DNA of 35,625 nt, from contig NZ_JAAHHW010000070.1 in NCBI RefSeq assembly GCF_010692325.1, positions 1 through 35,625 of the forward strand, given 5' to 3'. The position numbers and the translations under genes were made by a program. Below are positions 1 to 35,625 of the stretch, piece after piece (the stretch's first letter is position 1; each line of letters starts with the position of its first letter). Origin of the DNA: Moorena sp. SIO3I8. GTDB lineage: Bacteria; Cyanobacteriota; Cyanobacteriia; Cyanobacteriales; Coleofasciculaceae. A model generated the notes under the pieces. It was not told where the DNA came from and made no database searches. It saw nothing but the letters and a program-made list of their open reading frames with translations.

Positions 1-2
1 AA

Positions 3-119
3 TTTATTAAGTATGAGTGGATTGAAATTGATGCTTACGAAAACTGGAAAAGCTTTCTTGAATATCTCAAAAAAGTGCTTGACAATTTTGGGGAAGAATA
101 TGTAATTAATTTTGTTTAG
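3..119 (+). CDS. C-terminal 38 residues of an unidentified protein (gene starts before the window)
   Basis: An open frame enters from the left edge and ends at TAG 117-119. The visible residues are rich in acidic and aromatic amino acids (WIEIDAYENWKSFLEY, then a tail ending GEEYVINFV), unlike random AT-rich translation. The other two frames are closed or less protein-like. The final pattern (a Phe-Gly step, then Tyr-x-Ile-Asn-Phe at the stop) vaguely recalls the end of some IS630-type transposases, but that is a weak memory-based resemblance. The accessory, repeat-rich context would suit a transposase. Product unknown. Confidence 0.5.
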   Translation, partial: FIKYEWIEIDAYENWKSFLEYLKKVLDNFGEEYVINFV

Positions 120-448
120 GTGCTTATTACTTTGGACAGCGAACCCAGGGAGCTATACTTTGTGGATTGTTGCTAAGGGCAGGGCAAACCCATCTAAAAT
201 TAATCTAAATTATTTTGACAAATAAGTTATAGTGTGATATAAACTTATCCAAGTTAACTTGAGCACCAAATATGAGATAATGAATTCATCACTAATTTTT
301 AGAAGTTGAGTTGTCTGACAAATGAAAAACGGCGTCTTAATCCAAAGCGCGAGTGGGTGAAACCCCCGTAAGACATAACCGAAGGATGGGGGATACTGGT
401 CTTGATGCACTTAAAATTAGATAAATTAATCACAAAAAATAAAAATAG
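120..448. other. Gene-free spacer with a compact hairpin block
   Basis: No convincing gene is seen; the one minus-strand frame here has no family features. At 334-374 the arms GTCTTA and TAAGAC enclose a short GGGTGAAACCC stem-loop. A GGGGG run at 388-392 could pair alternatively with the CCCCC run at 363-367. Such compact GC-rich folding inside AT-rich DNA is typical of mobile-element ends or structured RNA, but I cannot assign it to a family. The rest is AT-rich and featureless. Confidence 0.4.
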
Positions 449-1388
449 ATGACATTAACAACTGATAGTTTTACCGATGGGTTTTATGATGATTCAGTAG
501 GCACCCTGGAGAGCCTGCAGAAATCGGCAATCGCATACTTATTCTCAGATCCAAGACTACAGATAGTCAAACTCAACGACCAAGAATATATGGATTGCCA
601 AATTGCCTATCGCAGTCAGCAGAACGAACAAGAGATGATGCTTGAAGCCACACTTCAGGCTATAGACGATAAGATGTCTTCACAAGAAGATTACAGCATC
701 CTTAGCATCGGTTGTGGGAGCGGATTGTTTGAGAAACCTTTTTTGGAAAAGCTTCTTTCTCTAAACAAAACTATCCATTTCGTCGGCATTGATCCCAACG
801 AAGCCGAATGTGTAAAAGCACAAGAATGGTGTGATAAAATCAGGATATATCACACCGATAAATTTAATTTTAAAATTAATACTGTTGGATTTGAATCTTT
901 TCAATCACGTCAAGGTTTTGATATCATACTGTTAATTCATTCCCTTTACTACTTTTCTGACATTAAAACCTTATTTCGGAAAGAAAATTTACGAACTTAG
1001 CCGGGAAGGAGGAATGGTAATTTTAGGGGTAGCTAAAAGACAGTTACTGAATGAACCTTTTTACCATGCAACTCAGCGACTATACGGAAAATATCCGTGG
1101 TTTAGCGATGATGTAAAGCAACTCCTAACTGAAAGCAATTTACCGTTTCGTCAAGAAAAAATTGATTTTACAACAAACATTACAAAATGTTTTGACAAAG
1201 AGTCTGAGTTGGGGAAACAGTTACTAAATTTTATAGTTGGTGCCAACACGGAATTTTTTTCACCCTTACAATTGCGATTGCTCCTAGACTACTTTGGCAC
1301 GAGTTCGCAAAAGATGGAGGGGGGAGAAATAATGCTTCCACACTCCGGAATTTTATTTTATATTGAAAAACAAAGGGTATCCGCTTAA
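449..1388 (+). pseudogene. Histamine-N-methyltransferase-like SAM methyltransferase, broken by a +1 frameshift
   Basis: The first frame (449-1000, 183 aa) carries a class I SAM-binding motif (ILSIGCGSGLFEKPFL, about residues 84-99), an acidic loop (FVGIDPNEAE) and the motif IILLIHSLYYFSDIKTLF. The LxxIHSLYYxxDI pattern and overall order resemble animal histamine N-methyltransferase (HNMT), about 290 aa. The frame stops at 998-1000, but the protein clearly continues in another frame (YELSREGGMVILGVAKRQ onward) to 1388. Removing one A from the AAAA run at 984-987 restores RKEIYELSREGG and gives one protein of about 312 aa. I therefore read this as a recent single-base frameshift; a sequencing error in the A run is the alternative. 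The substrate is unknown: the HNMT resemblance shows fold, not histamine specificity. A paralogue follows directly. Confidence 0.75.
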
Positions 1389-1404
1389 AGTGGTAAAACT
1401 CTAA

Positions 1405-1432
1405 CGGGACGGTGGGCCGCTCCACCATCCCG
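1405..1432. terminator. Hairpin between the two methyltransferase genes
   Basis: CGGGA-C-GGTGG (1405-1415) pairs with CCACC-A-TCCCG (1422-1432) around a six-base loop. The single C/A mismatch becomes a G-U pair if transcribed from the minus strand. It starts 16 bases after the first methyltransferase stop, where a terminator would be expected, but there is no clear T-run, so a dispersed repeat is equally possible. Confidence 0.4.
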
Positions 1433-1484
1433 CCTTAAGTTAGTTAGTAGCCAAAATAAAACATATCCTACATCTGAAACAGCC

Positions 1485-2318
1485 ATGAAACAAAACACTG
1501 ACAATCTCAATCCTTCTCAAGACTACTATCAAAAAAGTAATCTAGATCTAGACTCTTGGTTCAAAATTACTTTGATAGATTACGAAGAGCTTGTTAATAG
1601 TCATCGATTTTTAAAAATAATCGATTCATTTGGAAGTGATACGATAAAACTTTTAGATATAGGTTGTGGAACAGGAGTTTTACCAGATTTATTAGATAAA
1701 AAAATTGATAGTGAACTCAAGCTATCATCTGATTTGCTAGATGTTTCAGACTATTGTCTGAATCAATGTAGTTCAGTGTTCAATCAATTAAAACACTTTC
1801 AGGCAAATCAAGGGTTCTTATCTTCTACAGAAACTATTGAAACAGCAATTCCCAAAAGTAGCTACTACGATCTTATTTGGGCAATTCATTCATTTTATAC
1901 TGTAGACATTAATAAAATTCAGGATATCCTACAGCATATTAGGACATTGCTCAAACCCAGTGGTATTTTTTTGATGTATCAAGCAAGTTCAGATTCTTGT
2001 TACCATCAATTATATAATTTTTATCTAAAAAAATACGAACAGCCGAATAACTATAGAAGATTTATAACAGCAGAAGATATCCAATAAAACTTAGATTTAC
2101 TCGAATTGCAGTACGATGTGATCGATTTTGATTATAACCATGAAATTGATTGTGAATATCGAGATTTGCTAGAAGCTTATTTAAAACAATGTATCCTTAA
2201 TAATTCTGTTGATGTACTTTCCTTATTTAAAGAAAAATTATTACAGTATTTGAATCCAAAAACTAATCAATTTAGCTTTAAGCAAAAAACAAAACTGATA
2301 ATTGTTAAAAAACACTAA
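1485..2318 (+). pseudogene. Second HNMT-like SAM methyltransferase, interrupted by an in-frame TAA
   Basis: From ATG 1485 a 200-residue frame shows the SAM-binding motif LLDIGCGTGVLPDLL and a post-motif block DLIWAIHSFYTVDINKI that parallels IHSLYYFSDI in the preceding gene. TAA at 2085-2087 stops it, but the same frame stays open for 76 more codons to 2318. That continuation (NLDLLELQYDVIDFDYNHEI onward) looks like the missing C-terminal region, so the full product would be about 277 aa, near the usual HNMT length. The two genes are tandem paralogues with low mutual identity, so the duplication is old while each lesion looks recent. Alternatives are stop-codon readthrough, reinitiation at TTG 2106, or a base-call error. 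Substrate unknown. Confidence 0.7.
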
Positions 2319-2582
2319 TTCAATAACTAACCATTCACGAACATCATTAACAATAGGTAAATAGCTAAAAACATCATAGTAGAGATATGAAAAAAATTTT
2401 TAATTTATGTTTTGAGGTAGAATTTTTTATAAACGTTGATCCCCCCTACCAAAAAGTCTGGAATTATCTCCCCTGTAGCTTCTCTGGGGAAGATCACCAT
2501 GAAGTTGTCTAAATAACTTATAGGATAACGTTAAGTAGAAAAGCCAACTTTTAAAACCAAGTTTGAAAACCAAAGATAAGTC

Positions 2583-2927
2583 ATGAGACCAACTCCTATC
2601 CCTCCAAAGCCAGGTCAAGAATCGGTTTGGGATTACCCCCGTCCCGCCCGATGGGAAGACATCAATAAACATATTAAGGTAATCTTTAATGGCATTGTTC
2701 TCGCAGAAACCCACAGACCTAAGCGAGTTTTGGAAACCAGTCATCCTCCGACTTATTACATTCCACCAGAAGATATCAAACTAGAATATCTGACAGAGAC
2801 ACCCCATAAAACCTTTTGCGAATGGAAAGGCAGGTGTTCGTATTACAATGTCTCGTTAGGTGAAAAACAAGCAACTCATGGAGCTTGGCGCTACCCCGAG
2901 CCAACCCCTGACTTTGTTTCCATCTGA
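2583..2927 (+). pseudogene. 5' part of a DUF427 gene, cut by the IscB element
   Basis: The 114 codons encode most of a DUF427 domain: WDYPRPARWE near the start, the strand VIFNGIVLAETHRPKRVLET, then PPTYYIPPEDI, FCEWKGRCSYYNV and AWRYPEPTPDF. The stop TGA 2925-2927 is supplied by inserted DNA. The remaining conserved part of the domain lies 1.6 kb downstream at 4553-4705. Without the insert, codon ATC/ATT (Ile) would join AAA GAA TAC in frame, giving a normal-looking protein of about 164 aa. DUF427 proteins are small, widespread and of unsettled function. The truncated product lacks the C-terminal motif and is probably non-functional. No strong ribosome-binding site precedes ATG 2583. Confidence 0.88.
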
Positions 2928-2930
2928 GAT

Positions 2931-2986
2931 GCGGCAAGGGGACTCCCGTTATACCCGGCACGGGTTAGCGGGAGGGGAATTGCCGC
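2931..2986. repeat. Subterminal hairpin at the iscB 3' end of the element
   Basis: Nested arms are visible: GCGGCAA (2931-2937) with TTGCCGC (2980-2986), CTCCCG (2943-2948) with CGGGAG (2969-2974), and CCCG (2954-2957) with CGGG (2961-2964) around GCA. The layout CTCCCG-TTATA-stem-TTAGCGG resembles the hairpin at 4511-4539 and the element at 31111-31199. It is probably the second transposon end; a terminator role for iscB is also possible. Confidence 0.65.
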
Positions 2987-3021
2987 CAACAAGTAAACTA
3001 CCCGATAGGGTATCCTTATTT

Positions 3022-4305
3022 TCAAGATTGATATTCATAGCCGTCAGCCTTGTGAATAGTTTTCAAGTATTTGGGATGTACGTCAAATTTTTGAGTTGGT
3101 AGTTGAAGGGTAAAGCTAGGTCTAAAGCGAATTGCAATACGTCCGACATATTGACCAGCAAACTTACCTTTGATGACATCAGCTTTAACAATATCACCTG
3201 TTTGAAAACCCTGAAAAAACTTAGCTTTTGGAGCGTGAGCTTTCGGAAACCCATATTTGTTAGGACGACAACGCTGCCTAGTTCCGTGTCCTTTAGCTGC
3301 AATTAACAGCGGTTTTATTCCCCTGATAAGTAGCCGCTCAGGTGTTGATTTACCAACACAAGAAGCATCAGTCCAATGGTGTTTTTCAATCATTCTGACC
3401 TTACGGTTAAATTTGGTCAGTCCCCCAGAACCTACTTCTACAGGTAACCCTGTTTCTTGAAGTCTTCTATACAATTCCCATCGGGTAGTATTAACCGCAG
3501 TCGCGTCTTTAAGTGAAGTCTTGGTTTTCCCCTTAATTTTCTTCAATAGTTCAGGCTTTTTACTTAAAAAATCTTCTACATATTTGTTACCTTTTTTCTG
3601 ATTACAAGGTCTACAAGCTAAGGTGAGATTGCTTACTCTGTTAGAACCTCCTTTTGATTTGGGGACAATGTGTTCTATTTCCAATGGGGTGTTTTCAGCG
3701 TTGCAGTAGACACATTTTCTCCCCCATTTGGCAAGCAAGTATTCCTTGACCTCAAAGCCGAATAACTCACCGCGTTGATATTCAACCTCGCTAATTTCAG
3801 GGTTTTGCATTTGCTGCAAATCAAACCTGACTAACTCTTGAGAAATAGCGCTAATCGGACAGACTTTTCTAATTCGTTTCACCCAAGTCTCAATATTGTT
3901 AATTCTGCTTTCAAGAGATGGGGGTAACCATCCTTGTCTACGAGTTCTGTTCAAAAAACGAGGTTTGCGATATCGAGTCTTACGGTTGCGTCTACCTCTC
4001 CTTAATGCCCTGCGAGAGTCTAGAGAATTCTTAATCTGTTGTCCCCTGTGAGATATTTCTAAGGCGCTTGTGACACGTCCTGTTTCTTCTTGAACAATAG
4101 CCATCCCGCTTGTTTTACTACCAGGGTCTATCTTTAAACGATGTGAATGAGTGACAGATTTTTCTAAAATCCTGTCTTTTAATACAATTGTAAATGGGTA
4201 CCGTTTAAATACTTTAGCCCTTCCCATGTTCAATAGCTCTCTTGCTCGTGCCGGATGGCATGGATCAAGAGGTTTCAAGTTTTTGTCTAGTACGAAAACT
4301 CGCAT
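3022..4305 (-). CDS. iscB: IscB, RNA-guided RuvC/HNH endonuclease
   Basis: The 427-residue product has the IscB domain order. An N-terminal PLMP-type domain (residues 1-45, motif KPLDPCHPAR, so PLDP replaces PLMP) comes first. RuvC-I follows (LKIDPGSKTSGMAI, Asp60), then an arginine-rich bridge helix (about 98-120), RuvC-II (SQELVRFD, Glu157), an HNH domain with zinc-type cysteines 198/201/231/234 and catalytic-type EIEHIVPKSKGG (His212), and RuvC-III (KHHWTDA, Asp313). All expected catalytic residues are present, so the nuclease may be active. Known relatives use an omega RNA to cleave DNA beside a short target-adjacent motif. I chose ATG 4305 because GAAAGGAGAG lies just upstream; the 22-codon extension to 4371 lacks family similarity and falls in the RNA region. 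An HNH-only homing enzyme or TnpB is excluded by the combined RuvC and HNH layout. Confidence 0.96.
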   Translation of the reverse strand: MRVFVLDKNLKPLDPCHPARARELLNMGRAKVFKRYPFTIVLKDRILEKSVTHSHRLKIDPGSKTSGMAIVQEETGRVTSALEISHRGQQIKNSLDSRRALRRGRRNRKTRYRKPRFLNRTRRQGWLPPSLESRINNIETWVKRIRKVCPISAISQELVRFDLQQMQNPEISEVEYQRGELFGFEVKEYLLAKWGRKCVYCNAENTPLEIEHIVPKSKGGSNRVSNLTLACRPCNQKKGNKYVEDFLSKKPELLKKIKGKTKTSLKDATAVNTTRWELYRRLQETGLPVEVGSGGLTKFNRKVRMIEKHHWTDASCVGKSTPERLLIRGIKPLLIAAKGHGTRQRCRPNKYGFPKAHAPKAKFFQGFQTGDIVKADVIKGKFAGQYVGRIAIRFRPSFTLQLPTQKFDVHPKYLKTIHKADGYEYQS

Positions 4306-4551
4306 TACTTTGAGTCTCTCCTTTCGGGTAAAGTTGGCCTCGACAATGTTATTTGAACTTGTTATGTACAACTCACTGGCTTAACTCGTTACACCTGTTT
4401 AAAGCTGTACGAAAGAGCTGAAAACTGGCACGCATTATCAGGTTTCATAATTCAAATAACGTAGGTTTCTCACGAACCTTAGTCTGGTCAAGTTAGAGCT
4501 TAAAACAAGCTCCCGCTATAGTTCGTTAGAACTTAGCGGCGAGTTCTTGAC
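4306..4551 (-). ncRNA. Putative HEARO / omega RNA of IscB
   Basis: This gene-free stretch directly upstream of iscB is where HEARO (HNH Endonuclease-Associated RNA and ORF) RNAs lie. Read on the minus strand, stems are visible: GTCAAG with CTTGAC (arms at 4546-4551 and 4487-4492), enclosing CCGCTA/TAGCGG (4534-4539 with 4513-4518) and GTTC/GAAC (4529-4532 with 4521-4524). A further AGGTT/AACCT hairpin occupies 4463-4479. The outer stem starts at the insertion edge, so bases 4552 upward (DUF427 sequence) would be the guide. The 3' limit is approximate because these RNAs can run to or into the iscB start. Assignment rests on position and fold, not on a covariance search. Confidence 0.8.
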
Positions 4552-4552
4552 T

Positions 4553-4705
4553 AAAGAATACTATGGCTTCTCTGCTCGTCTGATGGATGCCTGCTATGTA
4601 GATGATGAGTTAGTCACTCCCCAGCCTGGTGAATTTTATGGTGGCTGGATCACTAAGGATATTGTTGGACCTTTCAAGGGAGAACCAGGAACAATGGGTT
4701 GGTAG
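4553..4705 (+). pseudogene. 3' part of the split DUF427 gene
   Basis: Fifty codons plus TAG translate as KEYYGFSARLMDACYVDDEL, then VTPQPGEFYGGWITKDIVGP and a GTMGW ending. The run DACYVD, PQPG, FYGGWIT, VGPFKG is the conserved C-terminal half of DUF427 proteins and follows exactly from the 5' part at 2583-2924. There is no start codon or ribosome-binding site at the junction, so this fragment is unlikely to be translated alone. Its first bases are also the predicted guide source of the adjoining HEARO RNA. Confidence 0.88.
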
Positions 4706-4834
4706 ACGGGTTGGTAGATTGGGTAAATAGTGGTTTACTTTTGAGAGCTGTCGAGGGGGACGATTACTTGCCCCCTCTCCCAATTAGATCTGGTAGATCT
4801 GGACTTGCCGGTTGCCCTTATAACCTGAATAAAT

Positions 4835-5998
4835 TTACAACAACCCAGCAAAATGTAGCGGTCCAGTGCCACTAATCAACTCCAACAGTAAAGCAATAAA
4901 CCCAATCATAGCCAGACGACCATTCCAAACTTCTGCTGCTGTAGTCATACCCCACTCCCAGCGCTCGGGAGGGTAAATTTTGACTGTCTCTGGGGGACGA
5001 ATCACTTCGGAGAGTTCACGGCTGGGTGATTCGAGAGCCTCAACTACCAAATTGGTCAAAGACTCAATAAATAGGGGATGGGTATTGAGGGCTGGTACCC
5101 GCTCAAAGTGCTTAATCCCTGATTCTTCTGCTATTTCTCGATACTCAATGTCGATTTCTTGGAGGGTTTCGATATGTTCTGAGACAAAACTAATCGGGAC
5201 TACCAGCAAATCTTGAGTATTCTTAGCTCCGAGTTCTTGCAACGCATCCTCGGTGTAAGGTTGGAGCCATTCTACCGGACCAACCCGACTTTGATAGGCC
5301 AGAGTATGGGGATTGGGGCGGTTGAGGGTTTTCATAATTAAGGAAGTGCAATCCTCAATTTCTTGCTGGTAGGGGTCTCCAGCTTCTGTGACATAGCTGA
5401 TGGGTACACCGTGAGCACTGAAGAAGATATGGACTTGATCAGGATTAGAAAACTTATCGAGTTCCTGAGCAATTAAATCAGCCATGGCTTGTAGGTATTG
5501 TGGCTGCTGGTACCAGGAGGGAATGACTGTGTGTTCAATCTTGCTCAGGTCTGGGTCTTCTTTCCACAGACTTTCTAGCAGACGGAAGCTAGAACCACTG
5601 GTGCTGATGGAAAACTGGGGATAAAGCGGTAAAATAACTAAGCGTTCGATACCATCGGCTTTGATAGTTGCGATCGCTTCTTCAGTGAAAGGATGCCAGT
5701 AACGCATTCCTACATAGACACTGACCTCTTGCCCTTTTGTTTGCAAATGTTCCTGGAGGGCTTGAGCCTGGGCGTCTGTAATCTTCCGTAGAGGGGAACC
5801 ACCACCAATTTGCTTGTAGTTCTCCTGGGAGATCTTAGCACGCTTAGTGGAGATTAGCCAAGCCAGGGGTTTTTGCAGCCACGGAAAAGGCAGGCGAATA
5901 ATTTCCGGGTCAGAAAACAGGTTGAATAGAAAGGGACGAACATCCTTTAACTGATCTGGCCCACCTAGATTAAGCAATAATACCCCAACACGACCCAT
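4835..5998 (-). CDS. hemH: Ferrochelatase with C-terminal chlorophyll-binding-like helix
   Basis: HemH inserts ferrous iron into protoporphyrin IX, the last step of haem synthesis. The 387-residue product starts [15 protein letters not shown] and carries [15 protein letters not shown] and [15 protein letters not shown], which includes the conserved active-site histidine. The C-terminal tail ([20 protein letters not shown], then a hydrophobic helix) is the single-helix CAB/HLIP-like domain typical of cyanobacterial and plastid enzymes. It should anchor the enzyme at thylakoids near chlorophyll proteins. ATG 5998 is preferred over GTG 6007 because the family begins at MGRVGV and GGAAG lies too close to the GTG. 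The gene is divergent from the methyltransferase at 6106. Confidence 0.97.
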
Positions 5999-6105
5999 AG
6001 TTAACACAGCTTCCCATAACTTTCATATTTGTTACTCATTTTAACAATATATTTTTTAACTTAAATTTGCAACAAGAAACACAGATCTTTACTAAGGAGT
6101 GAGTA

Positions 6106-6732
6106 GTGGCAACAGTTCTTAGAGCTTGGAGTTATCAGTACCAATGGCTGTATGATAGTATTTCCCGGATCGCGGCTTTGAGCGTAGGTGGAGAGAGACG
6201 ATTCCGCCAGCTACCGTTACAGGGCTTAACAATTCATTCAGGAACCAAAGTGCTAGATCTATGTTGCGGCAGTGGTCAGGCCACCCAGTTCTTGGTGGAA
6301 TTGTCTGAGCATGTCACAGGCTTAGATATTTCTCCACTATCCCTAGAGCGAGCACAACGGAATGTTCCCCAAGCCAACTATGTAGAGGGTTTGGCTGAAC
6401 AGATGCCCTTTCCAGATGCTCAATTTGATATAGTTCACACCAGCGCCGCACTCCATGAAATGACCCCTGAGGTGTTGCAGCAGATTATTCAGGAGGTTCA
6501 CCGGGTGCTTAAACCAGGAGGAGTGTTTACCCTGGTGGATTTGCACAAGCCAACTAATGTTTTGTTTTGGCCAGGGTTAGCGGTATTTATGTGGTTGTTT
6601 GAGACCGAGACAGCTTGGCAATTACTAGAGACTGACTTGGTCAAGGGGCTTGAGCAAGTGGGGTTTAAGGTATGCGATCGCTCTTTGCACGCAGGTGGTA
6701 GTTTACAGGTGATTCAGGTGACGAAAGCGTAA
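6106..6732 (+). CDS. UbiE-like class I SAM-dependent methyltransferase
   Basis: The 208-residue protein has motif I VLDLCCGSGQATQFL (about residues 49-63), motif II GLDISPLSLERAQ, motif III-like FPDAQFDIVHTSAALHEM and the post-motif HRVLKPGGVFTLVD. This is the methyltransferase-11/UbiE arrangement. A hydrophobic stretch, LFWPGLAVFMWLF (about 151-163), could touch membranes, so a lipid or quinone substrate is possible but unproven. The start is GTG 6106, supported by AAGGAG at 6094-6099 with normal spacing. It is divergent from hemH with about 107 bases between starts, so the two share a promoter region. The exact substrate cannot be read from sequence. Confidence 0.85.
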   Translation: MATVLRAWSYQYQWLYDSISRIAALSVGGERRFRQLPLQGLTIHSGTKVLDLCCGSGQATQFLVELSEHVTGLDISPLSLERAQRNVPQANYVEGLAEQMPFPDAQFDIVHTSAALHEMTPEVLQQIIQEVHRVLKPGGVFTLVDLHKPTNVLFWPGLAVFMWLFETETAWQLLETDLVKGLEQVGFKVCDRSLHAGGSLQVIQVTKA

Positions 6733-6782
6733 AGGCCGACAGTAACCAAAAAACCTACCCGAAGGGAAGGCCAAGGGCGAAC

Positions 6783-6880
6783 AACCTTCAACCTTTAACC
6801 TTCAACCTTTAACCTTCAACCTTTAACCTTCAACCTTTAACCTTCAACCTTCAACCTTTAACCTTCAACCTTTAACCTCC
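6783..6880. repeat. Heptanucleotide tandem repeat array (AACCTTY)
   Basis: Thirteen perfect 7-base units, AACCTTC or AACCTTT, mostly alternate, followed by one degenerate AACCTCC. This is the style of cyanobacterial short tandemly repeated repetitive (STRR) sequences. It lies between the convergent methyltransferase and msrP genes. Related units occur at 21323-21419 and inside glsF. Confidence 0.97.
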
Positions 6881-6918
6881 CCTGCACCCAACGCCAAAGG
6901 CTAACAACCAAATAACCT

Positions 6919-7908
6919 TCAACTATATAATCCACCTACATATTCCCCATAACCGTTGTAAGGTAGGGTGGGTCGTCTGTCCCAGGATAAGTTTGGACCG
7001 CTACTGATGAATTTTTCTGTAGCTTGTGACCATCTGGGGTGAGGCTTATTGGGGTTAACATTTGCCTCAAAGTCATATTCATAGGAATTAATAGTATTCC
7101 AGTAAGTAGCTGGCTGGTTAGCTAAAAACTCCACTTTGACTATAGATTTTGCTCCTTTAAAACCATATTTCCAGGGCACTACCATGCGAATAGGAGCACC
7201 ATGCTGCTTGGGTAATAGATGACCGTAAATGCCAATAGCAAAAAATGCTAGTTCGTTAGCCATTTCCTCAACACGTAAACCTTCCGTATAAGGCCAAGGT
7301 AAGGAACCAAGGTGTATGCCTGGACCAATAGTAATTTTGCGGTCATAATAGGAGGTAAATCGCACAAATTTAGCCTCTGAAGTAGGTTCTACTGCTTTGA
7401 TCAGCGCTTTCATCGGAAATCCGATCCAGGGTAGCACCATTGACCACGCCTCTACACAGCGGAAGCGATAGATCCGCTCTTCGATCGGAAATTTAGTTTG
7501 GAGATCATCTAGGTCATAGGTTTGGGGATTTTTGACTAATCCGGTTACCTCTACCTTCCAGTCTTTGGTTGGTAAATTTTGCGCTGCTTGCCAGATCGAT
7601 TTACTGCCGCCAAATTCATAAAAATTGTTGTACTGTCCAGCGAGCTCCTGATCAGTGATGGGTCTGTCAACACTGGCAAAAGCTGGATTGGTTGCTAAGG
7701 ATTTGAACTTGGGTTGATTTAGGGTTTCCACAAAAGCTTTGTCTGAGGCAGAAGAGGAAGCTTGACAACCAAGAATTGAGAGCATTCCAGTGCCTAGGCT
7801 GGCACCAACTAAATTTTTGAGAAAGCGACGTCGGTTAAAATAAGCCGTTTCTGAGGTGACTTGTTGCTCTGGCAGTTCCCAGGACTTTGGTACACGAATG
7901 ATGGTCAT
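6919..7908 (-). CDS. msrP: MsrP-type molybdopterin protein-methionine-sulfoxide reductase, catalytic subunit
   Basis: MsrP (YedY) repairs oxidised methionines in exported proteins using a molybdenum cofactor. The 329-residue product has a twin-arginine signal, NRRRFLKNL (about residues 25-33), followed by a hydrophobic stretch. The sulfite-oxidase-like fold shows the molybdenum-ligand cysteine in RFRCVEAWSMVLPWIGFP (Cys151). Further family motifs are HLGSLPWPYTEGLR, LLPKQHGAPIRMVVPWKYGFKGAKSIV and a C-terminal WSQATEK. Export by the Tat system to the periplasm is expected. Its usual membrane partner MsrQ is not adjacent, so the electron donor must be elsewhere or different. ATG 7908 has only a weak ribosome-binding site. 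Confidence 0.93.
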   Translation of the reverse strand: MTIIRVPKSWELPEQQVTSETAYFNRRRFLKNLVGASLGTGMLSILGCQASSSASDKAFVETLNQPKFKSLATNPAFASVDRPITDQELAGQYNNFYEFGGSKSIWQAAQNLPTKDWKVEVTGLVKNPQTYDLDDLQTKFPIEERIYRFRCVEAWSMVLPWIGFPMKALIKAVEPTSEAKFVRFTSYYDRKITIGPGIHLGSLPWPYTEGLRVEEMANELAFFAIGIYGHLLPKQHGAPIRMVVPWKYGFKGAKSIVKVEFLANQPATYWNTINSYEYDFEANVNPNKPHPRWSQATEKFISSGPNLSWDRRPTLPYNGYGEYVGGLYS

Positions 7909-8277
7909 AAAGTAAGTGATATTGTTGACGGTGAGCTTTTAGCAGTCAGCCTAAACAGGCTAGTCGAGCTTATAGCTGGCAAGGGTAGCTTTTCAAGTAG
8001 TGCCTTGACTGATAGCGTGGGTTAAAACCTTAAGGTAAGCATTCAGCTATCATCCGCGTAGCGTGACCATAGGCCAAGGCCAAAGCTTACCTCTTTTATT
8101 GAAAAGCTGATAGCTGATAGCTGATAGCTTAAGTTATGCTTGTACAAAGTTATAGTTAAAATTACTACCGCTTATTTTTTTTATAAGGATGTATTCGGAT
8201 GCCAGATTAATGTCAAGACTACTAAAATAAAAATAAATAAATAAAATAAGGTAAATAAAAAAACCAGGAGAAAGCTG
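7909..8277. other. Spacer between divergent msrP and a secreted-protein gene, with dispersed repeats
   Basis: No gene is seen. It should contain promoters for both flanking divergent genes, but none is distinctive. About 8040-8130 holds a repeat unit (AAGCTTACCTCTTTTATTG followed by GCTGATA repeats) whose inverted copy lies at 29991-30040. The last 60 bases before 8278 are AT-rich, with AGGAG at 8266-8270 as ribosome-binding site. Confidence 0.6.
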
Positions 8278-8652
8278 ATGATCCGTAAAACACTAGTTAT
8301 AGTAGGAATCGGCTGGATAGCTGTGGGATTGGTACCTCTTGCTTATGCTCAGTCAGGAGCGCAGTCTAGTGAGCCAAGCGGTTCAGTAACCCTGTCTGGT
8401 GACACCCTCCGCCAAGTTAATGGTCGCACGGTCTCAGACGATTATGGCACCTTTTTCCCAACATCACTAGAGCTAGAGGAAACGGAAGGCTTAGGTAACA
8501 ATTTACAGCCTAAGTTCAAGGTTGGCTCAAGGGACAATGTAGACATAGTTTTTGGGGATGTCATCCAGCAGGAAGAACTTAATGTGTTTCCTCAATCCTC
8601 AACTACTCGCAATACTCAAAAAGTCCAGTTGGCAGTTCCACTTAGAGAGTAA
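8278..8652 (+). CDS. Small secreted protein of unknown function
   Basis: The 124-residue product begins with a clear Sec signal peptide: RK, a hydrophobic core (TLVIVGIGWIAVGLVPL) and a likely cut after AYA-QS near residue 24. The mature part is acidic, Ser/Thr-rich, lacks cysteine and has no recognised domain. It contains a VTLSGDTLRQVNGRTVSDDY region and ends QKVQLAVPLRE. It stops 21 bases from the end of convergent pdxA. AGGAG at 8266-8270 supports ATG 8278. Product unknown; location is periplasm or outside. Confidence 0.7.
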   Translation: MIRKTLVIVGIGWIAVGLVPLAYAQSGAQSSEPSGSVTLSGDTLRQVNGRTVSDDYGTFFPTSLELEETEGLGNNLQPKFKVGSRDNVDIVFGDVIQQEELNVFPQSSTTRNTQKVQLAVPLRE

Positions 8653-8673
8653 AGGTTGAGTACAAGGCAAGTT

Positions 8674-9807
8674 CTAACCACTGATAGCTAAACGGTTACT
8701 CAACCTCTGGTTCACCAGTTCAGTAGCCAGGCTAATTGCAGCCTTCATGCTAGTAGCGTTAGCAATGCCAAGACCAGCAATATCAAACGCTGTGCCATGA
8801 TCAGGAGAAGTGCGCACAAACGGTAAACCGATGGTAGTATTGATCGCTCGGTCAAATGCCATAAGTTTGACAGGAATTAAGCCCTGGTCATGATAAAGTG
8901 CCAAATAAGCATCATAAGCATCATGAGCGTACTGCTGATGGTTGCCGTACCAAGCCTGACCAGGTTTTACCCAAAGAGTGTCAGGAGGTACTGGTCCATC
9001 TAATTGGATAGTCGGGCGTTGCTGGCGCTCTTGCTCTAGCCAGGGAATCAACCAATCTTGTTCTTCACAACCTAGCTGACCCTGCTCACCACTATGAGGA
9101 TTTAACCCAGAAATCGCGATTCGAGGTTTCTTGATGCCAAAATCCCTACCCAAGCAGGCTATCAGTAAGTCTAGTTTACTCGCCATCAATAGTGGGGTTA
9201 AGGTGTTTGGTACTTGACTTAAGGGAATATGTGTGGTAGCTAAAAGTGTACGTAGCACCCAACCACTATGGGGCGATCGCGCTACGAACAGCATCCCAAA
9301 TTGTTTGACACCAGAATACTGGGCTAGCACTTCAGTTTGACCAGGATAATCATGTCCTGCCGCTTTCCAGAGAGACTTGGCAATGGGTGCGGTCACAATA
9401 CCATCAAACTGACCACGTTGGGTGAGTGCGATCGCATTTTCGAGATACACAAAACTAAGAGCACCACTAGCCGCATTACCAACACCTGGGGTGATTTGAG
9501 GCCGTTGTCCATAATCCAACTCAATGTCAAGGATTGATAATGTCTCTGGGGAAGCTAAAGTAGCTACATCTTCAACCCCCTGCTGACGTAGCTGGGTGTA
9601 AGCCCCATTCAAGAGGTACCGACTGCCAATCACCGTTATCTCACAATTCCTAGTGACTTGGGAGTCTGCCAATGCCTTGAGGACAACTTCTGGTCCAATG
9701 CCTGCTGGATCTCCCAAGGTCACCGCTAACCGAGGAAGCCTTGGTGGTGAGTTAAGTTTTCCTGTCAAAGACATCTTCTGATGGTTTGTTGACAAGTCTG
9801 ACATCAT
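8674..9807 (-). CDS. pdxA: 4-hydroxythreonine-4-phosphate dehydrogenase
   Basis: PdxA oxidises 4-phosphohydroxy-L-threonine in the deoxyxylulose-5-phosphate-independent branch feeding pyridoxal phosphate synthesis. The 377-residue protein shows [20 protein letters not shown] near the start, [41 protein letters not shown] and [20 protein letters not shown] with its metal-ligand histidine, and [20 protein letters not shown]. It is slightly long because about 25 extra N-terminal residues precede the family start; a later ATG (MSLTGKLN) could be the real one. The gene converges on the secreted-protein gene, with 21 bases between stops. Confidence 0.96.
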
Positions 9808-9935
9808 TCCTCAACACTCCCGGATCCTAACCCCTTTGCTGAAATAGTCTTGCTCAGGATTTCCATAGGATTGCTATATTTTGGCACCCTAGTCATGATA
9901 CCTTGTAACAAAAGTACATAGGAGATCATAAAACA

Positions 9936-10040
9936 ATGGGTACAGAAATTTTCAATGCAGCATTTTTGTCCTTCACCTTGATTCTTGTGGGTTTGGGCTT
10001 AGGCTTCTTATTACTCAAAATCCAGGGAGTGTCAGAATAG
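9936..10040 (+). CDS. petM: Cytochrome b6f complex subunit PetM (34 aa)
   Basis: This very short gene encodes one transmembrane helix: GTEIFNAAFLSFTLILVG, then LGLGFLLLKIQGVSE. The LLLKIQG ending after a single helix is the signature of PetM (subunit VII), a small thylakoid subunit of the cytochrome b6f complex. GGAG at 9921-9924 precedes ATG 9936 at acceptable spacing. It lies upstream of ycf39 on the same strand, a photosynthesis-related pairing. It is divergent from pdxA. Confidence 0.92.
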   Translation: MGTEIFNAAFLSFTLILVGLGLGFLLLKIQGVSE

Positions 10041-10262
10041 TTTCTAGTGAATGGGTTATGGGGTAACGGCTGTGGGGTTTGGTCAAGAATTCTTTCACAG
10101 TTTTCTTCCAAATCCATGACTGATGCTGTCTAACGCCTCAACCCATTCTCCCACACCCCTCACCGTGGGCAAAGCCTATTGAATACCAGAAACATGAGAT
10201 ATCGACAAAATTTCTGATAGAATCTTATAGAAACTTAAAGATTCCTTACTAAAATTACTATA

Positions 10263-11240
10263 ATGAACTTGTTGGTCGTCGGTGCAACTGGCACCTTAGG
10301 AAGACAGGTGGTTCGTCGTGCACTGGACGAGGATCATCAGGTACGCTGTCTTGTACGCAGTCCACGAAAAGCCTCTTTCCTAAAAGAATGGGGAGCAGAA
10401 CTAGTACAAGGAGACCTCTGTGTTCCAGAAACCCTGCCAAAAGCCCTGGAAGGGATCACAGCTGTCATTGATGCGGCAACATCGAGACCAACAGATTCTC
10501 TGACCATCAGACAGGTAGACTGGGAAGGAAAAGTTGCCCTAATTCAAGCTTCTGTGGCTGCTGGTATAGAAAGATATGTCTTTTTCTCAATTCTGGGAAG
10601 TGAGAATTTTCCTCATGTCCCACTGATGGAAATAAAACACTGTACAGAACTATTTCTGGCAGAATCAGGATTGCCACACACAATCTTGAAACCGAGTGGC
10701 TTTATGCAAGGCTTAATTGGTCAGTATGCGATCCCGATTTTGGATGGACAGGCGGTTTGGATTACAGGAGAAACCTCTCCCATCGCCTATATGAACACCC
10801 AGGATATTGCTAAGTTTGGCATTCGTGCTCTTGAAGTTCCAGAAACAGTAAATCAGACATTCCCGGTGGTGGGAACCAGAGCCTTTAGTACCTACGAAAT
10901 CATTAACCTGTGTGAGCGGTTGTCCGGTAAAGATGCTAAAATAGCCCGACTCCCAATAAATTTTTTGCGGGGTATGCGGCGATTCGTGAGATTTTTTCAG
11001 TGGGGCTGGAATGTGGCAGACCGGCTTGCCTTTACTGAGGTGCTAGTGAGTGGGAAACCTCTGGATGCACCGATGGAGAAGGTATACGAGGTCTTTGGCC
11101 TAGACCCTAAGGAAACCACAACTTTGGAAGAATATCTACAGGAATACTTTAACCGGATTATGAATAAGCTCAAAGAAATCGATTACGAGAAAGCTAAAAA
11201 GAAGTCTAAGAAGAGGACTCCTTTTAAATCTAAATCCTAG
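10263..11240 (+). CDS. ycf39: Ycf39 (HCF244-like) photosystem II assembly factor
   Basis: The 325-residue protein is an atypical short-chain dehydrogenase with the NAD(P)-binding motif LLVVGATGTLGRQVVRRALD at the N terminus. Ycf39-type blocks include CLVRSPRKASFLKEWGAELV, IKHCTELFLAESGLPHTILK and SPIAYMNTQDIAKF. In cyanobacteria Ycf39 works with high-light-inducible proteins to load chlorophyll onto newly made D1, so it acts at thylakoid membranes. The C-terminal tail is lysine-rich (KAKKKSKKRTPFKSKS), probably unstructured. No clear ribosome-binding site precedes ATG 10263. The gene is 222 bases after petM on the same strand. Confidence 0.95.
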   Translation: MNLLVVGATGTLGRQVVRRALDEDHQVRCLVRSPRKASFLKEWGAELVQGDLCVPETLPKALEGITAVIDAATSRPTDSLTIRQVDWEGKVALIQASVAAGIERYVFFSILGSENFPHVPLMEIKHCTELFLAESGLPHTILKPSGFMQGLIGQYAIPILDGQAVWITGETSPIAYMNTQDIAKFGIRALEVPETVNQTFPVVGTRAFSTYEIINLCERLSGKDAKIARLPINFLRGMRRFVRFFQWGWNVADRLAFTEVLVSGKPLDAPMEKVYEVFGLDPKETTTLEEYLQEYFNRIMNKLKEIDYEKAKKKSKKRTPFKSKS

Positions 11241-11257
11241 ATATTTCCTGGAAAATC

Positions 11258-11373
11258 TATAAGCGCGAGGTTTTGGGGAGCCAGTGCAGCCAAAGTGCTT
11301 CTCGACGGGGCTTACAAAGTGCAGACGCAAGCCTGAGTACGCAGCCGGTCCCCATAGCGCGACTGCATCAAGA
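11258..11373. repeat. GC-rich structured intergenic repeat
   Basis: In the ycf39-nadK spacer, GGGGAGCC (near 11275) can pair with GGTCCCC (near 11346) with one bulged G. Inside is GACGGGGCTTACAAAGTGC, closely matching GACGGGGCGTATAAAGTGC near 31151. That match marks it as a dispersed family member. No coding signal is seen. Confidence 0.55.
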
Positions 11374-11447
11374 CATTACCTGATTAAATGACAATTGTCC
11401 ATGATGTTCGGTGATAATTTAATCCAAGTAGTTCAAGACGGGGACTG

Positions 11448-12371
11448 GTGAGTATACCAAAAGCAGGCATTATCTACAACGACCTTAAACCAATGGCTTG
11501 TAGCGTTGCTGAAGAGTTGCACAACCAATTGAGGACTGCGGGTTGGGAAGTGTGTATGGCGACAGGGGTTGGGGGAATTCTGGGTTATTCGAGTCCTCAA
11601 TCACCAGTGTGTCATACACCAATGGACAAACTAGCCCCCCCTGGTTTTGATGACCAGATGGCTTTCGCAATTGTATTGGGGGGAGATGGTACAGTACTAG
11701 CGGCTTTTCGCCAAGTGGCTCCCCAAGGGATCCCTTTGCTAACGGTGAATACAGGTCACATGGGTTTCTTAACAGAGACCTATGTCAATCAGTTGCCTTC
11801 TGTCTTGGAACAGGTCATGGCAGAAGAGTATGTTATAGAAGAACGGTCGATGCTTTCTGTGCAGATCCTGCGAGATGAGAGGGTTTGGTGGGAGGCACTT
11901 TGTTTAAATGAAATGGTATTGCACCGGGAACCGTTGACGAGTATGTGCCATTTTGAGGTACAAATAGGACATCACGCACCAGTGGATATTGCAGCTGATG
12001 GTATAATTGTCTCAACACCCACTGGCTCTACTGCCTATTCTCTAAGTGCTGGAGGACCAGTATTAACTCCTGAGGTGCCGGTGTTGCAACTGTTGCCCAT
12101 CTGTCCCCATTCTTTGGCATCTCGGGCATTAGTTTTTGCCGACACAGAGCAATTAAGCATTTTTCCCGCTACTCCCAATTCGATGGTGATGGTAGTTGAT
12201 GGCAATGGTGGTTGCTACGTAATACCAGAAGATAAAATAAAAGTTAAGCGATCGCCTTACTCCGCTCGATTTATCCGTTTGCAAGCACCAGAGTTTTTCA
12301 GAGTTTTGCGAGAAAAGTTAGGGTGGGGGTTGCCGCACATTGCTAAACCGACCTCTGTGGAGTTGCCTTAG
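11448..12371 (+). CDS. nadK: NAD kinase
   Basis: NAD kinase phosphorylates NAD to NADP. The 307-residue protein has the catalytic GGDGT motif ([16 protein letters not shown]), [24 protein letters not shown] and the diagnostic [20 protein letters not shown], then [14 protein letters not shown] and VVDGNGG. The N terminus, [20 protein letters not shown], matches one of the two NADK paralogues usually found in cyanobacteria. The start is GTG 11448 with GGGGA just upstream. A short hairpin follows the gene at 12388-12409. Confidence 0.96.
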
Positions 12372-12387
12372 AGTTTACATCCATGTA

Positions 12388-12409
12388 ACCAGAAAATGTA
12401 GTTTCTGGT
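12388..12409 (+). terminator. Short hairpin after nadK
   Basis: ACCAGAAA (12388-12395) pairs perfectly with TTTCTGGT (12402-12409) around a six-base loop, 17 bases after the nadK stop. There is no strong T-run afterwards, so it may be a weak terminator or an mRNA-end stabiliser. Confidence 0.45.
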
Positions 12410-12565
12410 GGTGTGTGGTGGTGTCCGATATCCATAATATTTAATCGGTGAAACGCAACTTTGGATCAGGGGGGCTTGTGCAACCTTTGCCCCGGTAAGA
12501 TAGGAGTATCCACCAGCAACTGGCTATTCACGGTCGGTACTTAGGCAATCAACCCAAACTATTCT

Positions 12566-14206
12566 ATGTCTGCTTTGAATCGCAATACTCGTCGTCGGCT
12601 CAATAAATTACAACAGACTTCCAGTGTGTGGGAGGGAGACCGCCGTCCCCTGTCAGTTATTGGTAACAATCATCAACAGCCGGATGGTGAGGGTCATAAT
12701 GATTGCATTCTTTGGGTGGATGGCTCGGAAGGCATTGTCAGGGCAATGGATTTAGTATCACCAACCATGGGACCAGAAGCGATTGTTCGTGCCCTTATGC
12801 AAGCCATGGAACATCCCCAAAGCCCCGCCAGACCAGCACGACCCTCAAAGATTGTTGTTCGTAATCGAGAAATTCAGTTCTTTTTGCGAGGTGTCCTTCA
12901 AGGGTTAGACATTGGCATTGATTATGTACCCAATTTACCCTTGATTGACGAACTGTTTCGGGGATTTGAGGAAATGGCGGCTACTCGACAACCCCAGCTA
13001 CCACCTAAGTATGCCGACCTACTTATCGAAAAAGCCTATGAAATTTGGCATGAAGCTGCTTGGGAAGTAGTGGCTGATCATCAGATTATCTCAATTGAAT
13101 TAAATCGCTGGGATGTGGAAACCCTATACGTCTCAGTAATGGGTATGCTGGGTATGGAGTACGGGGTACTACTATATCGCTCCTGGGATTCCCTGAAACG
13201 GTTCCGATCATCAGTGCTGGCAGATGACTCGTGGGAAAAGATGGAACAAGCTTTCTTAGGGCAAGATTGCTTGTTTTTAACCTTCGGGCGGTTTGGTGAT
13301 GATACCGAAGATGAGGATGAAGAGGATGATATTGATTTAGCTGATTTGCCAGTATCAGAGATTGTACCTGGGTTTGGTACAGTCCATCCCTTGGAAGGAA
13401 TGCGACCTTATCTTTATGAAGAAGAAGCGATCGCAATTTATGTTGCCCTAGAAGCGATTCAGCGATTTGTTCACCATTACCATGAGGAATTAGATGACGA
13501 AAACTTACCCAAGATTGGTAAGCGCTACCGCATCCCGGTACCCCTAGAACCAAAATCTACTGTTAACGTTAAAGTTAACACCCATCCTGACCTGGCGGAT
13601 GAGTTGTTAGAGATGGCAATTGAGTCCGAGGAAGATGATTTCGATTCAGAGTCGATGACCATACCCTTACGGGATGACCTTGTGCCAAAGGATGCTTTCC
13701 TAAAGCTGGGCATGATGTCTTGGGACGCAATAGAATCTATTCGCTCTGGGGTCAAATCCTATCAGTCTCAGAATATCAAGGCAATCGGGGAAGGCATGCC
13801 AGTTATTTTGATTCAAACCACCCGACCAAAGGCACAAGTGTTGATAGAGCAGATCGAGACCGCTGGTGGACTCAAAGGGATTTGCTTTAATTCAGGGGAA
13901 GATCCCTTTGAGGGCACACGCTACGACCTTGGCATTATCCAAACAGAAAACAGCAGTCTTTATTTATTAGGAGAGTTTTCTGAAACCGATACCAACCATG
14001 CTGCTGCCCGCCAGCAGTGGGAGGAGGGTTGTGAAAATCAGGGATATTGTGGTTTAGTTATTGCCAGAGGTCTAGCAGGAGCATCTCGGGGTAATCCCAA
14101 GCCTCGTGACATGATGGCATTGTTTGAAGCGCGATCGCTCTCCACTACAGATTTGGGAATAGCAATCCTCAAGGCAGAACCCTCAATAACTGAGCCACCC
14201 TTCTGA
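12566..14206 (+). CDS. Conserved cyanobacterial protein, DUF6930/DUF7309-like
   Basis: The 546-residue soluble protein has a basic start (ALNRNTRRRLNKLQQ). A conserved N-terminal region follows (DCILWVDGSEGIVRAMDLVS to about residue 135), which I associate with DUF6930. The next region (ADLLIEKAYEIWHEAAWEV to RSWDSLKRF) recalls DUF7309. An acidic low-complexity stretch, DDTEDEDEEDDIDLADL (about 245-261), separates these from a C-terminal half containing GMPVILIQTTRPKAQVLIEQ. There is no signal peptide or membrane segment. Biochemical role unknown; the domain names are from memory. It lies alone between nadK and convergent purM. Confidence 0.75.
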   Translation: MSALNRNTRRRLNKLQQTSSVWEGDRRPLSVIGNNHQQPDGEGHNDCILWVDGSEGIVRAMDLVSPTMGPEAIVRALMQAMEHPQSPARPARPSKIVVRNREIQFFLRGVLQGLDIGIDYVPNLPLIDELFRGFEEMAATRQPQLPPKYADLLIEKAYEIWHEAAWEVVADHQIISIELNRWDVETLYVSVMGMLGMEYGVLLYRSWDSLKRFRSSVLADDSWEKMEQAFLGQDCLFLTFGRFGDDTEDEDEEDDIDLADLPVSEIVPGFGTVHPLEGMRPYLYEEEAIAIYVALEAIQRFVHHYHEELDDENLPKIGKRYRIPVPLEPKSTVNVKVNTHPDLADELLEMAIESEEDDFDSESMTIPLRDDLVPKDAFLKLGMMSWDAIESIRSGVKSYQSQNIKAIGEGMPVILIQTTRPKAQVLIEQIETAGGLKGICFNSGEDPFEGTRYDLGIIQTENSSLYLLGEFSETDTNHAAARQQWEEGCENQGYCGLVIARGLAGASRGNPKPRDMMALFEARSLSTTDLGIAILKAEPSITEPPF

Positions 14207-14259
14207 CCTTCTGATTGAGAGCATGATTGAGAGACTCCCCACCCAGAAGCCTGATCCGA

Positions 14260-15300
14260 TCACGGGATAAGTAGGCCAACAACACCACCATCCCCTGGGA
14301 TTACTTCACCAATTTTACATGCATTTACCTGCTGTGAATTAAACGATGTTAGGGTTTGCTCAACCTGCTGTTGAGGAACAATCAGCACAAAACCAATCCC
14401 CATATTATAGGTATCAAACATTGCCTGAGGACTAACCTGACCTGTGTGAGCTAGCCACTGAAAAATTGGTGGAATCACCCAGCTGTTGGGATAAATCTGG
14501 ACGGATTGTCCAGCACCCAGGCAACGAGGGAGGTTTTCTGGGATACCGCCGCCGGTAATGTGAGCCATACCGTGAATCTCGATACCAGCCCTACGAGCAT
14601 CAAGTACCGGTTTCACGTAAATCTGAGTTGGTGTCAACAATTCCTCCCCTAAGCTTTTACCAGCTAACAATTCCGGAGTTATGTCCCAGGAAAGAGCGTT
14701 GTCTGGGGAATCCTGAACAATTTTCCGGATCAGACTAAAACCATTGCTGTGGACGCCCTGACTGGCCAAACCAATTGCCACATCTCCAATTTGCACTTGG
14801 GAACCGTCCAACATACGGCTCTTTTCCACAATTCCTACACAAAACCCTGCTAGGTCATACTCGGCGAGTTCGTAGAAACCAGGCATTTCTGCGGTTTCCC
14901 CTCCTAGTAAAGCACACCCAGCCAGACGACAACCTTGGGCAATACCGGCAACAACCTGAGTCAGTTGTTGTTGATTGAGCTTGCCAGTTGCTAAATAATC
15001 CAAGAAAAACAGGGGTTCCGCACCAACAGTCAAGACATCGTTGACGCACATGGCTACCAAATCAATGCCAACGGTGTCATGGCGGTTAAGGTCTTGAGCC
15101 AATTTGAGTTTAGTACCAACTCCATCAGTTCCAGATACCAGCACTGGCTCAGTATATCCCACTGGCAGCTGAAAGCAACCACTAAAGCCACCCAGTCCAC
15201 CTAATACTTCCGAACGGTGGGTACTTTTTACCAGGCTACGGATTTGCTTAACAAATCCTCGACCTGCTTCAATATCAACACCAGCGTCTCGATAATCCAT
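14260..15300 (-). CDS. purM: Phosphoribosylformylglycinamidine cyclo-ligase (AIR synthetase)
   Basis: PurM catalyses the ATP-dependent ring closure that yields aminoimidazole ribonucleotide in purine synthesis. The 346-residue protein starts [20 protein letters not shown] and carries [67 protein letters not shown] and [13 protein letters not shown]. All are standard PurM blocks. I chose ATG 15300 because the family begins MDYRDAG; the upstream TTG would add four unrelated residues. No obvious ribosome-binding site is present. It converges on the DUF6930-type gene. Confidence 0.96.
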
Positions 15301-15853
15301 GGGAACACACAAATGCTTTTGAGCTAGAAATGCAGGATGTATTTTACAGCGTAGCGTCGATCAAGACCTAGGGGGCAAATAGGGTCAGATCAGTAGTGTG
15401 TTGAGGAAGGCCGTGGTCAGCGCCGTGGTCAGCGCCCTTCATTACCAGAATTGCTTGCACCTAGTCTGTATTAAAGTTTACTTTAGGTCGGAAATTTGGT
15501 GAAGCTGATTCATTAGTTATTTCGCAGATCTTGATGGAATTGATAAGAATTAACTATTATTGACTTGACTTCACAAAAACTTCATAAAACCTCTAACCAC
15601 TAATATAACTTAGTTTGTGGTGAATTTACAACAGTCGTTTTTGACAAGTTATTAGTAACCGCTTCATGAAATGGGGATTCCACCATCAGAAACTTCATGG
15701 TATTCTGTTTCAGGTTTTTAGTTAAATCACTAATAACCATTTGTGAGGAAATAACCATTTGTGAGGAGTTAATGGGCAAGTTGAAGTTATGTTACTGCGT
15801 TTGTTGCAGCACCATAATGCCTAAAACTGCCAATTATCTTAGACTACAGACCT
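15301..15853. other. Spacer between divergent purM and rlpA
   Basis: No gene is supported; the frame at 15697-15942 overlaps rlpA and has no domain. ATAACCATTTGTGAGGA occurs twice (15733-15749 and 15751-15767), and GCCGTGGTCAGC occurs twice near 15411-15434. The region should hold both divergent promoters, but no distinctive operator was recognised. Confidence 0.6.
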
Positions 15854-16936
15854 ATGAATCAAAAAATTTGGGGTGGCATTACCGTTTCTGTGCTAACAAC
15901 AGTTCTCGGTGCAACAATATCAACTCCTGTCTCATCCGCTGAGACAGTTACTCAGACTGTGACCAGAAATTCTGATACCCAACTGGCACAAGAATTGCCA
16001 TCTAGCGTAACTGCAGCAATAGAAAAACTACCAGCTCAGCCAACACCAGAGTTTCAATTTGCTGAGTTTCCAGAGCAACTGAGAACTGCTAAACCTGATG
16101 AAATCATTACCAATATTTATGCTTATCAACTGGCAGGACGTCAGGCAGCTACACTGTATGTCCGTAGTATTCCTGTTCTGACTTTCCTCGGTTCACAGGA
16201 AATCAATGCTGACCCTAGCAAAGACAGAGTTGCTACTGAGGTTGAAAAGATAGCAACTCCGTCTTCTGTTGCCCCAGGCAACGCTACGATATCGGATGCT
16301 AATGGGTCAGAAAATGACTCAATTCGGCGGGCTCAAGTGGTTGCTGCTCGGATCAATGAACTTCATCGCAACAATGTCAATGCTGAGTCAATCACTGTCC
16401 GTTGGAATGGTTCCTACAAAAGCTACAGCATCCAAGTCAATGGGGAAGAATTAGTCCAAGTTGATCAGAATACAATTCTGCCAGATACCACTAAAGACCT
16501 GGCTGAAGATGCTCTACAAGCTACTAATCGATTGCGACGGCTGATCGGTTACGCTTCCCCTCTCAAAGAAATTGCCGACTTACCGCCAGCACCAAAACCA
16601 CGAAGAGTACAGAAAGTAGCTAGGAGTACCACTCGGCGAGTAAGAAGTCAGATGAGGGGTATGGCTTCTTGGTATGGTCCGGGTTTCCATGGCCGCCGCA
16701 CTGCCAGTGGTGAGCGATTTAATCAATACGCCCTGACTGCTGCTCATCGTACCTTGCGGTTTGGGACTAGGGTGCGGGTGACTAACATGAGAAATGGTCG
16801 CTCCGTGATTGTGCGAATTAATGACCGTGGACCCCACAGCAGGAGTCGGCTCATTGACCTTTCCAGGGGCGCAGCCCGAGTTATTGGACTTGAAAGATCC
16901 GGCACTGCTGCTGTGCGTCTAGAGGTTTTATATTAA
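15854..16936 (+). CDS. rlpA: RlpA-family protein with septal-ring lytic-transglycosylase-like domain
   Basis: The 360-residue protein opens with a Sec signal (hydrophobic [15 protein letters not shown], likely cut near SSA-ET). A long linker region follows (about 35-265), including a basic patch [17 protein letters not shown]. It ends in a double-psi beta-barrel RlpA domain: [53 protein letters not shown]. The conserved WYGPGFHG and NDRGP motifs are intact. RlpA proteins cleave or bind denuded glycan strands of peptidoglycan at septa, so action in the cell envelope is expected. A fragment of a second RlpA end lies just downstream. Confidence 0.92.
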
Positions 16937-16958
16937 TTTCACGGCAATGGCTAATGGC

Positions 16959-17003
16959 TAATGGGTAATGGCTAATAGTAATCCAATTCCCAATTACCCA
17001 TTA
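16959..17003. repeat. Inverted repeat after rlpA
   Basis: TAATGGGTAAT (16959-16969) pairs perfectly with ATTACCCATTA (16993-17003) around a 23-base loop. The arms belong to the TAATGGC/TAATGGG heptamer-like units of this spacer. It may terminate rlpA transcription or be a dispersed palindrome; it also separates rlpA from the remnant that follows. Confidence 0.6.
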
Positions 17004-17026
17004 CCAAAGGTGAAAAAAAATTTGTT

Positions 17027-17095
17027 GCAGCTGCCAGAATAATTGGATTGGTCAGGTCTGGCACTGGGCCTGTGCGTATAGAGATTCTTTATTGA
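17027..17095 (+). pseudogene. Remnant of the C-terminal end of a second RlpA gene
   Basis: Twenty-two codons then TGA read AAARIIGLVRSGTGPVRIEI plus LY. The end of rlpA at 16936 reads [20 protein letters not shown] plus LY. Length, order and stop position correspond, with many conservative differences, so this is the tail of a tandem paralogue whose body has been lost. The remnant is preceded at once by repeat-rich spacer, suggesting deletion between or replacement by repeats. It has no start codon and should make no product. Confidence 0.82.
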
Positions 17096-17119
17096 ATTGA
17101 TTAGTGATTAGTCATTAGA

Positions 17120-17154
17120 CATCTCCAGGAATTGCCAAGGAATTCCTGGAGATG
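17120..17154. terminator. Perfect 14-bp hairpin upstream of panC-cmk
   Basis: CATCTCCAGGAATT (17120-17133) and AATTCCTGGAGATG (17141-17154) are exactly complementary around GCCAAGG. It is 25 bases after the RlpA remnant stop and 58 bases before ATG 17212. It could be the old terminator of the lost paralogue or a leader element of panC-cmk. No long T-run follows. Confidence 0.55.
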
Positions 17155-17211
17155 CCTATTTCTATAGGACTATGTTGCTAACATCGATAAGAATCTAAAC
17201 TCTAGAGTCTA

Positions 17212-18756
17212 ATGCACCTGTTTACAACAACTGCTGGATTACACTGCTACTTAGAACGTCAAGGTCCTGGCAAGGAAGTGGGTCTGGTAACCACTATGGG
17301 AGCCTTGCACAAGGGTCACTTAAGCTTAATTGAGCGGGCAAGACGAGAAAATTCCCTGGTCATTGTCAGCATTTTTGTGAATCCTCTTCAGTTTGCACCG
17401 ACAGAGGATTTTCAGGAGTACCCCCGTGGATTGGCTCAGGATCAAGAACTTTGCCAACAGATTGGAGTTGATGCAATTTTTGCTCCCACTGTGGATCAGT
17501 TGTATGGTGACAATCCAATGCCCACTGCGGACAAGGGTGATGAATTGACTCAAGTGATTCCACCCAAAGCCATGACCTCTGTCCTATGTGCTGTCTCTCG
17601 TCCTGGTTTTTTTCGGGGTGTGGCAACTGTCGTAGTCAAGCTGTTGAATCTGGTACGACCAAACAGAGCCTATTTTGGTCAAAAGGATGCCCAACAGTTG
17701 GCAATCATCCAGCGTATGGTGGCAGATTTAAAGTTACCAGTGACCATTGTTCCTTGTCCGATTGTGCGGGAAAAGTCGGGACTCGCGTGTAGTTCTCGCA
17801 ATCAATACCTGACACCAGAGCAAAAAGCCCAAGCATCATTACTATATAAAGGGTTGCGTAGTGCTCAGAAAGCGTTTCAAGGTGGATTATGCGATCGCAT
17901 CAATCTGATTGAGAGGGTTAGGTCAGAATTAGCTGGAACCCAGGATATCCAGGTGGAGTATGTGGAATTAGTAGATCCTGTTACTCTAACCCCCCTCGAA
18001 CAGGTTGAAGAGCAAGGATTATTAGCGATCGCAGTTCACTTAGGTACAACTCGTTTAATTGACAATATACTCCTGTCCCACCGTAAACCGATTGTGGCCA
18101 TTGATGGTCCGGCTGGAGCTGGAAAATCTACCGTTAGCCGTTTGGTAGCCAAAGAGTTAGGATTGATGTATCTTGATACTGGTGCCATGTACCGGGCTGT
18201 GACATGGCGGGTGCTCAAAGCCGGTATTGACTTGGAGGATGAGCCTGCGATCGCAGAATTAGTCAGTAAGTGTACAATTAATCTGAGTAATAATCAACCA
18301 GGAGAGTCTGGGATTCAGGTGTGGGTTGATGGAGAAGAAGTTACCCAGGTCATTCGCTCACAGTCCTTTACTGCCAAAGTGTCTACAGTGGCTGCTTTGA
18401 GTTCAGTACGCCGTGAGTTACTCAAACAACAACAACGCTGGGGTCGTCAAGGAGGAGTAGTGGCTGAAGGTCGTGACATTGGCACCCATGTCTTTCCCAA
18501 TGCAGAAGTCAAACTATTCTTAACAGCTTCTGTCCAAGAAAGGGCCCGCCGCCGTCAGCAAGACCTGAAAAACCAAGGGCAAGAGGTGAGCTTAGAACAG
18601 CTGGAGCAGGAGATTCAACAGCGCGACCTGAAGGACAGCACCCGTGCTGTAGCCCCCTTGCGCAAGGCAGCTGATGCTATTGAAGTACAAACCGATGGTA
18701 TGAGTATTGCAGAAGTTACCGATTGTCTTGTTAATATCTACTATCAGCAATTGTGA
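17212..18756 (+). CDS. panC-cmk: Bifunctional pantothenate synthetase / cytidylate kinase
   Basis: The 514-residue protein joins two enzymes, a fusion typical of cyanobacteria. Residues 1 to about 280 are pantothenate synthetase (pantoate plus beta-alanine to pantothenate): VGLVTTMGALHKGHLSLIER with the HKGH nucleotidyl site, FVNPLQFAPTEDFQEYPR, LLNLVRPNRAYFGQKDAQQL and CSSRNQYLTP. From about residue 284, the CMP kinase part has P-loop IDGPAGAGKSTVSR, LDTGAMYRAVTW, VVAEGRDIGTHVFPNAEVKL and QRDLKDSTRAVAPLRKAADA. Coenzyme A precursor synthesis and pyrimidine nucleotide recycling are thus linked in one cytosolic protein. ATG 17212 fits the family start. Confidence 0.97.
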   Translation: MHLFTTTAGLHCYLERQGPGKEVGLVTTMGALHKGHLSLIERARRENSLVIVSIFVNPLQFAPTEDFQEYPRGLAQDQELCQQIGVDAIFAPTVDQLYGDNPMPTADKGDELTQVIPPKAMTSVLCAVSRPGFFRGVATVVVKLLNLVRPNRAYFGQKDAQQLAIIQRMVADLKLPVTIVPCPIVREKSGLACSSRNQYLTPEQKAQASLLYKGLRSAQKAFQGGLCDRINLIERVRSELAGTQDIQVEYVELVDPVTLTPLEQVEEQGLLAIAVHLGTTRLIDNILLSHRKPIVAIDGPAGAGKSTVSRLVAKELGLMYLDTGAMYRAVTWRVLKAGIDLEDEPAIAELVSKCTINLSNNQPGESGIQVWVDGEEVTQVIRSQSFTAKVSTVAALSSVRRELLKQQQRWGRQGGVVAEGRDIGTHVFPNAEVKLFLTASVQERARRRQQDLKNQGQEVSLEQLEQEIQQRDLKDSTRAVAPLRKAADAIEVQTDGMSIAEVTDCLVNIYYQQL

Positions 18757-18897
18757 CCAGATAGCTGACCGCTAATGTTAAACAGACAATTAAACAGACA
18801 ATTAGGCAACAGCTAGCCACCACTCTATAAGATGATGGTTAGTTACAGATGATAATTTACTTTCCTGGTATTTTTGCAGGAGCAAAGGAGACCAATT

Positions 18898-19815
18898 TTG
18901 GCAAAACGTGAGGGCTTATTCTGGTCGCGCAGTACATGGATTATAATTGCTGCTATTCTAAGTTGTATGGCTGGCTACACCTTGAAAACAAGTCGATGGG
19001 CTAACCAAAATATTGCTGCACTAATCACTAGGCAAATGCCACAGCAGCAAACTGACTCAAAGAAGGTTGAAACGTTAACTAAGCCGCCAGATCAAGGTTT
19101 GCAGCAAGGTATTGCTAAATGGGCAGAGCAAGAGAGAGGCAAGCAGATTAACTATGTTCCTCCGCAATTTCGGGGAAAATATATCGAGGACGTTGAGCTT
19201 AAAACTCCACAGAAAGTCATTGCCTTGACCTTTGACGATGGTCCTTGGCCGAAGATGACTAACGATGTGCTACACATCCTTAAAAAATATGATGTTAAGG
19301 CAACTTTCTTCGTGGTAGGGAGAAATGTTTATCTATATCCAGAAGAGCTTAAGAAAATTGTGGACCATGGTCATGCCCTTGGCAACCATAGTTGGAACCA
19401 TAGTTATTACTATCATAATCCCTTAGCAGCTGCTAAGGAAATTGATAACACCACAGCACGGATTTACAAAACTATTAACGTTAAGACCTCTTTGTTTAGA
19501 CCCCCTGGGGGGATAATGAACAATGGCTTAGTGGCTTACGCCCGAAAAAAAAATTACGTGATTGTAAAATGGTCAGCTGACTCAGAGGATTACTCGGTAA
19601 ACCAACGTCGGTTGACCTATAATGTTCTCCGCAGAGCGAAACCGGGAGGAATTGTGCTACTCCACGATGGTGGCGGCAATCGTGCCAAGACGATACGAGC
19701 TTTACCGGTAATTATTACTGAATTGAGAAAGCAAGGTTACCAGTTTGTGACTGTACCGGAATTGTTGGATATGGCACGAAAAGAGTTGGAGATAGCACAA
19801 AAAGAACAGAAGTGA
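18898..19815 (+). CDS. Membrane-anchored polysaccharide deacetylase (carbohydrate esterase family 4)
   Basis: The 305-residue protein has an N-terminal membrane anchor or signal (WIIIAAILSCMAGYTL), a linker, then a NodB-homology domain. Visible motifs are ALTFDDGPWPKMT (Asp-Asp metal and catalytic site), HGHALGNHSWNHSYY (His-x3-His metal ligands), SLFRPPGG, VKWSADSEDY and IVLLHDGGGNR. Such enzymes remove acetyl groups from peptidoglycan or other N-acetylated glycans outside the cytoplasmic membrane; the substrate here is unknown. TTG 18898 is chosen because AAGGAG at 18885-18890 sits at ideal spacing; the upstream TTG 18874 would place that ribosome site inside the gene. Confidence 0.9.
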   Translation: MAKREGLFWSRSTWIIIAAILSCMAGYTLKTSRWANQNIAALITRQMPQQQTDSKKVETLTKPPDQGLQQGIAKWAEQERGKQINYVPPQFRGKYIEDVELKTPQKVIALTFDDGPWPKMTNDVLHILKKYDVKATFFVVGRNVYLYPEELKKIVDHGHALGNHSWNHSYYYHNPLAAAKEIDNTTARIYKTINVKTSLFRPPGGIMNNGLVAYARKKNYVIVKWSADSEDYSVNQRRLTYNVLRRAKPGGIVLLHDGGGNRAKTIRALPVIITELRKQGYQFVTVPELLDMARKELEIAQKEQK

Positions 19816-20408
19816 CATGTAATTACTTATCAACGGTTAACCGTTAGCTTTTGACAGTCAAGGGTCAACTTTAAACCCGTAAATACGTAATCAGTTATAA
19901 TCAACTTGAGCTTAACCTAACCTTGAAGGCTTTGATGGTTAACCTTGGTATCCTTCATTCTTAATTTTACCGCCAAAATGGCGACTATGCTTTCTGAAAT
20001 TTAGTTATCCTATTTGATAAGTTATCTACCAAAATTAACCTAGGAAACCAAGATTGAAATCTTCAACCAAAACAATACTGTTAACTGTTAAGAAGTTAAC
20101 GGTTAACTGTTCAGGACTTACCCAAAGTTCATGACTTACCCAAAACTCGGCACCAAACGCGCTTATGTAGTTATGGTGTATTTATCTAGTAGTTGGCTTT
20201 AATAACAAACCCTAGACGTAGATTGAATACGTAAGTCCTGTGTTCTTATGCTCTACAGCTTTCCTTGTGGTTGTAGGGTTTCATAGTTGTGACACCCAAG
20301 GTCAAAAGTCAAGGTTCATTCTTCCTGCAATTGGGTATTAATTTCTCCTGTCTATCTAGTTTACCAGATAAGAAATCGGCTAATCCAACATTGGAAAGAC
20401 TATAAATT
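19816..20408. other. Repeat-rich spacer after the deacetylase gene
   Basis: No gene is seen. AACGGTTAACCGTT at 19832-19845 is a perfect 14-base palindrome, and a related palindrome AGTTAACGGTTAACT lies near 20094-20108. A MITE-like unit follows at 20112-20240. The final 60 bases before 20409 are AT-rich and may hold the promoter for the small gene that follows. Confidence 0.6.
20112..20240. repeat. MITE-like unit with CAGGACTTAC ends
   Basis: CAGGACTTAC (20112-20121) and GTAAGTCCTG (20231-20240) are exact inverted repeats flanking 109 bases without an open frame. Near-copies of ACTTACCCAAA occur twice at the left side. CAGGACTTAC-type termini are common on small cyanobacterial insertion sequences and their non-autonomous derivatives (from memory). 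No transposase is present. Confidence 0.55.
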
Positions 20409-20708
20409 ATGAACAATGACAATCAAGAAATAAATTCAATGACTATCGAAGATCTCAATAACTTCGAGCCAATTAGCTTTGATTTAAGTGAGGAAGATAT
20501 CAAATCCATTAAAGGCAGTAGAAGACTCAGTATCAAATCACCTCCAGACAAGGCTGATCATGGATTTAAATTGCAGATTTATCCACCACCCCCACCAGGG
20601 TGTAACTATCATCCAAGCCCCTATGGTCTCACACTTGATTGCGATTGCTTTAAAATACGCATTATGGCATTTCCTGGCGATGAAGAGATGTTATTCCCAG
20701 AAATTTAG
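20409..20708 (+). CDS. Small protein with bacteriocin-leader-like N terminus
   Basis: The 99-residue product has an acidic helix-prone N-terminal half (MTIEDLNNFEPISFDLSEED, then IKSIKGS). The pattern LSEEDIKSIKGS, about residues 26-37, resembles the end of double-glycine leaders (LSxxELxxIxGG), though here the pair is Gly-Ser. The second half is quite different: IYPPPPPGCNYHPSPYGLTL followed by DCDCFKIRIMAF, with three cysteines and a proline run. That two-part build fits a ribosomally made peptide precursor, but no maturation enzyme, peptidase or transporter gene lies nearby. It may be a small cytosolic protein instead. Flanking spacers are mobile-element rich. Function is not known. Confidence 0.55.
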   Translation: MNNDNQEINSMTIEDLNNFEPISFDLSEEDIKSIKGSRRLSIKSPPDKADHGFKLQIYPPPPPGCNYHPSPYGLTLDCDCFKIRIMAFPGDEEMLFPEI

Positions 20709-20734
20709 ATATCTAACAACTTCATCATTCATTT

Positions 20735-20787
20735 ATACCAAATCCAAGTTTAATATCGTCATAATAAAATCAGCGCGGATTTGGTAT
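20735..20787. repeat. Inverted repeat ATACCAAATCC ... GGATTTGGTAT
   Basis: The 11-base arms at 20735-20745 and 20777-20787 are exactly complementary with a 31-base loop, starting 27 bases after the small-protein stop. It may be a small palindromic mobile element or a terminator. Similar TACCAAATCC ends occur widely in cyanobacterial spacers (from memory). Confidence 0.5.
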
Positions 20788-20979
20788 TAACCTGTCTGAA
20801 AATAGGTAAACTATTTCATAGTAATGCTTAATGGTAATACTTAGCAATTAACAGCCATAGATACTCATAAAGTTGCTATTATTAGTTAATAAAATTAATT
20901 AATTTTAAATAATTAAACAGCTTTTAATTGACTGTTAATAGTCAGCAGTTAAGGGTCAAGAGTTAACAAAAATACAGTC

Positions 20980-21183
20980 ATGAGCTCTATCAGCGAATTA
21001 GCGATCGCATATATTGAAGGTTATAAAAATCAGACTTTTGAGAATTATACTAATCTTCTGACCGAAGCATGTCAGATTCACTAACCTCCCCATGGCATGG
21101 CATGGGGAGGTGATTTGTATCGCCAGTGCGCTCGTCATCGAGAGTGGTTTGCTAACTCTCTAATTATCAATGCACCGGAATAA
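20980..21183 (+). pseudogene. Interrupted short ORF of unknown origin
   Basis: ATG 20980 opens SSISELAIAYIEGYKNQTFE, then NYTNLLTEACQIH, and meets TAA at 21082-21084. The same frame continues as PPHGMAWGGDLYRQCARHRE, then WFANSLIINAPE, to TAA 21181-21183. Both halves look protein-like, and a HIP1 site lies within the first. The join is an inverted repeat (ACCTCCCCATG, six bases, CATGGGGAGGT), so a palindrome may have inserted into or formed within an old gene. No family was recognised. It could be noise in a repeat-rich spacer. Confidence 0.3.
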
Positions 21184-21322
21184 GGCAAGGGTTCTCAAGA
21201 GGCTTGGCAATTATCCCAGTGCATCCAAAACCAGGATTTTACTAGGTTAGGTCGTAATCACTCCATCGACGAGTCCCGCCACTCAAAGATGTTTGTTACC
21301 TTGCTTAATATTCTCTTTCCCA

Positions 21323-21419
21323 GGTTAAAGGTTGAAGGTTAAAGGTGATCAAACCAACCTTCAACCTTCTAACCTGCAACTGGTAACCCAATCCAACCTG
21401 GAACCTTTAACCTTTAACT
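21323..21419. repeat. Heptamer-derived palindrome block beside the glsF end
   Basis: GGTTGAAGGTT (21330-21340) and AACCTTCAACC (21356-21366) form a perfect inverted repeat, flanked by more AACCTTY-like units to 21419. The stretch TCAAACCAACCTTCAACC is identical to one read on the glsF coding strand at 25297-25326. The spacer 20788-21322 otherwise holds AT-rich DNA and the short interrupted ORF. Confidence 0.8.
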
Positions 21420-21422
21420 GCT

Positions 21423-24400
21423 TTAGCCTACTGTCGAAGAAACTAACTCCCGTTCTTCTACCACATCAGGATTGGCTTGAGGAGTATCCGCCTCAGAAGG
21501 GGGTACCACTTGCCAGAATTTGGGCAGATATTCAGACCAGTTGTCCAGAATCATCTGGGCTTTCGGGCTACCAGTCCGAGTGGCATGGTCTTTAATTAAG
21601 CCTTTCAACTGTTGCTCTCCAGCGGCTGAAATTACCCGTTGAATCTTGACATCCTGGTTCACTTTGGCCGGAAAACTATCCTCTTCATCTAGGAAGTAGG
21701 CTAAACCACCAGTCATACCAGCACCGACATTACGTCCCACTTTCCCTAAGACTACAATTACACCACCAGTCATGTATTCACAGCAGTGATCACCAGCTGC
21801 CTCAATCACAGCATAGCCTTTGGAGTTGCGCACACCAAACCGCTCACCAGCACCGCCATGGGCAAATAATGTTCCGCCAGTGGCACCGTAGAGGCAGGTA
21901 TTACCTACAATTACATTGTTAGCTGGGTCATAGGTGGCATCAGCCGGTGGTTTGATAATAATTTCACCACCATGCATCCCTTTGCCTACATAGTCATTCG
22001 CTTCACCAGTTAAAATCAAGGTCATACTAGGCAGGTTAAAGGCACCAAAGCTTTGACCCGCAGCCCCCTTGAAGTTGAGAGTAATGTGTCCATCGAAACC
22101 ACTGTTACCATACTGCTTGGCAATTACCCCAGCAATTCGAGCCCCTACAGTACGGTCAGTGTTTACAATCTCAACATCTTTAGTCACAGACCCATGGTTT
22201 TGAATAGCATTCGTCAGGTCAGCGTCAGCCAGGAGTTGATCATCTAGCACTGGTCCGTTGCTGTGGACATCGTTATGGTTGAGCCAACTGCGGTCTGTGC
22301 GAGTATCAGGCAGCTGAGTCAGACAATCTAGATTCAACATAGATGTCTTAGTCAACTCAAGGCCCTCCCGAACTTTGAGTAGATCAGCCCGACCAATGAT
22401 ATCCTTTAAAGAACGGTAACCTAGTTTGGCAAGAAGCGATCGCACTTCCTGAGCCACAAAGTAGAAGAAGTTGACCACGTGGCCTGGAACCCCGGTAAAG
22501 CGCTGGCGCAGGCGTTCTTGCTGAGTAGCAACCCCTACAGGACATTGATTGGTATGGCAAATCCGTGCCATAATGCAACCTTCAGCAATCATCGATACCG
22601 AACCGAAACCGTACTCTTGTCCTCCCATCAAGGCAGCCATCAGTACGTCCCAACCAGTTTTTAAGCCACCATCTACCCGCAGCAAAACGCGATCGCGTAG
22701 TTGGTTTTCCATCAAGATCCGATGTACTTCAGTTACTCCCAGTTCCCAAGGCGCTCCAGCGTGCTTAATTGAACTCAGGGGAGATGCTCCAGTACCCCCA
22801 TCATGACCAGAAATTTGGATTACATCCGCATTAGCTTTAGCTACCCCAGCCGCAACAGTTCCAATCCCAATTTCTGCCACCAACTTCACAGATACCTTAG
22901 CTTGAGGGTTAATCTGATGCAAATCAAAAATCAGCTGCGCTAGGTCTTCAATGGAATAGATATCATGATGGGGTGGTGGGGAAATTAGGGTTACTCCTGG
23001 CTTGGAACGCCGCAGCTTAGCAATGTAGGGACTAACCTTCTTACCTGGTAACTGACCCCCTTCCCCTGGCTTAGCACCTTGAGCAATCTTAATTTCTAAC
23101 TGCTTCCCACTCATCAGGTACTCTGGTGTTACTCCAAAGCGACCAGATGCTACTTGTTTAACCGCAGAGGAAGCAACATCCCCATTACGTAATCCCTTTA
23201 AGTGAGGTAGAGTCTGAGAATGACCAGTCTGATCCACATCATTCAGAATGCTGAAGCGCACTGGGTCTTCTCCCCCTTCACCACTGTTGGATTTACCGCC
23301 AATCCGGTTCATAGCAATAGCTAGAGTTTCGTGAGCTTCTCGGGATAGAGAGCCTAGGGACATTGCTCCGGTACAGAAGCGCTTGACAATTTCCTCAACA
23401 GGTTCTACTTCCTCAATCGGAATAGTAGGTTGGTCGCTGTTGAAGTCCAACAAATCTCGTAGTGCAGTTGCTGGACGCTCTTCCAACAGTTTCCGATACA
23501 CATCGTAGTGGTCGTAAGCTTCTTTGTTAGCGTCAAGGCTTGAAGGTTTAACCTGCAACTTGCTAACTTCCAACTCTTTGTGATTTTTACCGTTACCATT
23601 CTTAGAGGATTGGTCACGGACGAAAGAGGAAACCGCCTTGTGTAGGGCTTTAGCCATTTCAGGGCTGTTCATGTGATACTCGCCCCGAGGACGGTAATTG
23701 ATAAAGCCAAAGTTTTCCAGTTTCTTAGCAGTCAGGGGGAAAGCCCGCTTGTGAAACTCCATCACTTCCTGAGCTAAATCAGCAATACTCAAACCTCCCA
23801 GCCGGGATGTAGTTCCCTTAAAGGCTAGTGCCAATAAATCCCCACCAATGCCAATTGCTTCAAAAATCTGAGCACCATGGTAAGACGATAATAGGGAAAT
23901 TCCCATCTTAGATAGGATTTTCAATAAACCTGCTTGTACCGCCTTGCGATAATTTTTCTGAGCTTGGTCTATAGTCAGGCTTTCCAGTTTCCCCTGGCCC
24001 ATCAATTTCTGAGTCTTAGGATTAGCCCACCAATTCCGTACCGATTCCCAAGCCAAATAAGGACAAACTGCTGATGCACCATAACCAATTAAGCAAGCAT
24101 AGTGATGAGTACTCCAGCATTGAGCCGTTTCCACAATAATAGATGCCTTCATCCTTAATCCTTGAGAGATCAGGTGGTAGTGAACCGCACCTACAGCCAA
24201 CATCGGTGGAATATAGGAGTAGTTTTCAGAAAGCCCTCCAGCAGTTTTATCACTCAAAATCAGAATCGTTTTACCAGCCCTTACCGACTCAGCCGCTTGG
24301 TCACACAGACGATTCACAGCTACGTCTAGCCCCCCTGGACCAGTAGCAATTTCAAATAGAGTAGACAGTTCAGCTGTTTCAAACCCTGACCCTTTCACCG

Positions 24401-26255
24401 CTGCCAACTCCGCCTCATTGAGGACTGGGGTTTCCAGCTTTAACAACTGGGCGTACTCCGGCTTAGCTTCTAATATATTCCCTCGCTCACCCAGCTCTAT
24501 ACTCAACGACATCACCAAACTTTCCCGTAGAGGGTCAATCGGTGGGTTAGTGACCTGGGCAAAGCGTTGTTTGAAATAGTCATACAGTAGCCGAGGCTTA
24601 TTAGAGAGTACCGCCAAGGGAATATCATCTCCCATACAGAAGGTAGGTTCTTTCCCCTGGGTGCTCATCGGCTGGATGATCATCTCCACATCCTCAGCAG
24701 TGTAGCCAAAAGCGGTCTGCTGACGCAGTAACTCAGCCGCCTCTTGTTCAGGAGCCTCAGTAAAGGGTTGGGGTTCCAATTTTACACGGTACTGCTTGAG
24801 CCATTGACCATAGGGTTGCTGAGCTGCCACCCGTTGCTTGATGTCCCAGTTTTTTAGAATTTCGTTGCTTTGCAGGTCAACAGCAATCATTTGCCCTGGT
24901 CCGAGTCTGCCCTTTTCCACAATCTCGGATTCTGGCAAGTCCACTACCCCCACTTCTGATGCCACCACCACATAGCCATCCCGGGTAATGCTATAACGAG
25001 CCGGTCGTAATCCATTTCGGTCTAGGCTGGCTCCCACTGTTTTCCCATCACTGAATACTAATAGCGCTGGACCATCCCAAGCTTCCTGAATTCCACTGTA
25101 GTATTCATAAAAATCAACAATTTCCGGATAGTTATCCAAATCCGGCTGATTTTGGTAAGCCTCCGGCACCATGATCATTAATCCGGTCAGAGGACTGCGT
25201 CCAGATTGCACCAGTAATTCAAATACATTATCTAGGATGGCTGAGTCACTGTTTTCTGGATTGATAATAGGCTTGATCTCATCTAAGGAGTTATTTGGTT
25301 GAAGGTTGGTTTGAGAACCTTCAACCTTCAACCCTTTTTCCCAAACTGGATGAGCCAAGTCAGCCTCCCGGGCTATCATCCAGTTGACATTGCCCAACAG
25401 AGTATTAATCTCACCATTATGTCCCAACAAACGCATCGGTTGAGCGAGGGGCCACTTGGGCATAGTATTGGTGCTAAAGCGTCGATGGTAGACAGCAAAC
25501 CCACTCTGGTAATCAGGATTTTTTAAGTCTAAATAAAACTCTCCAAGTATCGCTGAGCGCACCATGCCTTTGTAGACAATCGTGCGACTGGAAAAAGAGC
25601 AAAAATACCAATCCTCAGGTACTCGGATGGTACTCTGAGATTTTAGTGCCTTAGCAATGCGACAGCGAGTTTTGAACAGCAAACGCTCCAGTTCATCTCC
25701 TATCTCCCCTTCAGAAGCTACGATCAACTGTTCCATATGGGGTTGATTAGCTTTCGCTTGGATACCCAGGATATCTGAACATACTGGTACCACACGCCAG
25801 CCTAAAACCTTTAAGCCTTCTTGAGCAAGGACTTCCTCAACAATTGACTTACCTTGGCTAACCAAGCTCTTATCCTGAGGCAAGAATACCATCCCCACTC
25901 CCAACTGTTCCGTAGGAGGCTGGTCAATGCCTTGTTCAGTGAACCATTTTTCCAACAGTTTCCAGGGAATAGCAGTTAATAAGCCTGCACCATCCCCTGA
26001 ATCTTGGTCAGCACTACACCCACCCCGGTGTTCTAGACAACCCAGTGCCACTAGAGCTTGTTCAATCAATTTATGGGTAGCTATACCCTGCCCAGACGCA
26101 ATAAAGCCAACCCCACAGGCATCTCGTTCCTCCACCAACCAACGTTGACCTGGATAGGGTATCCTTTTGTGATACTGTTGTAGATCTTCCTGGTTTTTCT
26201 GGTTATCGATATTATTCATCCAATTGTTATTCACGGTGTTTAGTGATGCTTTCAT
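21423..26255 (-). CDS. glsF: Ferredoxin-dependent glutamate synthase (Fd-GOGAT)
   Basis: GOGAT makes two glutamates from glutamine and 2-oxoglutarate, completing ammonium assimilation. The 1,610-residue protein has a propeptide ending before Cys47 ([14 protein letters not shown]), the amidotransferase nucleophile. The block [20 protein letters not shown] matches the ferredoxin-type enzyme better than NADPH-GOGAT. Later blocks are the FMN/flavin region ([60 protein letters not shown]), iron-sulfur cysteines [12 protein letters not shown] (about 1227-1238), and a GXGXG C-terminal domain ([20 protein letters not shown]). It is longer than the usual 1,530-1,560, partly from repeat-derived inserts near residues 310-320 and 893-909. 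A hairpin sits in its leader. No NtcA-type GTA-N8-TAC site was seen. Confidence 0.96.
23533..23575 (-). repeat. Degenerate heptamer repeat inside glsF
   Basis: On the coding strand the units run AAGTTGG, AAGTTAG, CAAGTTG, CAGGTTA, AACCTTC, a decayed version of the heptamers seen in spacers. They encode [14 protein letters not shown] (about residues 893-909), just before the conserved [20 protein letters not shown]. The insert lies in a variable linker and keeps the reading frame. Confidence 0.5.
25297..25326 (-). repeat. Palindromic repeat inserted in frame in glsF
   Basis: GGTTGAAGGTT and AACCTTCAACC form a perfect 11-bp inverted repeat around eight bases, inside the amidotransferase domain. 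It is translated as part of [20 protein letters not shown] (residues about 306-325), between the conserved [12 protein letters not shown] and [10 protein letters not shown] sister copy lies in the spacer at 21330-21366. Confidence 0.85.
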
Positions 26256-26275
26256 TACAGATTGAGGACTATTAA

Positions 26276-26308
26276 CCTAGTAGCAGTGACCTATAGACTG
26301 CTACTAGG
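26276..26308 (-). promoter_or_regulatory. Perfect 12-bp hairpin in the glsF leader
   Basis: CCTAGTAGCAGT (26276-26287) and ACTGCTACTAGG (26297-26308) pair exactly around a nine-base loop, ending 20 bases before the glsF ATG. A hairpin this close to the start could affect ribosome access or mRNA stability, or be an operator. It does not show the known glutamine-riboswitch sequence blocks I could recall. Confidence 0.55.
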
Positions 26309-27148
26309 CAGGAATTATCAACAATGATTTACCATCAATGGTGAGCCAGAAGTTGGTTGGGTCTAATCCCGATTCCCTGGGTGGAACAATCTATCAAGCT
26401 TTTTCCCTTAGAAACTCCTATCCTGAGTATCCAATGAAATCTGGTCAGCTGCTGACACAAAAGCTACATCCTCCGACACAGAGCAAGGGATGTAGTTAAC
26501 CTGCTCAGGTTTTACCAGTAGCAACACGCTTAGTGCTTCAACCATGCCATGCAACTAACCACCTAGCTGATGACCAAAGTTAGCAGGGTTCCCTGACACT
26601 GGCATAAATCCTAGAAACTTACATATATAGGATATAGGTGGATAGTCATGATATAAGAAATAGGTTAGGGATAGCAATACCTAATTTCTCCATAAACCTA
26701 CTGAAAATTTTACTCGGGAAGAAATTGGTGGATTTACCGTAGCAGTGATCAAGACCATTGAGCGAAACTCAAAATAGCTTTCTTAACGACTCTTTTGCAC
26801 TGACAGGACTTGATCTTGTGACAGTAGCCTTAATCACAGTATTAGTTTATACCAGGTGGCATCTCCTCCCTAAATCCCTAGGTATTAGGCTGATGGTCTT
26901 AGGTCTTACAACAGGGGGAGTTGAGAGCCTCCGTGCTTGACCCGGAGCCCTTCATACTTTTTTAAAACCCCCTTAGGCTACATGCCTAGAGCCTAAATGC
27001 CTAGAGCCTAGGTTAAGAGTATGTGAAATTAAACCTTCTCTATAGTTTTTGCTGACTGATTTAGGCTATGAAAGGATAGCTTTCAGCCAAATCAGTCCTT
27101 TGAGGAAACAGGCTACTAGCTGCAACCAATGCTCAATGGAACCCTTTG
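26309..27148. other. Long spacer between divergent glsF and the phosphodiester glycosidase gene
   Basis: There is no strongly supported gene. A TTG-initiated 60-codon frame at 26758-26940 encodes a hydrophobic stretch (LVTVALITVLVYTRWHLL), but it has no ribosome-binding site and no recognised family. ATGCCTAGAGCCTA occurs twice (26982-26995 and 26998-27011). Promoters of both flanking genes should lie here. Confidence 0.55.
26758..26940 (+). CDS. Doubtful small membrane protein
   Basis: The 60-codon frame starts at TTG and contains one plausible membrane helix after an acidic start (SETQNSFLNDSFALTGLDLV, then TVALITVLVYTRWHLL). There is no ribosome-binding site, ATG or recognised family, and the spacer around it is repeat-bearing. 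It is listed because its composition is better than random, but it may well be chance. Confidence 0.2.
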   Translation: MSETQNSFLNDSFALTGLDLVTVALITVLVYTRWHLLPKSLGIRLMVLGLTTGGVESLRA

Positions 27149-29209
27149 ATGGTGACTAGAGTAACACCAAAGACCGGAATTGATACTACAAAAGTGTGGA
27201 CTAAGATCTCCAAGCTAGCCATTACCCTCTTGCTCATAATTCTATTCCCAGCATCCGTAGCTACGGCCAATAGGCGAGTTGGAGCAATTGAACCCCTAAT
27301 CTTAAATAGCTTTAAAGAGTTATTGAACCAGTTGCCCCCAGCAGCTGAAGATACCCCTGTCCTAGTTCAAGGTTTATCCCAAACGACCCAGGAGAACATC
27401 CTAGTTTTAAAGGGCAAGAAACTATTGGAAGAGCTACCCCCCATGCCTGATAACAGCTTAGAGGTGGAGTTATTCTCTGTCCCACCCCAAGTGATCCGAC
27501 AAGGGGTTCAAGTTTATTTAAATGGTCAGCGAATCAACTTACCTTGGCAGCAATGGTTAGTGGGAACCTCAGTGCGCACTGGCATCAGTGATGTAGGAGC
27601 AATGCAAACTTTGGGCATAGAAATGCTCAATAGTAAAGATTATACCAAGCAACCGATCCGGTGGTTTTCTAAACCCCGGAGTACATCCGTAGTCTTCCCC
27701 AGCCAAGTTAGTGGTGCTTATCGATATCTAGATATTACCGATTTTGCCAAAACAGCAGGTTGGCAGTTGCAAGTTCAGGGGGATAAGCTCTATATCTCTT
27801 CCATGCCAGCCAGGGTCAAGACTATCCGCCAGGGACGTCAGCCTTGGGGTAATCGTATTGTTCTTGATTTAGACCGCCCAACCTTCTGGCAAGTCAATGA
27901 CCGACGCACTGAAGGTGTGATTACAGTAGCTGCCTCAGCGGACCTGTCACTAGTCAAGGGTTTTAATGCTCTAGAGGCTACCAAGATCCAAGGGCCTGAA
28001 GATGTAGCTCCCATTTCCGTGGGCGCTCCTATGGATAAACCGGTTATCCGCTTAGAAAGCCATCAGAACCAAACTAGGCTCAGGGTGGATTTCCCCAAAG
28101 GTAAACGTCTGCGAGTTTTCACCTTGCCTAATCCTTTTCGATTGGTGATTGATTTGCGACCCGATGCCATGGTAAAGAAAAATATTCTCTGGGCACCCGG
28201 CATCCAGTGGCGTCAGCAGTTGATTAGTCTCAAAGATACTAGTTTTCCAGTGGTGTGGTTGGAGGTTGATCCCAAATCTCAGCGGTTGCGGCTCAGACCA
28301 ATTGGCAGTAATGCTACAACGCAAGTGGGAACAGCCCCACTAATTAAAGCTGCTCAGTGGTGGCAAGCATCTGCTGCAATTAATGCTGGCTTTTTCAACC
28401 GTAACAACCAATTGCCCTTAGGAGCCATTCGCCGTGACAGTCGATGGTTATCCGGTCCAATTTTGAACCGGGGAGCGATCGCTTGGAATGATCGCGGTCA
28501 CGTTAAACTGGGGCGACTCAGCCTCAGCGAAACCTTAGTTACCTCACACCAGAAACGTTTGCCAGTACTATTCCTCAACAGTGGTTATGTCAAAGCTGGC
28601 ATTGCCCGCTACACTAGCGCCTTCGGACCAACCTACACTCCCTTAATTGATCATGAAATCATTGTAGTTGTCCAGAATAACTTGGTCACCCATCTGTTGC
28701 CTGGAGGACTTGCCGGTCAGCAAGCCTTTCCTATCCCCCCCAATGGCTATCTAGTTACCCTTAGAGCCAACAGCACAGCCGTTCATGATCTTAGTATCGG
28801 TACCCAAGTGCGAATTGAGGGGAGTACGTTTCCTGCTGACTTCAATGGCTACCCCCATATTCTCGGTGGTGGACCACTGCTACTACAAGATCGAAAAATT
28901 GTTTTGGATGGCAAATCGGAACAATTTAGTGATGCCTTTATTCAGCAGTCTGCTCCACGCAGTGCTATCGGAACCACTGCTAATGGCACATTGATTATTG
29001 CTGCTTTTCAGTATAGTCATACTGGAGACGGCCCAACCTTAAGGGAAACAGCTCAGTTGATGCAGAAATTGGGAGCCATTAATGCCCTCAATCTTGACGG
29101 GGGTAGCTCAACTGGACTTTATCTAGGTGGTCAACTCCTAGATCGGTCTCCCTATACAGCAGCACCAGTTAACAACGGTCTGGGCATCTTTTTTACACCT
29201 GTTCCCTGA
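27149..29209 (+). CDS. Exported phosphodiester glycosidase (NAGPA-domain) protein
   Basis: The 686-residue protein starts with a signal or anchor (LAITLLLIILFPASVATA, about residues 25-42). The middle, about 105-350, has repeated beta-rich segments such as NRIVLDLDRPTFWQ and FRLVIDLRPDAM that resemble AMIN-type cell-wall-targeting domains. The C-terminal part, from about 400, matches the phosphodiester glycosidase family: AINAGFFNRNNQLPLGAI, GYPHILGGGPLLLQDRK, SAIGTTANGTLIIAAFQ and NALNLDGGSSTGLYLGG. Family members cleave phosphodiester-linked sugars, for example in the animal N-acetylglucosamine uncovering enzyme; in bacteria a cell-envelope glycan is likely. ATG 27149 is chosen over TTG 27146. 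Confidence 0.85.
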   Translation: MVTRVTPKTGIDTTKVWTKISKLAITLLLIILFPASVATANRRVGAIEPLILNSFKELLNQLPPAAEDTPVLVQGLSQTTQENILVLKGKKLLEELPPMPDNSLEVELFSVPPQVIRQGVQVYLNGQRINLPWQQWLVGTSVRTGISDVGAMQTLGIEMLNSKDYTKQPIRWFSKPRSTSVVFPSQVSGAYRYLDITDFAKTAGWQLQVQGDKLYISSMPARVKTIRQGRQPWGNRIVLDLDRPTFWQVNDRRTEGVITVAASADLSLVKGFNALEATKIQGPEDVAPISVGAPMDKPVIRLESHQNQTRLRVDFPKGKRLRVFTLPNPFRLVIDLRPDAMVKKNILWAPGIQWRQQLISLKDTSFPVVWLEVDPKSQRLRLRPIGSNATTQVGTAPLIKAAQWWQASAAINAGFFNRNNQLPLGAIRRDSRWLSGPILNRGAIAWNDRGHVKLGRLSLSETLVTSHQKRLPVLFLNSGYVKAGIARYTSAFGPTYTPLIDHEIIVVVQNNLVTHLLPGGLAGQQAFPIPPNGYLVTLRANSTAVHDLSIGTQVRIEGSTFPADFNGYPHILGGGPLLLQDRKIVLDGKSEQFSDAFIQQSAPRSAIGTTANGTLIIAAFQYSHTGDGPTLRETAQLMQKLGAINALNLDGGSSTGLYLGGQLLDRSPYTAAPVNNGLGIFFTPVP

Positions 29210-29525
29210 TAGTTTAAGAAGTATTAAGTATTAAGTATTAACTATGAAGGAAGTATGAAGTGTTCAGATTTATTAAGATTTTTGTAAATCACGAATCCCT
29301 TAACTATAGGTTTATTCAGCTGATAATTAGGTAAACATAACTATATAAGAGTGTAAAGACTTTATATAAATTCAGGGAATCCACTAATTTGGCCTGAAAA
29401 ATTTAGTTATAGTTTGCTAGATTTTTCGATAGTCAATTACCATTGATTTTGTCTAACCTAGAATTAGTAAGCAATTAGTAAACTTTCCCAAAATCACTTA
29501 GCTAGACGTTTTCAGGAACAAAACC
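29210..29525. other. AT-rich spacer before the cupin gene
   Basis: No gene is seen. A short tandem run of AAGTATT-type heptamers lies at about 29217-29240. The rest is AT-rich, and AGGA just before 29526 is the ribosome-binding site of the next gene. No terminator or operator stands out. Confidence 0.55.
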
Positions 29526-29954
29526 ATGGTTCAGTCAAAAGAAATTTCTCAAGTTTCGGCCATTACCCTACAGTCATCCCGAGTAGCTGAAGGCGTTGCC
29601 GCTACCGAACTACGACCTTGGGGGTCTTTCACTGTCTTAGAAGAAGGACGGGGATACAAAATCAAGCGCATTGAAGTCAAGCCGGGTCATCGCTTAAGTT
29701 TGCAGATGCACTACCATAGGAGCGAACACTGGATTGTTGTCAGTGGTACAGCTAAAGTTATTTGTGGCGATAAAGAAGAAATTATTCATCAAAATCAATC
29801 AACCTATGTTCCCCAAGGCTATGCTCATCGACTAGAGAATCCTGGTGTTATTCCCCTCGTTTTAATTGAAGTCCAGAATGGAGAATACCTCGGAGAAGAT
29901 GACATTATTCGCTTTGAAGATGACTATGCTCGCAGCAAACCAGAAGACAAATAG
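29526..29954 (+). CDS. Cupin-type mannose-6-phosphate isomerase-like protein
   Basis: The 142-residue protein is a single cupin of the type II phosphomannose isomerase / ManC C-terminal kind. Motifs are RPWGSFTVLEEGRGYKIKRI, KPGHRLSLQMHYHRSEHWIV with the HxH and Glu/His metal ligands, VSGTAKVICGDKEEII and YVPQGYAHRLENPG with the second cupin histidine. It would interconvert fructose-6-phosphate and mannose-6-phosphate, feeding GDP-mannose and envelope sugars. The guanylyltransferase half found in full ManC is absent, so this is a stand-alone isomerase or a regulatory cupin. AGGA upstream of ATG 29526 supports the start. Confidence 0.88.
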   Translation: MVQSKEISQVSAITLQSSRVAEGVAATELRPWGSFTVLEEGRGYKIKRIEVKPGHRLSLQMHYHRSEHWIVVSGTAKVICGDKEEIIHQNQSTYVPQGYAHRLENPGVIPLVLIEVQNGEYLGEDDIIRFEDDYARSKPEDK

Positions 29955-29984
29955 ATTAAGTCATTAGTTGTAAGTATTTGTAAG

Positions 29985-30190
29985 CAATCAGCTATCAGCA
30001 ATCAGCTTTAAGCTTTTGAATAAAAGAGGTAAGCATTCGTTTAATCTTGACGGCTGACAGCTGACAATTCTTTAGTTAGTAGTCATTAGTCATTAGTTAG
30101 AAGTTTTTAGTAGGTCAAAAAAAGCCTCTTGGCAGTGACCAATTACTAATGACTAATGATTAATGACTATTCCTTTTTGAGGTAACATTA
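29985..30190. repeat. Dispersed repeat plus TAATGAC heptamer hairpin
   Basis: At 29991-30040, AATCAGCTATCAGCAATCAG and the following AAAAGAGGTAAGC are the reverse complement of the repeat at about 8079-8129. Next, TAGTCATTAGTCATTAGT near 30079-30096 faces ACTAATGACTAATGATTAAT near 30144-30165, which can form a long stem. Both are heptamer-type repeats of the spacer. Confidence 0.75.
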
Positions 30191-30226
30191 GCTGGTGCTA
30201 GTTGTTGCGTATAGTTAGTATCGTTA

Positions 30227-30571
30227 ATGATTAAACTGAGTAAAGCTGCTGCGAGTGAGATTAGACGTGTACAGTCCAAGCGTCAAAACCCAGACGCCAA
30301 ATTGCGTCTAGGTGTCCGCCAGGGTGGGTGTGCTGATTTTTACTACACTATTGACTTTGAGCAAGTGATCAATTCTGAGGATCAGGTCTATGACTGTGAT
30401 GGCATCAGTGTCATCGTAGACCCGGAAAGCCTAAAAACTATCAATGGCTTAACTCTAGATTACTCAGAAGACCTGATGGGAGGAGGGTTTCGCTTCCATA
30501 ACCCTAAAGCTTCAGAAAGCTGCGGCTGCGGTAATTCCTTTCGTGTAGACCCATCAAAGGATTCAGATTGA
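30227..30571 (+). CDS. IscA/HesB-family iron-sulfur cluster assembly protein
   Basis: The 114-residue protein is an A-type carrier-like protein: IKLSKAAASEIRRVQSKRQN, LGVRQGGCADFYYTIDF and a C-terminal SCGCGNSFRVD. The three expected cysteines are present (one in GGCADF, two in CGCG), so cluster binding is plausible. These proteins hand iron-sulfur clusters or iron to client enzymes in the cytosol. The usual GGCSG is GGCAD here, a variant also seen in cyanobacterial members (from memory). It stands 88 bases upstream of rpsL on the same strand, so cotranscription with the str operon is possible. Confidence 0.92.
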   Translation: MIKLSKAAASEIRRVQSKRQNPDAKLRLGVRQGGCADFYYTIDFEQVINSEDQVYDCDGISVIVDPESLKTINGLTLDYSEDLMGGGFRFHNPKASESCGCGNSFRVDPSKDSD

Positions 30572-30659
30572 CACCAGAGTGTTAAATGCGATATAATTAC
30601 CTTTGGTTTGTTTGTAGTTGATTAAGTTCAATCAACCAATGTTTATTAAGCCGTAACTC

Positions 30660-31031
30660 ATGCCCACCATTCAGCAGCTCATTAGTAGCGAGCGCTTCAA
30701 AGCTAAGAAGAAAACTAAGTCCCCAGCGCTGAAACAATGTCCCCAGCGCCGTGGTGTTTGTACTAGGGTGTTCACAACTACACCCAAAAAACCCAACTCC
30801 GCCTTACGAAAGGTGGCAAGGGTTCGTCTGACTTCAGGATTTGAAGTAACAGCCTATATTCCTGGTATTGGTCATAACCTACAAGAACACTCCGTCGTTA
30901 TGATCAGAGGTGGTCGTGTTAAGGACTTACCTGGAGTGCGATATCACATTATTCGGGGTACCCTTGATACGGCAGGAGTTAAGGATCGGCGTCAAGGTCG
31001 TTCTAAGTATGGGACAAAGCGCCCTAAGTAA
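30660..31031 (+). CDS. rpsL: 30S ribosomal protein S12
   Basis: The 123-residue protein is nearly universal in sequence: [60 protein letters not shown] and [21 protein letters not shown]12 sits at the decoding centre of the small subunit. The lysines in TTPKKPNSA and GRVKDLPG, where streptomycin-resistance changes usually occur, are wild-type. It is the first gene of the str operon, but the next gene, rpsG, is 595 bases away, an unusually wide gap. No strong ribosome-binding site is visible. Confidence 0.99.
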
Positions 31032-31110
31032 ACTCACGAGAATTGACTCCTCTAAAGTAAGAGACTTTCAGCAATAGAGTTGCTGTGTTCTCACCCACGC
31101 CCATCTAAAC

Positions 31111-31199
31111 CCCAAGGGGACTCCCGTTATAGCCGACCGACTTAGCGGAAGACGGGGCGTATAAAGTGCTCCCGCAGGTGACCCACACAGCCCCTTGGG
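31111..31199. repeat. Structured element resembling the IscB-element end hairpin
   Basis: CCCAAGGGG (31111-31119) pairs perfectly with CCCCTTGGG (31191-31199). Inside, CTCCCGTTATAGCCGACCGA then CTTAGCGG has the layout of the hairpins at 2943-2974 and 4511-4539. The 19-mer CAAGGGGACTCCCGTTATA is identical at 2935-2953. There is no iscB nearby, so it may be a stand-alone non-autonomous relative. GACGGGGCGTATAAAGTGC links it also to 11258-11373. Confidence 0.65.
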
Positions 31200-31422
31200 A
31201 ATTGGAGACTAGAACTGTTGCGCTTCCTTGATAATTTGAGCATTATTAATAATTAATGCCCTCGAAAGAGTAGCGGTTTGTGCGCAAGCTGAAAAGCCTC
31301 TGAATCAAGCATAAACCAAAAATCTAAAAAGTAAGCCCAATAATTTTATTGGAGGGTTTAGAGGCTGTTTGGCTCAGCCATTAAGAGTGTAAAATTCTTA
31401 AGAATCCCAGCGACCTAGGAGC

Positions 31423-31482
31423 CGCTACGCGAACGCTATAATCTACGGGCTTTGCCCGACGCGGGGCGCGTTCGATTTAGCG
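31423..31482. repeat. GC-rich cruciform repeat
   Basis: CGCTA (31423-31427) with TAGCG (31478-31482), CGAACGC (31430-31436) with GCGTTCG (31468-31474), and CGGGC with GCCCG around TTT (31446-31458) form nested stems. CGCTACGCGAACG-type sequences are common dispersed palindromes in cyanobacteria (from memory). Confidence 0.65.
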
Positions 31483-31509
31483 ACGGGAGTGTCAAAAGCT
31501 AACTGTATC

Positions 31510-31554
31510 ACCAGGGTTAATCACACCAGGGTTAATCACACTAGGATTAATCAC
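31510..31554. repeat. Three tandem 15-base repeats upstream of rpsG
   Basis: ACCAGGGTTAATCAC occurs twice exactly (31510-31524, 31525-31539) and once with two changes (31540-31554), ending 72 bases before the rpsG ATG. A position just before a likely internal promoter makes a protein-binding role conceivable, but no known operator was recognised. Confidence 0.85.
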
Positions 31555-31626
31555 AGGAGTGTAGTTGATTGCCTTGGTTAATTTTTAATAGTAAACTGTA
31601 TTTTTGATTTTTTCTTAAGCTTACTT

Positions 31627-32097
31627 ATGTCTCGTCGCTCAGTTGTTAAAAAGCGTCCTGTCCCCCCTGACCCAGTCTATAACAGTCGCCTGATTTGTAT
31701 GTTGGGGTGTAGACTCATGCGTCATGGCAAGAAATCCCTTGCCTACCGAATTATCTATGACGCAATGAAAATCATTGAAGAAAGAACTGGAGCTGATCCC
31801 ATAGAAACCTTTGAAAAAGCTGTGCGTAACTTGACCCCTCTAGTAGAAGTCAAGGCTCGCCGGGTTGGTGGGGCAACCTATCAGGTTCCTATGGAAGTAA
31901 AGGCTGAGCGAGGGACTACTCTAGCCCTACGCTGGCTGATTAAATTCTCCAGAAGTCGCTCCGGTCGGAGCATGGCTAGCAAATTGGCTAATGAGCTGAT
32001 GGATGCTGCCAATGAAACCGGAAATGCTATTCGCAAGCGTGAAGAAACCCATAGAATGGCAGAGGCAAATAAAGCTTTTGCCCACTATCGGTACTAA
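31627..32097 (+). CDS. rpsG: 30S ribosomal protein S7
   Basis: The 156-residue protein begins [20 protein letters not shown] and carries [60 protein letters not shown] and [21 protein letters not shown]7 nucleates assembly of the 30S head and contacts the exit-site tRNA and mRNA. In many bacteria it is also the translational repressor of this operon. It is followed by fusA after about 140 bases. No clear ribosome-binding site is seen, and the preceding spacer is abnormally long. Confidence 0.99.
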
Positions 32098-32239
32098 TTA
32101 TCCTAAAAAGCCTAGAACAAGAACCTGGTAGCTATAGGATAATGTCCACAAATGCCTAAAAAAACTTAAAAAAAGTATAAAATTGTAAATAGATAGCTAC
32201 CTGGTGAGGAAATGGTGGCACCAGACAAAGGAGGTAACC

Positions 32240-34315
32240 GTGGCACGCACCATCCCGCTTGATAAAACACGCAATATCGGCATTGCAGCTCATATTGATG
32301 CGGGCAAAACAACAACAACTGAACGAATCCTGTTTTATTCCGGAATTGTTCACAAAATTGGTGAAGTCCATGAAGGTACAGCTGTAACTGATTGGATGGA
32401 CCAAGAGCGGGAGCGGGGAATCACGATCACTGCTGCTGCAATTAGCACCAACTGGCGAGAGCATCGGATTAATATTATCGATACTCCCGGTCACGTTGAC
32501 TTCACCATTGAAGTGGAGCGCTCCATGCGGGTATTGGATGGTGTGATTGCTGTGTTTTGCTCTGTAGGTGGTGTCCAGCCTCAGTCTGAAACCGTCTGGC
32601 GGCAAGCAGACCGCTATCAGGTACCTCGAATTGCGTTTGTTAATAAAATGGACCGGACAGGAGCAAACTTCTTCAAGGTCTACGAGCAAGTTCGTGACCG
32701 ATTGCGCTCCAATGCTGTTCCCATCCAAATCCCGATTGGTAGTGAAAGCGAATTTAGAGGCATTGTTGACTTGGTGCGGATGCGAGCCAAGATATACACC
32801 AATGACCTGGGAACTGACATCGAAGATACAGAAATTCCTGAAGAGGTCAAAGAGCAAGCCGAAGAATACCGTGCCAAACTAGTGGAATCGGTGGCAGAAA
32901 CTGATGAGGCGTTAATTGAGAAGTACCTTGAAGGAGAGGAAATCACGGCAGAGGAAATTCGTGAAGCCCTGCGCAAAGGAACCATTGAGGGCAGAATCGT
33001 TCCTATGTTGTGTGGCTCTGCATTCAAGAACAAAGGGGTTCAGCTGCTATTGGATGCGGTTATTGATTACCTACCAGCTCCGATTGATGTTCCGCCAATT
33101 CAAGGTACTATGCCTAAGGGTGAAACCGTCGAGCGGGTGGCTGATGACGAAGCTCCTATGTCAGCTCTGGCATTCAAGATTATGGCAGACCCCTATGGTC
33201 GCCTAACTTTCCTGCGGGTGTACTCTGGGGTACTCAAGAAGGGGAGCTATATCCTCAACTCCACTAAGGATAAGAAGGAACGGATATCTCGCTTAATTGT
33301 CTTGAAAGCTGATGACCGCATTGAAGTAGAGGAGTTGCGGGCTGGAGACTTGGGCGCTGCCGTTGGCTTAAAACATACTATCACTGGGGATACTATTTGT
33401 GACGAAGAGTCTCCCATTATTTTGGAATCCCTCTTTATTCCAGAACCAGTGATATCGGTGGCAGTAGAGCCAAAAACCAAGCAGGATATGGAGAAGCTAT
33501 CCAAAGCCCTCCAAGCCCTATCTGAAGAAGACCCTACCTTCCGGGTCAGCATTGACCCAGAAACTAACCAAACCGTGATTGCGGGCATGGGTGAGCTGCA
33601 CTTGGAAATCCTGGTAGACCGGATGCTGCGAGAGTTTAAGGTAGAAGCGAATGTGGGCGCTCCCCAGGTAGCCTATCGAGAGACGATTCGTAAATCAGTC
33701 CAAGCGGAAGGCAAATTTATCCGTCAAAGTGGCGGTAAAGGTCAGTACGGTCACGTTATTGTTGAATTGGAACCAGGAGATACTGGTAGTGGTTTTGAAT
33801 TCGTCTCCAAGATCGTAGGTGGTTCTGTACCGAGAGAGTACATCTCTCCTGCTGAACAAGGGATGAAGGAAGCCTGTGAATCGGGAATTCTAGCAGGGTA
33901 TCCAGTGATCGACGTCAAAGTTACCCTAGTAGATGGGTCTTATCACGACGTAGACTCTTCAGAAATGGCATTTAAGATTGCTGGTTCTATGGCCATGCGG
34001 AATGCTGTGATGAAGGCTGCCCCAGTACTCCTAGAGCCTATGATGAAAGTTGAGGTGGAAGTGCCGGAAGACTTCCTTGGGGATGTCATGGGTGACCTCA
34101 ACTCCCGCCGTGGCCAGATTGAAGGTATGGGTTCTGAAGACGGCATTGCCAAAGTAACTGCTAAAGTTCCATTAGCAGAGATGTTTGGTTATGCTACGGA
34201 TATCCGGTCTAAGACCCAAGGTCGGGGTATTTTCTCTATGGAGTTTAAAACCTATGATGAAGTACCTCGCAATGTGGCAGAAGCCATCATTGCTAAGAAT
34301 CAAGGGAACGCATAA
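32240..34315 (+). CDS. fusA: Translation elongation factor G
   Basis: EF-G drives GTP-dependent translocation on the ribosome. The 691-residue protein shows G1 [13 protein letters not shown], switch region [43 protein letters not shown] and the C-terminal domains with [17 protein letters not shown] and [18 protein letters not shown]. Start is GTG 32240 because AAGGAGGT immediately upstream (within 32227-32236) is an excellent ribosome-binding site; an upstream frame to 32204 would include that site in coding sequence. It lies between rpsG and tuf (23 bases to tuf), the classical str order. Confidence 0.99.
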
Positions 34316-34338
34316 CAAAAAAAAGGAACATGTAATTC

Positions 34339-35568
34339 ATGGCACGCGAAAAGTTTGAAAGGAATAAACCCCACGTCAACATTGGCACGATTGGTCACGT
34401 AGACCACGGCAAGACTACCCTAACTGCTGCTATTACTATGACATTGGCAGCTCAAGGGAAGGCAAAAGCGAGGAACTACGAGGAAATTGATGCAGCTCCT
34501 GAGGAAAAAGCACGGGGGATTACCATCAATACTGCTCATGTGGAGTACGAAACCGAAAATCGCCACTATGCCCACGTGGATTGCCCAGGCCACGCTGACT
34601 ATGTGAAAAACATGATCACGGGTGCGGCGCAAATGGATGGGGCAATTCTGGTGGTTTCTGCCGCTGACGGTGCCATGCCACAAACTAAAGAACATATCCT
34701 CCTGGCTCGGCAGGTGGGAGTGCCTAACATCGTGGTTTTCTTAAATAAGAAAGACCAAGTAGACGATGAAGAACTCCTAGAGCTAGTAGAACTCGAAATT
34801 CGGGAACTGTTGAGCGAATACGACTTTGACGGGGACAATATCCCGATTGTGGCTGGGTCAGCCTTAATGGCTGTAAACGCCCTGACCGAGAATCCAGGCA
34901 TTGCCAAAGGTGACAATGAGTGGACTGATGTGGTACTAGAACTGATGTCTAATGTAGACTCATACATTCCCACACCAGAGCGGGATGTGGATAAGCCATT
35001 CCTGATGGCAGTGGAAGATGTCTTCTCCATCACTGGTCGGGGAACTGTTGCCACCGGTCGAATCGAGCGGGGTAAAGTTAAAGTTGGTGAGACGGTAGAA
35101 ATCATCGGGCTTAAAGAGACCCGTAACACCACCGTAACTGGTGTGGAAATGTTCCAGAAGACCCTAGACGAAGGGATGGCTGGAGACAATGTTGGGCTAC
35201 TGCTACGGGGTATCCAAAAAGAGAACATTGAGCGGGGTATGGTACTTGCCAAGCCCGGTTCAATCACCCCTCACACCAAGTTTGAATCTGAGGTATATGT
35301 CCTGAAGAAAGAAGAAGGTGGACGTCATACTCCCTTCTTCTCCGGCTATCGCCCTCAGTTCTATGTACGAACCACTGATGTGACTGGCACTATTGATGCC
35401 TTTACTGCTGACGATGGCTCTACAGCTGAGATGGTGATGCCAGGCGATCGCATCAAAATGACAGTGAGCCTGATCAACGCCATTGCGATTGAACAAGGAA
35501 TGCGCTTTGCTATCCGTGAAGGTGGTCGCACCATCGGCTCAGGTGTGGTCAGCAAGATTCTCGAATAG
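34339..35568 (+). CDS. tuf: Translation elongation factor Tu
   Basis: EF-Tu delivers aminoacyl-tRNA to the ribosome. The 409-residue protein has [64 protein letters not shown] and the beta-barrel domains ending [13 protein letters not shown]. The insertion [20 protein letters not shown] and the roughly 409-residue length are normal for cyanobacteria and plastids. AAAGGAA precedes ATG 34339 at normal spacing. Two hairpins directly follow the stop, so the transcript probably ends or is attenuated there. Confidence 0.99.
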
Positions 35569-35571
35569 CAG

Positions 35572-35617
35572 TACTCTACTATAGAGTAGGAGCAGGGAAG
35601 TTCTAGCTTCTCTGCTC
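35572..35617 (+). terminator. Double hairpin terminator after tuf
   Basis: TACTCTA (35572-35578) and TAGAGTA (35582-35588) form a small stem. GAGCAGGGAAG (35590-35600) then pairs with CTTCTCTGCTC (35607-35617) with one G-T wobble, followed by TTTATT. The second hairpin plus T-rich tail fits an intrinsic terminator ending the str operon transcript. Confidence 0.75.
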
Positions 35618-35625
35618 TTTATTCA

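Follow-up and report, generated by a model that had tools for sequence, protein, structure and literature searches.

How a gene comes to be cut in two by a small mobile element with IscB, an RNA-guided nuclease of the family ancestral to Cas9, and whether its flanks still preserve the target that the element met on arrival, are questions raised by a DUF427 gene of the marine cyanobacterium Moorena sp. SIO3I8. The gene lies in a stretch of 35,625 nucleotides (the window) from a 7.99 Mb draft genome in 510 contigs (G000, contamination estimate 2.11), which we compared with three genomes of the same genus: G001, G002 (Moorena bouillonii PNG) and G003 (Moorena sp. SS36440bin_2). A PF04248 (DUF427) match at 2583–2924 on the plus strand (E 3.6e-32) covers profile positions 1–84 of 93, and the downstream half of the gene is found in an ORF at 4547–4705 on the same strand; with the ends of the insert fixed as described below, the two parts of the gene are 2583–2923 and 4552–4705. 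A first-pass annotation had proposed that an IscB element splits this gene and that its halves rejoin without missing residues. This is what we found: when joined, they yield a protein of 165 amino acids, all 165 of which align to intact genes of G002 and G003 without a gap at the FVSI–KEYY junction (80.6% and 81.2% identity, respectively). The joined protein also aligns to that of G004 (75.8% over 153 amino acids) and to those of more distant genomes. The search of related genomes suggested at the outset thus returned uninterrupted genes in a matching neighbourhood, with gene order the same on both sides of the locus in G002, and kept in G003 from DUF427 through ferrochelatase and three more genes; the two methyltransferase genes upstream in the window were not found in the G003 stretch taken. 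In the window itself, a methyltransferase-like ORF at 449–1000 ends just before a second ORF at 1014–1388, and the two are possibly one broken gene.

DUF427 matches were present in 34 of the 37 genomes searched, the source genome included; no match was found in G005, in G036 or in G001, a genome of the genus itself, and only fragments are present in G016 and at one G003 locus. In the source genome the split gene is the single match, no second copy was found, and DUF427 is broken in this organism. The two halves belong to one orthologue rather than to different paralogues, yet, as we describe below, they match different lineages.

The insert occupies 2924–4551 (1628 nt) and holds iscB, on the minus strand, as its sole gene. 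The iscB gene encodes 427 amino acids from an ATG at 4305 (3022–4305; the ORF list also has a TTG start at 4371). The longer ORF matches NF040563 at 470.6 bits (cut-off 175), Pfam identifies the RRXRR and HNH families, and the relatives found in the PDB are IscB chains, with 9k30 the best (E 7.9e-40) and OgeuIscB (7xht) at E 1.1e-25. Stretches that we take to be the PLMP-like, RuvC-I, arginine-rich, RuvC-II, HNH and RuvC-III motifs were all located, and the nuclease is predicted to be catalytically complete, as had been claimed. Directly upstream of iscB, at 4328–4551 on the minus strand, lies a HEARO (omega) RNA scaffold that matches RF02033 over model positions 1–211 of 211 (138.4 bits). Each end of the element carries a subterminal hairpin. 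The one at the iscB-distal end (2931–2986, plus strand) folds as DNA at −19.5 kcal/mol (z −4.92), and the one at the other end, within the omega RNA (4513–4539, plus strand), belongs to a DNA fold of 4470–4551 at −17 kcal/mol (z −4.31); in either case none of 200 shuffles was as stable. Protein family, RNA family and fold statistics thus agree with the original description of the insert as iscB with an upstream HEARO RNA and end hairpins and, judged by its sequence, it is an intact IscB/HEARO insertion of a known kind. It lacks a Y1 transposase gene (tnpA) of its own, and we therefore call it non-autonomous.

The exact ends were fixed using natural empty sites available for four sister copies: C135 of the source genome (compared with G001, G002 and G003), C1 (with G001 and G002), C2 (with G001, G002 and G003) and one G001 copy (with G002). 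These four show insertion 3′ of NCAT, with no target duplication and no lost base. Filled sites read NCAT, then C...TTGAC, then flank, save that the C135 element ends in TTTAC; all filled sites have NCAT, as do 7 of the 9 empty ones, the two exceptions (TAAT in G001, TTAT in G003) both belonging to C135 and having changes beside the site. Applied to the window, this rule assigns base 2924 to the element and base 4552 to the host. The precise, scarless insertion first proposed therefore stands, but with coordinates shifted by one base: boundaries of 2925–4552 were rejected because the natural empty sites make the last base host DNA, and the same evidence led us to stop counting the variable base that precedes GTCAA as part of the element. 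The empty site of the window would then read CCAT followed by TAAAGAATAC, that is, CCAT and then TAAAG, encoding Phe-Val-Ser-Ile-Lys. The isoleucine at the junction is ATC or ATT by either boundary reading, so that the protein stays the same, and the corrected junction gives ATT, the codon of G002, G003, G015 and G019.

The CCAT beside the element (2920–2923, plus strand) reads ATGG on the iscB strand. Of the 15 copies for which this end is available, 13 have ATGG immediately adjoining the element; the exceptions are L043 (TGGA) and L047, where it is shifted by one base (GATGG). The motif of the C135 copy is ATGA. ATGG has a measured frequency of 0.0046, which puts the chance of at least 13 of 15 at about 4.5e-29, although the copies are related by descent. 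From this we infer that ATGG is the expected target-adjacent motif of the window IscB. At the opposite end, the host DNA at 4552–4571 (minus strand; 20 nt shown, a putative length) adjoins the 5′ end of the omega RNA and, going by published OMEGA work, would be its guide.

The same element recurs elsewhere in the genus. The search for further copies that had been suggested returned one full-length copy in the source genome, at another site and with 71% identity, and five copies at 90–99% in the same-genus genomes, likewise at other sites (98.5% and 95.5% in G001, 94.4% in G002, 94.7% and 89.7% in G003). Because iscB is only 1–5% from its nearest kin, the insertion is young. The dN/dS ratio between the window iscB and the four close copies free of stops is 0.28, 0.10, 0.15 and 0.11, and it is 0.47 for the fifth copy, whose match contains two stops. 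IscB genes above the cut-off are numerous in the genus, with 16 in the source genome, 34 in G001, 15 in G002 and 13 in G003, a total of 78 obtained from 80 rows by merging two split pairs by hand. Three further loci deserve mention in their own right. In G003 (L074, contig C373) an IscB element 95–97% identical to that of the window is itself split by about 1.6 kb at query position 160–169. At L275 (G000, contig C2, about 2801–2897) the terminal hairpin of the omega RNA end of an IscB copy contains an extra GC-rich palindrome, because of which the Rfam match ends about 50 nt before the true end. At L281 (G000, contig C27) RF00029, a group II intron domain, is matched at 1722–1799, near an IscB gene.

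Which transposase could move such elements? No Y1 match lies within 4 kb of any of the 78 IscB starts in the four genomes, the nearest being 4471 nt away, in line with the published observation that few HEARO nucleases sit beside TnpA (PMC9755519). Y1 genes are nonetheless present in all four genomes (70 matches). We took the end sequences of the window element and L002 and compared them with 30 of these Y1 loci and with L077. The loci span 1.5 kb on each side, which placed some right ends outside; five elements were extended and their right ends then read. Matches to the ends of the window element and L002 were found at the left end only, where tnpA/tnpB elements share the hairpin of the window element: L077 and L117 at 92% over 52 nt and L113 at 89% over 46 nt, with shorter matches in L106 and L116. 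The L077 hairpin also folds alike. The tnpA/tnpB elements that share this hairpin are thus candidate helpers of the IscB element, although their right ends differ from its own. The shared hairpin is no proof of mobilisation, because its core (CTCCCGTTATACCCG...GGGTTAGCGGGAG) also recurs in scattered palindromic repeats of the source genome, several with a further GC-rich arm (L079 2572–2610, L080 77–115, L081 2529–2567, L082 2537–2574 and L083 2426–2464). In L106 and L116 an extra stretch inside the left hairpin resembles these repeats, as if the palindrome had grown or been inserted.

A helper of this kind would have to act at CCAT as well as at the CCAA found beside the tnpA/tnpB elements. 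It is possible that one transposase serves both, because IS608 recognises its target through a guide within the transposon DNA, and altering that guide redirects the element to a new target (PMC5934647). In the window, an ATG precedes the hairpin foot and might base-pair with the target's CAT; L002, L070, L071 and L072 have ATA at this position, and we take such pairing as a hint only.

The flanks of the insertion tell a different story from the one expected if the locus simply revealed the ancestral target. A divergent tract straddles the element, with a left portion at 2459–2923 (its left edge is uncertain, between about 2397 and 2459) and a right portion at 4552–4572. Together, these portions carry 103 mismatches to G002 over 486 positions, a count that takes in the boundary shift, which removes one mismatch of 104, at joined position 2924. 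G002 and G003 agree with one another at 95–97% over the tract. At the next 176 positions there is no mismatch to G002 and a number of mismatches to G003. Among the 300-nt blocks with enough aligned bases in 34 kb, the tract is the most divergent, at 0.737 to G002 and 0.757 to G003; other low blocks go down to 0.89 and 0.846, respectively. Near window position 2438, upstream of DUF427, G002 and G003 have about 700 nt that are absent from the window, and this difference coincides with the left edge of the tract.

Substitution rates divide in the same way. Left of the insertion dS is 1.06 for the comparison with G002 and 0.91 for that with G003, where the G002–G003 value is 0.135, and right of the tract it is 0.000 to G002 (over 4573–4702) and 0.074 to G003, with 0.074 between the two. 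One reading of this divergence invokes no imported tract and attributes it to the decay of a dead gene after insertion, as might be suspected for a gene that is interrupted and is the sole DUF427 found in its genome. With dS at 1.06 on the left, dN is only 0.137, so the changes there arose under constraint; the 3′ part of the gene and the flanks are nearly unchanged, and the iscB gene, at 1–5% from its nearest kin, points to a recent insertion. On the dS contrast we rejected decay, which is scarcely credible here.

The joined protein, the mismatch map and the dS values instead indicate that the 5′ part of the gene is a divergent allele and that, beyond the first 21 divergent nucleotides, the 3′ part belongs to the resident Moorena allele. 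The left part has its nearest relative in G019, a genome of another genus of the same family (84%), and a tree pairs the two at a weak support of 81/75; for the right part it is G002. A search of 388 genomes of the order, which sample a larger group and for each of which two candidates were scored, gave no left-tract donor above 84%, and the genomes searched held neither the same insertion nor an exact empty allele. The interrupted gene is a patchwork of two lineages, and its allele is not that of the close relatives. The idea that the locus simply gives the ancestral target was accordingly abandoned: resident Moorena alleles read CCGAT at this place, and the CCAT that they lack came with the foreign tract.

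Could the patchwork instead be an artefact, in which the assembler joined the element and left tract of one strain to the resident sequence of another? The genome is a draft in 510 contigs with a non-zero contamination estimate, and chimeric joins tend to occur in shared stretches. Two joins would be required, however, one near 2397–2459 and one just after 4572, both in register with a single gene, and the source genome contains neither a second DUF427 match nor a close second copy of the element (the next best is at 71%). We consider an assembly chimera improbable, and even in that case some strain would carry the insertion.

The position of the tract invites a further explanation, RNA-guided homing with co-conversion, in which IscB cut a recipient allele and repair copied the element together with about 490 nt of donor flank. 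Within the aligned portion of the 34 kb no other 300-nt stretch diverges as much from either relative as this tract, which lies across the insertion and stops 21 nt beyond the element, and homing has been proposed for the sister nuclease TnpB (PMC8612924). The resident alleles of G002 and G003, however, have ATCG rather than ATGG at the motif position, and 6 of the 20 guide positions are mismatched (4, 6, 10, 12, 14 and 19, counted from the motif). Because the motif is absent and the guide mismatched to this degree, a donor IscB is not expected to cut them, and the predicted motif and guide thus speak against homing into these two alleles. Elsewhere, the G019 allele has three guide mismatches but ATAG, and the alleles of G015 and G004 have ATGG, yet five and seven guide mismatches.

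If co-conversion were recurrent, similar tracts might mark other insertions. We looked for this pattern at four other insertion sites compared with relatives (one repeat-rich flank, one G002 site with only partial matches of 69–83% and four more copies in the source genome lay outside this control), and a divergent tract straddling the element was found at none of the four. At three of these sites similarity beside the element was 0.89–0.99 within 250 nt on the left and 0.90–1.00 within 100 nt on the right, and at C2 it was about 97–98% on the left and 94–98% over the first 46–47 nt on the right. Two sites do show some contrary signal, in that similarity falls to 0.77–0.88 at 100–250 nt on the right of C1 and to 0.87–0.89 beyond 250 nt on the right of the G001 copy, but in both the insertion itself is untouched. 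Plain recombination accounts for one locus equally well, and taken together we regard homing at this locus as unlikely.

The explanation that we prefer, and hold to be probable as a whole, is therefore one of transposition and recombination. A non-autonomous element of the IS200/IS605 type, made up of omega RNA and iscB with no transposase, inserted without duplicating its target, 3′ of a CCAT in the sense strand of DUF427, as its anatomy and the empty sites of its sister copies show. A Y1 transposase acting in trans would move it by single-strand peel-and-paste, and the omega RNA would take its guide from the adjoining host DNA, from 4552 rightwards on the minus strand. IscB would then be expected to cut element-free copies beside ATGG, with repair restoring the element, by extension from published work on TnpB and IscB; for TnpB, the cutting of the empty site and its restoration by repair are proposed in PMC8612924. 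The divergent tract of about 490 nt, which reaches 21 nt past the element, would have entered from a divergent lineage by homologous recombination, with the element already inside it or shortly before the element inserted. For this one locus, either the foreign allele was recombined in with IscB already in place, or the element hit an imported allele; the short distance of 21 nt between the element and the right tract edge speaks mildly for the two having arrived together.

For several IscB copies, Moorena genomes thus contain natural empty sites that fix the ends of the element to the base. These sites also give a new IscB a target and a target-adjacent motif that can be put to the test, and the left-end hairpin in common with tnpA/tnpB elements points to a concrete candidate transposase for elements that have none. 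In the mosaic allele, where an RNA-guided element sits within recombined DNA, one can ask whether IscB elements cross between lineages through transposition, plain recombination or guided homing. Should homing from a divergent cyanobacterium prove true, the tract would be a natural co-conversion tract, and relatives of Cas9 would spread between lineages as allele replacers, beyond transposition.

Finally, how does this element compare with known systems? It resembles described IscB/HEARO elements (OMEGA; ISC transposons of the IS200/IS605 superfamily) in its motif-complete iscB with a HEARO RNA directly upstream, in its duplication-free insertion and in the position of the motif at the end opposite the RNA. 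There is no categorical difference from these; the particulars here are the motif, ATGG or ATGA, and an interrupted gene that is a mosaic of two lineages. With IS608 and ISDra2, as presented in PMC5934647 and PMC8612924, it shares insertion 3′ of a short target that is kept in the flank, subterminal hairpins and the lack of a duplication. Those elements, however, target TTAC or TTGAT and carry tnpB, whereas elements of the window type use CCAT or TCAT and carry iscB with no tnpA; relative to the target, the RNA and guide of the window element also lie at the opposite end. The tnpA/tnpB elements of the same genomes (L077, L117, L113, L106 and L116) are like it in the left-end hairpin, but differ in having CCAA rather than CCAT in the flank, a different right hairpin ending in GTCAC and, as seen for L077, both tnpA and tnpB.
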